DNA of 64,000 nucleotides. Source: Terrabacter sp. Root85. GTDB lineage: Bacteria; Actinomycetota; Actinomycetes; Actinomycetales; Dermatophilaceae. The DNA lies in NCBI RefSeq assembly GCF_001429185.1, contig NZ_LMIW01000012.1:124606-188605 (forward strand). Reading direction: 5' to 3'. Below the pieces are notes generated by a model that did no database searches, was not told the DNA's origin, and saw only the letters and a list, made by a program, of their open reading frames with translations. How positions within the stretch are numbered: position 1 is the first letter of the stretch; each line of letters starts with the position of its first letter. The translations under genes and the position numbers were made by a program. This document shows positions 1 through 64,000 of the stretch, one piece after another.

Positions 1-1
1 G

Positions 2-733
2 CGCATCCGCGAGCTCTTCGTCGTCGGTGAGGGCTACGAGGCGCTCATGTCGGCCGACTACTCCCAGATCGAGATGCGCGTCATGGCTCACCTCTCCGGC
101 GACGAGGGCCTCATCGAGGCCTTCCGCACCGGCGAGGACCTCCACAACTTCGTCGGCTCCAAGGTGTTCGGGGTCGAGCCCGACGACGTCACGTCGGCCA
201 TGCGCTCCAAGGTCAAGGCCATGTCCTACGGCCTCGCCTACGGCCTGTCGGCCTTCGGGCTGTCCAAGCAGCTGACCATCAGCACCGAGGAGGCCCGCGG
301 CCTCATGGACGGCTACTTCGAGCGGTTCGGCGGCGTCAGCGACTACCTCAAGGAGGTCGTCGCCGAGGCGCGCGGGACCGGCTACACCGCGACGATGTTC
401 GGCCGCCGGCGCTACCTGCCCGACCTGACGTCCGACAACCGCCAGCGCCGCGAGATGGCCGAGCGGATGGCCCTCAACGCCCCGATCCAGGGCTCGGCCG
501 CCGACATCATGAAGGTCGCCATGATCGGGGTCGACCGTGCGCTCACCGACGCGGGCGCGACGTCGCGGGTGCTGCTCCAGGTGCACGACGAGCTCGTCCT
601 CGAGATCGCCGCGGTCGAGCGTGACGACGTCGAGAAGCTCGTGCGTCACGAGATGGGGCACGCCGCCGAGCTCGACGTGCCGCTCGACGTCAACGTCGGC
701 GTCGGTCACTCCTGGCACGACGCGGCCCACTGA
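2..733 (+). CDS. polA: DNA polymerase I, C-terminal part (5' end outside window)
   Basis: Partial gene; the reading frame is open from base 2. It holds the polymerase palm and fingers: motif A (ADYSQIEMRVMAHLS) near base 52, the O-helix (RSKVKAMSYGLAYGLSAFG) near base 200, and motif C (VHDELVLE) near base 580. The protein fills gaps and replaces RNA primers in replication and excision repair. In the O-helix the residue equivalent to E. coli Phe762 is Tyr (MSYGLAYG), which is known to lower discrimination against dideoxynucleotides and is common in actinobacterial Pol I. It ends in TGA at 731-733. Any 5'-3' exonuclease domain lies outside the window. Confidence 0.97.
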   Translation, partial: RIRELFVVGEGYEALMSADYSQIEMRVMAHLSGDEGLIEAFRTGEDLHNFVGSKVFGVEPDDVTSAMRSKVKAMSYGLAYGLSAFGLSKQLTISTEEARGLMDGYFERFGGVSDYLKEVVAEARGTGYTATMFGRRRYLPDLTSDNRQRREMAERMALNAPIQGSAADIMKVAMIGVDRALTDAGATSRVLLQVHDELVLEIAAVERDDVEKLVRHEMGHAAELDVPLDVNVGVGHSWHDAAH

Positions 734-886
734 CCGCGCGGGCCCGAGCCGGCGTCGTCCGACGGGATTCGGGGACGTGTACCCACGTGGCGGTGTCCGT
801 TAGGTCACGTTCTGGCAACGGGGACGTGGTGTCCACCACTTGACACACCACGGACCCCGCCGCGCCTGCATACTGCTCGGTAACTT

Positions 887-914
887 GCACCCGTCATCGG
901 AGACGGGTGCTTTT
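887..914 (+). terminator. Stem-loop with T-run (terminator or leader attenuator)
   Basis: GCACCCGTC (887-895) pairs perfectly with GACGGGTGC (902-910) across the loop ATCGGA, followed by TTTT. It may end polA transcription, which stops at 733, or act as an attenuator in the leader of the next gene, whose ATG is 15 bases further on. In the 734-886 spacer a TTGACA hexamer (840-845) and CATACT (869-874) are 23 bp apart, too far for a standard promoter. Confidence 0.6.
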
Positions 915-928
915 ACTGTGAGGTGGAC

Positions 929-1543
929 ATGGTCAGAAGCCTGGTCACAGGTCTGTGTCTCGCCGTTTTTGCGGCGGTCATCATCGGACTGAGCAACCTG
1001 CTCGGTCTCGACCTCGAGCACGTCGCCCTTCTCGGCGCAGCTCTCGGCGGTGTTCTCGGGCTCGTCCCGCACCGTCCAGCCTGGGGCAAGGTGGCGGGTT
1101 TCCTCGCCGGCTTCCTCCTGGCCTGGCTCGGCTTCGCGCTGCGTGCCGCCGTCCTCCCGGACTCGTCCGCGGGGCGCGCCGTCGCGGCCTTCGTCGTCGT
1201 GGCGCTCATCGCCGTCGTCGCCGCTGTGAGCGGTGGCCGTCTCCCGCTGTGGAGCGGGCTGCTCGGGGCTGCCTCGATCGTCGGCGCCTACGAGTCGGTC
1301 TACACCAACGCACCCTCGCAGTTCCTCACCGAGTCGCCCGCGGCTGCCACCACGGTGCTCCTCGCCGTGGGCCTCGGCTATCTCGCCACGAACCTGCTTG
1401 CAGCACAGTCGGAACCGCACGCGTCTGCGCGGCCGCGTCCGGCCGTCGATGCGAGGCGTACGGAGCGGAACCAGCGCGACCAGCGCGACGACTCCTCCAG
1501 CACCACAGACCTCGATGACCTTGTGACGGGAGCAGCACAGTGA
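929..1543 (+). CDS. Hypothetical integral membrane protein
   Basis: Predicted 204-residue protein with about six hydrophobic segments (roughly residues 5-25, 30-45, 52-72, 83-102, 108-120 and 135-155) and a charged, Arg/Asp-rich cytoplasmic tail (about 165-204). I do not recognise the family. The ATG at 929 is preferred over the GTG at 923 because AGGTGG (921-926) precedes it, though that spacing is short. The stop overlaps the next start by four bases (GTGA at 1540-1543), so it is translationally coupled to the large secreted repeat protein and may help anchor or export it (inference). Confidence 0.8.
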   Translation: MVRSLVTGLCLAVFAAVIIGLSNLLGLDLEHVALLGAALGGVLGLVPHRPAWGKVAGFLAGFLLAWLGFALRAAVLPDSSAGRAVAAFVVVALIAVVAAVSGGRLPLWSGLLGAASIVGAYESVYTNAPSQFLTESPAAATTVLLAVGLGYLATNLLAAQSEPHASARPRPAVDARRTERNQRDQRDDSSSTTDLDDLVTGAAQ

Positions 1544-4230
1544 GCAAGCGGACCCTCGCCACCATCGTCGCCGGCCTGGCGACCATGCCCACCCTGCTGC
1601 TGCTGGCAGCGTCGCCTGCGGCTGCCGCCGGGGACGGCTCGGTCCAGGTCTCCAACACCGAGACGGTGCAGGCCTACCTCGACGCGACGGGCAAGGTGGA
1701 CGTCGCCCGTGTCTACGAACAGGTGGCCATGAAGGGCCGCGGCACCGTCGACCTGCAGAACCCCATCGAGACCCAGGGCCTGCGCAACCTCGACGGCTTC
1801 AGCGGGTTCGACGTCAAGGACGGCGTCATGGTCGGCAGCTACGACGTCGACGGCGAGCAGCAGTTGCGCACCGTCAGCGACTTCACGAAGAAGCTGCCGC
1901 TCGAGGTCCAGGCCACGTACACCCTGGACGGCCAGCCCGTCGAGCCCGGTGACCTCCTCGGCCGCAGCGGCCGTCTCGAGGTGCGCTACACGGTCAAGAA
2001 CGTCACGGGCTCCTCCCAGGTCGTCACCTTCGACGACGGGACGGGCAAGCAGGCGTCGGCCACGGAAGACGTCGTCATCCCCATGGTGGGCTCGCTCACC
2101 ACGACGCTGCCGGGCACCTTCACGAACGTCAGCTCGAAGGAGGCCAACCTCGCCGGTGACGGCCGCGGTGGCACCAAGCTGACCTTCACGATGACCTTGT
2201 TCGGACCCATCGGGACCCCGACCGCGACGTTCGGCTACGCCGCCGACATCGTCGACGGGACGCTGCCCAAGGCCTCCGTCTCGGCCCTCCCGGTCAGCCC
2301 GCTCGACAGCCCCTCCTTCAAGGGCGGCGCCGAGAGCTACAAGGGCGGTGCCACGACCGGTGCCACCCTGACGGCCGGTGCGACCGAGATCGACACGAAC
2401 CTCCTCAAGCTCCGTGATGGCGCGGGCACGCTCCTCGCGGGGCTGATCCAGCTGCGCGATGGTGCCAAGAAGCTCGACGCGGGGATGGGCGCACAGGCGC
2501 TGCCCGGCTCGCGCGAGCTCGCCACAGGCGCAGGCCAGCTCAAGGACGGCACGTCCAAGCTGCGCTCGGGAGCGGGCGACGCGAAGGCAGGCTCGGCCAA
2601 GCTGGCCGACGGGGCGACCCAGGTCGCGGACGGCAACCAGCAGCTGGACGCTGGCGCGCAGAAGCTGAGCGGTGGCGCCGCTCAGGTCGACGACGGAGCC
2701 GGTCAGGTGGCCGGTGGTCTGCACCTCGTCGGCGAGAACGCGCCGGCCCTGCTCGACGGTCTCGCGCAGGTCGCTGACGGTCTCGACCAGGTCGATGCCG
2801 GTCTCACCCAGCTCTACGACGGCGTCGGTGCGCTGCCGGAGCAGGCGAAGCCGCTGCACGCGGGCATCGCGAAGCTGCGCGCCGGGCTGGGTGACAAGGG
2901 CAAGACCGGAACCCTCATCGACGGCGTCGACCAGATCCGCGGTGGCGTGGCTGAGGCCACCAAGGCCGGTGGGAGCCTCGACCAGCTCAAGGGCGGGGTC
3001 GACCAGTCCAAGGGTGGGGTCGACCAGTCCAAGGGTGGGGTCGACCAGTCCAAGGGCGGGGTCGACCAGGTCCGAGCCGGCCTCCAGGACGCCTTGAAGC
3101 CGGGCGGCGGCATCGACCAGCTGGACGGTGGAGTGGCGCTGGCCAAGACCACCGACTGTGGCGCGGTGTGCAAGGGGATCCTCGGCCAGGTGCAGGCAGG
3201 AATCGGAGACCTTCGGACGAAGACGACGGCCGCGTCCGGCGGGCTCGGCGCGGTGTCGGACGGTCTGGATCAGGTCTCCGGTGGCCTCGGTCAGGTGTCC
3301 ACGGGCCTGGGACAGGTGTCGGGTGGTCTGGGTCTGCTCAAGGGCAAGCTGAGCGACGCGGCCCTCGGGCTCGCGAAGGTCGAGTGCGGCCTGAGCAACA
3401 CGACGCTCAAGGGGATCTGTGACCCCAAGGTGCCGGGCCTGCTCGAGGGCGTCGACCTCGTCGACGCCGGCGTGTCGACGCTCGTCGACGGGGTTGTCAC
3501 CAAGGTCCAGGGCGGCATCGGCAGCCCGACCGACACGGCCAAGAACAAGACGCTGCGTGGTGGTGTCAACGACCTCCAGTACGGCGTGGACCTCCTCGGT
3601 CTCGGTGGGCTCGACCTGCTCGATGCCATCGACCAGCTCACGGTCGGTGCCGACCAGGTGCACGGTGGCACGTCCCAGGTGGCCAAGGGCGCCAAGGACC
3701 TCGGTGCGGGCGCCTCGAAGCTCGCCGACGGATCGAGCCAGGTCGCCACGGGTGCGGGCCAGCTCGATGCCGGCGTCGGCAAGCTCGCGGACGGCGCGGG
3801 GCAGCTCGACGACGGTGCGGGCAAGCTCAGTGACGGTGCCGGCCAGCTCTCCGACGGTCTCGCCGACGCGGCGGACGGAACGAGCCAGCTCGCGGCCGGT
3901 CTGACCGACGCGGCGGCCGGTGCGCCCCAGCTCAAGGACGGCGCGCAGCGTCTCTCCGACGAGGGCACGAAGAAGCTCGTCGCTGCCGGCAAGGCCACGG
4001 CCGCCGACTACGGCGAGAAGTACGCCCTCATCGAGGTCGGTGCCCAGCGCGCCAAGGCCGAGGGGATGGCCTACGGCGCGCCCACAGGCGCCATGGGCGC
4101 CACGGCGTACTCGTACGAGCTCGCCGGTGTCGACGGGCAGGGCTCAGCGAACCTGGGTCGGGCCGCAGCGGCGGCCGGTGTGTTCGGTCTTGCCGGAGGC
4201 GCGGTTCTCCTGAGGCGCCGCTTCCTCTGA
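1540..4230 (+). CDS. Large secreted/anchored heptad-repeat protein (YhgE/Pip-like repeats)
   Basis: 896 residues. An N-terminal signal peptide (about 1-31, ending SPAAAAG) is followed by a globular region (about 32-250), then some 600 residues of short repeats of the type LxDGaxqL/GGVDQ, and a C-terminal hydrophobic segment ending in RRRFL (about 875-896). The repeat resembles the X-X-X-Leu-X-X-Gly heptads of YhgE/Pip-family proteins, phage-infection and type VII-associated membrane proteins. Two Cys pairs (DCGAVC, and the ECG..ICDP region) could form disulfides outside the cell. A likely role is an extended surface or envelope-spanning rod; the real function is unknown. It lacks the multi-helix C-terminal permease domain of full-length YhgE, leaving the partner membrane protein just upstream. 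Confidence 0.82.
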   Translation: MSKRTLATIVAGLATMPTLLLLAASPAAAAGDGSVQVSNTETVQAYLDATGKVDVARVYEQVAMKGRGTVDLQNPIETQGLRNLDGFSGFDVKDGVMVGSYDVDGEQQLRTVSDFTKKLPLEVQATYTLDGQPVEPGDLLGRSGRLEVRYTVKNVTGSSQVVTFDDGTGKQASATEDVVIPMVGSLTTTLPGTFTNVSSKEANLAGDGRGGTKLTFTMTLFGPIGTPTATFGYAADIVDGTLPKASVSALPVSPLDSPSFKGGAESYKGGATTGATLTAGATEIDTNLLKLRDGAGTLLAGLIQLRDGAKKLDAGMGAQALPGSRELATGAGQLKDGTSKLRSGAGDAKAGSAKLADGATQVADGNQQLDAGAQKLSGGAAQVDDGAGQVAGGLHLVGENAPALLDGLAQVADGLDQVDAGLTQLYDGVGALPEQAKPLHAGIAKLRAGLGDKGKTGTLIDGVDQIRGGVAEATKAGGSLDQLKGGVDQSKGGVDQSKGGVDQSKGGVDQVRAGLQDALKPGGGIDQLDGGVALAKTTDCGAVCKGILGQVQAGIGDLRTKTTAASGGLGAVSDGLDQVSGGLGQVSTGLGQVSGGLGLLKGKLSDAALGLAKVECGLSNTTLKGICDPKVPGLLEGVDLVDAGVSTLVDGVVTKVQGGIGSPTDTAKNKTLRGGVNDLQYGVDLLGLGGLDLLDAIDQLTVGADQVHGGTSQVAKGAKDLGAGASKLADGSSQVATGAGQLDAGVGKLADGAGQLDDGAGKLSDGAGQLSDGLADAADGTSQLAAGLTDAAAGAPQLKDGAQRLSDEGTKKLVAAGKATAADYGEKYALIEVGAQRAKAEGMAYGAPTGAMGATAYSYELAGVDGQGSANLGRAAAAAGVFGLAGGAVLLRRRFL
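2980..3063 (+). repeat. Four tandem 21-bp repeats inside the repeat protein
   Basis: Four head-to-tail 21-bp units begin at 2980, 3001, 3022 and 3043, each starting GACCAG and ending GGGGTC. They encode DQLKGGV once and DQSKGGV three times. Units 2 and 3 are identical, and unit 4 differs from them by one base. This points to recent slippage or unequal crossing-over, so the copy number may vary between strains. Confidence 0.93.
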
Positions 4231-4240
4231 CCGCAGAGCG

Positions 4241-4285
4241 ACGACGGCGGCCACGGATCCCTTCGGGGTCCGTGGCCGCCGTCGT
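4241..4285 (+). terminator. Strong GC-rich terminator hairpin
   Basis: Positions 4241-4261 pair with 4266-4285 around a TTCG tetraloop, with a single bulged T. It begins 10 bases after the stop of the heptad-repeat gene and lies before the convergent methyltransferase. It has no T-run, as is common in actinobacteria, and may serve both strands. Confidence 0.85.
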
Positions 4286-4328
4286 GCATCCGGTGCATCC
4301 GGTGCGCGGTCGTCGCGGGTGGCCGTCG

Positions 4329-5150
4329 TCAGTCGGGCTTGCGGCAGACGAAGATCGCCGTGCCGGGGATGACGCGTCCGCGCAGGGGAGACCATCCGCC
4401 CCACGGCTCGTCGTGCCCCTCCGGCCACGCGGGCTCGACGAGGTCGACGAGGACGAGCCCGGCCGCCGTGATCTCCCGTACCCGGTCGCCCACCGTGCGG
4501 TGGTGCTCGACGTAGGTCGCGTGGCCCTCGTCGTCCTGCTCGACGTAGGGCGTGCGGTCGAAGTAGGAGTGGCGCGCCGTCAGCCCGGCCGGCCCCGGGT
4601 CGTCGGGAAAGGCCCACCGCACCGGGTGGGTCGTCGAGAAGACGAAGCGCCCACCGGGGCGCAGCACGCGGGCGGCCTCCCCCATGACGACGTCGGAGTC
4701 CGCGACGAAGGGCACGACGCCGTATGCCGTGAAGACGGTGTCGAAGGACGCGTCGGCGAAGGGGAGGGCGCGTCCGTCGCACTGGGCGAACGGCACGCGG
4801 GTGGCCGCGTCGGGGCTGTCGCCGAGCGCTGCGTTGACGGCCACGCCGGTGGCGACCATGCCGGCCGACAGGTCGGTGGCCACGACGGTCGCGCCGTGGG
4901 CCGCGAGCCAGCGGGAGCACTGCCCCGAGCCGGCGCCGATCTCGAGCACGACCTGGCCGGCCGGGTCGCCGAGGAGCCGCGCCTCCTCCTCGCGCAACCG
5001 CTCCGGCCCCCAGACGAAGTCCGTGTCGCCGAGGAACGACCCGTGCTCGACGTAGTACGACGCCGCCTCGCCGTCCCACCACGTGCGGTTCGCGGCGGCC
5101 GTCTCGTCCGGGGGAGCGGGACGGCGGGTGGCCTCGGTGGGCGTGCTCAC
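4329..5150 (-). CDS. Class I SAM-dependent methyltransferase
   Basis: 273 residues from GTG at 5150. SAM-binding motif I is VLEIGAGSGQCSRWLAAHGA (about residues 67-86), followed by the acidic ATDLSAGM and the post-motif QCDGRALPFADASFD, the standard order in the UbiE/Tam-like Methyltransf_11/25 group. It should transfer a methyl group from SAM to a small molecule that cannot be named. The frame stays open upstream to an ATG at 5243, but that start would cover the rpsA promoter at 5168-5197, so the GTG beginning MSTPTEATRR was chosen. It is divergent from rpsA and convergent with the heptad-repeat gene. Confidence 0.85.
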   Translation of the reverse strand: MSTPTEATRRPAPPDETAAANRTWWDGEAASYYVEHGSFLGDTDFVWGPERLREEEARLLGDPAGQVVLEIGAGSGQCSRWLAAHGATVVATDLSAGMVATGVAVNAALGDSPDAATRVPFAQCDGRALPFADASFDTVFTAYGVVPFVADSDVVMGEAARVLRPGGRFVFSTTHPVRWAFPDDPGPAGLTARHSYFDRTPYVEQDDEGHATYVEHHRTVGDRVREITAAGLVLVDLVEPAWPEGHDEPWGGWSPLRGRVIPGTAIFVCRKPD

Positions 5151-5167
5151 GGCATACGTGCTCTCTT

Positions 5168-5197
5168 TTGACCGGCTGGTGACAGCGCGGATAGGAT
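5168..5197 (+). promoter_or_regulatory. rpsA promoter
   Basis: TTGACC (5168-5173) and TAGGAT (5192-5197) are separated by 18 bp, matching a housekeeping actinobacterial sigma-A promoter. Transcription would start near 5204, giving a leader of about 120 nt before the rpsA ATG at 5323. Long leaders of this kind often carry autoregulation by S1, but no fold is asserted here. Confidence 0.72.
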
Positions 5198-5322
5198 TGC
5201 CGAGCACATCCGTGTGCGCACGATCAATGTTGCACCTGTCCACAAGGCATCGAGGCGCGGGCCGTCAGGTCCACCGCCCCGAGGTCCCCAATCTAACTGT
5301 CCACAATCGGAGTTCCTACTAC

Positions 5323-6834
5323 ATGACTGCCAACACGGTCGAGAAGACCGCGCCTGAGATCGCCATCAACGACATCGGCTCTCAGGAAGACATCCTTGCG
5401 GCTATCGACGCCACCATCAAGGACTTCAACGACGGCGACATCGTCGAGGGTCGCATCGTCAAGGTCGACCGGGACGAGGTCCTGCTCGACATCGGCTACA
5501 AGACCGAGGGCGTCATCCCCTCGCGCGAGCTGTCCATCAAGCACGACGTCGACCCGGGCGAGATCGTCAAGGTCGGTGACGAGGTCGAGGCCCTCGTCCT
5601 CCAGAAGGAGGACAAGGAAGGCCGTCTGATCCTGTCCAAGAAGCGTGCGCAGTACGAGCGCGCCTGGGGCACGATCGAGAAGGTCAAGGAGGAGGACGGC
5701 GTCGTCACCGGCACCGTCATCGAGGTCGTCAAGGGTGGTCTCATCCTCGACATCGGCCTCCGCGGCTTCCTGCCCGCCTCGCTCGTCGAGATGCGTCGTG
5801 TCCGCGACCTCCAGCCGTACGTCGGCAAGGAGATCGAGGCCAAGATCATCGAGCTCGACAAGAACCGCAACAACGTGGTCCTGTCGCGCCGTGCCTGGCT
5901 CGAGCAGACGCAGTCCGAGGTGCGCACGACGTTCCTCAAGGAGCTCCAGAAGGGCCAGGTCCGTTCGGGCGTCGTGTCCTCCATCGTCAACTTCGGTGCG
6001 TTCGTGGACCTCGGCGGCGTCGACGGTCTCGTCCACGTCTCGGAGCTGTCGTGGAAGCACATCGACCACCCGTCCGAGGTCGTCGAGGTCGGCACCGAGG
6101 TCACCGTCGAGGTGCTCGACGTCGACATGGACCGTGAGCGTGTCTCCCTGTCGCTGAAGGCGACGCAGGAGGACCCGTGGCAGCACTTCGCTCGCACGCA
6201 CGCCATCGGCCAGGTCGTCCCCGGCAAGGTCACCAAGCTCGTCCCCTTCGGTGCGTTCGTGCGCGTCGAGGACGGCATCGAGGGCCTCGTCCACATCTCC
6301 GAGCTGGCCGAGCGCCACGTGGAGCTGCCGGAGCAGGTCGTCAACGTCGGCGACGAGATCTTCGTCAAGGTCATCGACATCGACCTCGAGCGTCGTCGCA
6401 TCTCGCTGTCGCTCAAGCAGGCCAACGACCAGGCCGTCGCGGCGTCGGAGTTCGACCCGACCCTCTACGGCATGGCCGCCGAGTACGACGAGCAGGGCAA
6501 CTACAAGTACCCCGAGGGCTTCGACCCGGAGACGAACGAGTGGCTCGAGGGCTTCGACGCCCAGCGCGAGAAGTGGGAGCGTCAGTACGCCGACGCCCAC
6601 GCTCGCTGGGAGGCCCACAAGGCCCAGGTCGACGCCGCGACGAAGGCCGACGCCGAGGCTGCGGCCAACGCCGGCTCCGCGACGTCGTACTCGTCCGCGA
6701 CCGGTGACGTCGCCGAGGCCGGCGACGCCGACCGCAGCGAGCGCGCCCCGCGCAACGCCCCGGCCCCGGTCGAGGGCACGCTGGCTTCGGACGAGGCGCT
6801 TGCTGCGCTTCGTGAGAAGCTGACGGGCAACTGA
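5323..6834 (+). CDS. rpsA: 30S ribosomal protein S1
   Basis: 503 residues, the usual actinobacterial length. Four S1 RNA-binding domains are visible, starting near residues 38 (GDIVEGRIVKVDRDEVLLDI), 124 (GVVTGTVIEVVKGGLILDI), 209 (GQVRSGVVSSIVNFGAFVDL) and 294 (GQVVPGKVTKLVPFGAFVRV). An acidic, Ala-rich tail follows domain 4. S1 brings mRNA to the 30S subunit, and is less essential for the many leaderless messages of such bacteria. The ATG at 5323 is preceded by GGAG (5309-5312); the longer open frame from 5083 would run through the promoter and is rejected. Confidence 0.98.
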   Translation: MTANTVEKTAPEIAINDIGSQEDILAAIDATIKDFNDGDIVEGRIVKVDRDEVLLDIGYKTEGVIPSRELSIKHDVDPGEIVKVGDEVEALVLQKEDKEGRLILSKKRAQYERAWGTIEKVKEEDGVVTGTVIEVVKGGLILDIGLRGFLPASLVEMRRVRDLQPYVGKEIEAKIIELDKNRNNVVLSRRAWLEQTQSEVRTTFLKELQKGQVRSGVVSSIVNFGAFVDLGGVDGLVHVSELSWKHIDHPSEVVEVGTEVTVEVLDVDMDRERVSLSLKATQEDPWQHFARTHAIGQVVPGKVTKLVPFGAFVRVEDGIEGLVHISELAERHVELPEQVVNVGDEIFVKVIDIDLERRRISLSLKQANDQAVAASEFDPTLYGMAAEYDEQGNYKYPEGFDPETNEWLEGFDAQREKWERQYADAHARWEAHKAQVDAATKADAEAAANAGSATSYSSATGDVAEAGDADRSERAPRNAPAPVEGTLASDEALAALREKLTGN

Positions 6835-6864
6835 CGCCAGTCACTGCCTGGAGCGACACGCTCT

Positions 6865-6901
6865 GAAAGAGCCCCGGACCCTGTGGGTCCGGGGCTCTTT
6901 C
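6865..6901 (+). terminator. rpsA terminator
   Basis: A perfect 16-bp stem (6865-6880 with 6886-6901) closes a CTGTG loop, 30 bases after the rpsA stop. The outer arms are GAAAG and CTTTC, so a short T-run is part of the stem. Confidence 0.92.
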
Positions 6902-7080
6902 GTGTCCGCTGTCTCAGGATGCAAGAAGGCTTCAGGTTCATTTCCGACTGAATTACTAGGAATTGAATGGCCGAAGCATCGCGGTGATCACACGAATGAT
7001 GTTGTGGCACATGGCAATTCGCTCGACAGGCGGTGCGGGGTAGAAGCCCCAAGCAGGGGAGAATGCGCCCATATCGGCGA
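6902..7080. other. A+T-rich intergenic patch without a recognised gene
   Basis: Between the rpsA terminator and the sulfur-operon promoter the composition drops to roughly half A+T for about 130 bases (around 6915-7050), unlike all its surroundings. It contains GAATTACTAGGAATTGAATGG-like sequence near 6950. One frame is open for 60 codons (6902-7084), but it has no ribosome site, its codon use is unlike neighbouring genes and the peptide resembles nothing known to me. It may be a remnant of acquired DNA or an unrecognised small RNA. Confidence 0.5.
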
Positions 7081-7110
7081 TTGACGGGGCGTCGGCGGGC
7101 TTCGTAGTGT
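7081..7110 (+). promoter_or_regulatory. Promoter of the sulfur-scavenging operon
   Basis: TTGACG (7081-7086) and TAGTGT (7105-7110) are 18 bp apart. Transcription would begin near 7116-7118, immediately at the 5' edge of the riboswitch, which supports both calls. Confidence 0.75.
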
Positions 7111-7118
7111 CATCGACA

Positions 7119-7200
7119 GGTCAAGAGTTCCAGTGCCAAGCCCCGGCTCGCTGGACAGCAACCCTCCACCGCGGCGGGGTGCTCCGGGTGAGGACCAGGC
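7119..7200 (+). promoter_or_regulatory. SAM-IV-type riboswitch (S-box superfamily)
   Basis: The stretch carries the conserved SAM-I/SAM-IV core: GGTCAAGAG at the 5' side, CCAG paired with CTGG, the AAGCCCCGGCTCGCTGG block, GCAACCCTCC, GGGGTGCTCCGGGTGA, and a closing GACC (7193-7196) that pairs with GGTC (7119-7122). These elements match the SAM-IV class described from actinobacteria. It should bind S-adenosylmethionine and switch the downstream sulfur genes off when SAM is plentiful. Assignment to SAM-IV over a SAM-I/IV variant is from memory of the consensus; a covariance-model scan with the SAM-clan models would settle it. Confidence 0.9.
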
Positions 7201-7220
7201 CGTCGCCAGCAGGCGACGGC
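7199..7220 (+). promoter_or_regulatory. Hairpin directly after the riboswitch core
   Basis: GCCGTCGCC (7199-7207) pairs perfectly with GGCGACGGC (7212-7220) around AGCA. It touches the 3' edge of the aptamer and may be the extra P5 helix of SAM-IV or part of the expression platform. There is no T-run, so control by simple intrinsic termination here is unlikely. Confidence 0.7.
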
Positions 7221-7264
7221 AAGCGCGGACTCGAAGTGGTCGGGTCCAGGACCGAGGAGCCGAC

Positions 7265-7348
7265 ATGGCGCGCACGACGAGCACCCACCTCGTGCTCCGC
7301 CGCCACGTCGACCTGCTCCGCGTGTCCAGCGCGCTCTGTCGTCCCTGA
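7265..7348 (+). CDS. Cysteine-type leader peptide of a sulfur operon
   Basis: 27-residue peptide from ATG 7265 with a strong ribosome site, GAGGAG (7254-7259). Its second half, RRHVDLLRVSSALCRP, matches the actinobacterial putative leader peptide family (HVDLxRxxSxxCR) found before sulfur-assimilation and transporter genes. The Cys sits third from the end, so ribosome progress over it could report charged Cys-tRNA. It lies between the SAM riboswitch and the permease, so the same transcript would be read by two sulfur sensors. The family resemblance is solid; the attenuation mechanism in this organism is inference. Confidence 0.88.
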   Translation: MARTTSTHLVLRRHVDLLRVSSALCRP

Positions 7349-7458
7349 CGACGTCCTGGCCGCCGAGACCTCGGCCGGCCGGTCGGCGCCCGGCCCAACG
7401 GTGACCCCGTGGGGCCCGGACGCCAGCACGCACCCCCGCGGCCGCCGCCGCTCCCTGC

Positions 7459-7478
7459 CACCCGTCCGGTGACGGGTG
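7459..7478 (+). promoter_or_regulatory. Hairpin between leader peptide and permease
   Basis: CACCCGTC (7459-7466) pairs with GACGGGTG (7471-7478) around CGGT, 17 bases before the permease ribosome site AGGAG (7495-7499). It lies where an attenuator or Rho-related structure controlled by leader translation would be expected, but has no T-run. The rest of the 7349-7505 spacer is GC-rich with no further gene. Confidence 0.5.
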
Positions 7479-7505
7479 CCCGAGCCATCCCTCCAGGAGC
7501 CTCAC

Positions 7506-8603
7506 GTGCCATCCCTCTCCACGGTCCGGCGCTCAGCGCCGCCGACCACCACATCGTCATCGTCGTCCTCGCCGCCTTCGCCGCCTTCGCCGCCTTCGCC
7601 GGCCGAGCCCACGGCGGGAGCGTCGACGTCCGCCCCCTCGGCCGCCCCGGCGCCGGCAACCCACTCGGTCCCGCCGTCCGGAGGCGGGCCGGTCCTCACC
7701 GTCGTCCCGCGCCGCAACCCGTGGACGTGGGTCGGCGTCGCCGGCGTCGGCCTGCTCCTGGCGATGTTCGTCAACGGCCTCGTCACCAACCCCGGCTGGG
7801 ACTGGGTGACCTTCGGTCGCTACTTCGCCACCGAGACCGTCATCCGGGCTCTCGGCACGACGATCCAGCTCACCGTCCTCGGGACCGTGGCCGGCTTCGC
7901 CCTGGGGCTCGTCCTCGCGGCCATGCGACTGTCGTCCAACGCGTTCCTGCGGACCGTCGCGTGGGCCTACATCTGGGCGTTCCGGTCGATCCCGCTCATC
8001 GTCCAGCTGCTCTTCTGGTTCAACATCGCCTACCTCTACCAGACGATCAGCGTCGGGCTGCCGTTCGGGCCGTCCTTCGGCAGCGTCGAGACCAACGACC
8101 TCTTCGGGGCCCTCGGCGCCGCGGTGCTCGGGCTCGCCCTGCACCAGGCGGCCTACGCGGCCGAGATCATCCGCGGCGGCATCATCTCCGTCGACGAGGG
8201 GCAACGCGAGGCGGCCTCGGCGCTCGGCATCCCGCGGCGCCGCCAGTTCGCGAGGATCGTCCTGCCGCAGGCGATGCGCTCGATCCTGCCCAACGCCGCC
8301 AACGAGGTGATCAGCCTCTTCAAGGGCACCTCGATCGTCTCCGTGCTCGCGATCCCGGAGCTCTTCTACCAGGTGCAGGTGATCTACGGCCGCAACTCCC
8401 GGGTCGTGCCGCTGCTCCTCGTGGCGACGGTCTGGTACATCATCCTCACGACGCTCCTGTCGATCGGGCAGTACTACGTCGAGCGGCACTTCGCCCGAGG
8501 CAGCGCCCGGTCGCTGCCGCCCACACCGCTCCAGCGGCTCCGGGCCCGGTGGGCCGGCATCGCGACCCAGGCAGCGCGTCGTCCCGAGGAGGTCGCCCGA
8601 TGA
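7506..8603 (+). CDS. ABC transporter permease, polar amino acid (HisM/GlnP) type
   Basis: 365 residues from GTG 7506, chosen for AGGAG seven bases upstream. An unusual Ser/Pro-rich N-terminal extension of about 70 residues precedes a first membrane segment (about 75-95). The HisM-type permease domain (about 115-335) includes the coupling-helix (EAA) loop [22 protein letters not shown] and the [13 protein letters not shown] segment. It would move an amino acid or S-modified amino acid across the membrane together with the next gene's ATPase. One permease probably forms a homodimer. The specificity guess, a sulfur amino acid, comes from the riboswitch, leader peptide and neighbours, not from the permease itself. 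Confidence 0.92.
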
Positions 8604-9361
8604 CCGCCGCCGTCGACCTCCGCGGCGTCACGAAGTCGTTCGGGGCCCACCGGGTGCTCGACGACGTCGACCTCGAGCTGGCGGAGGGCACCGTCACGGT
8701 CGTCCTCGGACCGTCGGGGTCGGGCAAGTCCACGCTGCTGCGCACCATCAACCACCTGGAGAAGATCGACCGGGGTCAGGTGCGCGTCAACGGGACGCTC
8801 ATCGGCTACCGGCAGGTGGGTGACCGCCTCCACGAGCTGCCCGAGCGCGACATCCTGCGCCAGCGCAGCCGCATCGGCTTCGTCTTCCAGCAGTTCAACC
8901 TCTTCCCGCACCTCACCGTCCTCGAGAACGTCGTCGAGGCGCCGGTGTCGGCGCAGCGCCGCAAGCGCTCCGAGGTCGAGGTCGAGGCCAGGGCGCTGCT
9001 GGAGCGAGTCGGTCTGGCGGACAAGGCGGCTGCCTACCCGCGTCAGCTCTCCGGTGGTCAGCAGCAGCGGGTCGCCATCGCCCGAGCCCTCGCGCTGCAG
9101 CCCGACGTCATCCTCTTCGACGAGCCGACGTCGGCTCTCGACCCGGAGCTCGTCGGCGAGGTCCTCGCCGTCATCAAGGAGCTCGCCCGCGACGGGGCCA
9201 CTCTCGTCGTCGTCACGCACGAGGTCGGCTTCGCCCGCGAGGTCGCCGACACCGTCGTCTTCCTCGACGGCGGCCGCGTCGTCGAGCAGGGACCGCCCGA
9301 GCAGGTCATCGACCACCCTGTCCACGAACGCACGCGAGCCTTCCTCGACCGCGTCCTCTGA
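8600..9361 (+). CDS. ABC transporter ATP-binding protein, polar amino acid type
   Basis: 253 residues. Walker [10 protein letters not shown] (about 38-46), Q-loop ([11 protein letters not shown]), signature [15 protein letters not shown], Walker [15 protein letters not shown] and the switch His in VVTHEVG are all intact, as in the GlnQ/HisP family. ATG 8600 overlaps the permease stop by four bases (ATGA). It powers import by the adjoining permease. Its closest functional analogue in context would be TcyN, the cystine/S-modified-cysteine importer ATPase of Bacillus (inference). Confidence 0.95.
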
Positions 9362-9448
9362 CCCCACGCCACCACCCCACCCCCAACCCCCCCGGGCCGT
9401 ACCGGCCACCCATGACTCGCACCCCCCCGGGTGCCGAGAGGAGTCCTC

Positions 9449-10459
9449 ATGCCCGCACGTCCCCACCCCGTCCACCGCCCGACGACGTATGCCGTCACGG
9501 TCGTCGCCGTCGCCGTCGCCGCCGCGGTCGCGCTCAGCGCCTGCTCCGGAGCCGCCGAGGCCAGCTCGGGCGCGGCGGCCGGCTCGATCGCGCCGGCGGG
9601 CCCGGCCGTCAACACCTCGCCGGACCAGAAGCGCATCACCGCCACCACGGACGAGAAGGCCGCGGCCCTGCTGCCCGCCGCCATCCGAGAGCGGGGCACG
9701 ATCACGGCCGCCAACGCCGGGGCGGGTGGCGGCACGCCCCCGCTCGTCTTCACCGCCGACGACGACAAGACCGTCATCGGCGTCGAGGTCGACCTCGCGC
9801 ACCTCTTCGCCGACAAGCTCGGCCTCGAGGTCGAGACGCCGGCGACGAGCTGGGAGAACGTCTTCCTCGGGATCGACTCGGGGCGCTACGACGTCGCCCT
9901 GACCAACGTCACGGTCACGGAGGAGCGCAAGGAGAAGTACGACTTCGCGACGTACCGCAAGGACGACCTCGCCTTCGAGGCGCCGAAGGGCGGCACGTGG
10001 AAGGTGACGAGCGGCAGGGACATCGCCGGCAAGACCATCGCCGTCGGGTCCGGCACCAACCAGGAGAAGATCCTGCTCGACTGGAACGAGGCCAACGTCA
10101 AGGCGGGCCTCGCGCCCGCCGAGGTGAAGTACTTCCAGTCGCAGACGGACTACTACCTGGCCCTGTCGTCGCACCGGATCGACGCGTACTTCGGCCCGAA
10201 CCCGAGCGTCGCCTACCACGTCGCCACGGCCGGCCAGACCGAGGCCATCGGCCATTTCTCGGGTGCCGGTGACTCCCTCCAGGGACTCATCGCCGTGCTG
10301 ACGAAGAAGGGCTCGGGTCTCGCCGCGCCCTACGCCGCCGCCATCAACTCGGCGATCGCCGACGGCAGCTACGCGAGGGTCCTCAAGCGCTGGAACCTGA
10401 GCACCGAGGGCCTCGAGAAGTCCGAGATCAACCCGCCCGGCCTGCCCAAGACCGACTGA
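9449..10459 (+). CDS. Substrate-binding lipoprotein 1 (family 3)
   Basis: 336 residues. A lipoprotein signal ends in LSAC (lipid-modified Cys32), so the protein is tethered outside the membrane. The family 3 (HisJ/GlnH-like) solute-binding fold follows, with IGVEVDLAHLFADKLGL, SWENVFLGIDSGRYDVALTNVTVTEERKEKYDFATY and AVGSGTNQEKILLDWN. The ATG at 9449 follows GAGAGGAG; a GTG at 9431 is possible but has no ribosome site. The next gene is a close paralogue, giving two receptors for one permease and ATPase, as with TcyJ/TcyK in Bacillus. Confidence 0.93.
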   Translation: MPARPHPVHRPTTYAVTVVAVAVAAAVALSACSGAAEASSGAAAGSIAPAGPAVNTSPDQKRITATTDEKAAALLPAAIRERGTITAANAGAGGGTPPLVFTADDDKTVIGVEVDLAHLFADKLGLEVETPATSWENVFLGIDSGRYDVALTNVTVTEERKEKYDFATYRKDDLAFEAPKGGTWKVTSGRDIAGKTIAVGSGTNQEKILLDWNEANVKAGLAPAEVKYFQSQTDYYLALSSHRIDAYFGPNPSVAYHVATAGQTEAIGHFSGAGDSLQGLIAVLTKKGSGLAAPYAAAINSAIADGSYARVLKRWNLSTEGLEKSEINPPGLPKTD

Positions 10460-10489
10460 GCCCCCAACCCAGCCAGGAGACGAATCACC

Positions 10490-11518
10490 ATGCACCACAG
10501 CAAGACCCACGCGCCTGCTCGTCGCCGTGCGCTTGTCGTCGCGGCCGCCGTCCTGTCGACGGTCGGTGTGCTCGGAGCCTGCGCCGACCCGGTCAGCACC
10601 GGGACGACGCAGGTGGACCCCAAGGCTCTCGGCGACTCGAAGGTCCTCCCGGTCTCCTTCGACACCTCGGCCGGCGCGAAGCGCCCGGAGGGCACCCTGC
10701 ACCCGCAGATCGCGGCGACCCTGCCGGCCGACGTCAGGGCCAGGGGCACCCTGGTCATCGGCAGCGGCGGCGCGGGCGGCGGCATACCTCCTCTGGCGTT
10801 CACGGCCGACGACAACAAGACCCCGATCGGGGTGGAGGTCGACGTGGCCCACCTCGTCGCGGACATCCTCGGCCTCAAGCCCGACGTGCAGACGACGAGC
10901 TGGGAGAACCTCTTCATCGGCATCGACTCGGGCAAGTACCAGGTCGCGATCTCCAACGTCGGCGTCTCGGAGGAGCGCAAGGAGAAGTACGACTTCGCGA
11001 CGTACCGTCTCGGGCTGCACGCGTTCGAGGCCAGGAAGGGCTCGACGCCGGTGCGGGGGCCTGCCGACGTCTCGGGCCAGAAGGTGGCCGTCGGGTCGGG
11101 CACCCTGCAGGAGGCGATCCTGCTGCGCTGGAACGAGGAGAACGAGAAGGCCGGACGGCCCCCCGCTGAGCTCGTCTACTACCAGGGCACGACGGAGTAC
11201 TACCTCGCCCTCGACTCCGGACGCATCGACCTCTACCTCGGCCCGAACCCCACCGCGACGTACCACGTCGTCACGGCCGGCAAGACGCAGATCGTCGGCA
11301 CCGTGTCGTCGAGCTTCCCGATCCCCGGGAAGGTCGGGGTCCTGACGAAGAAGGGCAACGGCCTGGCCACGCCCATCTCGGACGCCATCAACGCAGCCAT
11401 CGCGGACGGCAGCTACGGCAAGGTCCTCGCCCGCTGGGGCCTCACCGCCGAGGCGGTGCCGGCCTCCGAGGTCAACCCGGCAGGGCTGCCCAAGCCGACC
11501 GAGACCTCGGACCAGTGA
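10490..11518 (+). CDS. Substrate-binding lipoprotein 2 (family 3, paralogue of previous)
   Basis: 342 residues with lipobox LGAC (Cys31). It shares long identical stretches with the preceding protein (EERKEKYDFATYR, IGVEVD, TSWEN, KVAVGSG), so the pair arose by tandem duplication. Ligand-pocket segments differ: GGGIPPLAFTADDNKTP against GGGTPPLVFTADDDKTV, and RLGLHAFEARKG against RKDDLAFEAPKG. The two receptors may therefore collect different sulfur compounds for the same transporter. AGGAGA precedes ATG 10490. Confidence 0.93.
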   Translation: MHHSKTHAPARRRALVVAAAVLSTVGVLGACADPVSTGTTQVDPKALGDSKVLPVSFDTSAGAKRPEGTLHPQIAATLPADVRARGTLVIGSGGAGGGIPPLAFTADDNKTPIGVEVDVAHLVADILGLKPDVQTTSWENLFIGIDSGKYQVAISNVGVSEERKEKYDFATYRLGLHAFEARKGSTPVRGPADVSGQKVAVGSGTLQEAILLRWNEENEKAGRPPAELVYYQGTTEYYLALDSGRIDLYLGPNPTATYHVVTAGKTQIVGTVSSSFPIPGKVGVLTKKGNGLATPISDAINAAIADGSYGKVLARWGLTAEAVPASEVNPAGLPKPTETSDQ

Positions 11519-11527
11519 GGGACTGAC

Positions 11528-12700
11528 ATGGCCACCATCGTCACCCTCGCCTCGAGCCCGTCCGCGGCGTCCCGCACGGATGCCGTCCTCGGCCACATCG
11601 AACGCCGTCTCACGGTCCGCGGCCACGACGTCCAGCGTGTCGTCATCCGTGACCTGCCCGCCGAGGCGCTGCTGCGCGCCGACGTGGCTGATCCGCAGAT
11701 CGCCGCCGTCGTGGCGCAGATCGAGGCGGCCGACGCGGTCGTCGTCACGACCCCCGTCTACAAGGCGGCCTACACCGGGCTGCTCAAGACGCTGCTCGAC
11801 GTGCTCCCGCAGTACGCGTTGCGCGGCAAGTCGGTGCTCCCCGTCGCCACCGGCGGCAGCGCGGCCCACGTGCTCGCGGTCGACTACGCGCTTCGGCCGG
11901 TCCTCGTCTCGCTCGGCGCCGAGCACGTCACCCAGGGCTGGTTCGTGCTCGCCTCCGACGTGCAGGTCTTTCCCGCCGACGGGGGCGTGCTGCTCTCGGA
12001 GGCCGCCTCCCGAGCCCTGCACCAGGTGACGGAGTCGTTCCTGTCGCACGTCGCACGTCACCGACGCGACGAGGTGCCCGCCCTCGACGACGACGTCGTG
12101 CTGCGGGTGTCCCCTCACGACGACGTCGCGGCCCCGCTGCTCGAGGACCTCGTCGTCGAGTACGGCACGCGCTACGGCCTCTCGACGCCGCACACGCAGC
12201 TGACGGAGGTCCCGGTCAGCGACTTCGAGGGACCCCACGGGGCCTTCGTCGTCATCCTGCGTGGCGGGCAGACGATCGCCGGCGGTGCGATCCGCCGCTA
12301 CGACGACACCACGGCCGAGGTGAAGCGGGTCTGGACCAACTCCCAGTTCCGGCGGCAGGGGCTCGCCCGCCGCGTCCTTCTCGAGCTCGAGAAGGCCGCG
12401 GCGGGTCTGGGCTACCGGAGGATCCACCTCACCACGGGTCCGCGCCAGCCGGAGGCCCGTGCCCTCTACCTCGCTGCCGGCTACCTGCCGGCCTTTGACC
12501 TGCACGCCGACCCGGAGTCGATCGGCCCGCACGCCTTCGACAAGGAGCTGCCGGCCGGCACCGTCCGATCCGCCTCAGCCGCAGGCGGACCGGGCCCGGC
12601 GAGCGTCGGCAGCGCCGCGCCGACCGCGCCCGACGGGGCGGCCGGGGCGGCCGGGGCGGCCGCGGGTCTGCGCTCCTACCGGGACTGGGGCGCGGCGTGA
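11528..12700 (+). CDS. NAD(P)H:FMN reductase fused to GNAT acetyltransferase
   Basis: 390 residues in two parts. Residues 1 to about 175 are an SsuE/MsuE-type FMN reductase: a flavodoxin-like start (VTLASSPSAASRTDAVL), TPVYKAAYTGLLKTLLDVLPQYALRGKSVLPVATGGS and the C-terminal GWFVLASDVQ. Residues about 190-335 are a GNAT domain with the acetyl-CoA loop RRQGLARRVLLELEKAA and the TGPRQPEARALYLAAGY motif. A low-complexity Ala/Gly/Pro tail ends the protein. The reductase would supply reduced FMN to the two LLM monooxygenases downstream, while the acetyltransferase could N-acetylate the imported S-modified cysteine, as SnaA/YtmI does in Bacillus (inference). Confidence 0.9.
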   Translation: MATIVTLASSPSAASRTDAVLGHIERRLTVRGHDVQRVVIRDLPAEALLRADVADPQIAAVVAQIEAADAVVVTTPVYKAAYTGLLKTLLDVLPQYALRGKSVLPVATGGSAAHVLAVDYALRPVLVSLGAEHVTQGWFVLASDVQVFPADGGVLLSEAASRALHQVTESFLSHVARHRRDEVPALDDDVVLRVSPHDDVAAPLLEDLVVEYGTRYGLSTPHTQLTEVPVSDFEGPHGAFVVILRGGQTIAGGAIRRYDDTTAEVKRVWTNSQFRRQGLARRVLLELEKAAAGLGYRRIHLTTGPRQPEARALYLAAGYLPAFDLHADPESIGPHAFDKELPAGTVRSASAAGGPGPASVGSAAPTAPDGAAGAAGAAAGLRSYRDWGAA

Positions 12701-14637
12701 CCGACCGACGGATCGTCGTCGTGGGCGCCGGACCACGGGCGCTCGGCCTCGTCGAGCGCATCGGCGCCAATGCCCGCGTGGTGGGCAGCCCGAGGGAGCG
12801 GGTGCAGGTGCACGTCGTCGACCCGCACCCGCCCGGCGGCGGCCGCATCTGGCGGTCGGCGCAGTCGCCCCTGCTCTGGATGAACTCCGAGGCGCAGGAC
12901 GTCACGGTCTTCACCGACGCGTCCGTCACGTGCGAGGGCCCGGTCGTGCCCGGGCCGTCCCTCGCCGAGTGGGCGGCCGGCCCCGACGCGAGCGCAGCCG
13001 CCGGGGCCCTGTCGGCGCGTGACTTCGCGCCGCGCGTCGTCCAGGCCGACTACCTCGAGTGGGCATGGCGACGAGTCGTCTCGACCCTGCCGGAGCACGT
13101 CACCGTCCACGCCCATGCGGACCGGGCTGTCGAGCTGCACGGGACCGGCGCCGAGGGTGGACACCAGCAGGTCACCCTCGCTCGTGGTGCGGTGCTCGAG
13201 GGCGACATCGTCGTGCTCGCCCAGGGCTATCTCGACCAGGCGCCCGCACCGGACGAGCAGCGGCTGCTCGACGACGCCGCGTCACGGGGGCTCACCTACG
13301 TCCCGCCGGGTCACACGGCCGACCTCGAGCTCGAGGGCCTGCGCCCGGGCGAGCCCGTCGTCGTCCGCGGCATGGGTCTGGCCTTCATCGACCTCGTCGT
13401 CCTCCTCGGCGAGGGCCGCGGCGGCACCTTCACCGGCGAGGGCACGCAGCTGACCTACCACCCGAGCGGACGGGAGCCGGTCCTGCACGTCGGGTCCCGT
13501 CGTGGCGTGCCGTACCACGGCAAGCTCGGCTACGAGGTGCGAGCGGCCGCCTCCGGACCGGCGCCCTTGCGACACCTGACCCGTGAGCGCCTCACGGCCC
13601 TCGGTGCGGGCACGGCGGCCCTCGACTACCGCACCCAGGTCTGGCCCCTCGTCGTGCTCGAGCTCGCGGTGGCGCACTACCGCCGGCTCTTCGAGGCCCA
13701 TCCCGAGCGCACACGGGGCACCTTCGACGGGCTCGAGCGCGCCCTGGTCACGGCCGACGTCACCAGCGGTGAGCTCACGGCCGTCGCCCTGACGCACCTC
13801 GCAGACCCCGAGGACGTCTTCGACATCGAGCGGATCGACCGCCCCCTCCGTGCTGTCATCGACCAGGCCACGCGGGCCGCCGACGTCGAGCGCGTCGTCG
13901 CCGAGCACATCCGCCGCGACGTCGTCCGGCGCGCCGACGCGTCGCGATCGAGCGACCGCGCCGTCTTCGACACGCTGCTCGGGGTGTATGCCGCCCTGGC
14001 GGAGCTCGTCGTGTCGGGTCGCCTCCTCGACGAGGACCGGGTGCGCCACGTCGAGGGCCACTTCCACGGGCTCTTCTCGTTCCTCGCGAGCGGTCCGCCG
14101 CCTCGCCGCCTCGCCGAGCTGCTCGCGCTGCACCGGGCCGGCGTCGTCCGCTTCCTCGGCCCCGACCTCGAGCTCACGATCGAGGAGGGTGCCTTCGTCG
14201 GGAGGTCCGGAGAGCGCGTGGTGCGGGCGCGGGCCGCCGTGGACGCACGGCTGCCCCGCCCCGACAGCGCCCTCGTGACCGACCCCCTCGTCGCAGGCCT
14301 GCTGGCCGGGGGCGAGCTGCGCTCGCGACCCGTCACGGCCGCCGACGGAACAGCCCTCGGCGCGGGGCAGCTCGTCGCCGACGCCCGGGCGCGCGCCGTC
14401 CGCGCCGACGGCACCGTGCACCCACGCCGGTACCTCCTCGGGCCCGCCGTCTCGGGCTCCGCCGGCGCCGGAGGCTTCTCCCGGCCCCGCTTCAACGGCC
14501 CCGGCTTCCGCCAGAACGACGCCGTCGCCCGGGACCTGCTCACCGTCGCCGTGAGCGACCGAGCCACCGCCCGCCTCCGACTCACCCCGCATCCCGTTCC
14601 CACCACGAGAGACAAGGACCACCGCCATGCCAGTTGA
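12697..14637 (+). CDS. FAD/NAD(P)-binding protein of unknown reaction
   Basis: 646 residues. The dinucleotide motif VVVGAGPRALGLVERI lies at residues 6-21, with PHPPGGGRIWR and LWMNSEAQDVTVF after it, a pattern of the FAD-NAD(P)-binding family (PF13454 type). A second pyridine-nucleotide-like region, VVVRGMGLAFIDLVVLLGEG, is near residue 225. The GTG start overlaps the previous stop (GTGA). In this operon it could be an additional oxidase or flavoprotein acting on the S-substituted amino acid, but no reaction can be read from the sequence. Confidence 0.85.
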   Translation: MTDRRIVVVGAGPRALGLVERIGANARVVGSPRERVQVHVVDPHPPGGGRIWRSAQSPLLWMNSEAQDVTVFTDASVTCEGPVVPGPSLAEWAAGPDASAAAGALSARDFAPRVVQADYLEWAWRRVVSTLPEHVTVHAHADRAVELHGTGAEGGHQQVTLARGAVLEGDIVVLAQGYLDQAPAPDEQRLLDDAASRGLTYVPPGHTADLELEGLRPGEPVVVRGMGLAFIDLVVLLGEGRGGTFTGEGTQLTYHPSGREPVLHVGSRRGVPYHGKLGYEVRAAASGPAPLRHLTRERLTALGAGTAALDYRTQVWPLVVLELAVAHYRRLFEAHPERTRGTFDGLERALVTADVTSGELTAVALTHLADPEDVFDIERIDRPLRAVIDQATRAADVERVVAEHIRRDVVRRADASRSSDRAVFDTLLGVYAALAELVVSGRLLDEDRVRHVEGHFHGLFSFLASGPPPRRLAELLALHRAGVVRFLGPDLELTIEEGAFVGRSGERVVRARAAVDARLPRPDSALVTDPLVAGLLAGGELRSRPVTAADGTALGAGQLVADARARAVRADGTVHPRRYLLGPAVSGSAGAGGFSRPRFNGPGFRQNDAVARDLLTVAVSDRATARLRLTPHPVPTTRDKDHRHAS

Positions 14638-15763
14638 GTTCCTCGGCATCGCCGCCAACCACGACGGCACGGAGACGAGAGCCCGCAGCGCCGGCGCCCT
14701 CGACCTTCCGTATGCCGTCAAGCTCGCCCGAGCCCACGAGGACAACGGGTGGGACCGCGTCCTCTTCGCCTACCACTCCGGATCTCCCGACCCCGCCCAG
14801 GTCGCCGCGCACGTCGCGGCCCACACCGAGCGGCTCAACCTCGTCGTCGCGCACCGACCCAACACTGCCTACCCGACCCTGACGGCCAAGACCTTCGCCA
14901 CGCTCGACCACATCAGCAACGGTCGGTTCGAGGTCCACGTCATCACCGGCGGCAGCACGGCGGACCAGTCCGCCGAGGGTGACCACCTCGACAAGGACGC
15001 CCGCTACGCCCGCACCCGGGAGTTCATCCGGATCCTCAAGCAGGCGTGGACGAGCGACGAGCCGTTCGACTTCGACGGCGAGCACTACCGGTTCGAGAAC
15101 TTCCTCGCGGACATCAAGCCGCTCCAGACCCCGCGCCCACGGATCTCGTTCGGCGGGTCGAGCCCGGCGGCATACGCCGTCGGTGCGCAGGAGGCGGACG
15201 TCTTCGCCCTCTGGGGCGAGCCGCTCGCCGGGACGGCGGAGCAGATCGAGACGATCCGCGCCGCTGCCGCTGCCGCCGGGCGCGCGCTCCCGACGATCCA
15301 GGTCGCATTCCGACCGATCCTCGGTGCCACGGACGAGCTGGCCTGGGAGAAGGCCGAGCGCACGCTCGGCGACATCCACGCGCTCCAGGCCGAAGGAGCC
15401 TCCGTCTCGCGGGGCCGACTGCGCCGCAGCGGGTCCCGGCCCGAGAACGCCGGCGCGCAGCGGCTGCTCGCGGCCGCGGAGGCGGGGGAGCGCCACGACC
15501 GCGCCCTCTGGACCGCGACGTCTGCCGCGACCGCTGGCGGCGGCAACTCCACGGCCCTCGTCGGCACGCCCGAGACCGTTGCCGCGGCGCTGCTCGACTA
15601 CTACGACCTCGGCGCGCGGATCTTCTCCGCCCGCGGCTACCACCTCTACGACGATGCCGTGGACGTCGGGCGGCACGTCATCCCGCTCGTGCGCGAGGAG
15701 GTCGCGCGTCGGGAGGCAGCGACCGCCGCGACGACGCCTGCCGACCACGAGGCCGTCGCGTGA
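14627..15763 (+). CDS. LLM-class flavin-dependent monooxygenase (SsuD-like)
   Basis: 378 residues of the bacterial luciferase-like barrel. It opens with MPVEFLGIAANHDGTE and has the FMN/phosphate-side segments VVAHRPNTAYPTLTAKTFATLDHISNGR and VITGGSTADQSAEGD, as in alkanesulfonate monooxygenase SsuD and its relatives. It should cleave a C-S bond using O2 and reduced FMN delivered by the SsuE-like domain encoded upstream. ATG 14627, after AAGGA (14614-14618), overlaps the previous gene by 11 bases, so coupling is tight. The exact substrate is unknown. Confidence 0.92.
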   Translation: MPVEFLGIAANHDGTETRARSAGALDLPYAVKLARAHEDNGWDRVLFAYHSGSPDPAQVAAHVAAHTERLNLVVAHRPNTAYPTLTAKTFATLDHISNGRFEVHVITGGSTADQSAEGDHLDKDARYARTREFIRILKQAWTSDEPFDFDGEHYRFENFLADIKPLQTPRPRISFGGSSPAAYAVGAQEADVFALWGEPLAGTAEQIETIRAAAAAAGRALPTIQVAFRPILGATDELAWEKAERTLGDIHALQAEGASVSRGRLRRSGSRPENAGAQRLLAAAEAGERHDRALWTATSAATAGGGNSTALVGTPETVAAALLDYYDLGARIFSARGYHLYDDAVDVGRHVIPLVREEVARREAATAATTPADHEAVA

Positions 15764-16530
15764 GCGCCCGGGACGAGTGGCTCGCGTGGCGCGCCGCTCG
15801 CGAGGGCGACCTCGCCCAAGAGCACGGCTGGCTCTCGCTGACCGGCTTCGCGTGGCTGCCGGACCGGCCGACGAGCCTGCCCGGTCTCCCCGGCCTCTGG
15901 TGGACGGACGCCTCCGCTGCCCACGTCGAGGCGACCGCGAGCGAGGGGCTGCGCGTCGACGGCGAGCCCGTCGCCGGGCGGGCCACGACGGACGTCGAGG
16001 AGGCAGGGTCGCGGCTCTGGGTGCAGCACGGCGAGCGCGTCGTCGAGCTGCTCCGGAGGGGCGGGCGGCTCGCGGTGCGCACCCGGGATCCGCGGGCCAC
16101 GACGCGCCGGGACTTCGCCGGTGTGCCGACGTGGGAGCACGATCCGGACTGGGTGCGCCCCGGACGGTTCACGGCCGCCGACCCCCCGGCACGGGTGGAG
16201 GTGCGCACCGCCCGTGACGACCTCGTCCAGCACTCCACGGTCGTCGGCACCGTCGACGTCGACATCGACGGCGTGCGCCACCGGCTCAGCGCGGTCGGCG
16301 CCGGAGAGGGCCTCGGACTCCTCTTCCACGACACGACGAACGGCTCGCTCTCGGCGCCCTGGCGCACCGTCACGACGTCGTCCCCGGACCCCGACGGCAA
16401 CGTCGTCGTCGACTTCAACCGGGCCGTCAACCTCCCCTTCGCCTTCACGGCGTACGGCACGTGTCCGGGGCCGGTCACGGGCAACCGGATCGCCGTGCCC
16501 GTCACAGCGGGTGAGAAGCGGCCGGCATGA
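15760..16530 (+). CDS. DUF1684 domain protein
   Basis: 256 residues, GTG start overlapping the previous stop (GTGA). The C-terminal signature FNRAVNLPFAFTAYGTCP...NRIAVPVTAGEK matches the DUF1684 family (FTxYxTCPxPxxxNRLxxxIxAGEK), and HGWLSLTGFAWL is the usual N-terminal block. DUF1684 proteins have no assigned reaction. Placement between two flavin monooxygenases suggests a hydrolase or isomerase step in breaking down the oxidised sulfur compound (inference). Confidence 0.88.
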   Translation: MSARDEWLAWRAAREGDLAQEHGWLSLTGFAWLPDRPTSLPGLPGLWWTDASAAHVEATASEGLRVDGEPVAGRATTDVEEAGSRLWVQHGERVVELLRRGGRLAVRTRDPRATTRRDFAGVPTWEHDPDWVRPGRFTAADPPARVEVRTARDDLVQHSTVVGTVDVDIDGVRHRLSAVGAGEGLGLLFHDTTNGSLSAPWRTVTTSSPDPDGNVVVDFNRAVNLPFAFTAYGTCPGPVTGNRIAVPVTAGEKRPA

Positions 16531-17585
16531 GGTTCTGCACGTACACGTTGCTCGACACGAGCTCCGACCCCGTCACCGGGGTCGCCCGCTCCCAGACGGA
16601 GGCCTTCGAGCACGTCGCGCGCCAGGCCGAGTGGGCCGAGGAGCTCGGCTTCGACGCGTTCGGGGTGGGGGAGCGGCACGCCCAGCGCTTCGTCTCGTCC
16701 TCGCCGCCCGTCGTCCTCGCGCACGTCGCGGCGCGGACGTCCCGCATCCGACTCATGACGACCGTGACGGTGCTCTCGCTCCTCGACCCCGTCCGCGTCG
16801 CCGAGGACTACGCGACGCTCGACCACCTGAGCGGTGGGCGGCTCGACGTCGTCATCGGCAAGGGCAACGACCCCGACCAGAACGCCCTCTTCGGCTACGA
16901 CCTCGACGGCCAGTGGGAGCGCAACGCCGAGAAGTACGAGCTGTTGCGACGGCTGTGGCGCGAGGACCGGGTCACGTGGTCGGGACGCTTCCGTCCCCCA
17001 CTCGTCGACGCGACGACCCAGCCGCGGCCGCTCCAGCAGCCCATCCCCGTCTGGCACGGCTCGGCGAGCTCGACCGAGTCGACCGAGCTCGCCGCGCGCT
17101 GGGGCGACCCGCTCTTCTCCGCCAACGGCTTCCACCCCTTGGAGACCTACGCCGCCCTCGTGCGGCACTACCGCGAGCGGTGGGAGGTGCACGGCCACGA
17201 CCCGGCCGACGCGGTCGTCGGTGCCGGATTCCTCGGGCTCCTCGTCGCCGACACGACACAGGAGGCGCTGCGCCTCTACGAGCCGGCGTTCGAGGCGTTC
17301 CGGCGCTCGCCGGGTGCCGTGCACAACCGCCTGCCCTTCTCGACGCTGGAGGAGTACGCCCGCGACAGCTCCGCGTTGATCGGCTCGCCGGCCGAGGTCG
17401 TCGACAAGATCGGGCGCTACCGGGAGGCCTTCGGCCATGAGCTCTCCGGTGTCTCGCTCGACGTGCCGGGCCTGCCGGAGAGCGTGACCCGGCGCAGCGT
17501 CGAGCGGTTCTTCGCGGACGTGGCCCCGGTCGTGCGACGCGAGCACCCGTCGCGACAGGAGTTCAGACACGCGTTGAATGCCTGA
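16527..17585 (+). CDS. LLM-class flavin-dependent oxidoreductase 2
   Basis: 352 residues, luciferase-like fold with EELGFDAFGVGERHAQRF, LMTTVTVLSLLDPVRVAEDYATLDHLSGGRLDVVIGKGNDPDQN and a C-terminal VSLDVPGLPE. It belongs to a different LLM subgroup from the SsuD-like enzyme, nearer the group annotated as alkanal monooxygenase-like or CmoO/YtmO-like. ATG 16527 overlaps the previous stop (ATGA). It is the last gene of the operon. No clear terminator hairpin follows; the next promoter begins within 40 bases. Confidence 0.9.
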   Translation: MRFCTYTLLDTSSDPVTGVARSQTEAFEHVARQAEWAEELGFDAFGVGERHAQRFVSSSPPVVLAHVAARTSRIRLMTTVTVLSLLDPVRVAEDYATLDHLSGGRLDVVIGKGNDPDQNALFGYDLDGQWERNAEKYELLRRLWREDRVTWSGRFRPPLVDATTQPRPLQQPIPVWHGSASSTESTELAARWGDPLFSANGFHPLETYAALVRHYRERWEVHGHDPADAVVGAGFLGLLVADTTQEALRLYEPAFEAFRRSPGAVHNRLPFSTLEEYARDSSALIGSPAEVVDKIGRYREAFGHELSGVSLDVPGLPESVTRRSVERFFADVAPVVRREHPSRQEFRHALNA

Positions 17586-17619
17586 CGCACCAAAGCCGCA
17601 ATCGGTGCACCTGCGCGGC

Positions 17620-17625
17620 TAGGTT
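17620..17625 (+). promoter_or_regulatory. -10 box of the ugp operon (leaderless)
   Basis: TAGGTT lies six bases before GTG 17632, so the transcript should start at or within a base of the start codon and be leaderless. Upstream is the palindrome GGTGCACC (17604-17611), a possible operator. No -35 box is obvious. Confidence 0.6.
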
Positions 17626-17631
17626 TGCCGG

Positions 17632-18594
17632 GTGCAGTCATCGGTGACCCAACCCCAGAGCGCCACGCCCGGGTCCGGGGGACCCCCGCCCGAGGTGGGT
17701 CCACCCCCGCGACGGTCGAGCGGGCGGGCCTGGGAGTGGTCGCTCGCGGCGCTCCTGCTGCTGCCCAACCTCGTGCTGCTCATCGTCTTCACGTACCGCC
17801 CGCTGCTCGACAACATCAGGCTGTCGTTCACCGACTGGAACATCTCCTCGCCCATCGCCAACCCCGTGGGCCTGTCGAACTACATCGAGTGGTTCGGGCG
17901 TGACGACACGAAGATCATCCTGCGCAACACCCTCGTCTTCACCGTCGCCACCGTCGGCATCTCCATGGCGGTCGGGCTCGGCCTCGCCCTGCTGCTCGAC
18001 CAGAAGCTCAAGGGGCGCAACATCGTCCGCTCGGTCGTCTTCGCGCCGTTCGTCATCTCGGGCGCCGCGATCGGCATCGCCTTCCAGTTCGTCTTCGACC
18101 CGCAGTTCGGCCTCGTCCGCGACCTGCTCGCGCGGATCGGTGTCGCCTCGCCCGACTTCTACCAGCAGCCCGGCTGGGCGCTCTTCATGGTGACCGTCAC
18201 CTACATCTGGAAGAACCTCGGCTACACCTTCGTCATCTACCTCGCCGCCCTGCAGGGGCGGCGCGCCGACCTCGACGAGGCGGCCGAGATCGACGGCGCC
18301 ACTGCGTGGACCCGTTTCCGACGCGTCCTCATGCCCCAGCTGCGCCCGACGACGTTCTTCCTGTCGATCACGGTGCTGCTCAGCTCGGTCCAGGTCTTCG
18401 ACATCATCAACGTCATGACCCGGGGCGGCCCGCAGGGCAACGGCACGACCACCCTCGTCTACCAGGTCTACCAGGAGACGTTCGTCAACCAGCGCGCCGG
18501 CTACGGCGCCACCGTCGCCACCGTCATGTTCGTCATCCTGCTCGCCGTCACGGTGGTCCAGGTGCGCTTCATGGACAGGGGGAAGCAGGCATGA
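17632..18594 (+). CDS. ugpA: Glycerol-3-phosphate/sugar ABC permease, UgpA type
   Basis: 320 residues with about six membrane segments after a Pro/Gly-rich cytoplasmic N-terminus (about 1-30). The coupling loop ADLDEAAEIDGATAWTRFRRVLMPQLRP (about 205-232) is the MalF/UgpA form. Specificity for glycerol-3-phosphate or glycerophosphodiesters is inferred from ugpQ at the end of the operon; family members also carry other sugars. GTG 17632 appears to be a leaderless start. Confidence 0.85.
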   Translation: MQSSVTQPQSATPGSGGPPPEVGPPPRRSSGRAWEWSLAALLLLPNLVLLIVFTYRPLLDNIRLSFTDWNISSPIANPVGLSNYIEWFGRDDTKIILRNTLVFTVATVGISMAVGLGLALLLDQKLKGRNIVRSVVFAPFVISGAAIGIAFQFVFDPQFGLVRDLLARIGVASPDFYQQPGWALFMVTVTYIWKNLGYTFVIYLAALQGRRADLDEAAEIDGATAWTRFRRVLMPQLRPTTFFLSITVLLSSVQVFDIINVMTRGGPQGNGTTTLVYQVYQETFVNQRAGYGATVATVMFVILLAVTVVQVRFMDRGKQA

Positions 18595-19523
18595 GCACGT
18601 CCACCATCGTCGGGACCCGCGACGACGAGCAGGTCCCGCCGACCGGCGGGCAGCGACGGCGGCGACGCACGTCGCACCAGGTCGAGGCCTCGGCGCACCA
18701 CCGCGGACCGATGTGGACCGCAGCGGGCTACGCCGGCATGGTCCTCGTCGTCCTCGTCATCGCCGTCCCGCTCTTCTGGATCCTGCTCACCTCGTTCAAG
18801 GAGCGCGGTGACATCTACGTCCGGCCGGCCCAGTGGTGGCCGGACCCGGTGACGGGCCAGAACTACAGCGAGCTGACGACCCGCATCCCGTTCTTCGACT
18901 ACGTCCGCAACTCGGTCATCATCACGTCGGCGACCTCGGTCGCCAAGATCGTGCTCGGCGTCATCAGCGCGTACGCCCTGTCGCTGCTGCGCTTCCCGGG
19001 ACGCTCGGTCGTCTTCCTCGTCGTCATCGCAGCACTCATGGTGCCCAACCAGATCACCGTGATCAGCAACTACGCCCTCGTGGCGCAGCTCGGCTGGCGC
19101 AACACCTTCCAGGGCATCATCATCCCGCTCGCGGGCGTCGCCTTCGGCACCTTCCTCATGCGCAACCAGTTCCTCAGCCTGCCCGGCGAGATCATCGAGG
19201 CCGCGCGCCTCGACGGCGCGGGACCGATGAAGCTGCTGTGGCGCGTCGTCATGCCGATGTCGTGGCCGACCCTCGTGGCCTTCGCGCTCATCACCGTGGT
19301 CAACGAGTGGAACGAGTACCTCTGGCCGTTCCTCATGTCCGACGACGAGACGACGGCGCCGTTGCCGGTCGGCCTGACGTTCCTCCAGAACAACGACGGC
19401 GTCACGAACTGGGGGCCGGTCATGGCGGGCACCGTCCTGGCCATGCTGCCGATCCTCGTCCTCTTCCTCTTCCTCCAGCGACAGATGATCAAGGGCCTCA
19501 CGGCGGGGGCCGTGAAGAGCTGA
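18591..19523 (+). CDS. ugpE: Glycerol-3-phosphate/sugar ABC permease, UgpE type
   Basis: 310 residues. An Arg-rich cytoplasmic N-terminus (QRRRRRTSHQ) precedes six membrane segments. The coupling loop IIEAARLDGAGPMKLLWRVVMPMSWPT and the C-terminal MIKGLTAGAVK are typical of MalG/UgpE. ATG 18591 overlaps ugpA's stop (ATGA). It forms the heterodimeric channel with UgpA. Confidence 0.87.
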   Translation: MSTSTIVGTRDDEQVPPTGGQRRRRRTSHQVEASAHHRGPMWTAAGYAGMVLVVLVIAVPLFWILLTSFKERGDIYVRPAQWWPDPVTGQNYSELTTRIPFFDYVRNSVIITSATSVAKIVLGVISAYALSLLRFPGRSVVFLVVIAALMVPNQITVISNYALVAQLGWRNTFQGIIIPLAGVAFGTFLMRNQFLSLPGEIIEAARLDGAGPMKLLWRVVMPMSWPTLVAFALITVVNEWNEYLWPFLMSDDETTAPLPVGLTFLQNNDGVTNWGPVMAGTVLAMLPILVLFLFLQRQMIKGLTAGAVKS

Positions 19524-19591
19524 ACCCGGCTCTGCCGCATACCGATCCATCCCCACGACCCCACCCACCACCACAGGGAAAGGCACCATCC

Positions 19592-20893
19592 ATGAACGAG
19601 TTCTCACGTCGAGGCTTCCTCGGCCTCGCCGGCGCGGCCGGCGTCGCCGGTCTCGCGGCCTGCGCGGGCACCGGCACGTCCCCGACGACGGGCGGCGGTG
19701 GCGGCTCGAGCAACACCATCGAGTTCTGGAGCAACCACCCGGGCAACAGCAAGCCGGTCGAGCAGGAGATCATCAAGGCCTTCGAGGCGGCCAACTCGGG
19801 CCTCAAGGTCAAGCTCGTCGACGCCGGCAAGAACTACGAGGAGGTCGCGCAGAAGTTCAACGCCTCGCTCGCCGGCGGCTCGCTGCCCGACGTCGTCGTC
19901 GTCTCGGACGTCACGTGGTTCAACTTCGCGCTCAACAAGCAGCTGAGCCCGCTCGACGAGCTGCTCTCGACGGCCAAGATCGAGACGAGCGACTACGTCG
20001 ACGCGCTCTACAACGACTACAACCTCGACGACAAGCACTACGCGCTGCCGTTCTCCCGGTCGACCCCGCTCTTCTACTACAACAAGGACCTCTGGAAGGC
20101 GGCCGGTCTCGAGGACCGCGGCCCGAAGGACTGGGACGAGTTCCTCACGTGGGCACCGAAGCTCAAGGCGGCCGCCGGCTCGGACAAGATCGTCATGGAG
20201 CTGCCCGACGGCTCGAACTACCTCGACTGGGTCTTCCAGAACATCGTGTGGGGCTACGGCGGTGCCTACTCGAAGGAGTGGACGCCGACCTTCTCGGACC
20301 CCAACACGGTCAAGGCCGGCACCTACCTGCAGAACCTCGCCAAGGACGGCTACCTCAAGCTGTCCAAGGACCCCGCTCCCGACTTCACGGCCGGCATCGT
20401 CGGCTGCAGCATGATGTCGACCGGTTCGCTCGGCGGCGTGTCCAAGGACGCGAAGTTCTCGGTGGGCACGGCGTTCCTGCCCGGTGACGGCAACTGCCCG
20501 ACGGGCGGTGCAGGCGTCGGCATCCCGGCCAACATCTCCGACGACCGCAAGAAGAACGCGCTGAAGTTCATCGAGTTCCTCACCAACGCCCAGAACACCG
20601 TCACCTTCACGCAGGCCACCGGCTACATGCCCGTGCGCAAGTCGGCCGTGGACCTGCCGGAGGAGAAGGCGTTCCTCGAGAAGAACCCCAACGCCAAGAC
20701 GGCGATCGAGCAGCTGCCCAAGACGCGGTCGCAGGACAACGTCCGCGTGCTGCTGCCCGGCGGTGGCGCCCGGATCGGCAAGGGCCTCGACCAGATCGTC
20801 CAGGGCCAGGACGTCGCGACGGTCTTCAAGGGCCTCGACGCCGAGAGCCAGCAGGTCTTCGACTCGCAGATCAAGAGCAAGCTCGGCGCCTGA
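19592..20893 (+). CDS. ugpB: Extracellular solute-binding lipoprotein, UgpB type (Tat signal)
   Basis: 433 residues. The N-terminus SRRGFLGLAGAAGVAGLAAC carries a twin-arginine motif and ends in a lipobox (Cys24), so it is exported folded by Tat and lipidated. The family 1 binding fold follows, with IEFWSNHPGNSKPVEQEIIKAF and ALPFSRSTPLFYYNKDLWKAAGL. GGGAAAGG (19576-19583) precedes ATG 19592. It is the receptor for the UgpA/E channel. Confidence 0.88.
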   Translation: MNEFSRRGFLGLAGAAGVAGLAACAGTGTSPTTGGGGGSSNTIEFWSNHPGNSKPVEQEIIKAFEAANSGLKVKLVDAGKNYEEVAQKFNASLAGGSLPDVVVVSDVTWFNFALNKQLSPLDELLSTAKIETSDYVDALYNDYNLDDKHYALPFSRSTPLFYYNKDLWKAAGLEDRGPKDWDEFLTWAPKLKAAAGSDKIVMELPDGSNYLDWVFQNIVWGYGGAYSKEWTPTFSDPNTVKAGTYLQNLAKDGYLKLSKDPAPDFTAGIVGCSMMSTGSLGGVSKDAKFSVGTAFLPGDGNCPTGGAGVGIPANISDDRKKNALKFIEFLTNAQNTVTFTQATGYMPVRKSAVDLPEEKAFLEKNPNAKTAIEQLPKTRSQDNVRVLLPGGGARIGKGLDQIVQGQDVATVFKGLDAESQQVFDSQIKSKLGA

Positions 20894-20921
20894 CGCGCTG
20901 CCGCACCACCCCGGTCGTATG

Positions 20922-20956
20922 CCGTCCGGCAGGCCCCGCACGGACCTGCCGGACGG
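20922..20956 (+). terminator. Hairpin 1 between ugpB and ugpC
   Basis: A perfect 12-bp stem (20922-20933 with 20945-20956) lies 29 bases after the ugpB stop. A GTATGCC motif overlaps its left edge. It probably protects the abundant ugpB message end or partially terminates, lowering ugpC and ugpQ expression. Confidence 0.65.
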
Positions 20957-20965
20957 ATCCGGAGT

Positions 20966-21005
20966 GACGTGGGAGGTGGCGAGCACGCTCGCGCCCTCCC
21001 ACGTC
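20966..21005 (+). terminator. Hairpin 2 between ugpB and ugpC
   Basis: GACGTGGGAGG (20966-20976) pairs with CCTCCCACGTC (20995-21005); an inner GCGAG/CTCGC stem extends it. Together with the hairpin just upstream it makes a double structure in the only long spacer of the operon. Confidence 0.65.
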
Positions 21006-21048
21006 CCCGGCTCCGGACCCCGAACCAGAACGACCCGAGAGGCCACCG

Positions 21049-22164
21049 ATGGCAACCGTGTACTTCGACGAGGCGACTCGTCGGTTCTCCAAGGACGACG
21101 CCGCCCCGGCGGTCGACGGCATCACGCTCGACATCGCCGACGGTGAGTTCCTCGTCCTCGTCGGCCCCTCGGGCTGCGGCAAGTCGACGACCCTGCGGAT
21201 GCTCGCGGGTCTCGAGCCGGTCGACGGCGGGCGCATCCTCGTCGACGGTCACGACCAGAAGGGGGTGCGCCCGCGTGACCGGGACATCGCCATGGTCTTC
21301 CAGAGCTACGCGCTCTACCCGAACATGTCGGCCGCGCAGAACATGGCCTTCGCCCTCGACAACGCGAAGGTGAGCAAGGCCGAGACGAGGCAGCGGGTCG
21401 CCGAGGCCGCGAAGATCCTCGAGCTCGAGCCGCTCCTCGACCGCAAGCCCGGCCAGATGTCGGGCGGTCAGCGCCAGCGCGTCGCCATGGGACGCGCGAT
21501 CGTGCGCAACCCCAAGGTCTTCTGCATGGACGAGCCGCTGTCCAACCTCGACGCCAAGCTGCGCGTCTCCACCCGCTCGCAGATCGCGGGTCTGCAGCGA
21601 AGGCTCGGCATCACGACGGTCTACGTCACCCACGACCAGGTCGAGGCGATGACGATGGGCCATCGGGTCGCGGTGCTGCGCGACGGGAAGCTCCAGCAGG
21701 TCGACACGCCGGAGCGGCTCTACGACCACCCGGTCAACACCTTCGTCGCGGCCTTCATCGGCTCGCCGGCCATCACGCTCGTCGAGTCCGAGGTGCGCGA
21801 GGGCGTGGCGCGGGTCCACGGCGTCCCGGTGCCCCTGGACCGTGCGGTCGCCGGTCGCGCGGGGGAGAAGGTCGTCGTCGGGCTGCGCCCGGAGTCGTGG
21901 CACGTCGTGGAGACGCCCGCCGGCGGAAGCCGGGACGGGGCCGACCCGTCCGCCCTCGGGCTCACCGTCGAGCTCGTCGAGTCGCTGGGCTCGGAGTCGT
22001 TCGTCTACGGCCGCCCGGTCGGCGCCGACGAGGGCGCCGACCGCGTCACCGTCCGCCTCGACAAGCGCACCCACCTGACGGTCGGTGACACCGTGCACGT
22101 CGAGCCCAACCGTGGCGAGGTCCACCTCTTCGATGCTGCCTCCGGCGAGCGGATCGAGGCCTGA
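21049..22164 (+). CDS. ugpC: ABC ATP-binding protein, UgpC/MalK type
   Basis: 371 residues. Walker A GPSGCGKST (about 43-51), signature MSGGQRQRVAMGRAI, Walker B VFCMDEPLSNLDAKLR and the switch TVYVTHDQVEAMTMG are intact. The C-terminal third (about 240-371) is the TOBE regulatory domain (VVVGLRPESWHVV). It drives import through UgpA/E. The domain layout fits UgpC, MalK or MsiK; only the neighbouring genes point to glycerol-phosphate. Confidence 0.9.
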   Translation: MATVYFDEATRRFSKDDAAPAVDGITLDIADGEFLVLVGPSGCGKSTTLRMLAGLEPVDGGRILVDGHDQKGVRPRDRDIAMVFQSYALYPNMSAAQNMAFALDNAKVSKAETRQRVAEAAKILELEPLLDRKPGQMSGGQRQRVAMGRAIVRNPKVFCMDEPLSNLDAKLRVSTRSQIAGLQRRLGITTVYVTHDQVEAMTMGHRVAVLRDGKLQQVDTPERLYDHPVNTFVAAFIGSPAITLVESEVREGVARVHGVPVPLDRAVAGRAGEKVVVGLRPESWHVVETPAGGSRDGADPSALGLTVELVESLGSESFVYGRPVGADEGADRVTVRLDKRTHLTVGDTVHVEPNRGEVHLFDAASGERIEA

Positions 22165-22166
22165 GC

Positions 22167-23048
22167 ATGGCGTCTGGCCCCGGTCCCTGGGCCTCGGGCC
22201 GCTTCGACGTCGAGGGGCATCGCGGCGCCAAGGGGCTCGTCGTCGAGAACACGCTGGCCAGCTTCGCCGCTGCCTACGACGCCGGGGTGACCGGCGTCGA
22301 GCTCGATGTCCGGCTCACCGCCGACGGCGAGGTCGTCGTCTGGCACGACCCGGTGCTGCTGCCGCCCAAGTGCCGGCCGACCGGTCCGGACCTCGTCGGC
22401 GCCCGGGTCGCCGAGCTGACCCTCGAGCAGCTGCGCACGGTGGACGTCGGCAGCCAGACGCTCGCCGGCTTCCCGGAGCAGCGACCGTCGCCGGGCGCCC
22501 GCATCTCGACGTTGGACGAGGTGCTCGCCCACGGGATCGAGCGCGCGCCCGACGTGTGGTGGACCATCGAGCTCAAGGTCAACCCGCTCGACCCGGGGGA
22601 GTCCGCCGGACGGCGTCGACTCCTCGAGGGGGTCCTGGCGAGCGTCCACGAGGCCGGCCTCGAACGGCAGTGCTTCATGCACTCGTTCGACTGGGCCGTG
22701 CTCGAGCTCTCGGCAGAGCTCGCGCCCGACGTCATCCGCTCAGCCCTCGTCGAGGCCTCGGTGACGTGGGTCCCGGGCAGCCCGTGGACGGGCAGCGTCA
22801 GCGTGGGGGAGTCGCACGACGACGTGTGTGCCGGTGCCGCCGCCGTCGGGGCGGGCGTCATCTCGCCCGAGCACGTGCTCGTCGACGCGGACTTCGTCCA
22901 GCGCGCGCACGCCGCCGGACTCGCCGTGCTGCCGTGGACGGTCAACGAGCCGGCGCGGATGGTCGAGCTCGTCGAGGCGGGAGTCGACGGCCTCGTGTCG
23001 GACTACCCCGACCGCGCCGTCTCCGTGCTGGCGCCGACGCCTGCCTGA
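22167..23048 (+). CDS. ugpQ: Glycerophosphodiester phosphodiesterase
   Basis: 293 residues. The family signatures are present: GHRGAKGLVVENTLASFAAAYDAGVTGVELDVRLTADGEVVVWHDP (about 17-62) with the catalytic His pair, ELKVNP (metal-binding Glu), and the C-terminal LPWTVNEPARM. It releases glycerol-3-phosphate and an alcohol from glycerophosphodiesters. With no signal peptide it acts in the cytoplasm on imported substrate. It starts two bases after the ugpC stop. Confidence 0.9.
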   Translation: MASGPGPWASGRFDVEGHRGAKGLVVENTLASFAAAYDAGVTGVELDVRLTADGEVVVWHDPVLLPPKCRPTGPDLVGARVAELTLEQLRTVDVGSQTLAGFPEQRPSPGARISTLDEVLAHGIERAPDVWWTIELKVNPLDPGESAGRRRLLEGVLASVHEAGLERQCFMHSFDWAVLELSAELAPDVIRSALVEASVTWVPGSPWTGSVSVGESHDDVCAGAAAVGAGVISPEHVLVDADFVQRAHAAGLAVLPWTVNEPARMVELVEAGVDGLVSDYPDRAVSVLAPTPA

Positions 23049-23082
23049 CCGGGTGGGCCGACGCGGCCCGGCCACGTGCCGT

Positions 23083-23118
23083 AGCGAGGGGCCGGACCCC
23101 GTGGTCCGGCCCCTCGCT
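23083..23118 (+). terminator. ugp operon terminator
   Basis: A perfect 16-bp GC-rich stem (23083-23098 with 23103-23118) with a CCGT loop, 35 bases after the ugpQ stop. Confidence 0.9.
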
Positions 23119-23247
23119 CCCCCTCCGGTGCCCCTCCGGGGCGGGAGCCGTGGCGCCCGTGGCACACTCGTGCGGTCGACAGGCGCCGATGTCGACGCTG
23201 TCACCGTCCGGTGCAGCAGCTGGGTGGGGACCCCTGGACCCCACCCA

Positions 23248-23272
23248 TTCGCTAGAACGCCGTTCCAGCGAA
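23248..23272 (+). promoter_or_regulatory. Palindromic operator of the TetR regulator
   Basis: TTCGCTAGAACG (23248-23259) and CGTTCCAGCGAA (23261-23272) are reverse complements at 11 of 12 positions around one central C. It lies 26 bases before the regulator's ATG, as expected for an autorepressed TetR gene. The GAAC/GTTC cores are three bases apart, not four, so this is not a LexA box. Confidence 0.75.
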
Positions 23273-23297
23273 CTCATGATGCGTTCGAAGGGCTCCG

Positions 23298-23960
23298 ATG
23301 TCAACAGACCGGGCGTACGACAACAGCTCGCGTGCGGAAGCAGCCCTGGCCACCCGGCGCCGGATCATCGAGGCCGCGGGCGAGATGCTCCTGCGCGACG
23401 GCTACCACGCCATGTCGGTGAGCGCGCTCGCCGCGAACGCCGGGGTCAGCGCGCAGACCGTCTACAACGCCATCGGCGGCAAGGCGGCCGTCGTCAAGGC
23501 GGTCTACGACGTGCTCCTCGTCGGTGACGACGCGCCCGTCGCGATGCAGGACCGGCCGGAGTTCCGCGCCATGTCGACGGCCCCCGACCGCGAGGGCTTC
23601 GTCCGGGCCTACGCCGCGTTGTGCGCGACGATCTACGAGCGGGTCGGACCGCTTCTCGGCGTGCTCCTGGCCCAGGGCGCCGGCGGCGACACGGGCTTGC
23701 AGGACTTCGTCGCGACGATCGACCGCGAGCGTCGGGCCGGCAACACGAACGCCCTCAACGCCCTCGAGGCGGCCCACGGGCTGCCGCCGCAGCTCGACCG
23801 CGAGCGTTTCATCGACATCGTCTGGACCGTGACCTCGCCGGAGATCTACGACCGTTTCGTGCGACGCTGCGGGTGGACCCACGCGATGTATGCCGCCTGG
23901 CTGGCCGAGGCGGTCGTCGCGATCTTCGACCGCGCCAGCAGCGCCGAGCAGGAGGACTGA
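23298..23960 (+). CDS. TetR-family transcriptional regulator
   Basis: 220 residues. The N-terminal helix-turn-helix reads RRRIIEAAGEMLLRDGYHAMSVSALAANAGVSAQTVYNAIGGKAAVVKAVYDVLL (about 20-74). The C-terminal ligand domain has no recognisable specificity. A 25-bp palindrome just upstream is probably its own operator. The downstream PPOX-type oxidoreductase starts two bases after its stop behind AGGAGG, so the two form an operon and the regulator may control the enzyme. Confidence 0.92.
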   Translation: MSTDRAYDNSSRAEAALATRRRIIEAAGEMLLRDGYHAMSVSALAANAGVSAQTVYNAIGGKAAVVKAVYDVLLVGDDAPVAMQDRPEFRAMSTAPDREGFVRAYAALCATIYERVGPLLGVLLAQGAGGDTGLQDFVATIDRERRAGNTNALNALEAAHGLPPQLDRERFIDIVWTVTSPEIYDRFVRRCGWTHAMYAAWLAEAVVAIFDRASSAEQED

Positions 23961-23962
23961 CG

Positions 23963-24424
23963 ATGCCCCGCCAGATCGCGAGCAACACCGAGGTCGACCG
24001 CGACGCGATGCTCGACTTCGTCCGTCCGCGCCACTCGATGGTGCTCATGACGCAACGCGCCGACGGGCGACCGCAGGCCTCGCCGGTCACGGGCGGCGTC
24101 GACGAGCAGGGACGCATCGTCATCTCGACCTACCCCGAGCGCGCCAAGACGACGAACGCCCGACGCCGACCGCAGGTCAGCGTCCTCGTCCTGTCCGACG
24201 ACTTCGGCGGCGAGTGGGTGCAGGTCGACGGCGACTGCGAGGTCATCGACCTGCCGGACTCCGTCGAGCCCCTCGTCGACTACTTCCGCGCCATCTCGGG
24301 CGAGCACCCCGACTGGGACGAGTACCGCCAGGCGATGCGCGACCAGGGCAAGTCCCTGCTTCGTGTCACGCCCACCCGATGGGGTCCGGTCGCCAAGGGC
24401 GGCTTCCCCGCCCGCCTCGCCTGA
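23963..24424 (+). CDS. PPOX-class F420/FMN-dependent oxidoreductase
   Basis: 153 residues of the split-barrel pyridoxamine-phosphate-oxidase fold, with MLDFVRPRHSMVLMTQRADGRPQASPVTGGVDEQGRIVISTYPERAKTTNARRRPQVSV near the N-terminus. Actinobacterial members of this group mostly bind F420. AGGAGG (23950-23955) precedes ATG 23963. Its substrate is unknown; cotranscription with the TetR gene suggests detoxification or cofactor reduction induced by a small molecule. Confidence 0.87.
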   Translation: MPRQIASNTEVDRDAMLDFVRPRHSMVLMTQRADGRPQASPVTGGVDEQGRIVISTYPERAKTTNARRRPQVSVLVLSDDFGGEWVQVDGDCEVIDLPDSVEPLVDYFRAISGEHPDWDEYRQAMRDQGKSLLRVTPTRWGPVAKGGFPARLA

Positions 24425-24432
24425 GGTCGCCC

Positions 24433-25641
24433 GTGCTGCGCGTCGGAGTCACCGGAGGGATCGGGTCGGGCAAGTCCACGGTGTCGCGACGGCTGGCCGA
24501 GCTGGGCGCCCACGTCATCGACGCGGACGCGGTCGCCCGCGAGGTCGTCGAGCCGGGGGAGCCCACCCTGCAACGGATCTGGGCGCGCTTCGGGGACGCG
24601 GTCGTCCGTGACGACGGGAGCCTCGACCGGGCTGCCCTGGCCGCGATCGTCTTCCCCGACCGCGAGGCCCTCGACGCGCTCGACGCCATCACCGGACCCG
24701 CGATCGCGGCCCGCGTCGCAGAACGTCGGGCCGCCGCTCCTGACGACACCGTCTCCGTCTACGACATGCCCCTCCTCGTCGAGCGCGGGCTCTGGGTGCA
24801 CGAGCACCTCACCGTCGTCGTCGAGACCGACGTCGAGACGCGGGTGCGCCGGCTCGTCGGAGAGCGTGGCCTGGACGAGACGGACGCCCGGCACCGCATC
24901 GCCGCCCAGGCGACCGACGCCCAGCGCCGTGCGGTCGCCGACGTCGTGCTCGACAACTCCGGCACGCCCGACGACCTCGCGCGCGCCGTGGACGCCCTCT
25001 GGCACGAGCGGCTCGTGCCCTACGAGGGCAACCTCGTGACCGGCACCCGGTCACGCCGGCCGGACCTCGCGCGCGAGTGCGTCGTCGACCCCCGCGCGGA
25101 CTGGGAGCCACGCGCCGAGCGGGTCGTCGCCCGTCTCGCCGCGGCGCTCGCGCCCACCGGCGTCGCCACCGAGGTGTCGCACATCGGCTCCACGTCCGTG
25201 CAGGGACTCCTCGCCAAGGACGTCATCGACGTCCAGGTCGGGCTACGCCACCTCTCCGACGCCGACCGGGACGATGTGCTGCGGGCGCTCCGGGACGCCG
25301 GCTACGTCTTCTCCCACGGCATCCACAGCGACACGCCCCACCCGGTCGGGTCCGACCCGGCCGCATGGACCAAGCGTTTCCTCGGCGGCTGCGACCCGGG
25401 CAGCCACGTCCACGTCCACGTGCGCGAGCACGGCTCCGTGGGCTGGCGATTCGCGCTCCTGTTCCGCGACTGGCTGCGCCACGAGCCCGCCGAGCGGGAC
25501 GCGTATGCCACGGAGAAGCACCGGCTGCTCGGCCTGCACGAGGCCACCTCGGACTACGTCGTGGCCAAGGAGGCGTGGTTCGAGGGCGCGTGGCAGCGCG
25601 CGACGGACTGGGCCGAGCGCACCGGCTGGCAGCCGCGGTAG
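24433..25641 (+). CDS. coaE: Dephospho-CoA kinase with C-terminal GrpB/UPF0157 domain
   Basis: 402 residues from GTG 24433. The kinase (about 1-200) has Walker A GGIGSGKST (residues 8-16), HVIDADAVAREVV and the lid VVVETDVETRVRRLVGERGLDETDARHRIAAQ. It adds the 3'-phosphate in the last step of CoA synthesis. Residues about 225-400 are a GrpB-like UPF0157 domain with HIGSTSVQGLLAKDVIDVQV and HVHVHVREHGS. The same fusion is known in Mycobacterium CoaE, where the C-terminal domain aids folding. It begins eight bases after the preceding stop. Confidence 0.95.
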   Translation: MLRVGVTGGIGSGKSTVSRRLAELGAHVIDADAVAREVVEPGEPTLQRIWARFGDAVVRDDGSLDRAALAAIVFPDREALDALDAITGPAIAARVAERRAAAPDDTVSVYDMPLLVERGLWVHEHLTVVVETDVETRVRRLVGERGLDETDARHRIAAQATDAQRRAVADVVLDNSGTPDDLARAVDALWHERLVPYEGNLVTGTRSRRPDLARECVVDPRADWEPRAERVVARLAAALAPTGVATEVSHIGSTSVQGLLAKDVIDVQVGLRHLSDADRDDVLRALRDAGYVFSHGIHSDTPHPVGSDPAAWTKRFLGGCDPGSHVHVHVREHGSVGWRFALLFRDWLRHEPAERDAYATEKHRLLGLHEATSDYVVAKEAWFEGAWQRATDWAERTGWQPR

Positions 25642-25685
25642 GGAGCACCCGGCATACGCAGGGGGCGCTCGGTGTTGAGCGTGAC

Positions 25686-26735
25686 ATGCGTGGTGAGTAC
25701 AAGGTCCCCGGTGGAAAGCTCGTGGCGGTCGACCTCGAGGAGGTGGACGGCAGACTCGCCCGGGTGAGCGTGTCCGGCGACTTCTTCCTCGAGCCCGACG
25801 AGGCGCTCGGCGACATCAACGCAGCGCTGACGGGCATGTCCGTGGACGCCGGTGTCGAGCAGCTGGCCGGCGCCGTCACGGGCGCCCTCGCCGCCGACGT
25901 GTCGCTCATCGGCTTCACGGCCGAGTCGATCGGCATCGCGATCCGCCGTGCCCTCGGCAAGGCGACGGGGTGGGACGACCACGCCTTCGACGTCATCCCG
26001 GCGCGCGTGCTCGACCCAGCGCTGCACGTCGCGCTCGACGAGGTCATCGCCCGCGAGGTCGCGGCGGGGGAGCGGCCGCCGACGCTGCGCTTCTGGGACT
26101 GGGACAGCCCACTCGTCGTCATCGGCTCGTTCCAGTCGGTCCGCAACGAGGTCGACCCCGACGGGGCCGAACGCCACGGCATCGACGTCGTGCGGCGCGT
26201 CTCCGGGGGCGGCGCCATGTTCATGGAGCCCGGCAACACCATCACGTACTCGCTCGTCGTGCCCACCTCCCTCGTCGAGGGACTGAGCTTCGAGCGGTCC
26301 TACTCCTTCCTCGACGAGTGGGTCATCGAGGCACTCGCCGACGTCGGCGTGACGGCCCACTTCGTGCCGCTCAACGACATCGCGAGCGACCACGGCAAGA
26401 TCGGCGGCGCCGCGCAGAAGCGCTTCGCGTCGGGCGCGGTCCTGCACCACGTGACGATGGCCTACGACATCGACGCGGACAAGATGCTCGAGGTGCTGCG
26501 GATCGGCCGCGAGAAGATGAGCGACAAGGGCACGAAGTCGGCCAACAAGCGCGTCGACCCGATGCGCTCGCAGACCGGGATGACGCGGGACGCGATCCTC
26601 GAGTCGTTCGCGGCGTCGTTCGCCCGGCGCTACCGGACGACGGTCTCCGACTACACCGACGCCGAGCTCGCCGAGGCCCAGCGTCTCGTCGACGAGAAGT
26701 TCGCGACCCCGGGGTGGACCCACCGCGTCCCGTGA
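25686..26735 (+). CDS. Lipoate-protein ligase A family protein with N-terminal accessory domain
   Basis: 349 residues. The catalytic lipoate/biotin ligase domain (about 100-340) has RRVSGGGAMF (170-179), SFQSVRNEV and SDHGKIGGAAQKR, with the conserved Lys238 that holds the acyl-adenylate. The first 90 residues (YKVPGGKLVAVDLEEVDGRLARVSVSGDFFLEP) match the accessory domain that follows the catalytic domain in E. coli LplA; here it comes first. It would attach scavenged lipoate to 2-oxoacid dehydrogenases or glycine cleavage H protein. The start at ATG 25686 has no clear ribosome site. Confidence 0.87.
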   Translation: MRGEYKVPGGKLVAVDLEEVDGRLARVSVSGDFFLEPDEALGDINAALTGMSVDAGVEQLAGAVTGALAADVSLIGFTAESIGIAIRRALGKATGWDDHAFDVIPARVLDPALHVALDEVIAREVAAGERPPTLRFWDWDSPLVVIGSFQSVRNEVDPDGAERHGIDVVRRVSGGGAMFMEPGNTITYSLVVPTSLVEGLSFERSYSFLDEWVIEALADVGVTAHFVPLNDIASDHGKIGGAAQKRFASGAVLHHVTMAYDIDADKMLEVLRIGREKMSDKGTKSANKRVDPMRSQTGMTRDAILESFAASFARRYRTTVSDYTDAELAEAQRLVDEKFATPGWTHRVP

Positions 26736-26812
26736 TGTCGAGACCGGCGTGTCCGCTCCGACGTCCCTCCCGAGGCGGCAGACTGGCCGCCCGCGAACCG
26801 AAGGGACATCCC

Positions 26813-27196
26813 ATGAAGTACGTCATCCTCATCCACTCCAACCCGCAGCCCTGGGGCCACCCGACGGGTGCCTTCATGCCCGAGGCGCTCGCCCGCCCGC
26901 AGGAGGAGCGCGACGCCGGTGGTGCGGCCTTCGACGCGATGCTCGAGGAGCTGTCGAAGAGCGGAGAGCTCAAGGGCGGTGAGGCGCTCGGCGCCCCCGC
27001 CTCGGCACGGATCTACCGCTGGTCGGAGAGTGGGACCGTCTCGACGGACGGGCCGTACGCCGAGAGCAAGGAGCACCTCGCGGGCTTCTTCCTGCTCGAC
27101 GTGGCGTCCCGGGAGCGCGCGGAGGAGCTCGCCGTGAACTTCGCGGGGCCGGGCGACACCGTCGAGCTCCGCCCCGCCTACGTCTGGGAGGAGTAG
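26813..27196 (+). CDS. YCII-family (DGPF) protein
   Basis: 127 residues. MKYVILIHSNP at the N-terminus and the TDGPYAESKEHLAGFFLLDVASRERAEELA block near residue 80 are the DGPF/YCII signature. Such proteins are small ferredoxin-like-fold enzymes of uncertain function, often beside ECF sigma factors, but none is seen here. AAGGGA precedes the ATG at 26813. Confidence 0.88.
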   Translation: MKYVILIHSNPQPWGHPTGAFMPEALARPQEERDAGGAAFDAMLEELSKSGELKGGEALGAPASARIYRWSESGTVSTDGPYAESKEHLAGFFLLDVASRERAEELAVNFAGPGDTVELRPAYVWEE

Positions 27197-27207
27197 GCGA
27201 GTGGGCG

Positions 27208-27230
27208 CTGTCGGTCGTGCGACGTACGGT
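27208..27230 (+). promoter_or_regulatory. PafBC-type (RecA-independent) promoter of uvrB, leaderless
   Basis: CTGTCGGTC (27208-27216), eight bases, then TACGGT (27225-27230). This matches the mycobacterial RecA-independent DNA-damage promoter TTGTCRGTG-N8-TAnnnT at 7 of 9 upstream positions with exact spacing. The ATG at 27237 is six bases past the -10 box, so the message is leaderless. Confidence 0.78.
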
Positions 27231-27236
27231 TGAGCC

Positions 27237-29351
27237 ATGCGTCCCACGACCGACCTCCAGCGCACGGTGGCACCCTTCGAGGTGATCTCCGAGTACACCC
27301 CGAGCGGTGACCAGCCCACGGCGATCGCCGAGCTCGCGAAGCGCGTCCGGGCCGGCGACACCGACACCGTGCTGCTCGGTGCCACCGGCACCGGCAAGTC
27401 GGCGACGACGGCCTGGCTCATCGAGCAGGTCCAGCGGCCGACCCTCGTCATGGCGCCCAACAAGACGCTCGCCGCGCAGCTGGCCAACGAGTTCCGCGAG
27501 CTGCTGCCCAACAACGCCGTCGAGTACTTCGTCAGCTATTACGACTACTACCAGCCCGAGGCGTACATCCCGCAGACGGACACCTACATCGAGAAGGACA
27601 GCTCGGTCAACGACGAGGTCGAGCGGCTGCGGCACTCGGCGACCAACTCGCTGCTGACCCGGCGTGACGTCATCGTCGTCGCCTCGGTGTCGTGCATCTA
27701 CGGCCTCGGCACGCCCCAGGAGTACGTCGACCGGATGGCCCGGCTCAAGGTCGGCCAGGAGGTCGTGCGCGACGACCTGCTCCGGCGCTTCGTCGAGATG
27801 CAGTACACCCGCAACGACCTCGCCTTCACCCGCGGCACCTTCCGCGTCAGGGGCGACACCGTCGAGATCATCCCCGTCTACGAGGAGCTCGCGATCCGCA
27901 TCGAGTTCTTCGGCGACGAGATCGAGCGCATCTACACCCTGCACCCCGTGACCGGCGAGGTCGTCAACGAGGAGCAGGAGATGTACGTCTTCCCGGCGTC
28001 GCACTACGTCGCCGGCCCCGAGCGGATGGAGCGGGCGATCCGCGGCATCGAGCTCGAGCTCGAGGACCAGCTGGCCCTCTTCGAGAAGCAGGGCAAGCTC
28101 CTCGAGGCCCAGCGCCTGCGCATGCGCACGACCTACGACCTCGAGATGATGCGGCAGGTCGGCTTCTGCAACGGCATCGAGAACTACAGCCGCCACATCG
28201 ACGGCCGCACGTCCGGCTCGGCCCCGAACTGCCTCATCGACTACTTCCCGGAGGACTTCCTCCTCGTCCTCGACGAGTCGCACCAGACGGTGCCGCAGAT
28301 CGGCGCGATGTACGAAGGCGACATGTCCCGCAAGCGGATGCTCGTCGAGCACGGCTTCCGTCTCCCGAGCGCCATGGACAACCGGCCGCTGAAGTGGGAG
28401 GAGTTCCTCGAGCGCATCGGGCAGACGGTCTACCTCTCGGCGACACCGGGGGAGTACGAGCTGGCCAAGTCCGGACCGCCGGTCGAGCAGATCATCCGAC
28501 CCACCGGTCTCATCGACCCCCAGGTCGTGCTCAAGCCGACCAAGGGCCAGATCGACGACCTCATGCACGAGATCCAGGAGCGCACCAAGCGCAACGAGCG
28601 CGTCCTCGTCACGACCCTGACGAAGAAGATGGCCGAGGACCTCACCGACTACCTCCTCGACAAGGGCATCCGGGTCCGCTACCTCCACAGCGACATCGAC
28701 ACGCTGCGGCGGGTCGAGCTGCTCCGCGAGCTGCGCAGCGGCGTCTTCGACGTCCTCGTCGGCATCAACCTGCTCCGCGAGGGCCTCGACCTGCCCGAGG
28801 TCTCGCTCGTCTCGATCCTCGACGCGGACAAGGAGGGCTTCCTCCGCTCGGCCCGGTCCCTCATCCAGACGATCGGACGCGCGGCCCGAAACGTGTCCGG
28901 CCAGGTGCACATGTATGCCGACAAGATCACTCCGTCGATGGAGCAGGCCCTCGACGAGACCAACCGGCGCCGCGAGAAGCAGATCGCCTACAACACCGAG
29001 CACGGCATCGACCCGACGCCGCTGCGCAAGAAGATCGCCGACATCACCGACCTGCTCGAGCGTGAGGACGCCGACACGCAGGAGCTGCTCGGCTCCGGGC
29101 GCATGCAGTCCCGCGGCAAGAGCGGCGCCGGTCGTGGCGCCATGGCCGCCGACGTCGGGGTGTCCGCCGGTGGCACGACCAACCGCCCGGCCGACATGGC
29201 GGCGGCCGACCTCGCCGGGCTCATCCAGGAGCTCACGACCCAGATGCACCAGGCGGCGACCGAGCTGCACTTCGAGCTCGCCGCGCGCCTGCGCGACGAG
29301 ATCGGCGACCTCAAGAAGGAGCTGCGGCAGATGAGTGCCGCGACGCGGTGA
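27237..29351 (+). CDS. uvrB: Excinuclease ABC subunit B
   Basis: 704 residues, usual length. Walker A GATGTGKS (48-55), the beta-hairpin motif [21 protein letters not shown] (about 102-122) that clamps DNA strands, the DEAD-like LDESHQT, helicase motifs [17 protein letters not shown], and the C-terminal UVR domain ([22 protein letters not shown]) are all present. UvrB verifies damage delivered by UvrA and recruits UvrC. Its promoter carries a PafBC-type damage motif. The start is a leaderless ATG. Confidence 0.99.
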
Positions 29352-29390
29352 TGTCCCGTGATGGCTCGGTGACGGCTCGGTGACGGCCCC

Positions 29391-29756
29391 GTGGTGACCC
29401 AGGGTCCCGGCGTGGCGGCACGGCTCCGCGCGGCCGCCCTCGCGCTGCCCGGGGCGTGGGAGGACTCGCCGTGGGACGGCGACACCGTCGCCAAGGTCGG
29501 CGACAAGATCTTCGTCTTCCTCGGCGACGACTCGATCGGGGTCAAGAGCGCCCGCAGCCGCACCGAGGCCGACGAGTGGCTGCTCCGCTACCCCGACGAC
29601 GCCTCGGTCATGGCCTACATCGGCCGGCACGGATGGAACACCCTGCGCACGACGGGGGCGATCGACCCCGACGAGCTCCTCGAGGCGATCGAGACCTCCT
29701 ACGAGATCGTCGTCTCGGGCCTGCCGCGCGGCAGGCGCCCCGGGACGGTCGGCTGA
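29391..29756 (+). CDS. MmcQ/YjbR-family protein
   Basis: 121 residues with the YjbR-type double-wing fold signature: LPGAWEDSPWDGDTVAKVGDKIFVFL, WLLRYPDDASVMAYIGRHGWNTLRTTGAIDPDELLEAIETSYEIVVSGLP. Function is unknown; some members bind DNA. GTG at 29391 or 29394 are equally possible starts. It lies 39 bases after uvrB in a stretch with short repeats of GGCTCGGTGAC. Confidence 0.85.
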   Translation: MVTQGPGVAARLRAAALALPGAWEDSPWDGDTVAKVGDKIFVFLGDDSIGVKSARSRTEADEWLLRYPDDASVMAYIGRHGWNTLRTTGAIDPDELLEAIETSYEIVVSGLPRGRRPGTVG

Positions 29757-29840
29757 GCGCCATGCGACCCGCCACCCGTCGTGCTCACGGGGCGGACCGA
29801 TTTGAGGAGCGCCGCTCGGAGTGAAAGACTCAGGCGTTCA

Positions 29841-29946
29841 CGGAGGGGAGTATCCCCGACACGACGGGCTCGTCATCACGGAGTGGGTCTCACCGCCGCT
29901 CCCGGTCCCGTCGGTCCGGCACCACGCCGGGCGGGAGAGACCTCCG
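29841..29946 (+). promoter_or_regulatory. yybP-ykoY family (manganese) riboswitch
   Basis: CGGAGG (29841-29846) pairs with CCTCCG (29941-29946) as P1. Inside lie the conserved GGGGAGTATCCCC, a CGTCATCAC block, an internal CCGGC/GCCGG hairpin and GAGAGACCTCCG at the 3' edge, as in the yybP-ykoY class that senses Mn2+. The downstream gene is a TerC/Alx-type exporter, the commonest partner of this riboswitch. The class call is from recalled consensus; a covariance scan would confirm it. Confidence 0.88.
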
Positions 29947-29970
29947 GTTACTGCTCTGGTGACCGGAAGG
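29944..29970 (+). promoter_or_regulatory. Expression platform: RBS-masking hairpin competing with P1
   Basis: CCGGTTA (29944-29950) can pair with TGACCGG (29960-29966), including one G-U pair. Its 5' arm uses bases of the riboswitch P1 and its 3' arm covers the start of the ribosome site GGAAGG (29965-29970) ahead of ATG 29979. The two structures exclude each other, so metal-bound P1 would free the ribosome site and turn translation on (inference). Confidence 0.68.
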
Positions 29971-29978
29971 TTGTGCCC

Positions 29979-31094
29979 ATGAACGTTCCCGTGTGGGGTT
30001 GGTTCCTCACCATCGGTCTGATGACCGTGTTCCTCGCCGTCGACGTCTTCGTCATCGCACGACGACCCCACGTCCCGTCGATGGCCGAGGCCGGCAGGCA
30101 CCTGGCCTTCTTCGTCGCCCTCGCCGTGCTCTTCGGACTCTTCATCTGGTTCGAGTGGGGCGGGCAGTACGCCGGGGAGTTCTACGCCGGTTGGCTCACC
30201 GAGTACTCGTTGTCCGTCGACAACCTCTTCGTCTTCCTGCTCATCATGGGCAGCTTCAAGGTGCCGAAGAAGCTCCAGCAGTCGGCGCTCATGGTCGGAA
30301 TCGTCATCGCGATCATCCTGCGCGGCATCTTCATCGGGCTCGGCGCCGTCGTCATCAACGCGTACGCGTGGGTCTTCTACATCTTCGGCGCCTTCCTCGT
30401 CTACACGGCGATCAAGCTCGCGACCGGCGGGGAGAGCGACGACGACGAGTACCACGAGAACCGCTTCCTGCTCTGGGTCGAGAAGCGCTTCCCGGCGACC
30501 AAGGAGTGGCACGGCACGAGCCTGACGGTGATCGAGAACGGCAAGCGCCTCATCACCCCGATGCTCATCGTCATCCTGGCCCTGGGTACGACCGACCTGC
30601 TCTTCGCACTCGACTCGATCCCGGCGATCTACGGCCTGACCAACGAGCCGTACCTCGTCCTGACGGCCAACATCTTCGCCCTGATGGGACTGCGTCAGCT
30701 CTACTTCCTCATCGGCGGCCTGCTCAAGAAGCTCGTCTACCTCAGCATCGGCCTCGCGGTCCTGCTCGCCTTCATCGGCGTCAAGCTCGTCATGCACGCG
30801 ATGCACGAGAACAATTTGCCGTTCATCAACGGCGGCCAGCCGATCGAGAGCGTCCCCGACATCCCGATCATCGTCTCGCTCGGTGCGATCGTCCTGATCC
30901 TCGGCGTCACCACCGTCGCGAGCCTCTGGAAGTCCAGCCGGGACGCGAAGCTCGAGGCCGCGAACGGCACTGCCGCCGTCGACGGGGTCGCGGAGGGCGA
31001 CACCGAGGCTCCCGACGTGGCCCGGGACGCCTCCGCCGGGCGCCCGGCCGAGGAAGGCATGACCACTCCCCGCGCCAGGCACGACCAGCGCTGA
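29979..31094 (+). CDS. TerC/Alx-family membrane protein, probable Mn2+ exporter
   Basis: 371 residues. Seven or more membrane segments; the family motifs SLSVDNLFVFLLIMG (about 73-87) and GTTDLLFALDSIPAIYGLTNEPYLVLTANIFALMGLRQLYFL (about 205-246) keep the acidic residues thought to bind metal. A cytoplasmic, Ala/Asp-rich tail of about 50 residues ends the protein. Although often labelled tellurium resistance, TerC/Alx proteins export manganese, partly to metallate secreted enzymes. The upstream Mn riboswitch supports that role. ATG 29979 follows GGAAGG. Confidence 0.92.
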   Translation: MNVPVWGWFLTIGLMTVFLAVDVFVIARRPHVPSMAEAGRHLAFFVALAVLFGLFIWFEWGGQYAGEFYAGWLTEYSLSVDNLFVFLLIMGSFKVPKKLQQSALMVGIVIAIILRGIFIGLGAVVINAYAWVFYIFGAFLVYTAIKLATGGESDDDEYHENRFLLWVEKRFPATKEWHGTSLTVIENGKRLITPMLIVILALGTTDLLFALDSIPAIYGLTNEPYLVLTANIFALMGLRQLYFLIGGLLKKLVYLSIGLAVLLAFIGVKLVMHAMHENNLPFINGGQPIESVPDIPIIVSLGAIVLILGVTTVASLWKSSRDAKLEAANGTAAVDGVAEGDTEAPDVARDASAGRPAEEGMTTPRARHDQR

Positions 31095-31107
31095 CGTATG
31101 CCGTCAC

Positions 31108-31142
31108 GACGCGCCGTCGACCACCCGGCCGGCGGGCGCGTC
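31108..31142. terminator. Possible terminator between convergent terC and VOC genes
   Basis: GACGCGCC (31108-31115) pairs with GGCGCGTC (31135-31142) across a 19-base GC-rich loop. It has no T-run and could serve either strand. Confidence 0.4.
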
Positions 31143-31215
31143 ACGTCGGGGCGCCCGGACGCCTCCTCCGTCGGGCATTGGCAGCGCCCCTGCGTCGACG
31201 GGAAGGACGCTGGCA

Positions 31216-31653
31216 TCACGTGCCCTTGAGCTCCTGGGCCAGCATGACGATGATGCCGCTGGGTCCGCGGACGTAGGTCAGCGTGTAGACGTCCTCGTAG
31301 GTCGCCACGCCGCGCAGCGGATGGCACCCGTGCCGTGCAGCAATCGCGAGAGCCTCGTCGATGTCGTCGACCGAGAAGGCGACCCGGTGCATCCCGATCT
31401 CGTTGGGCAGGGTGGGCGTCGTCGCGATGGCGATGGGGTGGATGTACTCGAAGAGCTCGAGGCGACCATGCCCGTCCGGCGTCTGGAGCATGGCGATCCT
31501 GGCGTGGTTGCCATCGAGTCCCACGGCGGTGTCGGTCCACTCGCCGCTGACCGTGTCCCGACCGACCACCGTCAGTCCGAGGTCGGTGAAGAAGGCGATC
31601 GCCGCCTCCAGGTCGTCCACCGCGATGCCGACGTTCTCGAGCTTGATGGGCAT
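31216..31653 (-). CDS. VOC-family (glyoxalase-like) protein
   Basis: 145 residues with two beta-alpha-beta-beta-beta units: LENVGIAVDDLEAAIAFFTDLGLTVVGRD at the N-terminus and MHRVAFSVDDIDEALAIAARHGC near residue 90. This is the vicinal-oxygen-chelate fold of glyoxalases, dioxygenases and resistance proteins; the specific reaction is not evident. The start at 31653 lies six bases after a TACCGT -10 box (31660-31665, minus strand), indicating a leaderless message. The frame is open further upstream but without a likely start. Confidence 0.88.
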   Translation of the reverse strand: MPIKLENVGIAVDDLEAAIAFFTDLGLTVVGRDTVSGEWTDTAVGLDGNHARIAMLQTPDGHGRLELFEYIHPIAIATTPTLPNEIGMHRVAFSVDDIDEALAIAARHGCHPLRGVATYEDVYTLTYVRGPSGIIVMLAQELKGT

Positions 31654-31659
31654 GATGCG

Positions 31660-31665
31660 ACGGTA
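31660..31665 (-). promoter_or_regulatory. -10 box of the VOC gene (leaderless)
   Basis: TACCGT on the minus strand, six bases before the ATG at 31653. No clear -35 box. Confidence 0.55.
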
Positions 31666-31858
31666 CCGAGGCGCGCTGTCGCGATCGTCGCGCCGAGCCC
31701 GACGATGTCGAGATCGACGCGGCTCCTGCGTTCCTCGGCAGCCGAGCGGGCCGGACGCAGCCTGCCGCCGGAGGAGGTCCAGCACGCGGACCACCGTCCG
31801 TGACCACCGCTCCCGGGATTGCCTCCTGACGTTCCCGCCCGTGGGCGTTGGCCGCGGG

Positions 31859-31864
31859 TAGGGT
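31859..31864 (+). promoter_or_regulatory. -10 box of the secreted-protein gene
   Basis: TAGGGT on the plus strand, giving a leader of about 40 nt with the ribosome site AGGGGAA (around 31900-31906) before ATG 31911. No good -35 hexamer is visible. Confidence 0.5.
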
Positions 31865-31910
31865 CCGAGCATCGGGGGAAGAGGTCCTCCGACGACGACA
31901 GGGGAACCTC

Positions 31911-32840
31911 ATGAGGACACGACTGCGCACCGCCGCCGCTGGGCTCGCGCTGACGCTCGCATCGACGCTCGGCGTCGTCGCCGCATCGCCGGCCACGGCT
32001 GCCGACCCGGTCGGCTTCGCCAAGGTCAGCAGCTGCGCCGACCCGCAGCTCAACGCGTTCGACAACTGGTCGGGCCACACGCTCGGCGCCTACAAGGACA
32101 CCAACTGGGTGCCGCAGGGGATGACGTACGACTCCGCCGGCGACTACCTGTACGTCTCGATGTACCACCGTGACGCCGCCGAGGTGCCGCGCGTCGTCGT
32201 CTACAAGCGCTCGACGTCCGCGTGGGCCAAGACCATCGAGCTGAGCGGCGTTCCCAAGACGGGACATGCAGGCGGTCTCACGATCGGGCGCGGCAACCTC
32301 TACGTCGCCGACAGCGTCGGCGGTGCGCGGATCTACCGCATCCCGATCGACCGCATCCGTGCCGTGCCCGCCGGCACGCGCAAGGCCGTCGGCTACGCCG
32401 CGCGATACACCTTGAACAGCCTGACGCGGGCGTCGTACGTCGACTACGACGGTGGCTCTCTCTTCGTCGGCGACTTCTACAACAACGTCATGCGTCGCTA
32501 CCCGACGTCCGCCGCGGGCGTCGTGACGCTGACCCCCAACGCGTCCTACTCCACCCCGACCATCGTCCAGGGCGTGCAGGTCACGAGCAGCCGATTCGTC
32601 TTCAGCCGCTCGTGGGGTCGGGACAACCTGAGCAAGGTCACGACGCAGGTGCGGTCGACGGGTGCGCGCACGAGCCACAACACGCTGCCGATGATGGAAG
32701 GGATCGTCTGGGCGCCGCAGTCGGCGGGCTCCTCGGTCAACCGTCTCTACTCCGTCTTCGAGTCGACGTCCAAGGAGTACGCCGACTCCAACTGCCGCAC
32801 CCACGCCATCTGGAGTGCCTCCAGCGGCTACATCCTCTGA
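31911..32840 (+). CDS. Secreted protein, probable beta-propeller
   Basis: 309 residues. The signal peptide (MRTRLRTAAAGLALTLASTL..., cleavage near SPATA-AD, about residue 29) exports it by Sec. The mature part has repeated short strands of propeller type (WVPQGMTYDSAGDYLYVSMYH, GGLTIGRGNLYVADSVGGARIYRIPID, YVDYDGGSLFVGDFYNNVMRRY). Two Cys (SSCAD near residue 36 and DSNCRTH near residue 297) could join the ends. I do not recognise a family or an active site. ATG 31911 follows AGGGGAA. Confidence 0.8.
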   Translation: MRTRLRTAAAGLALTLASTLGVVAASPATAADPVGFAKVSSCADPQLNAFDNWSGHTLGAYKDTNWVPQGMTYDSAGDYLYVSMYHRDAAEVPRVVVYKRSTSAWAKTIELSGVPKTGHAGGLTIGRGNLYVADSVGGARIYRIPIDRIRAVPAGTRKAVGYAARYTLNSLTRASYVDYDGGSLFVGDFYNNVMRRYPTSAAGVVTLTPNASYSTPTIVQGVQVTSSRFVFSRSWGRDNLSKVTTQVRSTGARTSHNTLPMMEGIVWAPQSAGSSVNRLYSVFESTSKEYADSNCRTHAIWSASSGYIL

Positions 32841-32845
32841 CCTGC

Positions 32846-32894
32846 GGCGCGTCCCCCCTGTCGCCGTCCGCACGTGTGACAGGGGGGAGGCGCC
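32846..32894 (+). terminator. Terminator after the secreted-protein gene
   Basis: TCCCCCCTGTC (32852-32862) pairs with GACAGGGGGGA (32878-32888), extended by GGCGC (32846-32850) with GCGCC (32890-32894). It begins five bases after the stop and sits between convergent genes. Confidence 0.85.
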
Positions 32895-32936
32895 GGTTCC
32901 AGAGTCGGCCGAGGCCGCCAAGGACGACAGCCGTCC

Positions 32937-32972
32937 GACCGCTCCGACCGCTCCGACAGCCCCGACAGCCCG
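32937..32972. repeat. Four 9-bp tandem repeats
   Basis: Two copies of GACCGCTCC are followed by two of GACAGCCCC/G, at 32937, 32946, 32955 and 32964, ending just before the MFS gene's stop. It is a small, impure array with no evident role. Confidence 0.8.
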
Positions 32973-32978
32973 GAGTCG

Positions 32979-34352
32979 TCAGCGGACGCGGTGGGCGACG
33001 ACCCAGCCGAGCAGGGCGGGGACGGCCATGACGGCGAAGACGGCGGCATACGCCCCGGGGACGGCCGAGCCGGCCCCGGCGAAGACGATGGCCGAGAGGG
33101 CGATCGCCGTCGCGGCCCCCGACGAGTCGCCGATCTGCAGGGCCGAGCTGACGAAACCCTGCTCGGTGGACCCGGCGCGCGAGAGAGCCTGGGCCGTCAC
33201 GCGTGGGTAGAGGGTCCCGATCCCGAGGCCGACGACGGGGAAGAGCGCGATGACGACCCACGTCGGCGCGTCGAGCGCCACGGCACCAGCGAGGGCGAGG
33301 AGGGCGAGGGCGATCGCGGCGAGGGAGACGGCTGCCGTGCGACCGATCTCGAAATGGCGGTCCCACCGGCCCTGGACCCACGACCCGGCGAACCACGTGA
33401 CACCCGTGACGGTGAGGGCGACGCCGGCGAGGCTGGGGCTGAGGCCGTCGCGTTCGGTCAGCAGGCGCGGCAGGTAGACCTCGGCGCCGCTGAACGCGGC
33501 GAAGGCGAGGGCACGCAGCGCGACATCGGTCGGCAGCCCCCGGGCGGCCCGCAACGTCCCGCGCGGCGTGAGCGGCAGCAGGGTGAGGCCCACGACGACG
33601 AGGGCGATCACGGCCAGGGTGATGCCCCACGGGTCGATCCGGTCGGCGACCGCGTTGAGACCGAGCACGGCGACGGCGAGCACGACCGACGCGGCGATCG
33701 ACCGCCACCGCCACGGCACGTCGACGACGTCCTGCCGCAGTCCCGTGATGATGCGGCCGAGCAGCACGGCTGCCACGACGAGGACGACGAGGGCCAGCCC
33801 GAAGACCCAGCGCCAGCCGATCGTCTGGGTGATGAGGCCGGCCACGAAGGGGCCGGCGATCGACGGCACGACCCAGGCGGCCGAGAAGCCGGCGAGGATC
33901 GCCGTGTGCAGCCGCTGCGGGTAGACCCGGGTCACGAGGACGTAGAGCGCGGTGCTCGTCATGCCTGCCCCGAGGCCCTGCACGACACGGGCGGCCACGA
34001 GCAGTCCCATCGACGGAGCCAGACCCGCGACGACGAGACCGGCGGCGAAGAGCACCAGCCCGATGAGCAGGGGCGGCCGGGGTCCGCGACGGTCGGCGAG
34101 GTTGCCGGACCACACGATGCTGACGATCCCCGATGCGAGCGTGGCCGTGAAGGCCATGGCATACAGGGACGCGCCGTCGAGCTCGCGGGCGATCGTCGGC
34201 ATGACGGTCGTCAGGGCGAGTGCCTCGAAGGCGTGCAGGGAGACGAGGGCGATGACGCCGATGGTCGTGGCCCGCAGCGCGGGGGCCAGGATGCCGCCGC
34301 CTGCGTCGGGGACGGCCGCGTCGGTGTCAGGGCGCATCGTGCTCGAGGTCAT
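32979..34352 (-). CDS. MFS drug/metabolite transporter
   Basis: 457 residues, about 14 hydrophobic segments, of the drug:H+ antiporter type. The loop 2-3 motif SGNLADRRGPRPPLLIG (motif A) and the antiporter motif C-like region GFSAAWVVPSIAGPFVAG are visible. It probably exports toxic or redox-active compounds. The start at ATG 34352 is six bases after TACCGT, so leaderless. Its promoter overlaps a SoxR-like inverted repeat with a 19-bp spacer, suggesting induction by redox-cycling compounds. The longer frame to 34373 would overlap the promoter. Confidence 0.9.
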   Translation of the reverse strand: MTSSTMRPDTDAAVPDAGGGILAPALRATTIGVIALVSLHAFEALALTTVMPTIARELDGASLYAMAFTATLASGIVSIVWSGNLADRRGPRPPLLIGLVLFAAGLVVAGLAPSMGLLVAARVVQGLGAGMTSTALYVLVTRVYPQRLHTAILAGFSAAWVVPSIAGPFVAGLITQTIGWRWVFGLALVVLVVAAVLLGRIITGLRQDVVDVPWRWRSIAASVVLAVAVLGLNAVADRIDPWGITLAVIALVVVGLTLLPLTPRGTLRAARGLPTDVALRALAFAAFSGAEVYLPRLLTERDGLSPSLAGVALTVTGVTWFAGSWVQGRWDRHFEIGRTAAVSLAAIALALLALAGAVALDAPTWVVIALFPVVGLGIGTLYPRVTAQALSRAGSTEQGFVSSALQIGDSSGAATAIALSAIVFAGAGSAVPGAYAAVFAVMAVPALLGWVVAHRVR

Positions 34353-34358
34353 CCGGCG

Positions 34359-34389
34359 ACGGTAGGACCTCACGTGGACTTGAGGTCAA
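34359..34389 (-). promoter_or_regulatory. SoxR-like (MerR-type) promoter of the MFS gene
   Basis: On the minus strand TTGACC (34389-34384) and TACCGT (34364-34359) are 19 bp apart, the stretched spacer typical of MerR-family activation. Within it the 18-bp sequence CCTCAAGTCCACGTGAGG (34385-34368, minus strand) matches the SoxR box CCTCAAG...CTTGAGG with one mismatch. The arms GACCTCA and TGAGGTC are perfect. The ATG at 34352 follows six bases after the -10 box. No soxR gene is in the window. Confidence 0.78.
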
Positions 34390-34409
34390 GCGGAAGGCGC
34401 CGTGGCGCA

Positions 34410-35285
34410 TCAGCCCGGGCCCATCGCGGCGTCCGGTGACTCGGGACGCGACTGGGCGCCGAGGACGATGACGCTGGCGAGGACGACGAGCGCCATACCG
34501 GCCACCTGCCCTCGGTCGAGCACCTGGTCGAGGACGACGAACCCCGCGAGGGCTGCGACGACGGGCTCGAGGCTGAGCAGGATGCCGAACACCCGTTGCG
34601 CGAGATGGCGCAGGGCGACGAGCTCGAGGGAGTAGGGCAGCACGGAGGACAGGACGGCGATGCAGAGACCGAGGGCGACGTCCCGCGGCGTCCAGCGGTC
34701 GACCGACGTCAGCCCGAGCGGCGCGACCGCGACCGTCGACACGATGAGGGCGAGGGCGAGCCCGTCGAGCCCCCCGAAGGCCTTCCCGGTGCGCTGGCTG
34801 AGGACGATGTAGGCCGCCCAGAAGACGCCCGCGAGCGCCGCGAAACCGACGCCCACGAGGTCGAGCCGGTCCCACGACGTGTGCAGCACGCCGGAGACGA
34901 GCACGACGCCGAGGGCTGCCGCGGCGACCGCCAGGACGTCCCGCGGCCGACGGCTCAGCGCGGCCGCGAGGCCCAGCGGGCCGAGGAACTCGATCGTCAC
35001 GGCCACGCCGATGGGAAGGTGGGCCAGGGAGGCGTAGAACGAGGTGTTCATCGCCGCGAGCGCCAGCCCGAAGAGCACGACGGTGCCCCAGTCGGACCGG
35101 CTGCGACCGCGCCACGCAGGCCGCGCGACGGCATACAGGATGACCATCGCGAAGAAGAGGCGAAGCAGCACCGAGCCGGGTGCCCCGATGCGGGGGACGA
35201 GCGTGGCGGCGAAGGCGCCACCGAACTGGACGGAGACGACACCGCCGAGGACGAGCAGGGGAGCGCTGCGGTGGTCGACGCTCAC
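34410..35285 (-). CDS. EamA/DMT-family transporter (RhaT-like)
   Basis: 291 residues, about ten membrane segments in two EamA repeats, with GGAFAATLVPRIGAPGSVLLRLFFA in the first and SSVLPYSLELVALRHLAQRVFGILLSLEPVVAALAGFVVLDQ in the second. This resembles YdcZ/RhtA-type exporters of amino acids or metabolites. The GTG start at 35285 overlaps the stop of the NlpC/P60 gene by four bases, so the two are cotranscribed. Confidence 0.88.
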   Translation of the reverse strand: MSVDHRSAPLLVLGGVVSVQFGGAFAATLVPRIGAPGSVLLRLFFAMVILYAVARPAWRGRSRSDWGTVVLFGLALAAMNTSFYASLAHLPIGVAVTIEFLGPLGLAAALSRRPRDVLAVAAAALGVVLVSGVLHTSWDRLDLVGVGFAALAGVFWAAYIVLSQRTGKAFGGLDGLALALIVSTVAVAPLGLTSVDRWTPRDVALGLCIAVLSSVLPYSLELVALRHLAQRVFGILLSLEPVVAALAGFVVLDQVLDRGQVAGMALVVLASVIVLGAQSRPESPDAAMGPG

Positions 35286-36085
35286 GGCATCGGCAGGCGC
35301 CCGGCGGCGACGAGGGTGGCGAGGCGGTCGGCGGGCAGGTCCTCCTCGACGAGCACGCCTCCGGTCTCCGAGGCGTGGACCATCCGCCCGGGTCGCACGA
35401 CGATGCCCACGTGGTGGATCCGCCTGCCCGGCCGGGCGAAGAAGTAGAGGTCGCCCGCCTGCACGGCGTCGACCTCGACCGGCGTCGCGAGCTCCGCCTG
35501 GGCGTACGCGTCGCGGGCCACGACGACCCCGAGGAGGCGCCACGTGTGCAGCACGAGTCCAGAGCAGTCGAAGCCGAGGGGGGACACACCGGACCACAGG
35601 TAGGGCAGCCCGAGGTGGCGGCGGGCCTCGGCGACGGACGGGTGCGTGTCGTCACGGTCCGCCCCGGCGGAGGCGTCGATGACGGGCGTCGGCCCCTCCA
35701 CGAGGGTCTCGGCCGCCGGCGTCAGGTGCGCCGAGGGCACCCACCCCGGGTAGCCGCGGTCGTCCTTGGGGGAGAGCTGCCACGGTGCCACGACGTGGGA
35801 CCACGTGCCCGACTCGGTGGTCTCGGTCACGACGACGGGCTCCCCGGCCAGCAGCTGCGACTCGACCCGGCCGTGCAGGCCGAGCCTTCCGTCGCCGGAC
35901 TCGTCGTCGGCGGGGCGTGCGTCGAGCGCGGCGAGCCACGCCGCGGCATCGGGCTCGTCGGCGACGACGGGCGCGTCGACGGGGCGCGGGCTCCCCGGGC
36001 TGGACCAGACCGTCGTCACGGGGACGCGGACGAGATGGGTGGCGGTGACGGCGTGGACGGCGACGGACGAGCTCACGCCCGTCAT
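35282..36085 (-). CDS. NlpC/P60-family cysteine peptidase
   Basis: 267 residues. The catalytic Cys is in the motif GFDCSGLV (Cys174), with His225 in HHVGIVV. Residues about 15-130 form bacterial SH3-like domains (SPVVAPW..., GYPGWVPSAHL), the layout of gamma-D-glutamyl-L-diamino acid endopeptidases that trim peptidoglycan peptides. No signal peptide is seen, so it may act on recycled muropeptides in the cytoplasm. The neighbouring DMT exporter could handle products (inference). Confidence 0.9.
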   Translation of the reverse strand: MTGVSSSVAVHAVTATHLVRVPVTTVWSSPGSPRPVDAPVVADEPDAAAWLAALDARPADDESGDGRLGLHGRVESQLLAGEPVVVTETTESGTWSHVVAPWQLSPKDDRGYPGWVPSAHLTPAAETLVEGPTPVIDASAGADRDDTHPSVAEARRHLGLPYLWSGVSPLGFDCSGLVLHTWRLLGVVVARDAYAQAELATPVEVDAVQAGDLYFFARPGRRIHHVGIVVRPGRMVHASETGGVLVEEDLPADRLATLVAAGRLPMP

Positions 36086-36110
36086 CCTCGCACCCGGCTC
36101 CCGGCCTCGC

Positions 36111-36674
36111 TCACGCCGGCCAGGCGCTGGACCCCGCGACGTGAACGGGCCGACCGTCGACGGTCACCTCCCACACGAGGTGCTCCGGTGTCCGCTCCCA
36201 CGTGAGGACCGGCTCGGCCGTGCGGGCGCCCTCGCCGGCACCGGTGGCAGCCATCGCCGTGGCTGTGATGGTCGTCGGGTCGGTCCAGAGGAGCGCCGGC
36301 GGGCACGACTCGAGGTCGCCCTCGTGACGCTGGAACGTCGACCACCGGCGTACGCGTGCAGCGGGCTCGCGGACGTCGGCGCCGTCCGTGCGTGGCGGAG
36401 ACGTCGCGACGTCGACGAGCGCGAAACCGACGAGGCGCTCGCCGGTGGTGACGGGCACGAACCAGCGCCCGACCTCGGCCACGGGGTCGGCCGACGCGCC
36501 TGGCGGAGCCGGTGCCCGGACCGGCACCGGGCGGCCGATGACGCCCCGACGGTGCACGAGTGGACCGACCCGGCTCGCGTCCGCGACGAGCTGCTGGGTC
36601 GCCCCCCGGGCGCGCTCGGCGAGACTCGACCCGTCGTCGGGTGTCTCGCCCGGCCGGTCGGCGTCGCGCTCCAT
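36111..36674 (-). CDS. Hypothetical protein paired with papain-like peptidase
   Basis: 187 residues of no family I recognise. It is soluble, Pro/Arg/Ala-rich, with several predicted strands (VGRWFVPVTTGERLVGFALVDVATSP, VLTWERTPEHLVWEVTVDGRPVHVAG). The ATG at 36674 shares one base with the stop of the peptidase gene upstream (TGATG), so the two are translated together. It may be a substrate, partner or inhibitor of that peptidase (inference). No signal peptide. Confidence 0.7.
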   Translation of the reverse strand: MERDADRPGETPDDGSSLAERARGATQQLVADASRVGPLVHRRGVIGRPVPVRAPAPPGASADPVAEVGRWFVPVTTGERLVGFALVDVATSPPRTDGADVREPAARVRRWSTFQRHEGDLESCPPALLWTDPTTITATAMAATGAGEGARTAEPVLTWERTPEHLVWEVTVDGRPVHVAGSSAWPA

Positions 36675-37852
36675 CAGGCCAGTGTGACCTGCGCGGTGAA
36701 GGTGCGGCGGTAGGTCGTCACGTCGAAGTTCTCCCACCGCGTGACGACGCCGGAGCTCGGCGGCCACGGGTCGAAGACGGTGAGCCCACGGTCCGTGGCC
36801 GTCAGCAGCAGCCACCCCGTCTCGGAGTAGCCGACGACGGTGCGCGAGTGGCCCGGCACGAAGCTGACGAGCGGCCGGTTGGCGTTGATCTCGTTGACGA
36901 AACGCGAGAACGGGTTCGTCGTGAACATCGTCGCGTCGAGGGCGTTGCTGCTGAGCCGCTCGAGGACCGTGACGACGAGTGCGTCGTTCGCGTAGGGCAG
37001 ACCCGTCGGGCTCGACGGCGTGCCGAGACCGAGCTCGGCGGCGACCCGCACCTGGTCGTACTCGTAGCGGTAGAAGTCGAGCAGCATCTGCACGCTCGCG
37101 GCGACGCACCACACGTTGGTCTGCTGGCCCCGCAGCTCGTAGCAGACCTGGTGGTCGCTGTTGCGCGTGGTGTAGTGCAGGTCCCGGCGCCGCGTGCGCA
37201 GCAGGATGTCGACGGTGTCGACGACGGAGATCGTGAAGCGGTCCCGGTCGAGGCGCTCGACGAGCCGCGACAGCTCGCCGACCGCGGTGTCGTAGCGCGC
37301 GGCCCGGGACTCGCGAGCCTTCGCGGTGAGGCTGCCGAGGAAGGACCAGCGCTCGAAGTCGGCCGGCGGCGCGCCGCGCTCGCGCTTGCTCGCCGACGGC
37401 ACGACCTCCCACGTGTGCAGCTCGAGCATCGCGACCTCGCGCCCCTCGCGCCGGAGCTGGAGGGCGAGCTTCGGGTGGCTGTAGTCCACGAAGCGCACCT
37501 CGTCGACCTCCACCTGCGTGCCGTCGTTCTGCTTGGCGAGCACCTCGAGGGCCTGTTCGACGAGGCGCTCGGGCTCCCAGACGGCATCGGGCGAGGCGGC
37601 GACGAGGACGGCGCCCATCGCGGGGCTCGCCGCGACGTCGAGGTAGCCACGAGCCTTCCTGCCCCCGAGACGGGCCCGCCAGAAGAGAACGTCTCCCGAC
37701 AGGTCGTGCACCGGGGTCGCTGCCGACTCGACCTCCGCGCCCGAGATCGAGCGCGGGAGCGCGTCGACGCTGAGCAGCAGGCTGGCGTGGGTGGCGGCGA
37801 GCGCGACGTAGCGCTCGGACTCCTGGCTGACGACAGGGGTGGTGACGGACAT
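36674..37852 (-). CDS. Papain-like (C39-type) cysteine peptidase with long N-terminal domain
   Basis: 392 residues. The C-terminal part (about 235-392) has the oxyanion/nucleophile block QQTNVWCVAASVQMLLDFYRY with Cys249, a His in VPGHSRTVVGY (His335), and an Asp in VFDPWPP (Asp361): the triad order of C39-like/papain-fold peptidases. The first 230 residues have no familiar domain. No signal peptide is seen, so it acts in the cytoplasm or is exported by another route. AAGGAG precedes ATG 37852 by six bases. The frame is open to 40186 on this strand only because of GC-rich bias. Confidence 0.82.
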   Translation of the reverse strand: MSVTTPVVSQESERYVALAATHASLLLSVDALPRSISGAEVESAATPVHDLSGDVLFWRARLGGRKARGYLDVAASPAMGAVLVAASPDAVWEPERLVEQALEVLAKQNDGTQVEVDEVRFVDYSHPKLALQLRREGREVAMLELHTWEVVPSASKRERGAPPADFERWSFLGSLTAKARESRAARYDTAVGELSRLVERLDRDRFTISVVDTVDILLRTRRRDLHYTTRNSDHQVCYELRGQQTNVWCVAASVQMLLDFYRYEYDQVRVAAELGLGTPSSPTGLPYANDALVVTVLERLSSNALDATMFTTNPFSRFVNEINANRPLVSFVPGHSRTVVGYSETGWLLLTATDRGLTVFDPWPPSSGVVTRWENFDVTTYRRTFTAQVTLA

Positions 37853-37977
37853 GGGTGACTCCTTCGCACGGTTGCCGGTCAGTGGCCGGCGGTCCGCTGC
37901 CTGATACCTCCCTGTCTCTTCCCTCACGAATCGGTGTGGACCTCGGTGAGGTACTGGTCCGCGGGCTCCCGGAGCCG

Positions 37978-37983
37978 TACCGT
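37978..37983 (+). promoter_or_regulatory. -10 box of the 105-residue gene (leaderless)
   Basis: TACCGT, seven bases before ATG 37991. AGGAG also lies in that gap but only one base from the ATG, too near to act as a ribosome site. Confidence 0.5.
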
Positions 37984-37990
37984 CAGGAGT

Positions 37991-38308
37991 ATGGAAGAGC
38001 GAATCACCCTGGAGGGATTCGATCCCCCGAAGAACCGCCGTCACGGCCCCGACGGCGACCTCGTCGACGTCCAGGGCTGGCTCCACGCCCCCGTCGACTG
38101 GATCGGTGGCCCCCGCCTGGAGCGAGCCTGGCGCGAACGCCACGGCCGCTCGCGCCTCGGCGTCGGCCTCTCCGTCGCGGGCAACCCGCGGCGCCACCTT
38201 CTGCTGACCAACGTCCCGCCGGACCTCGACTTCCTCCGGTCCGAGCTCGAGTCGCTCATCGCGGAGTTCGACCCCGACGCGACGTCGGACCTCGAGGACG
38301 CCCAGTAG
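37991..38308 (+). CDS. Small conserved-looking hypothetical protein
   Basis: 105 residues, MEERITLEGFDPPKNRRHGPDG at the start and an acidic end (LESLIAEFDPDATSDLEDAQ). No domain recognised; the middle (GWLHAPVDWIGGPRLERAWRERHGRSRLGVGLSV) is Arg-rich and may bind nucleic acid. The start is supported by the -10 box seven bases upstream. Codon use matches neighbouring genes, so it looks real. No terminator is obvious in the 38309-38482 spacer. Confidence 0.65.
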   Translation: MEERITLEGFDPPKNRRHGPDGDLVDVQGWLHAPVDWIGGPRLERAWRERHGRSRLGVGLSVAGNPRRHLLLTNVPPDLDFLRSELESLIAEFDPDATSDLEDAQ

Positions 38309-38470
38309 CCGGACGGCCCGTGGCCGCGACCCGGGTGCCGCCCGAGGCCACTGGACACCGGTTCGCGTGTGCCCCGTTCGTGACACCCTGCGCCGGTCCG
38401 CCCGTCTCGTCCCGCTCACCTCGACGGGGTGAACCGCCCCAACTCGCCCCCGCGCGCCGGATCCCGCTCG

Positions 38471-38476
38471 TACGCT
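38471..38476 (+). promoter_or_regulatory. -10 box of the receiver/reductase gene (leaderless)
   Basis: TACGCT, six bases before GTG 38483. Confidence 0.5.
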
Positions 38477-38482
38477 GAGCGC

Positions 38483-40141
38483 GTGGCGAGACCCGCGATC
38501 ATCACCGTGGACGACGACGCGCCGGTCTCGGCCGCGATCGCCAGGGACCTGCGGGCCCGCTACGGCGCCGAGCACCGCATCCTGCGCGCCTCCTCCGGGG
38601 CCGAGGCGCTCGACCTCGTGGCCCGCCTCGTCCTGCGCGGCCAGCCCCTCGCGCTCGTCGCGTCCGACCAGCGGATGCCCGGGATGACGGGCATCGAGCT
38701 GCTGGCCCGGGTGCGGGTCGACGTCCCGGACGCCAAGCTCCTGCTGCTCACGGCGTACGCCGACACGGACGTCGCGATCTCGGCCATCAACGACATCGGG
38801 CTCGACCACTACCTCCTCAAGCCGTGGGACCCGCCCGAGGACCGGCTCTACCCCGTCGTCGACGACCTGCTCTCCGACTGGCACAACGCCCACCCGGAGC
38901 GCGGGTTCGACGTCCGCGTCGTGGGCCACCGGTGGTCCGAGGCGAGCCACCTCGTCAAGACGTTCCTCGCCAACAACCACGTGCCGTACGTCTGGCTCGA
39001 CGTGGAGCGCGACGAGGAGGGGGCTCACCTGCGCGACCTCGCGGGCGCCGGGCCGGAGGACCTCCCGCTCGTCCTCGTCCCCGACGGCGACACCCTCCGC
39101 GCCCCGACAACGGTCGCCGTCGCGTCGGCCCTGGGGCTGCGCACCCAGGCCGAGCGCGCCCTCTACGACCTCTGCATCGTCGGCGGCGGACCGGCAGGGC
39201 TCGCCGCCGCGGTCTACGCCGCGTCCGAGGGCCTGAGCACCGTGGTCGTCGAGCACGACGCCCCCGGCGGGCAGGCCGGGCAGAGCGCGGCGATCGAGAA
39301 CTACCTCGGCTTCCCGCGTGGCCTCTCCGGTGCCGACCTCGCGCAGCGGGCGATCACCCAGGCCCGCCGCTTCGGCGCCGAGATGGTGCTCGCCCGGGAC
39401 GTCATGGCGCTCGAGCAGCGCGGACCGGTCCGTGCCGTCCGCCTCGACGGAGCCGACGACATCGAGGCGCGCAGCGTCGTCCTCGCGACCGGCGTGTCCT
39501 ACCGACGCCTCGACGCCCGTGGCATCGACGCCCTCTCGGGACGTGGCGTGCACTACGGGTCCAACGCCGGCCAGGCGGCGGCGTGTGCGGGGGACGAGGT
39601 CTACGTCGTCGGCGCCGCCAACTCGGCCGGCCAGGCGGTGCTCAACCTCGCCCGCCACGCCAGGCGCGTCACACTCGTCGTCCGCGGCGAGTCGCTCGAG
39701 GCGAGCATGTCGCAGTACCTCGTCACGCGGATCCGCGCCGACGAGCGCATCCGCGTCCTGTGTCGCACCGAGGTCGTCGGCGCGGACGGCGACGGCCACC
39801 TGGAGCGGCTGACCCTCTCGGACCGGCACACCGGCGCCACGACGGAGGTCGAGGCCGCCTGGCTCTTCGTCTACATCGGCGCTTCGCCGCGCACCGACTG
39901 GCTCGGCGCCGACGTCGCACGTGACGAGCACGGCTTCGTCGTCACCGGCCACGACCTCGTCACCGGGCAGCAGGCGCACGGCTGGCCGTTGTCCCGCCCA
40001 CCGTTCGCCCTGGAGACGAGCCTGCCTGGGGTCTTCGCGGCGGGCGACGTGCGCTCGGACTCGATGAAGCGCGTCGCGTCCGCCGTCGGCGAGGGCTCGA
40101 TGTCGGTCTACTTCGTCCACCGCTACCTCGCCACGATCTGA
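38483..40141 (+). CDS. Response-regulator receiver fused to thioredoxin-reductase-like flavoprotein
   Basis: 552 residues in three parts. Residues 1-125 are a receiver domain with Asp10-12, phospho-acceptor Asp62 (SDQRMPG), Thr90 and Lys113 (LLKPW). Residues about 140-220 look like a glutaredoxin fold (FDVRVVGHRWSEASHLVKTFLANNHVPYVWLDVE) without the CxxC pair. Residues about 230-552 are a class II flavin reductase with CIVGGGPAGLAAAVYAASEGLSTVVVE, NADP site VVGAANSAGQA and GVFAAGDVRSDSMKRVASAVGEG. The thioredoxin-reductase CxxC is missing (GRGVHYGSNAG in its place). It probably senses or relays redox state under control of the kinase encoded 19 bases downstream. Confidence 0.9.
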   Translation: MARPAIITVDDDAPVSAAIARDLRARYGAEHRILRASSGAEALDLVARLVLRGQPLALVASDQRMPGMTGIELLARVRVDVPDAKLLLLTAYADTDVAISAINDIGLDHYLLKPWDPPEDRLYPVVDDLLSDWHNAHPERGFDVRVVGHRWSEASHLVKTFLANNHVPYVWLDVERDEEGAHLRDLAGAGPEDLPLVLVPDGDTLRAPTTVAVASALGLRTQAERALYDLCIVGGGPAGLAAAVYAASEGLSTVVVEHDAPGGQAGQSAAIENYLGFPRGLSGADLAQRAITQARRFGAEMVLARDVMALEQRGPVRAVRLDGADDIEARSVVLATGVSYRRLDARGIDALSGRGVHYGSNAGQAAACAGDEVYVVGAANSAGQAVLNLARHARRVTLVVRGESLEASMSQYLVTRIRADERIRVLCRTEVVGADGDGHLERLTLSDRHTGATTEVEAAWLFVYIGASPRTDWLGADVARDEHGFVVTGHDLVTGQQAHGWPLSRPPFALETSLPGVFAAGDVRSDSMKRVASAVGEGSMSVYFVHRYLATI

Positions 40142-40160
40142 CCGGCAGACGGGACCCGCG

Positions 40161-41564
40161 ATGCTCGAGCTCTCCGACCTCCGCACGGTGCCGCTCTTCG
40201 ACGGACTGGACGACGACCAGCTGCTGCAGCTGCTCGACGGCGGCGCCGAGGTGCCGATCGTCCCCGGCGAGGTGGTCTGGCTGGAGGGTGACCGGGCCGA
40301 CTTCTGGTGGGTCGTCGTGGACGGGACGCTCGACCTCTCGCGTCACATCGGGCGAGAGGACGTCGTCGTCGGCCGCATGGACGTACCGGGTCGCTGGGCC
40401 GGTGGGTTCCGGGCCTGGGACGAGCACGGGGTCTACCTCGCGACGGCCCGTGGCGTCGCGCCCGGGCGGCTGTTGCGGGTCCCGGCCGAGCGCCTCCACG
40501 AGCTCGCGAACGTGTGGTTCCCCTTCGCCGCGCACCTCGTCGCCGGCCTCTACGGCACGGCGCGGTCGATCGAGGCGACGGCCCGCCAGCGCAGCGGGCT
40601 CGTCACGCTCGGGACGCTCGCGGCCGGGCTGGCCCACGAGATCAACAACCCCGCGGCTGCCGCGGCCCGGTCGTCCGCCGAGCTGGAGCACGCCTGCGAC
40701 GGTCTGCTCGATGCCCTGCGCCAGATGGCGACGGCCGGCCTGACCGCGACCCAGTTCGGTGAGCTCGACGCGCTGCGCCGCGAGCTCGTGCCGCCGACGA
40801 CGTTGCCCGACCCGCTCGAGACGGCCGACCGCGAGGAGGACCTGGGGGAGTGGCTCGACCGGGCCGGGGTCGAGCGGCCGTGGGAGCTCGCCGCGTCCCT
40901 CGTCTCCGCCGGCGCCGACGTCGGCTGGGTCGAGCGGGCCGCCGCCGCGGCACCGTCCCACGGGCTCGGCGCCTGTCTCGGCTGGGTGGCCCGCACCATC
41001 GACGTCTCATCGCTCCTCGGCGAGGTGCGCGAGTCGACCCGCCGCGTGTCCGAGCTCGTCGCCGGCATCAAGTCCTACTCGCAGATGGACCGCGCCTCGC
41101 ACCAGCGGGTCGACGTCCGAGAGGGGCTCGAGAGCACCCTGCTCGTCATGGGTCCTCGGCTCCGTCCGGGCATCACGGTGGTGCGCGACTGGGGCGCTGA
41201 CGTGCCGCTCGTCGACGGGATGCCGGGCGAGCTCAACCAGGTCTGGACCAACCTCGTCGACAACGCCGTCGACGCCATGGACGGCGTCGGCACCCTCACC
41301 GTCACGACGCGCCTCGACGCGGAGTCCGTCGTCGTCGAGGTCGCGGACACCGGCGCGGGGATGAGCCCGGAGGTGCAGCAGCGCGCGTTCGAGGCGTTCT
41401 ACACGACCAAGGACGTCGGCCGCGGGACCGGCCTCGGCCTCGACATCGCCCACCGCATCGTCGTCGATCGCCACGGCGGGGCGATCGAGATCGAGTCACG
41501 GCCGGGCGACACCCGCATGCGCGTGCGCCTCCCGGTCCACGCCGCCCACGCTCCCGCGCCCTGA
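40161..41564 (+). CDS. Sensor histidine kinase with cyclic-nucleotide-binding-like domain
   Basis: 467 residues. Residues about 8-115 form a CNB (CRP-like) sensor (VPLFDGLDDDQLLQLLDGGAEVPIVPGEVVWLEGDRADFWWVVVDG). The H-box is GTLAAGLAHEINNPAA with His159, then NLVDNAVDAM (N), VADTGAGM (G1) and GRGTGLGLDIAH (G2). No membrane segments, so it is cytoplasmic. It should phosphorylate the receiver half of the upstream flavoprotein. The ligand could be a cyclic nucleotide, but the arginine of the classical phosphate-binding cassette is not obvious. Confidence 0.93.
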   Translation: MLELSDLRTVPLFDGLDDDQLLQLLDGGAEVPIVPGEVVWLEGDRADFWWVVVDGTLDLSRHIGREDVVVGRMDVPGRWAGGFRAWDEHGVYLATARGVAPGRLLRVPAERLHELANVWFPFAAHLVAGLYGTARSIEATARQRSGLVTLGTLAAGLAHEINNPAAAAARSSAELEHACDGLLDALRQMATAGLTATQFGELDALRRELVPPTTLPDPLETADREEDLGEWLDRAGVERPWELAASLVSAGADVGWVERAAAAAPSHGLGACLGWVARTIDVSSLLGEVRESTRRVSELVAGIKSYSQMDRASHQRVDVREGLESTLLVMGPRLRPGITVVRDWGADVPLVDGMPGELNQVWTNLVDNAVDAMDGVGTLTVTTRLDAESVVVEVADTGAGMSPEVQQRAFEAFYTTKDVGRGTGLGLDIAHRIVVDRHGGAIEIESRPGDTRMRVRLPVHAAHAPAP

Positions 41565-41574
41565 CCACCGGGCC

Positions 41575-41638
41575 GGCGGGACGGCATACGCCATCGCGTC
41601 GTCAGCGTGTGGTCACCGATGGCGTATGCCGTCCCGCC
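41575..41638. terminator. 22-bp perfect stem between convergent genes
   Basis: Positions 41575-41596 and 41617-41638 are perfectly complementary, with a 20-base loop. It starts 11 bases after the histidine-kinase stop and ends 12 bases before the MBL gene's stop, so it can terminate both strands. Each arm contains the recurrent motif GTATGCCGTC. Confidence 0.92.
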
Positions 41639-41649
41639 ACGTCAGGCGG

Positions 41650-42336
41650 TCACCAGCCGCGGGCGCGCCACTCGCCCAGGTGCGGCCGCTCCGCGCCGAG
41701 GGTGGAGTCGTCGCCGTGGCCGGGGTAGAACCACGTGTCGTCGTCGTAGACGTCGAAGACGCGGGTCGTGACGTCCTCGATGAGCGAGTCGAAGCTCTGC
41801 CCGGGGTTCTTCGTGTTGCCGATGCCGCCGGGGAAGAGGCTGTCGCCGGTGAAGAGGTGGGTGTGCCCGCCCGGCGCGGGGTCGGCGTAGGCGAGCGCGA
41901 TCGACCCCGGCGTGTGTCCCCGCAGGTGGACGACGTCGAGGGTCACGTCGCCGACGGACACGCTGTCGGCCTGGCCGACGCGCTCGTCGACCGGCACGGG
42001 CAGCGCGTCGGCGTCCTCGGCGCCGGCGACGGTGCGGGCGCCCGTCGCCGCGACGACCTCGGCGAGCGCACCGACGTGGTCGTGGTGCTGGTGCGTCGTG
42101 ACGACGGTGTCGAGGCCACCGCCTCCGGTGGACACGAGCTCGAGCAGTCGCTCGGGCTCCGCCGCCGCGTCGACGAGCAGCTGCGCCCCGGTGGCGCGAC
42201 AGGTCAGCAGGTAGGCGTTGTTGCCGAAGCCGCCGACCTCGAGCTTGCGGATCGTGAGGTCGGGCAGCTCCCGGACGCCGGCCGGCCCGCCCGCGGTGAC
42301 GTGACCGGAGTAGGCGTCATGGGGCGTGTGCGTCAT
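41650..42336 (-). CDS. Metallo-beta-lactamase-fold hydrolase
   Basis: 228 residues. The dinuclear metal motif THQHHDHVGA gives His82, His84, Asp86 and His87; further ligands are in RGHTPGS and FTGDSLFPGG, with a final GHGDDSTLG. The layout fits glyoxalase II-like or mycothiol-thioester hydrolases. It follows the maleylpyruvate isomerase-like gene by two bases and so may act with it on a mycothiol-linked substrate (inference). ATG 42336. Confidence 0.9.
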   Translation of the reverse strand: MTHTPHDAYSGHVTAGGPAGVRELPDLTIRKLEVGGFGNNAYLLTCRATGAQLLVDAAAEPERLLELVSTGGGGLDTVVTTHQHHDHVGALAEVVAATGARTVAGAEDADALPVPVDERVGQADSVSVGDVTLDVVHLRGHTPGSIALAYADPAPGGHTHLFTGDSLFPGGIGNTKNPGQSFDSLIEDVTTRVFDVYDDDTWFYPGHGDDSTLGAERPHLGEWRARGW

Positions 42337-42338
42337 CG

Positions 42339-43040
42339 TCAGCCTCCGAAGGGCAGGGTCGGGACGGGGCCGTCGAAGGTCACGCCGTCGGTGTGTCCGC
42401 GGGCGAGCCACAGCAGCACGTCGGCGGCTGACCCGGTCACCCGCGTCGCACCGTCACCGACGACGTGCTCGTCGCCCGCGGCCGTCACGACGTGCAGCGA
42501 CGGGGGAGCGTCGTCGTGCGCGAGGCGGTTGGCGGCGTCGCGCAGGAAGAGCGACACGACCTCTGGCGGGGCGCTCGCGAAGGTGTAGCCGGCGTCGAGG
42601 TCGACGTGGTGGTAGACGACCTCGCGCAGCCGCATGAACGGGACCATCCCGACCGGGATCGGGAAGCCGCCCGGGGTGCGCTCGACGCGGACCCCGGCGT
42701 GCTCGGGGCGGAGGGCCTCGAGCCGCTCGGCGAGGCGGGCCGCCGTGTCGCGGATGTCCGTCGCGTGGTCGTGCGCCGACCGTCGGGCGCCGCGCTCGAT
42801 GTCGGTGTCACGCGACTCGACGTCGTCGTACATCGTGTCGGCGGTGCCGGTCAGCGCGACGTCGCACACGCGCGCGAGGGCGTCGGCGTTGCGAGCGAGG
42901 TGCGCGAGCACGTGGCCGCGCGACCAGCCCGCGCAGAGCGACGGCGCGAGCACCGCGTCGTTGCGGAAGGAGGCCGCCGTCGAGGCGACCCTGTCGGTCT
43001 CGGCCGCGACGAGCGCGGGTGTCACGTCGGCGTGCCTCAT
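42339..43040 (-). CDS. Maleylpyruvate isomerase (mycothiol-dependent) family protein
   Basis: 233 residues. The N-terminal DinB-like helical bundle (LAPSLCAGWSRGHVLAHLARNADALARV, residues about 32-59) and the later FMRLREVVYHHVDLDAGY carry the metal-binding His positions of the MDMPI family. A C-terminal sterol-carrier-like part ends in DVLLWLARGHTDGV. The specific isomerase activity is not certain, as the family has many roles. ATG 43040 overlaps the stop of the GH15 gene by four bases. Confidence 0.87.
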   Translation of the reverse strand: MRHADVTPALVAAETDRVASTAASFRNDAVLAPSLCAGWSRGHVLAHLARNADALARVCDVALTGTADTMYDDVESRDTDIERGARRSAHDHATDIRDTAARLAERLEALRPEHAGVRVERTPGGFPIPVGMVPFMRLREVVYHHVDLDAGYTFASAPPEVVSLFLRDAANRLAHDDAPPSLHVVTAAGDEHVVGDGATRVTGSAADVLLWLARGHTDGVTFDGPVPTLPFGG

Positions 43041-44887
43041 GCCGTGGCCCTCCCGGGTTGCTTCTCCGTCTCCGAGTCGGACGCCGCGCCCGAGGCCCTG
43101 GCGAGGGCGAGGGCGGCGCCGACGAGCGTCAGGTGCGAGAACGCCTGCGGGAAGTTGCCCACCATGCGCTTCGCGATCGGGTCGTACTCCTCGGAGAGCA
43201 GTCCGACGTCGTTGGTCAGGCCCACGAGCCGGTCCATCAGCTCGGTGGCCTCCGTCGTCATACCCGCCTTCGCGTAGGCGGTCACGAGCCAGAAGGAGCA
43301 CGCCAGGAAGGGGTGCTCGTCGCCCGCGAGACCGTCGACCCCCGTGTCGGTGCGGTAGCGCATGACGAGTCCCTCGCGCAGCAGGTCGGACTCGACGGCA
43401 GCGATGGTGCCGAGCATCCGCGGGTCGTCACCGTCGACGAAGCCGATCGACGAGAGCGTGAGCAGGGACGCGTCGACCTCGGTGGTGTCGTAGTGCTGGA
43501 CGAAGGTGTTGCGCTCGGTGTCGAAGCCCTTCGTCATGACCTCCTCGCGCACCTGGTCGCGCAGCTCGCGCCAGTGCTCGACGGGCCCCTCGACGCCGTG
43601 CTGCTCGACGGCGCGGATCGCACGGTCGAAGGCGGCCCACACCATGACGCGCGAGTGGGTGAAGTGCCGCAGCGGGCCCCGGATCTCCCAGAGGCCGTTG
43701 TCGGCCTCCTCCCAGTGCTGGGCGAGGTGGTTGACGAGCGCCCGCTGCAGGTGCCAGGAGTCGTCGTTCTCCTCGAGTCCCTTCGACCGCGCGTGGTCGA
43801 GCGAGATCATCACCTCGCCGAGCACGTCGGTCTGGCGCTGCTCGACGGCCGCGTTGCCGACGCGCACGGGGCGCGACCCGGCATACCCGGGCAGGTGCTC
43901 GAGCACCCGCTCGGGGAGGTCACGGCCGCCGTCGACGCGGTACATGATCTGCATGTCCTCGGGGTCACCGGCGACGGCGCGCAGCAACCACGCCCGCCAC
44001 AGCTCGGTCTCCTCGACGTAGCCGCAGCCGAGGAGGGCCTCGAGCGTCAGCGCGGCGTCGCGCAGCCAGCAGAAGCGGTAGTCCCAGTTGCGCTCGCCCC
44101 CGAACTCCTCCGGCAGCGACGTCGTGGCGGCGGCGACGATCCCACCGGTCGACTGGTGGGTCAGGCCGCGCAGCACGAGCAGCGAGCGCGTGACCGCGTC
44201 CTCGTAGGGGCCGGCGTAGTCGCTGCGGGAGGCGTACTCCTCGCTCAGCGCGATCGTCTCGTCGATCCGGGCGCGGACCCGCAGCGGCGGCGGAATCTCC
44301 TCGTGGCTGCGGAACCACGTCGTCGAGAAGGTGAACGTCTGCCCGGCTACGACGTCGAACTCGTCGACGTGGTGGCCGTCCTGGGCGTGGGGGAGCCGCG
44401 CGCCGCGCAGGACGAGCATGTCGGGGCCGGCGATGGCCGTGATGATCTCGTCGGTGTGGTCCTCGCGGTCCTCGGTGTGGCGCATCACCCACGGGCGGGT
44501 GCGGCCGTAGTTGAAGCGCACCGTCCACTCGTGGACCATCCGGACCGTGCCCTCGACGCCCTCGATGCGGCGCAGGAGGTCGGAGCGACCGTCGCCGAGC
44601 GGCATGACGTCGGTGACGCGGACCCGGCCGGTGGGTGTCTCGTGGATCGTCTCGAGGACGAACGAGTTGCCGACGTAGCGGCGGGTCGTGACCGCGTCCG
44701 GGTCGACCGGCGTGATGAGCCAGCGACCGTGGTCCGGCGTGCCGAGCAGCGCCGAGAAGCAGGCGCGCGAGTCGAAACGGGGGAGGCACAGCCAGTCGAC
44801 GGAGCCCTTGCGGCTCACGAGGGCGGCGGTGCCGAGGTCGCCGAGCACGGCGTAGTCCTCGATCGGGGTGGGCACGGGCTCACTCAT
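43037..44887 (-). CDS. Glycoside hydrolase family 15 protein (trehalase/glucoamylase type)
   Basis: 616 residues. The N-terminal beta-sandwich ([42 protein letters not shown]) and the (alpha/alpha)6 barrel with [26 protein letters not shown] are typical of bacterial GH15 enzymes; in mycobacteria the nearest form is a trehalase. The second catalytic Glu region is LLSEEYDP. It is cytoplasmic. ATG 44887 lies seven bases after CATACT on the minus strand, perhaps a leaderless start. First gene of the operon with MDMPI and MBL genes. Confidence 0.93.
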
Positions 44888-44993
44888 GACTGCGAGTATG
44901 CCGTCCTGCCGGGTCCGGCGCTCCCGTCGCCCGGGCGTGTGGCGGGGTGGGTACGTCCGAGTCATGTCCAGCCTTGAGCCGCCGATGGGGGGA

Positions 44994-45016
44994 CTGTCGG
45001 TCACCCCACCTAGCAT
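44994..45016 (+). promoter_or_regulatory. PafBC-type (RecA-independent) promoter of uvrA, leaderless
   Basis: CTGTCGGTC (44994-45002), eight bases, then TAGCAT (45011-45016), the same arrangement as at uvrB and 7 of 9 matches to TTGTCRGTG-N8-TAnnnT. GTG 45024 follows seven bases later. Confidence 0.78.
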
Positions 45017-45023
45017 GTTGCGC

Positions 45024-48178
<3,155 letters not shown>

Positions 48179-48182
<4 letters not shown>

Positions 48183-48778
48183 CCGAGCGCACGCACTCCA
48201 GCACCACCGAGCCGACCAGCAGCACGAGCACCTCCGACACTCCGCCCACCACTCCGTCCGACCTCCCAGCCGCCGGGCCATCCACCGGCCCGTCCACCGG
48301 CACCGCCGAGCCGAGCCTCGGCGACCGCATCTCCGTGCTCACCGACCGCCGCGGCGTCCTCCGGGTCGCCGGGGTCGTCGTCGGGGCCGGGGCGCTGGCT
48401 GCCTGCAGCAGCCCGCCCGTCCCGACGGCTCCGGCCGACTCGTCGTCGAGCAGCGCTGCGGCGGCTCCGTCCTCCGGGGCGAGCTCGGCCGCCGCCGGTG
48501 GCACCCCGACGTCCGAGATCCCCGTCGGCGGCGGCAAGATCTTCGCCGACACCAAGACCGTCGTCACCCAGCCGGCGGCCGGCACGTTCAAGGCGTTCGA
48601 CGCGGTGTGCCCCCACCAGGGCTGCACCGTCGCCTCCGTCGAGGGCGGCCAGATCATCTGCCCCTGTCACCAGAGCCACTTCGACGCCACGACCGGCGAC
48701 CGCGTGTCCGGCCCGGCACCCACCGGCCTGACCGCCAAGACCATCACCGTCACCGGTGACACGTTCACCATCAGCTGA
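48179..48778 (+). CDS. Rieske [2Fe-2S] lipoprotein, Tat-exported
   Basis: 199 residues. The Thr/Ser/Pro-rich N-terminal 50 residues precede a Tat-like signal [22 protein letters not shown] ending in a lipobox (Cys76). The cluster motifs are CPHQGC (Cys144, His146) and CPCHQSHF (Cys161, His164), with a further Cys in each for the disulfide of high-potential Rieske proteins. It would be an electron carrier on the outer face of the membrane; the partner is unknown. ATGA overlap with uvrA (48179) makes cotranscription likely. Confidence 0.9.
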
Positions 48779-48913
48779 GCGTCACCCGCTGTCGTATGCC
48801 GCCCGGTCGGTGCCCCCTCGGCGCCCGGCCGGGCGTCGTGCGTCCGGGCCCAGCACCCTCCGGGCGCGGTCACGGATCCGCCGACACGGCATACGCGAGG
48901 ACGCCCTGCGGCG

Positions 48914-48936
48914 GCGTCGGCGGGCCGACATAGGGT
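48914..48936 (+). promoter_or_regulatory. uvrC promoter, weak PafBC-type match, leaderless
   Basis: GCGTCGGCG (48914-48922), eight bases, then TAGGGT (48931-48936). Spacing matches the uvrA and uvrB promoters but only 6 of 9 upstream bases agree. GTG 48943 is six bases past the -10 box. Confidence 0.5.
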
Positions 48937-48942
48937 GGGAAC

Positions 48943-50997
48943 GTGGCGGACCCGACGACCTACCGACCCAAGCCGGGAGAGATCCCGACCGACCCGGGCG
49001 TCTACCGTTTCCGCGACGCGCACGGCCGGGTCATCTACGTCGGCAAGGCCAAGTCGCTGCGCCCGCGGCTGTCGTCCTACTTCCAGGACATCACGGCCCT
49101 GCACCCGCGCACCGCGACGATGGTCACGACGGCGAGCTCGGTCGAGTGGACCGTCGTGCGCACCGAGGTCGAGGCCCTGCAGCTCGAGTACTCCTGGATC
49201 AAGGAGTTCGACCCGCGCTTCAACGTCAAGTACCGCGACGACAAGTCCTACCCCTTCCTCGCTGTGACGATGGGCGAGGAGTTCCCGCGGGCCCAGGTCA
49301 TGCGCGGCGCCAAGCGCAAGGGCACTCGCTACTTCGGGCCCTACGGCCATGCCTGGGCGATCCGCGAGACCCTCGACCTGCTGCTGCGGGTCTTCCCCCT
49401 GCGCACGTGCTCGTCCGGCGTGTTCAAGCGCGCGACGGCGAGCGGTCGACCGTGCCTGCTCGGCTACATCGACAAGTGCTCGGCCCCGTGCGTCGGCCGC
49501 GTCACCCCCGAGGAGCACCGGGCCATCGCCGAGGACTTCTGCGACTTCATGGGCGGCAACACGACGCGCTTCGCGAAGCGCCTCGAGACGCGCATGAAGG
49601 AAGCGGCCGCGGAGCTCGACTTCGAGCAGGCCGCCCGGCTGCGCGACGACATCGGGGCCCTGACCAAGGCGCTCGAGAAGCAGGCCGTCGTCCTCGGTGA
49701 CGCCACCGACGCCGACGTCTTCGCCCTCGCCGACGACGACCTCGAGGCCGCGGTCCAGGTCTTCCACGTCCGGGGTGGACGCATCCGCGGCCAGCGGGGC
49801 TGGGTCGTCGAGAAGGAGAGCGAGGACATCCCGACCCTCGTCGAGCACCTGCTGCTGCAGGTCTACGGCGACGCCGAGCGCGACGCGATCCCGCGCGAGG
49901 TGCTCGTCCCGAGCCTGCCGGCCGACCCCGAGGCCGTCACCGAGTGGCTGTCGTCGGTGCGCGGCTCCGCGGTCAGCGTCCGCGTGCCGCAACGCGGCGA
50001 CAAGCGCACCCTGAGCGAGACGGTCCGGCGCAACGCCGAGCAGTCGCTGGCCCGGCACAAGGTGGCCCGCGCCGGCGACCTGACGCTGCGCAGCAAGGCG
50101 CTGCAGGAGCTGCAGGACTACCTCGGCCTCGACGACGCACCGCTGCGCATCGAGTGCTACGACGTCAGCCACGTCCAGGGCACCAACGTCGTCGCGTCGA
50201 TGGTCGTCTTCGAGGACGGACTGGCCCGCAAGAGCGAGTACCGCCGCTTCATCGTCCGTGGCGCGGCCACCGAGGACGGCGAGCCGGTCACCGTCGACGA
50301 CACCGCCGCGATGCGCGAGGTGCTGACCCGCCGGTTCCGGCGCTACCTCGAGGACGCCGAGGGGGCGGGTGACCTCGACCTCTCGACGGGGGTCGTCGGC
50401 GGGGCGACCGACGGCGCGGCCGGCCCCGACGCGACGGGTCCGTCGGACGACGACGACGGGCCGTCCGCCTCCGGTCCGATCGACCCTGAGACCGGACGGC
50501 CTCGACGGTTCGCCTACCCACCCAGCCTCGTCGTCGTCGACGGCGGCCTGCCGCAGGTCAACGCCGCCCAGGCCGTGCTCGACGAGCTCGGCATCGAGGA
50601 GGTCGCGCTCGTCGGGCTCGCCAAGCGCCTCGAGGAGGTGTGGGTCCCGCGCGACGACCACCCGGTCATCCTGCCCCGCACCAGCGAAGGGCTCTACCTG
50701 CTCCAGCGGCTGCGCGACGAGGCCCACCGCTTCGCGATCACCTTCCACCGGCAGCGGCGGTCCAAGGCGATGACGACCTCCCAGCTCGACGGCATACCCG
50801 GGCTCGGCGCGAGCCGTCAGAAGGCGCTGCTGCGCCACTTCGGTTCGGTCAAACGCCTTCGCGCGGCGGACACAACGGACATCATGGCCGTACCCGGCTT
50901 CGGACGGTCGCTTGCTTCGGCCGTCGTCAACCACTTGGCTGAGGGAGCACCCCAGGAGCCAGCCGTGAACCTCACGACGGGAGAAGTGCTCGAATGA
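48943..50997 (+). CDS. uvrC: Excinuclease ABC subunit C
   Basis: 684 residues. The GIY-YIG nuclease ([30 protein letters not shown], about 17-46), UVR domain ([30 protein letters not shown]), RNase H-like 5'-incision domain ([24 protein letters not shown]) and C-terminal helix-hairpin-helix ([28 protein letters not shown]) are all seen. A Gly/Asp/Ser-rich insert (about 480-520) interrupts the 5'-incision domain, as in other actinobacteria. It cuts both sides of the lesion. Confidence 0.98.
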
Positions 50998-51911
50998 CCG
51001 CCGACACCAGGCGCACACCGCAGACGCCCTTGGCCGATGCTCCGATCGTCATCGTCACCGGGATGAGCGGGGCCGGACGCAGCACGACCGCCAACGTCCT
51101 CGAGGACCTCGGGTGGCTCGTCGTCGACAACCTGCCACCGCAGCTGCTCACGCACCTCGCCGAGCTGCGCGACGAGGCCCGCGCCCAGCACCCCGAGGCC
51201 CACCTCCAGCAGGTCGCCGTCGTCGTCGACGTGCGCTCGCGTGGCTGGTTCGCCCAGCTCGAGGGCGCCATCGGTGCGGCCCGCGAGCGCGGCGAGCGTC
51301 CCAGCCTCGTCTTCCTCGACGCCACCGACGAGGCGCTCGTCCGCCGCTTCGAGAGCGTGCGCCGACCGCACCCGCTCCAGGGCGAGGGTCGGCTCCTCGA
51401 CGGCATCCAGCGCGAGCGCGAGCTGCTCCTCGACCTGCGCTCGTCGGCTGACGTCGTCATCGACAGCTCGGGCCTCAACGTCCACCAGCTGAGCGCCAAG
51501 CTCTCCTCGCTCTTCGCGGGCGACCGGCGCGTCCAGCTGCGCATCGCGGTCATGTCGTTCGGCTTCAAGTACGGCCTGCCGCTCGACGCCGACGTCGTCT
51601 TCGACATGCGCTTCCTGCCCAACCCCTACTGGGTGCCCGAGCTGCGGGCGCTGACCGGGCGCGACACTCCCGTCAGCGAGTTCGTCATGAAGCAGGAGGG
51701 CGCCGACGAGTTCCTCGACCGCGCCGGTGACCTGCTCGACACGATGATCGACGGCTACGTCCGCGAGGGGCGCCGCTACGTCACCGTGGCCGTCGGCTGC
51801 ACCGGCGGCAAGCACCGGTCCGTCGCGATCGCGGAGGCGCTGAGCGGGCGGCTCGGCGGCCGGGACCGCGTCGACACGTTCGTCGTCCACCGCGACCTGG
51901 GTCGGGAGTGA
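50994..51911 (+). CDS. rapZ: RNase adapter protein RapZ (nucleotide-binding)
   Basis: 305 residues. Walker [10 protein letters not shown] (about 23-31), [24 protein letters not shown], and the C-terminal [21 protein letters not shown] are the RapZ/YvcJ signatures. In E. coli it controls GlmZ sRNA decay and binds glucosamine-6-phosphate; in Gram-positives the role is less clear. ATG overlaps the uvrC stop (ATGA), as usual in the conserved uvrC-rapZ-yvcK-whiA cluster. Confidence 0.96.
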
Positions 51912-52894
51912 CCGGGACGACTGCGGTGACGACCCAGCGACTGCCCCTCGGTTCCTCGCACCACCGGCGCATCGTCGCGCTCGGTGGTGGTCACGGCCTG
52001 GCCGCGGCGCTGACCGCGCTGCGGCTGCTCACCGACAACGTCACCGCCGTCGTCACCGTCGCCGACGACGGCGGGTCGAGCGGGCGGCTCCGCGAGGAGT
52101 TCGACGTGCTGCCCCCCGGCGACCTGCGGATGGCGCTCTCTGCGCTGTGCGACGACAGCGACTGGGGCCACACTTGGCGCGACGTGCTCCAGCACCGTTT
52201 CGCCGGCACGGGGGACCTCAAGGGCCACGCGCTCGGCAACCTCATGATCGTCTCGATCTGGGAGCTGCTCGGCGACACGGTGCAGGGGCTCGACCTCGTG
52301 GGGCGTCTGCTCGGCGCGCGGGGCCGGGTGCTGCCGATGGCGGCCGAGCCGCTCGAGATCGTGGCCGAGATCCGCGGCCACGACCCGGCCCGCCCCGATG
52401 CCACGGTCGACGTGCGCGGACAGCACCGCGTCGCGTCGTCGCCGGGCATCGTGTCGTCGATCGGCATCGTGCCGACGTGTCCGGAGCCCTGCCACGAGGC
52501 GCTCTCCGCCGTCCGCGACGCCGACTGGGTCATGCTCGGACCCGGGTCGTGGTTCACGTCCGTCATGCCGCACCTGCTCGTGCCCGACCTCGTCGACGCA
52601 CTCGTCTCGACGCCGGCCAAGCGACTGCTCAACCTCAACCTCGAGGTGCACAAGGGGGAGACCCGCGACTTCCGGGCCGAGGACCACCTCGCGTCCTTCG
52701 CCGCCAACGCTCCCGACCTCCGGCTCGACGTCGTGCTCGCCGACCCGAGCGTCGTCCCCGACGGTGCGTCGCTGCGGGCGGCGGCCGCCGAGCTCGGGGC
52801 CGAGCTCGTCGTCGCGCCGGTGGCGGCGCGGGGCGAGCCCGGGGTCCACGACCCGCTGCGGCTCGCGGCGGCGCTGCGCGACGTCATCTCCTGA
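51908..52894 (+). CDS. yvcK: Gluconeogenesis factor YvcK/CofD-like protein
   Basis: 328 residues, starting GTG (GTGA overlap with rapZ). The N-terminal [42 protein letters not shown] and [13 protein letters not shown], then [15 protein letters not shown] and [17 protein letters not shown] are family signatures. YvcK binds UDP-GlcNAc and links carbon metabolism to cell-wall synthesis. No F420-type CofD role is needed. Confidence 0.95.
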
Positions 52895-52972
52895 GCTCGT
52901 GGCGCTGCCGTTCGCAGAGCCGGCCGGGGCTCCGGCGCGAGGGTGCTTGATCAGGGTGGCAGGATGTCGCCC

Positions 52973-53953
52973 ATGGCCATGACAGCAAAGGTGAAGGACG
53001 AGCTCTCACGCCTCGAGGTGACCAAACCCTGCTGTCGCAAGGCCGAGGTCTCGACGATGCTCCGCTTCGCCGGCGGGCTGCACATCATCGGGGGACAGAT
53101 CGTCGTCGAGGCCGAGCTCGACACCGCGAACGCCGCACGTCGCCTGCGCCGCAACATCGCCGAGGTCTACGGGCACAAGAGCGACGTGCTCGTCCTCGCC
53201 GCCGGCGGTCTGCGTCGTGGCTCGCGCTACGTCGTCCGGGTCGTCGAGGAGGGCGCCACCCTCGCCCGGCAGACCGGGCTCATCGACACGCGCGGGCGTC
53301 CCGTCCGCGGCCTGCCGCCCAAGGTGGTCAGCGCCGCGACGTGCGACTCCGAGGCCGCTTGGCGGGGCGCGTTCCTCGCGCACGGCTCGCTCACCGAGCC
53401 GGGGCGCTCGTCGGCGCTCGAGGTGACGTGCCCCGGTCCCGAGGCCGCCCTCGCCCTCGTCGGCGCCGCACGCCGCCTCGGCATCCAGGCCAAGGCCCGC
53501 GAGGTCCGCGGCGTCGACCGGGTCGTCATCCGTGACGGCGACGCCATCGGCGCGATGCTGACGCGTCTCGGGGCCCACGACGCCGTCATGGCGTGGGAGG
53601 AGCGGCGGATGCGCCGCGAGGTGCGGGCCACGGCCAACCGCCTGGCCAACTTCGACGACGCCAACCTGCGCCGCTCCGCACGGGCCGCCGTCGCTGCCGG
53701 GGCCCGGGTCGAGCGCGCCATGGAGCTGCTCGGCGAGGAGATCCCCGACCACCTGCGTGAGGCCGGGGTGCTCCGTCTCGAGCACAAGCAGGCCAGCCTC
53801 GAGGAGCTCGGCCAGCTGGCCAAGCCGCCGATGACCAAGGACGCCGTGGCCGGTCGCATCCGGCGCCTGCTCGCCATGGCCGACAAGCGGGCCGAGGAGC
53901 TCGGGGTCGCCGGCACCGACGCCAACCTCACGGCCGACATGCTCGAGAGCTGA
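52973..53953 (+). CDS. whiA: Sporulation/cell-division regulator WhiA
   Basis: 326 residues. The N-terminal LAGLIDADG-like fold ([55 protein letters not shown]) and C-terminal helix-turn-helix ([56 protein letters not shown]) are clear. WhiA works with WhiB in actinobacterial cell division. ATG 52973 is chosen because CAGGAT lies seven bases upstream; the next Met, two codons in, is also possible. An upstream GTG/TTG frame (52943) is unsupported. Confidence 0.95.
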
Positions 53954-54064
53954 ACCGGGGCGTCCGACGCCGTCGCTCGGGTGCCCGCGCGGCGGGGGCG
54001 GCGCGTGCTGAGCGCGTGCTCACCAAGCCCTGAGACTGCCGCTTCGGCGTCGCAGGCGACGCAC

Positions 54065-54070
54065 TAGGGT
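54065..54070 (+). promoter_or_regulatory. -10 box of gap
   Basis: TAGGGT, giving a leader of about 80 nt before GTG 54155. No clear -35 box. The rest of the 53954-54154 spacer shows no gene. Confidence 0.5.
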
Positions 54071-54079
54071 GTGGTGTGA

Positions 54080-55159
<1,080 letters not shown>

Positions 55160-55165
55160 GCCACT

Positions 55166-55211
55166 CGGCCACCGCCCCCGGCGCTCTCCCGAGCACCCCG
55201 GGCGGTGGCCG
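55166..55211 (+). terminator. Hairpin between gap and pgk
   Basis: CGGCCACCGCCC (55166-55177) pairs perfectly with GGGCGGTGGCCG (55200-55211) across a 22-base loop. It probably trims or protects the gap message and lowers read-through to pgk, matching the usual higher need for GAPDH. Confidence 0.7.
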
Positions 55212-55264
55212 CACCCTTGTCACCCGTGCCCGCCCCATTCCCAACTGACGAAGAGGCATCCCGC

Positions 55265-56473
55265 GTGAAGACCACCAGCGATCTCGGGGACCTGCGCGGC
55301 AAGCGCGTCCTCGTCCGGTCCGACCTCAACGTGCCGCTCGACGGCGCGACGATCACCGACGACGGCCGCATCCGCGCCTCGGCCCCGACGATCAAGGGCC
55401 TGGCCGACGCCGGCGCCCGCGTCATCGTCTGCGCCCACCTCGGCCGCCCCAAGGGCGCCCCGGAGGCCAAGTACTCCCTCGCGCCGGTCGCGCAGCGACT
55501 CAGCGAGGTGCTCGGCACCGACGTCGTCTTCGCCGACGACACCGTCGGTGACGACGCCAAGGCCAAGGCGGCGGCGCTCCAGGACGGCCAGGTGCTGCTC
55601 CTCGAGAACCTCCGCTTCAACGCCGGCGAGACCGCCAAGACCGACGACGAGCGTGCCGGCTTCGCGGCCGAGCTCGCTTCTCTCGCCGACGTCTTCGTCT
55701 CCGACGGCTTCGGGGTCGTGCACCGCAAGCAGGCCTCCGTCTACGACGTCGCGCGCCTGCTGCCGCACGCCACGGGCGACCTCGTCTCCACCGAGGTCGA
55801 CGTCCTGCGCCGCCTGACGAAGGACCCCGAGCGCCCGTATGCCGTCGTCCTCGGTGGCGCGAAGGTGTCCGACAAGCTCGGCGTCATCGGCAACCTCCTC
55901 GGCACGGCGGACCGTCTCCTCATCGGTGGCGGCATGGTCTTCACCTTCCTCGCCGCGCAGGGTCACGAGGTCGGCAAGAGCCTGCTCGAGGCCGACCAGA
56001 TCGACACGGTCAAGGGCTACCTCGAGCGGGCCGCGAAGGAGGGCGTCGAGATCGTGCTTCCGGTCGACGTCGTCGCCGCCGACGCGTTCAGCGCCGACGC
56101 GGCCCACGAGGTCGTCTCGGCCGACGCCATCCCGGCCGACCGGATGGGCCTCGACATCGGGCCCGCGTCGAGCGCGCTCTTCGCCGAGAAGCTCGCCGAC
56201 TGCCGCACCGTCTTCTGGAACGGCCCGATGGGCGCCTTCGAGATGGAGCCCTACGCGGCCGGCACCAAGGCGCTGGCCCAGGCGCTCGTCGAGATCACCG
56301 CCCAGGGCGCCCTCACCGTCGTCGGTGGCGGCGACTCCGCCGCGGCGGTGCGCCAGCTCGGCTTCGCCGACTCCGACTTCGGCCACATCTCCACCGGCGG
56401 CGGCGCCAGCCTCGAGTACCTCGAGGGCAAGGAGCTGCCCGGACTCACCGTGCTCGAGGAGGGCGACGCCTGA
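55265..56473 (+). CDS. pgk: Phosphoglycerate kinase
   Basis: 402 residues. [50 protein letters not shown] and [41 protein letters not shown] are the family blocks. It makes ATP from 1,3-bisphosphoglycerate. GTG 55265 follows AAGAGG (around 55250-55255); the frame is open upstream to 55205 without support. Confidence 0.97.
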
Positions 56474-57285
56474 TGGCCAAGGACACCAAGCCGGTCGGGC
56501 GCGTCCCGCTCATGGCCGGCAACTGGAAGATGAACCTCGACCACCTCCAGGCGACGCACCTCGTGCAGAAGCTCGACTGGACGCTGCGCGACGCGAAGCA
56601 CGACCACGCGGCCGTCGAGGTCGCCGTGCTGCCGCCCTTCACCGACCTGCGCTCGGTCCAGACGCTCATCGAGGGCGACAAGCTCGACCTCAGGTACGGC
56701 GCGCAGGACCTGTCGCCGCACACCTCGGGTGCCTACACCGGTGACATCTCGGGCGCCTTCCTCGCCAAGCTCGGCTGCACGTACGTCACCGTCGGGCACA
56801 GCGAGCGGCGCGAGGGCCACGGCGAGACCGACGCCGTCGTCAACTCCAAGGTCAAGGCGGCCTACGCCCACGGCCTGACACCGATCCTCTGCTGCGGCGA
56901 GGCGCTCGACGTGCGCAAGGAGGGCCGCCAGGTCGAGCACGTCGTCGCCCAGCTGCGCGAGAACCTCGACGGGGTGACCAAGGAGCAGGCGGCATCGGTC
57001 GTCATCGCCTACGAGCCCATCTGGGCCATCGGCACGGGCGAGGTCGCCACGCCCGACGACGCGCAGGAGGTCTGCGCGGCCATCCGCACGCTGCTCGCCG
57101 AGCTCTACAGCGGCGACGTCGCCGACGGCGTACGCGTCCTCTATGGCGGCAGCGTCAAGTCGGGCAACGTCGCCGCGATCATGGCCCAGGAGGACGTCGA
57201 CGGCGCCCTCGTCGGTGGTGCGTCGATCGACCCGACGGAGTTCGCGTCGATCTGTCGCTACCGCGACCACGTCGGCACGTCCTGA
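56473..57285 (+). CDS. tpiA: Triosephosphate isomerase
   Basis: 270 residues. [15 protein letters not shown] at the start, catalytic His in VGHSERR, and [21 protein letters not shown] with the catalytic Glu, then [32 protein letters not shown] shares one base with the pgk stop (TGATG). It interconverts the two triose phosphates. Confidence 0.97.
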
Positions 57286-57291
57286 TACCTT

Positions 57292-57334
57292 CCCTTCGGC
57301 CGGACGGATCCCACGGGGCCGTTCGGCCGAAGGG
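57292..57334 (+). terminator. tpiA terminator
   Basis: A 16-bp stem (57292-57307 with 57319-57334), one G-U pair, six bases after the stop, with a further outer pairing GATACCT (57284-57290) with AGGTATC (57344-57350). The outer arm overlaps a TATCCT (57347-57352) that may be the secG -10 box. Confidence 0.88.
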
Positions 57335-57431
57335 CCCTCGGGCAGGTATCCTTACCCGAGCCCCGGAACACGCGGGGGAGTGGCCGTCCGGCCCGACGAC
57401 CCCCGAGATCCCGACGATTTGGAGTGACCAC

Positions 57432-57677
57432 GTGGATGCGGTTCGCATCGTGCTTCAGGTCCTGCTGGTGCTGTCCAGCATGGTCCTGACCCTCTTCATC
57501 CTGCTGCACAAGGGCAAGGGTGGCGGCCTGTCCGACATGTTCGGCGGGGGCATGTCCACGTCGCTCGGTGGCTCATCGGTCGCCGAGCGCAACCTCGACC
57601 GCTTCACGGTGGCCGTGGCGCTCGTCTGGGCGACGGCGATCATCGGTCTGGGCCTCCTGGCCCGTTTCGCGAGCTGA
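57432..57677 (+). CDS. secG: Preprotein translocase subunit SecG
   Basis: 81 residues, two membrane segments (about 4-24 and 55-77) with the loop HKGKGGGLSDMFGGGMSTSLGGSSVAERNLDRFT that is diagnostic. It assists SecYE in protein export. GTG 57432 follows GGAG. Its place between tpiA and rbpA is typical of actinobacteria. Confidence 0.96.
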   Translation: MDAVRIVLQVLLVLSSMVLTLFILLHKGKGGGLSDMFGGGMSTSLGGSSVAERNLDRFTVAVALVWATAIIGLGLLARFAS

Positions 57678-57689
57678 GAGAAGGAACAG

Positions 57690-58040
57690 ATGGCCAGCGG
57701 TAACGCCATTCGTGGAAGCCGGGTCGGCGCCGGCCCGATGGGCGAGGCGGAGCGCGGCGACGCCGCCCCTCGCGTCCACATCTCCTACTGGTGCTCCAAC
57801 GGGCACGAGACCCGTCCGAGCTTCGCCGAGGAGCCCGGCATGGTCCTGCCCGAGACGTGGGACTGCCCGCGATGCGGGTTCCCGGCCGGCCAGGACAAGG
57901 ACAACCCCCCGGCCCCGCCGAAGGTCGAGCCCTACAAGACGCACCTGGCCTACGTGAAGGAGCGTCGCAGCGACGCCGACGGCGCCGCCATCCTCGACGA
58001 GGCCCTGAGCACGCTGCGCGAGCGCGGCCTCATCCAGTGA
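57690..58040 (+). CDS. rbpA: RNA polymerase-binding protein RbpA
   Basis: 116 residues. The N-terminal GNAIRGSRVGAGPMGE, the zinc-ribbon-like core YWCSNGHETRPSFA...WDCPRCGFPAG, and the sigma-binding C-terminus (TPYKTHLAYVKERRSDADGAAILDEALSTLRERG) fit RbpA, an actinobacterial activator that helps sigma-A open promoters. GAGAAGGA precedes ATG 57690. Confidence 0.97.
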   Translation: MASGNAIRGSRVGAGPMGEAERGDAAPRVHISYWCSNGHETRPSFAEEPGMVLPETWDCPRCGFPAGQDKDNPPAPPKVEPYKTHLAYVKERRSDADGAAILDEALSTLRERGLIQ

Positions 58041-58067
58041 CCCCTCGGGTCACCGGTGGGTGACCTG

Positions 58068-58108
58068 ACGACGAAGGGCCCGGGAGATCCTCCCGGGCCC
58101 TTCGTCGT
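58068..58108. terminator. Bidirectional terminator between rbpA and pgl
   Basis: A perfect stem of at least 18 bp (58068-58085 with 58091-58108) follows the rbpA stop by 27 bases and lies 40 bases beyond the convergent pgl stop. A GTATGCCGTC motif follows at 58112. Confidence 0.9.
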
Positions 58109-58147
58109 GTCGTATGCCGTCCGGTGCTGCGCGACCGGCCGCGTCGG

Positions 58148-58882
58148 TCAGTCGAGGGCCGAGGCCGCGTCGGCGTCGACGAGCCACAGGGTCGCGTCCG
58201 TGCCGGCAGGTCCGGCCGCGGGGACGTCCCAGCGGTCTGCACCCGGGACGAGCGCGGTCTCGACCGCCTCGGCCTTGTCGGCTCCGGACACGAGGAACCA
58301 CACCTCGTGGGAGCGCTCGAAGCACTCGAAGGTGAGGCTCACCCGGTCCGGTGGCGGCTTCGGCGAGTCGTGCACGGCGATCGCGATCGCGTCGGTCACC
58401 CGCTGGGCCGGGTGGTGCGGGAAGAGCGAGGCGACGTGACCGTCCGGGCCGACGCCGAAGAGCACGACGTCCCACGCCTTCTGGCCGTGCTCGCGGATCG
58501 TGCGGGCGTAGGCCACGGCGCTGGCCTCGGCGCTCTCCGAGGCGTCGGGACCGGCCACCCGGTGCACCTTCGCCGGGTCGAGTCCCAGCGCGCTGAGACC
58601 CGCCTCGTCGTTCTGGGTGTCGTTGCGGTCGGGGTCACCCGCCGGCAGGTAGCGCTCGTCGCCCCACCACACGCGTACCCGTGACCAGTCGACGGCCGAG
58701 CGGCCCGGCGTCGTCAGGACGGAGGCGATGATCGCCGATCCCATGGACCCGCCGGTGAGAGCCACCTGGGCCTCGGGATTGCGGGTCTGGGCGTCGATCA
58801 ACGCGGTGACGAACCGGGCCGCGGCGGCGTCGGCCAGGGACTGCTTGTCCGGGTGGACGACGACGCGCGGCTCGGCGGTCAC
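58148..58882 (-). CDS. pgl: 6-phosphogluconolactonase
   Basis: 244 residues of the NagB/DevB type: LTGGSMGSAIIASVL, WWGDERYLPAGDPDRNDTQN and FGVGPDGHVASLFPHHPA are clear. It hydrolyses 6-phosphogluconolactone, the second step of the oxidative pentose-phosphate pathway. GTG 58882 overlaps the opcA stop by four bases. It is the last gene of the operon. Confidence 0.95.
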   Translation of the reverse strand: MTAEPRVVVHPDKQSLADAAAARFVTALIDAQTRNPEAQVALTGGSMGSAIIASVLTTPGRSAVDWSRVRVWWGDERYLPAGDPDRNDTQNDEAGLSALGLDPAKVHRVAGPDASESAEASAVAYARTIREHGQKAWDVVLFGVGPDGHVASLFPHHPAQRVTDAIAIAVHDSPKPPPDRVSLTFECFERSHEVWFLVSGADKAEAVETALVPGADRWDVPAAGPAGTDATLWLVDADAASALD

Positions 58883-60324
58883 GAGGTCGCCGTCCCGCTC
58901 GCCGCCTTCGTGGCCGTGGTGGCCTTGCGAGCCGTCGCCTTGCGGGTGCCCGCCGTCGTCCGCGACGCGGCCTTCGTCGTGCTCTGGGCCGCGCCCGTCT
59001 TCGACGCACCCTTCGTCGCGGCGCTCCGGGTGGCCGACGTCGCGGCCGCCTTCGTCGTCGCCCGCTTGGCGGTGGCTTGCTTGGCAGTGGCCCGCTTGGC
59101 AGTCGCTGGCTTGGTCGGGGACGCCGTCCTGGCCGCCGTCGTGGCCGGGCTCGTCGACTCGGTCCCGGCCGCCTTCTTCCGGTTCTTGGCGGCTTGCTTC
59201 TCGCGGGGCGTCCGCTTGCCGGCGAGCTTGCGGACGGTGGCCGCGTGCACGTCGGCGGTCTCGGCGTGCTCGGGCGCCGGGGGAGCGGTGATCATCGCGC
59301 TGGCCTCCTGCGCCGACTCGTCGCGGCCGAGGCGGGCCGCGAGGCGACGCGACTCGGCGGGATCCGGAGCCTTGCCTGCCTTGGCCGCTGCGGCCGCGGT
59401 GAGGCGCACCGGCTGGAGCGCCGGGATGCCGTGCAGGAGCGAGTCCTCGTAGGCGTCGTCGGGGTCGAGGCGGCGCAGCTCGTCGGCCAGGCACTCGGGT
59501 AGCTCGCGTCGCGGCAGGCTGATCCGCCGGTCGGGCTGACCGGTCTGCGAGAGGGTGGCGACGTCGTCGCCGGGACGCACGAGGTCGATCGGACCGCTCT
59601 TGCGCTCGAGCCGCACCGAGCTGATCCCCGAGCCACGCGGTGTCGAGACCCGGTGCACGGGCACCTTGAGCCGCCGCGAGAGCCAGCCCGCGAGGAGGTC
59701 GGACGACGGCGAGTCGGGCGCACCGCTCACGACGGCGCCGGTGATCGGCTCGTAGGGCGGCTGGTCGAGCGCGGCCGCGAGCAGACCGCGCCAGCGGGTC
59801 AGCCGCGTCCATGCGATGTCGGTGTCGCCCGGCGCGTAGTTCGCCGCACGCTTCTTGAGCATGAGTCGCGGGTTGTGGTGCTCGGCGGCGTCGGTGATCC
59901 GACGCTGGGCCATCGCCCCGATGGGGTCCTTGGCGACGTCCGCGGGCGCCTGACCGGGCCACCACGCCACGATGGGGGAGTCGGGCAGCAGCAGCGGCAC
60001 GACGACGCTCGGGCCGTGGTTGGCGAGCGCGCCGTAGAGCCGGAGCACGACGATCTCGCTCGCGCCTGCGTCACCGCCGAGGCGGATCTGCGCGTCGAGG
60101 CGGTTCTTGCCCCGCCGGTCGCCGGGGATGACGACGATGATGCGGCAGGGGTGCTGGCGGCTCGCCTGGTTGGCGACCTCGATGGCGTGCCCGGCGTCGG
60201 TGTCCTCGACGACGACGACGAGCGTCAGCACCCGCCCCAGGGCCAGCGCGCCGACCTCGTTGCGCAGGCGCACGAGGGTCTTGCTGATCCCCGTTGTCGT
60301 GGTGTCGGTCAGGTCGCGGATCAC
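58879..60324 (-). CDS. opcA: Glucose-6-phosphate dehydrogenase assembly protein OpcA
   Basis: 481 residues. The OpcA domain (about 1-330) begins MIRDLTDTTTTGISKTLVRLRNE and holds PCRIIVVIPGD and DSPIVAWWPGQAPADVAKDPIG. It is required for active G6PDH in actinobacteria and cyanobacteria. A Lys/Ala/Thr-rich tail (about 350-481) with repeats such as TAKRATAKQATAKRATTK is an addition. GTG 60324 is chosen because it overlaps the zwf stop (GTGA); another GTG at 60336 is possible. Confidence 0.95.
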   Translation of the reverse strand: MIRDLTDTTTTGISKTLVRLRNEVGALALGRVLTLVVVVEDTDAGHAIEVANQASRQHPCRIIVVIPGDRRGKNRLDAQIRLGGDAGASEIVVLRLYGALANHGPSVVVPLLLPDSPIVAWWPGQAPADVAKDPIGAMAQRRITDAAEHHNPRLMLKKRAANYAPGDTDIAWTRLTRWRGLLAAALDQPPYEPITGAVVSGAPDSPSSDLLAGWLSRRLKVPVHRVSTPRGSGISSVRLERKSGPIDLVRPGDDVATLSQTGQPDRRISLPRRELPECLADELRRLDPDDAYEDSLLHGIPALQPVRLTAAAAAKAGKAPDPAESRRLAARLGRDESAQEASAMITAPPAPEHAETADVHAATVRKLAGKRTPREKQAAKNRKKAAGTESTSPATTAARTASPTKPATAKRATAKQATAKRATTKAAATSATRSAATKGASKTGAAQSTTKAASRTTAGTRKATARKATTATKAASGTATS

Positions 60325-61862
60325 GGCATCCTCCACGTTCGTCCGTCGCGTTCGAGCATGTGGTCCGCCGAGGGTGGACCCCAGGTGCCTGCGGGATACT
60401 GCTCCGGCTTGCCGGCCTTGGCCCAGTGCTTCATGAGCGGGTCGAGGATGCGCCAGGACGACTCGACCTCCTCGTGCCGTGGGAAGAGCGGCGGGTCACC
60501 GAGCAGCACGTCGAGGATGAGGCGTTCGTACGCCTCGGGCGAGGCCTCGGTGAACGACGAGCCGTAGCCGAAGTCCATCGTGACGTCGCGGACCTCCATC
60601 TGGGCGCCTGGCACCTTGGAACCGAAGCGGAGCGTGATCCCCTCGTCGGGCTGCACCCGGATGACGATGGCGTTCTGGCCGAGCTCCTCCGTGGCGGTGT
60701 GCTCGAAAGGCAGGTGCGGCGCCCGCTTGAAGACGACCGCGATCTCGGTCACGCGCTTGCCGAGACGCTTGCCCGTGCGGAGGTAGAACGGGACTCCGGC
60801 CCAGCGGCGGGTGTCGACCTCGAGCGTCACCGCGGCGAAGGTCTCGGTGACCGAGTTCGGGTCGACGCCGTCCTCGTCGAGGTAGCCGACGACCTCTTCG
60901 GCCCCCTGCCAGCCACCGGCGTACTGCCCCCGAGCGGCGCCCTTGTCGAGGTCTGCAGGGAGGCGGACCGCCGAGAGCACCTTCTCCTTCTCGGCGCGAA
61001 GGTCCTTGGCGTCGAAGGAGACCGGCTCCTCCATGGCCGTGAGAGCCAGGAGCTGGAGCAGGTGGTTCTGGATGACGTCGCGAGCCGCGCCGATGCCGTC
61101 GTAGTAGCCAGCCCGACCCGCGATGCCGATGTCCTCGGCCATGGTGATCTGCACGTGGTCGACGTAGTTCGCGTTCCAGACCGGCTCGAAGAGCTGGTTG
61201 GCGAAGCGCAGGGCGAGGAGGTTCTGGACCGTCTCCTTGCCGAGGTAGTGGTCGATGCGGAACACGGAGTCGGCGGGGAAGACGCCCTCGACGATCTCGT
61301 TGAGCTGCTGGGCGCTCTTGAGGTCGTGACCGAACGGCTTCTCGATGATGACCCGTCGCCAGCTGTCGCCCTCGGCGGTCGTCAGGCCGCATCGCTGGAG
61401 CTGTTCGCAGACCGTCGCGAAGAAGCCCGGCGGGATCGAGAGGTAGAAGGCGTGGTTGCCGCCGGTGCCGCGGTCCTGGTCGAGCTCCTCGACCGTCTTG
61501 GCGAGAAGGTCGAACGCCGCAGGGTCATCGAACGTGCCTGGCACGAAACGGAATCCTTCGGACAGGTTGCGCCACACGTCCTCGCTGAAAGGGGTGCGGG
61601 CGTGCTGCTTGACGGCGTCGTGGACCACTTGGCCGAAGTCCTGGGCGGCCCAGTCGCGCCGCGCGAAGCCGATGAGCGAGAAGCCCGGCGGCAGCAGTCC
61701 GCGGTTGGCGAGGTCGTAGATCGCCGGCATCAGCTTCTTGCGGGCGAGGTCGCCGGTCACCCCGAACAGCACGAGACCGCACGGTCCCGCGATGCGGGGG
61801 ATGCGCTTGTCCTCGGCGGTGCGCAGCGGGTTGTTCCCGTGCGCGATGCGTGCCGGGCTCAC
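60321..61862 (-). CDS. zwf: Glucose-6-phosphate 1-dehydrogenase
   Basis: 513 residues. NADP fold GLVLFGVTGDLARKKLMPAIYDLANRG (about 29-55), active-site RIDHYLGKETVQNL, VIIEKPFGHD and the C-terminal SWRILDPLMKHW are all present. It commits glucose-6-phosphate to the oxidative pentose-phosphate pathway and makes NADPH. GTG 61862 overlaps the pgi stop (GTGA). Confidence 0.98.
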   Translation of the reverse strand: MSPARIAHGNNPLRTAEDKRIPRIAGPCGLVLFGVTGDLARKKLMPAIYDLANRGLLPPGFSLIGFARRDWAAQDFGQVVHDAVKQHARTPFSEDVWRNLSEGFRFVPGTFDDPAAFDLLAKTVEELDQDRGTGGNHAFYLSIPPGFFATVCEQLQRCGLTTAEGDSWRRVIIEKPFGHDLKSAQQLNEIVEGVFPADSVFRIDHYLGKETVQNLLALRFANQLFEPVWNANYVDHVQITMAEDIGIAGRAGYYDGIGAARDVIQNHLLQLLALTAMEEPVSFDAKDLRAEKEKVLSAVRLPADLDKGAARGQYAGGWQGAEEVVGYLDEDGVDPNSVTETFAAVTLEVDTRRWAGVPFYLRTGKRLGKRVTEIAVVFKRAPHLPFEHTATEELGQNAIVIRVQPDEGITLRFGSKVPGAQMEVRDVTMDFGYGSSFTEASPEAYERLILDVLLGDPPLFPRHEEVESSWRILDPLMKHWAKAGKPEQYPAGTWGPPSADHMLERDGRTWRMP

Positions 61863-63499
61863 CCACGACCTCCCGCCAAGAGCACCGCGCGCAGCTGCGC
61901 GAGCCCTGCGTCGTGGTCGGTCAGGTGCAGCTGCAGCACGGGACGACCGTGGTCGGCGAGGACCGCGGCGTCGCCGCCCGCCTGCGAGGCGATGAAGTCA
62001 CCGAAGGTGAACTCGCGTCCGGGGATCGCGAGGTCCTCCTTGGGTGCCGTCGTGATCTGGAGGTAGACGCCCACCGCCGGGCCGCCCTTGTGGAACTGGC
62101 CGGTCGAGTGCAGGAAGCGCGGGCCCCAGCCGAACGTCGTCGGACGCTCCGTGCGACGGGCGAGCGGGACGCGGCACTCGGCGAGGTCGGCGTCGGCCAG
62201 CCGGTCGAGGTAGGCCATGACGGCGACGTAGCCGTGCTCCGGGTCGAGCTGCGCGAAGAGCGCGTCGAGGGCCGCGGGCACGGTCCGTGCGTCGCCGAGC
62301 CAGTCGCCCGACCCACCGAGCGTGCGGATCTCGATGGCGCCGTCCGTCGCGGCGGGGTCCGTGCTCGAGCCGGTTCCCTGGTCGAGCAGGGCGCGGGCGG
62401 CCTTCTTGGCGCTCTCGACGTCGGGCTGGTCGAAGGGGTTGATGCCGAGCAGGCGCCCGGCGACGGCGGTGGCCACCTCCCACAGGAGCAGCTGGGCACC
62501 CAGGGCGCCGCCCACGCGTACCTCCGACGCGACGTCGCCCGACGGGGCCGCCTCGCTGTCGGCGTCCACGAGACGCGCCACCGTGACGTCGGCCGCGGGC
62601 CAGGCCACCTCGGGGTCCTCGTCCCCACCGGCGACGACCGGCAGGACGCCGGTGCCGTTCTTGCCGGTGGACTCGGCGATGAGCTGCTCGGCCCAGTCGG
62701 CGAACCCGACGATGCCGGAGCCGTCGTCGACGAGAACGAGCTTGTCACGCAGGGGGTCGGTGCCCCCCATGGCGGCGCCGAGGCGCAGACCCGGGTTGGC
62801 GTCGTCGTCGGCGGCCAGCAGGTCGGCGACGGACTCGGCCTCGTCGAGGAGGGCCTCGACGTCGACGCCGGCGAGGCCGCTCGGCACGAGACCGAAGGCG
62901 GTCAGCGCCGAGTAGCGGCCACCGACGTCGGGGTCGGCGTTGACGACGCGATAGCCCTTGGCGCGGGACTCCTTGTCGAGCGGGCTGCCCGGGTCGGTGA
63001 CGATGACGATGCGCGACGCGGGGTCGATGCCGGCGTCGGTGAACGCCTGCTCGTAGGCACGGCGCTGGGAGTCGGTCTCGACCGTGGAGCCGGACTTGCT
63101 CGAGACGACGACCACGGTGTGGTCGAGGTCGTCGCCGAGGGCACGCCGGACGTAGTCGGGGTCGGACGAGTCGAGCACGACGAGCGGCTTGCCGGCCGTG
63201 GCGCAGATGACCTCCGGCGCGAGCGAGGAGCCGCCCATGCCGCAGAGCACGACGTGGGTCAGGCCCTGCTCGGCGAAGGAGTCGCGCAACGCCGCGATCT
63301 CGCCGACGAGGGGGCGCGAGGATCGCGGGAGGCCCACCCAGGACAGGCGGACCCGCGACTCGGACTCGGCGTCAGGACCCCACAGCGTGGCGTCCCGGGC
63401 GAAGAGGCGGCTCGCGACGGAGTCGTCGACGAGGCTCGGCACGTGCCTCCCGATCGCGTCCGCCGCTGCTCCTGCTGCGCTGACGGACAGCGAGCTCAT
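61859..63499 (-). CDS. pgi: Glucose-6-phosphate isomerase
   Basis: 546 residues. [59 protein letters not shown] and [20 protein letters not shown] identify a PGI of the type found joined to transaldolase in actinobacteria. It interconverts glucose-6-phosphate and fructose-6-phosphate. ATG 63499 overlaps the tal stop by four bases (ATGA). Confidence 0.95.
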
Positions 63500-64000
63500 G
63501 CCGTCACCTTCTCCATCTCCGCGGTGACGCCGTCCAACAGCTCGCCCCACGCCTTCTCGAACTTGTCGACGCCCTCGGTCTCGAGCAGGTCGACGACCTC
63601 GTTGTACGAGACACCGACGCCCTCGAGGTCGTCGAGCACGTTGCCGGCCAGCTCGTAGCCGCCGGTCACCGTGTCGCCGTGGATGTCGCCGTGGTCGGCG
63701 GTCGCCTCGAGCGTCTTGCCGGGCATCGTGTTGACGACGTCGGCGGCGACGAGCTCGGTGACGTACATCGTGTCGGGGTAGGCCGGGTCCTTGACGCCGG
63801 TCGACGCCCAGAGCGGGCGCTGCACGTTCGCGCCGGCCTCGGCGAGCGAGCCCCAGCGCGGCGTCGAGAAGACCTCCTCGAAGGCCTGGTAGGCGAGGCG
63901 GGCGTTGGCGAGGCCGGCCTTGCCCTTGAGGGCGCGGGCCTCGTCGGTGCCGATGGCGTCGAGCCGCTTGTCGATCTCGGTGTCGACGCGGGAGACGAAG
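63496..64000 (-). CDS. tal: Transaldolase, 3' part (5' end outside window)
   Basis: 168 codons are visible; the frame is open to the end of the window. [44 protein letters not shown] is the conserved C-terminal half, with the Schiff-base Lys expected outside this stretch. Transaldolase exchanges three-carbon units in the non-oxidative pentose-phosphate branch. It is the start of tal-pgi-zwf-opcA-pgl, all with four-base overlaps, as one operon. Confidence 0.96.

Follow-up and report, generated by a model that had tools for sequence, protein, structure and literature searches.

The window, the whole 64,000-nucleotide stretch of Terrabacter sp. Root85 DNA that was analysed, contains nine genes behind a promoter-like site, a SAM-IV aptamer and a leader peptide (Table 1). 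Pfam assigned the gene families in the order permease, ATPase, two SBP_bac_3 proteins, FMN_red with GNAT, NAD_binding_9, Bac_luciferase, DUF1684 and again Bac_luciferase. Of the eight junctions, only the one between ATPase and SBP1 is wider than 30 nt, with 69 or 87 nt according to which SBP1 start is used; at the other seven, the genes overlap or lie within 30 nt of each other. The nine tightly spaced or overlapping genes of a preliminary description of this DNA were thus confirmed. The best NCBIfam matches of permease and ATPase are a cystine permease model and TcyN, both under cut-off.

Table 1. Features of the operon, in positions of the window.
Feature	Position	Strand	Basis
Promoter-like site TTGACG, 18 nt, TAGTGT	7081..7110 (TAGTGT 7105-7110)	+	Read from sequence
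SAM-IV riboswitch aptamer	7119..7231	+	RF00634, 109.3 bits
Cys leader peptide MARTTSTHLVLRRHVDLLRVSSALCRP (then stop)	7265..7348	+	NF042934, above cut-off
Amino-acid-type ABC permease	7506..8603	+	PF00528; GTG start; SD-like AGGAG 7495-7499
ABC ATPase	8600..9361	+	PF00005
Binding lipoprotein SBP1	9431..10459 (start 9431 or 9449)	+	PF00497
Binding lipoprotein SBP2	10490..11518	+	PF00497
SsuE-type FMN reductase fused to GNAT acetyltransferase	11528..12700	+	TIGR03567, PF00583
Putative FAD monooxygenase, L-aspartate N-hydroxylase sister family	12697..14637	+	PF13454
LLM1, luciferase-like monooxygenase, SsuD/SfnG side of family	14627..15763	+	PF00296
DUF1684 protein	15760..16530	+	PF07920
LLM2, luciferase-like monooxygenase near CE1758 family	16527..17585	+	PF00296

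The head of the operon matched the earlier reading in most respects. The two hexamers of the proposed promoter are present, and their TTGAC...TAGnGT form is common to four relatives (L056-L059), though a sigma-70 scan did not call the site as promoter. The aptamer is of the SAM-IV type, as proposed: the match covers the full model (positions 1-116), exceeds the gathering score of 38 by far and is the only Rfam match above gathering score in the window. The genome has five SAM-IV elements. The leader follows an SD-like GAGGAG (7254-7259), is kept in the same four relatives and scores 33.7 against a cut-off of 27 for NF042934, annotated as putative leader peptide. It stays under the curated 45-bit cut-off of the Ms4527A (29.7 bits) and Ms5788A (21.0 bits) families. 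A leader with a Cys codon is present, but the term Cys-ending is slightly loose because two more sense codons come after the sole Cys codon (TGT, 7337-7339). Leader peptides of cys operons have been described for actinobacteria (PMC1262725). Aptamer and leader are each members of known families; unlike the known cases, they are stacked here on one transcript. Folding of six sequences from the SAM-IV element and leader to the Shine-Dalgarno sequence revealed no consistent switch from riboswitch to SD and no clear expression platform; when folded freely, five of the six gave the aptamer P1 a probability of less than 0.1. No intrinsic terminator was found at the operon head: apart from where the preceding gene ends, neither the terminator scan nor the sigma-70 scan gave a signal.

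The encoded proteins are poor in sulfur. Cysteine and methionine make up on average 0.30% of the nine proteins and 2.07% of the 41 other window proteins (Mann-Whitney p 2.4e-6), with the permease taken from 7764; starting at 7506, it has three Met in 364 residues (hand count, 0.82%), and the nine-protein mean becomes 0.32%. ATPase and FMN reductase-GNAT fusion have neither Cys nor Met past the start. Low values, down to 0.44%, occur in a few window proteins outside the operon too. The 3′ end of the operon is supported by a step from 0.57% in the last gene to 2.01% and 3.56% in the next two genes. A continuation into the downstream sugar-type ABC transporter was rejected on the rise in Cys+Met content at 17695 and on the different genes at this place in Humibacillus (L059). 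Across 88 survey loci, the content was 0.32% for LLMs and 0.06% for FMN reductases, compared to 2.15% for others (916 genes). Permease (1.49%), ATPase (1.19%) and FAD proteins (1.15%) of the survey loci were only moderately sulfur-poor. This moderate content, as well as the low values of some non-operon window proteins, counts against the reading as a scavenging operon.

The pairing of aptamer and leader was surveyed in a non-random set of 74 SAM-IV elements: the five of this genome, 29 of the best-scoring loci and 40 hand-picked elements, the latter favouring multi-copy genomes. Classes were defined by the best tblastn match to the MetX, MetY and SufS-like proteins or the two leader-bearing operons of this genome. 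With a loosened pattern, a leader follows 9 of the 11 elements located before genes other than metY, metX or the SufS-like gene, and 0 of the 63 in front of one of these three; the background set gave 11/1137. In this sample, the paired elements stand in front of genes for scavenging and transport. The first pattern had yielded 8/11 and 0/63 with a background of 3/1120; a first-pattern match at L185, which lies before metX and starts upstream of the aptamer end, was treated as spurious. The pattern was loosened after sight of L194, and the 63 elements and the background were rescanned. The counts are not independent: of the nine leader-bearing elements, three belong to one genus (g128) and two to this genome, and genera are shared among many of the other 63; because of such shared genera and genomes, the Fisher p is nominal. 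A third leader-like match in this genome (G000:C1:55262) was dismissed: only THLVLRRH fits, the HVDLxRV...C core is missing and the genes called beside it are on the opposite strand. The pairing is not universal because four Streptosporangium loci have a SAM-IV element before the FAD gene without a leader. In a genome of the same family, SAM-IV and leader precede an FMN reductase and an NMT1-type SBP. An earlier description of the operon or of the SAM-IV/Cys-leader pairing was not found in the literature searched, which left most subscription papers outside.

The second SAM-IV and leader operon of this genome encodes a cysteine-dioxygenase-like CDO_I protein, two NtaA-type LLMs, both above the TIGR03860 cut-off, and an FMN_red protein. 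Its monooxygenases complement those of the window operon. It is equally sulfur-poor, with one Met in four proteins. In Kribbella, both monooxygenase types are located within a cluster of the window type. The gene set recurs across actinobacterial families. Among 70 loci of the FAD family longer than 18 kb, an LLM was present in 61, permease, ATPase and SBP together in 38, GNAT in 33 and DUF1684 in 25, where absence means a score under the BLAST thresholds. Seven of the 70 had none of full transporter, GNAT, LLM and DUF1684. The locus counts contain a duplicate, as L044 and L106 are apparently one Kineococcus record.

Both binding proteins exceed the PF00497 threshold of 26.4 (SBP1 81.0, SBP2 78.6), and the sole Cys of each is located in a lipobox-like motif, LSAC in SBP1 and LGAC in SBP2. 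Two positions of the glutamine-binding protein GlnBP were inspected: Arg75 and Asp157, which we take to be the contacts of the alpha-carboxylate and the alpha-ammonium group. The equivalent of Arg75 is kept in 49 of 49 SBPs, and that of Asp157 is Pro in 49 of 49, SBP1 and SBP2 among them. As judged from this alignment, the two are not standard amino-acid binders at one key position. S-modified cysteine, the proposed imported form, is for this reason not established.

The FAD protein is, by sequence, a sister of the L-aspartate N-hydroxylase (FzmM/CreE type, PDB 8cp2/8cp5) and a homologue of class B flavin monooxygenases. The family profile matches 8cp2 with an E-value of 9.3e-138, and the homology extends over the whole length. 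Among 86 sequences, the window's included, residues on the flavin/NADPH side are kept: R13 in 78, N62 in 84 and R577 in all 86. The aspartate-binding residues are replaced: R266 by K (86/86), R409 by L (84/86), R412 by Y (79/86), N413 by G or A (78/86) and R416 by A, V, P, T, S or I (76/86). The location of the FAD gene in a sulfur operon is a further difference from the L-aspartate N-hydroxylase. In Enemella, the FMN reductase is fused to the FAD enzyme, compared to the GNAT fusion in the window.

DUF1684 has a single Cys, invariant in 25 aligned sequences. Its structure model (pLDDT 94) matched only DUF1684 structures, from haloarchaea, at E <0.001; a deacetylase or M20-like metallohydrolase fold was rejected on this basis. 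The protein looks like a thiol protein rather than a hydrolase. LLM2 is under the cut-off of TIGR04036 (276 vs. 479).

The operon had been described as an actinobacterial counterpart of the Bacillus subtilis ytmI operon, credited with S-(2-succino)cysteine breakdown. This substrate belongs to the scm cluster, and ytn, the ytmI operon, and yha serve other S-modified cysteines, according to passages of PMC12757645. These describe sulfur-recovery clusters with acetyltransferase and monooxygenase, whose pathways end with an M20 N-acetylcysteine deacetylase, of which B. subtilis has three redundant ones. In the window cluster, N-acetyltransferase, flavin monooxygenase and SBP transporter occur together by Pfam, as in a scm/ytn-type pathway. 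The B. subtilis clusters presumably carry ABC transporter parts as well. The window operon differs by the lack of M20, the additional FAD monooxygenase and DUF1684, the FMN reductase fusion and the SAM-IV and Cys leader switch. What stands of the comparison is organosulfur uptake and oxidation under this switch; the missing clear M20 and the altered SBP pocket depart from it.

A direct counterpart of scm/ytn would take up S-alkylcysteine, N-acetylate it, let the LLMs cleave the product to N-acetylcysteine and finally remove the acetyl group with an M20 enzyme encoded elsewhere. In favour of it, GNAT, LLM, FMN reductase and a family-3 SBP transporter are all present, the genome has 12 M20 matches outside the operon, and the B. 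subtilis deacetylases are redundant. An M20 gene is absent by Pfam from both SAM-IV and leader operons, as noted earlier for the first of them, and the 12 proteins had no match among the genes of 96 survey loci at E 1e-10. A query of all reading frames at E 1e-5 gave two weak matches in Lentzea loci, with 26-27% identity to L216, a marginal M20 member. None of the genomic M20 proteins as called is sulfur-poor (Cys+Met 1.10-3.98%; the L207 call is possibly a shadow frame), and a single match to the leader pattern, located before L207, is unconvincing. The earlier suggestion that FAD protein or DUF1684 replaces the deacetylase fails, the former being a class B monooxygenase homologue along its length and the latter matching DUF1684 structures only. 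A recurrent FAD enzyme and DUF1684 are not mentioned for the B. subtilis clusters in these passages of PMC12757645. Together with the SBP pocket change, these observations make the direct counterpart rather unlikely.

The pocket could also indicate a substrate imported without free alpha-amine, such as N-acyl- or N-substituted S-cysteines, for example mercapturates from mycothiol conjugates, with the FAD enzyme oxygenating S, not N. The conserved Arg and Pro positions fit this, and the octopine-binding protein 5org, with presumably an N-substituted amino acid as ligand, appears among the structural matches at ranks 6 and 10. However, glutamine- and arginine-type binders match as well or better, another residue could hold the ammonium, and the GNAT is left without explanation; we consider this version unlikely. 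The use of alkanesulfonates or sulfones through an Ssu/Sfn/Msu-like system with an odd transporter shares the logic of FMN reductase and LLM. The reductase passes the SsuE model (TIGR03567, 198.7 vs. 164.05), the solved chains nearest to LLM1 carry the name alkanesulfonate monooxygenase, and the same-family genome has an NMT1-type SBP in its leader-bearing operon. LLM1 itself is far under the SsuD cut-off (TIGR03565, 205 vs. 518.2), misses that of SfnG and has Ala, Arg and Ser at the alignment positions that we take to be the SsuD active-site residues Arg226, His228 and Cys54; it was rejected as SsuD. Amino-acid-type, family-3 SBPs and GNAT are, to our knowledge, not parts of Ssu systems, and sulfonate use is improbable. 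General amino-acid uptake beside a flavin monooxygenase pathway, with accidental RNA elements, would agree with a transporter family that also serves Gln, Arg and His. The Cys/Met depletion that stops at the last operon gene and two sulfur-sensing elements in conserved order render a non-sulfur system hardly credible.

A role in sulfur scavenging is strongly supported by the Cys/Met poverty, the second SAM-IV and leader operon and the contrast in leader frequency. The nine genes probably act in sulfur starvation, as an operon for the import of an organosulfur compound derived from an amino acid and for the oxidative removal of its sulfur. The recurrence of the gene set, the residue pattern of the FAD family and the M20 search also speak for this reading. 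The absence of a consistent switch and of a terminator, the leaderless Streptosporangium loci and the seven FAD loci without the other parts count against it. The riboswitch when bound by SAM and the leader when supplied with charged Cys-tRNA would each keep the operon off, so that it may open only when methionine-side and cysteine-side sulfur are both short. The metX, metY and SufS-like genes, which carry SAM-IV alone, would differ. The ligand of SBP1 and SBP2, a carboxylate probably without free alpha-ammonium group, would be taken in by the ABC transporter. The GNAT may acylate an amine, and the FAD enzyme may oxygenate N or S. SsuE-type FMN reductases would supply FMNH2 to the LLM monooxygenases for cleavage of the C-S bond. 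DUF1684 and the CDO-like protein of the second operon could deal with the freed thiol; sulfur would then enter as sulfite or sulfide, not via N-acetylcysteine deacetylation.

We tentatively propose, as a possibility somewhat short of probable, that a dedicated two-input switch of SAM-IV and Cys leader marks organosulfur scavenging, not methionine synthesis. It would drive a deacetylase-free route with a new amino-acid or thioether monooxygenase family, derived from the L-aspartate N-hydroxylase fold, as key enzyme and DUF1684 as thiol partner. The operon gives a setting to families that are otherwise hard to place: this sister family, DUF1684, CE1758-like LLMs and FMN reductase-GNAT fusions. 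The predicted RNA logic is of the AND type and would set sulfur scavenging apart from methionine synthesis. The gene set is found in many actinobacteria, Streptomyces among them, and so bears on the organic sulfur supply of soil actinobacteria.

Nine same-direction genes follow a SAM-IV riboswitch aptamer and a Cys leader, a short ORF with a Cys codon. The family names of the preliminary description held for all nine: permease, ATPase, two binding proteins (SBP1, SBP2), FMN reductase-GNAT fusion, FAD protein, luciferase-like monooxygenase (LLM) 1, DUF1684 and LLM2. Seven of the eight gene junctions overlap or have gaps of ≤30 nt. The operon end was placed at 17585 because Cys+Met rises in the next two downstream genes (2.01% and 3.56%). 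The promoter-like site is retained as TTGAC...TAGnGT in Terracoccus, two Terrabacter and Humibacillus, and agrees with the Streptomyces lividans pattern nTGACn/TAnnnT (PMC8079986). It was absent from the output of a sigma-70 scan. The nearest named relatives among the matches to the FAD protein of this 4.87 Mb genome are Terracoccus sp. 273MFTsu3.1 and Terrabacter sp. Ter38, each with 93% identity.

Features of the operon (window positions) and of survey loci (L numbers; G000:C8 is a contig of the window's genome)
Feature	Position	Remarks
Promoter-like site TTGACG-N18-TAGTGT	starts 7081	read in sequence
SAM-IV aptamer, complete	7119-7231	109.3 bits vs gathering score 38
Cys leader ORF, 27 codons, MARTTSTHLVLRRHVDLLRVSSALCRP*	7265-7348	passes NCBIfam NF042934 (putative leader peptide)
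Second SAM-IV + Cys-leader operon	L036 9186-13368 = G000:C8:709185-713367	CDO_I-family protein, two NtaA/DmoA-family LLM, FMN reductase
SufS-like gene after SAM-IV	L037 8344-9678	'cysteine desulfurase'
Enemella evansiae fusion gene	L060 9386-11878	830 aa

Proteins of sulfur acquisition often contain little Cys and Met (PMC7661421, with references there). With start codons excluded, mean Cys+Met was 0.30% in the nine operon proteins vs 2.07% in the rest of the predicted window proteins with at least 150 aa (n = 41; Mann-Whitney p = 2.4e-6). ATPase, FMN reductase-GNAT fusion and LLM1 have neither residue, and the sole Cys of SBP1 and of SBP2 sits in a lipobox-like stretch. The trend persists over 88 related loci, weaker for some operon parts: FMN reductase 0.06%, LLM 0.32%, GNAT 0.56%, DUF1684 0.73%, SBP 0.74%, FAD 1.15%, ATPase 1.19% and permease 1.49%, vs 2.15% in 916 other genes. 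Independently of annotation, this compositional depletion supports a predicted role of the operon in sulfur starvation.

SAM-IV is present in 150/246 genomes of the class. The sample examined comprised 74 elements: the five of the window's genome, 29 of those scoring best and a further 40 selected from the list of matches. The leader followed none of the 63 preceding metY (23), metX (4) or a SufS-like gene (36). It followed 9 of the remaining 11 (nominal Fisher p = 5e-10, the elements not being independent). Two of the nine belong to the operons of the window's genome. The others stand before an LLM pair, an importer with a family-3 SBP, an FMN reductase accompanied by an NMT1-type SBP, a permease/ATPase in another genome that resembles the window's, and three genes that share a lipoprotein start; of these three, the one tested is a family-5 SBP (L198). 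The leaderless two are an unclassified locus and one with protein starts resembling those of cys genes. As background, the leader pattern occurred in 11/1137 upstream regions of unrelated or unclassified genes. Cys leaders ahead of cys operons have precedent (PMC1262725); a description of the SAM-IV/Cys-leader pairing was not found in the parts of the literature searched.

In L194, L198 and L202, all of one genus, SAM-IV and a leader ending RRLxIDLRRSSSCLC precede a binding lipoprotein with 0.60-0.62% Cys+Met in the fetched part, perhaps of a sulfur-peptide importer. SufS-like genes follow SAM-IV very often (36/74), and the L037 protein is itself sulfur-poor (0.45%), suggesting sulfur assimilation rather than routine Fe-S assembly.

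Scanning GTDB genome contigs for the FAD family yielded 284 relatives, and 80 of these were kept; the family occurs in 35/246 genomes of the class (E up to 1e-60). In the 70 loci longer than 18 kb, 69 of them with a called FAD gene, LLM was found in 61, permease with ATPase and SBP in 38, GNAT in 33 and DUF1684 in 25. Seven had neither LLM, full transporter, GNAT nor DUF1684. The FMN reductase-GNAT fusion is found in Terrabacter-like, Humibacillus and Kribbella loci. In Enemella, FMN reductase is fused straight to the FAD monooxygenase, hinting that both work in one process. FAD-family loci carry 11 SAM-IV elements, six with leader (L040, L056-L059, L088). The five leaderless ones belong to Kineococcus, with SAM-IV downstream of an SBP gene, and to four Streptosporangium loci (L093, L096, L113, L126), upstream of the FAD gene alone. 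In two of these four, SAM-IV stands before an extra 310-313 aa gene. Leader-like ORFs without SAM-IV precede an LLM or GNAT gene in nine Streptomyces or Kitasatospora loci and the permease in two Kribbella loci; most other FAD-family loci have neither element.

The FAD-family profile matched PDB 8cp2 over nearly its full length (E 9.3e-138). This is the L-aspartate N-hydroxylase of Streptomyces sp. V2, a class B flavin monooxygenase, and its reported residues (PMC10404684) were mapped onto 86 family sequences. R13 (78/86), N62 (84/86) and R577 (86/86) are retained. R266 is replaced by Lys (86/86), R409 by Leu (84/86), R412 by Tyr (79/86), N413 by Gly or Ala (78/86) and R416 by A, V, P, T, S or I (76/86). 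The oxygenating core is thus shared with the N-hydroxylase, but its aspartate-binding arginine cluster is lost. From these residues we infer an amino-acid N-hydroxylase or thioether S-oxygenase for a less acidic substrate.

The SBP1 model (pLDDT 85.5) is similar to glutamine-, arginine-, octopine- and cystine-binding proteins. In all 49 close SBP sequences, including the window's two, the equivalent of GlnBP Arg75, which holds the alpha-carboxylate, is retained, and that of Asp157, which binds the alpha-ammonium, is Pro. The ligand may therefore be without a free primary amine, or its amine may be held otherwise. Of 27 aligned distant SBPs, 24 carry Thr where GlnBP has Asp157. A second divergent family-3 SBP (31-35% identity) and a permease adjoin the FAD gene in L063, L066, L084 and other Streptomyces/Kitasatospora loci.

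For the confident DUF1684 model (pLDDT 94), structural matches at E < 0.001 were all DUF1684, one a mercury complex; a hydrolase function finds no support in these matches. A C-x7-C motif is found in 19/25 aligned sequences. Six have only the second Cys (window, Terracoccus, Terrabacter, Humibacillus, two Kribbella), and 23/25 have no further Cys. A thiol-relay role was proposed for a Haloferax Cx7C DUF1684 protein (PMC9426492). We infer a thiol or persulfide partner.

The window's genome has five SAM-IV elements. Three lie before a SufS-like gene, a metY-type gene and metX, all without leader. Another contig carries the fifth, where a Cys leader ending ...RRRHVDLSRVSSALCRD* and a second operon, nearly free of Cys and Met (1 Met in all four proteins), come after the aptamer. 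Relatives of its two LLMs (42% and 61-62% identity) lie within the window-type cluster of two Kribbella genomes. Since these clusters hold both LLM kinds, a single gene set appears divided between two operons with an identical switch in the window's genome.

Bacillus subtilis S-alkylcysteine clusters contain M20 N-acetylcysteine deacetylases (PMC12757645), whereas no clear M20 was found in the 96 survey loci. The genome's 12 M20 proteins had zero matches to genes of these loci at E 1e-10. A repeat at E 1e-5 with all reading frames as queries gave two weak matches in Lentzea loci, 26-27% identical to the most marginal M20 member; in this repeat the M20 loci also matched one another, with 37 cross-hits. 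As called, the genome's M20 proteins contain 1.10-3.98% Cys+Met, so none counts as sulfur-poor (the L207 call may be a shadow frame). Given the CDO-like protein contributed by the second operon, the preferred model is oxidative, with sulfite or sulfide as the end product.

Low SAM and low charged Cys-tRNA would jointly open the operon; RNA folding did not reveal the switch. The importer would take in an organosulfur compound, which GNAT, FAD enzyme and FMNH2-fed LLMs would activate and cleave at the C-S bond, and thiol proteins would hand on the sulfur. The operon had been read as a counterpart of the B. subtilis ytmI operon. The observed operon is real and is probably a variant of known organosulfur salvage systems. 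Its pairing of SAM-IV with a Cys leader, undescribed in the literature as far as covered, gives it interest beyond a ytmI copy.
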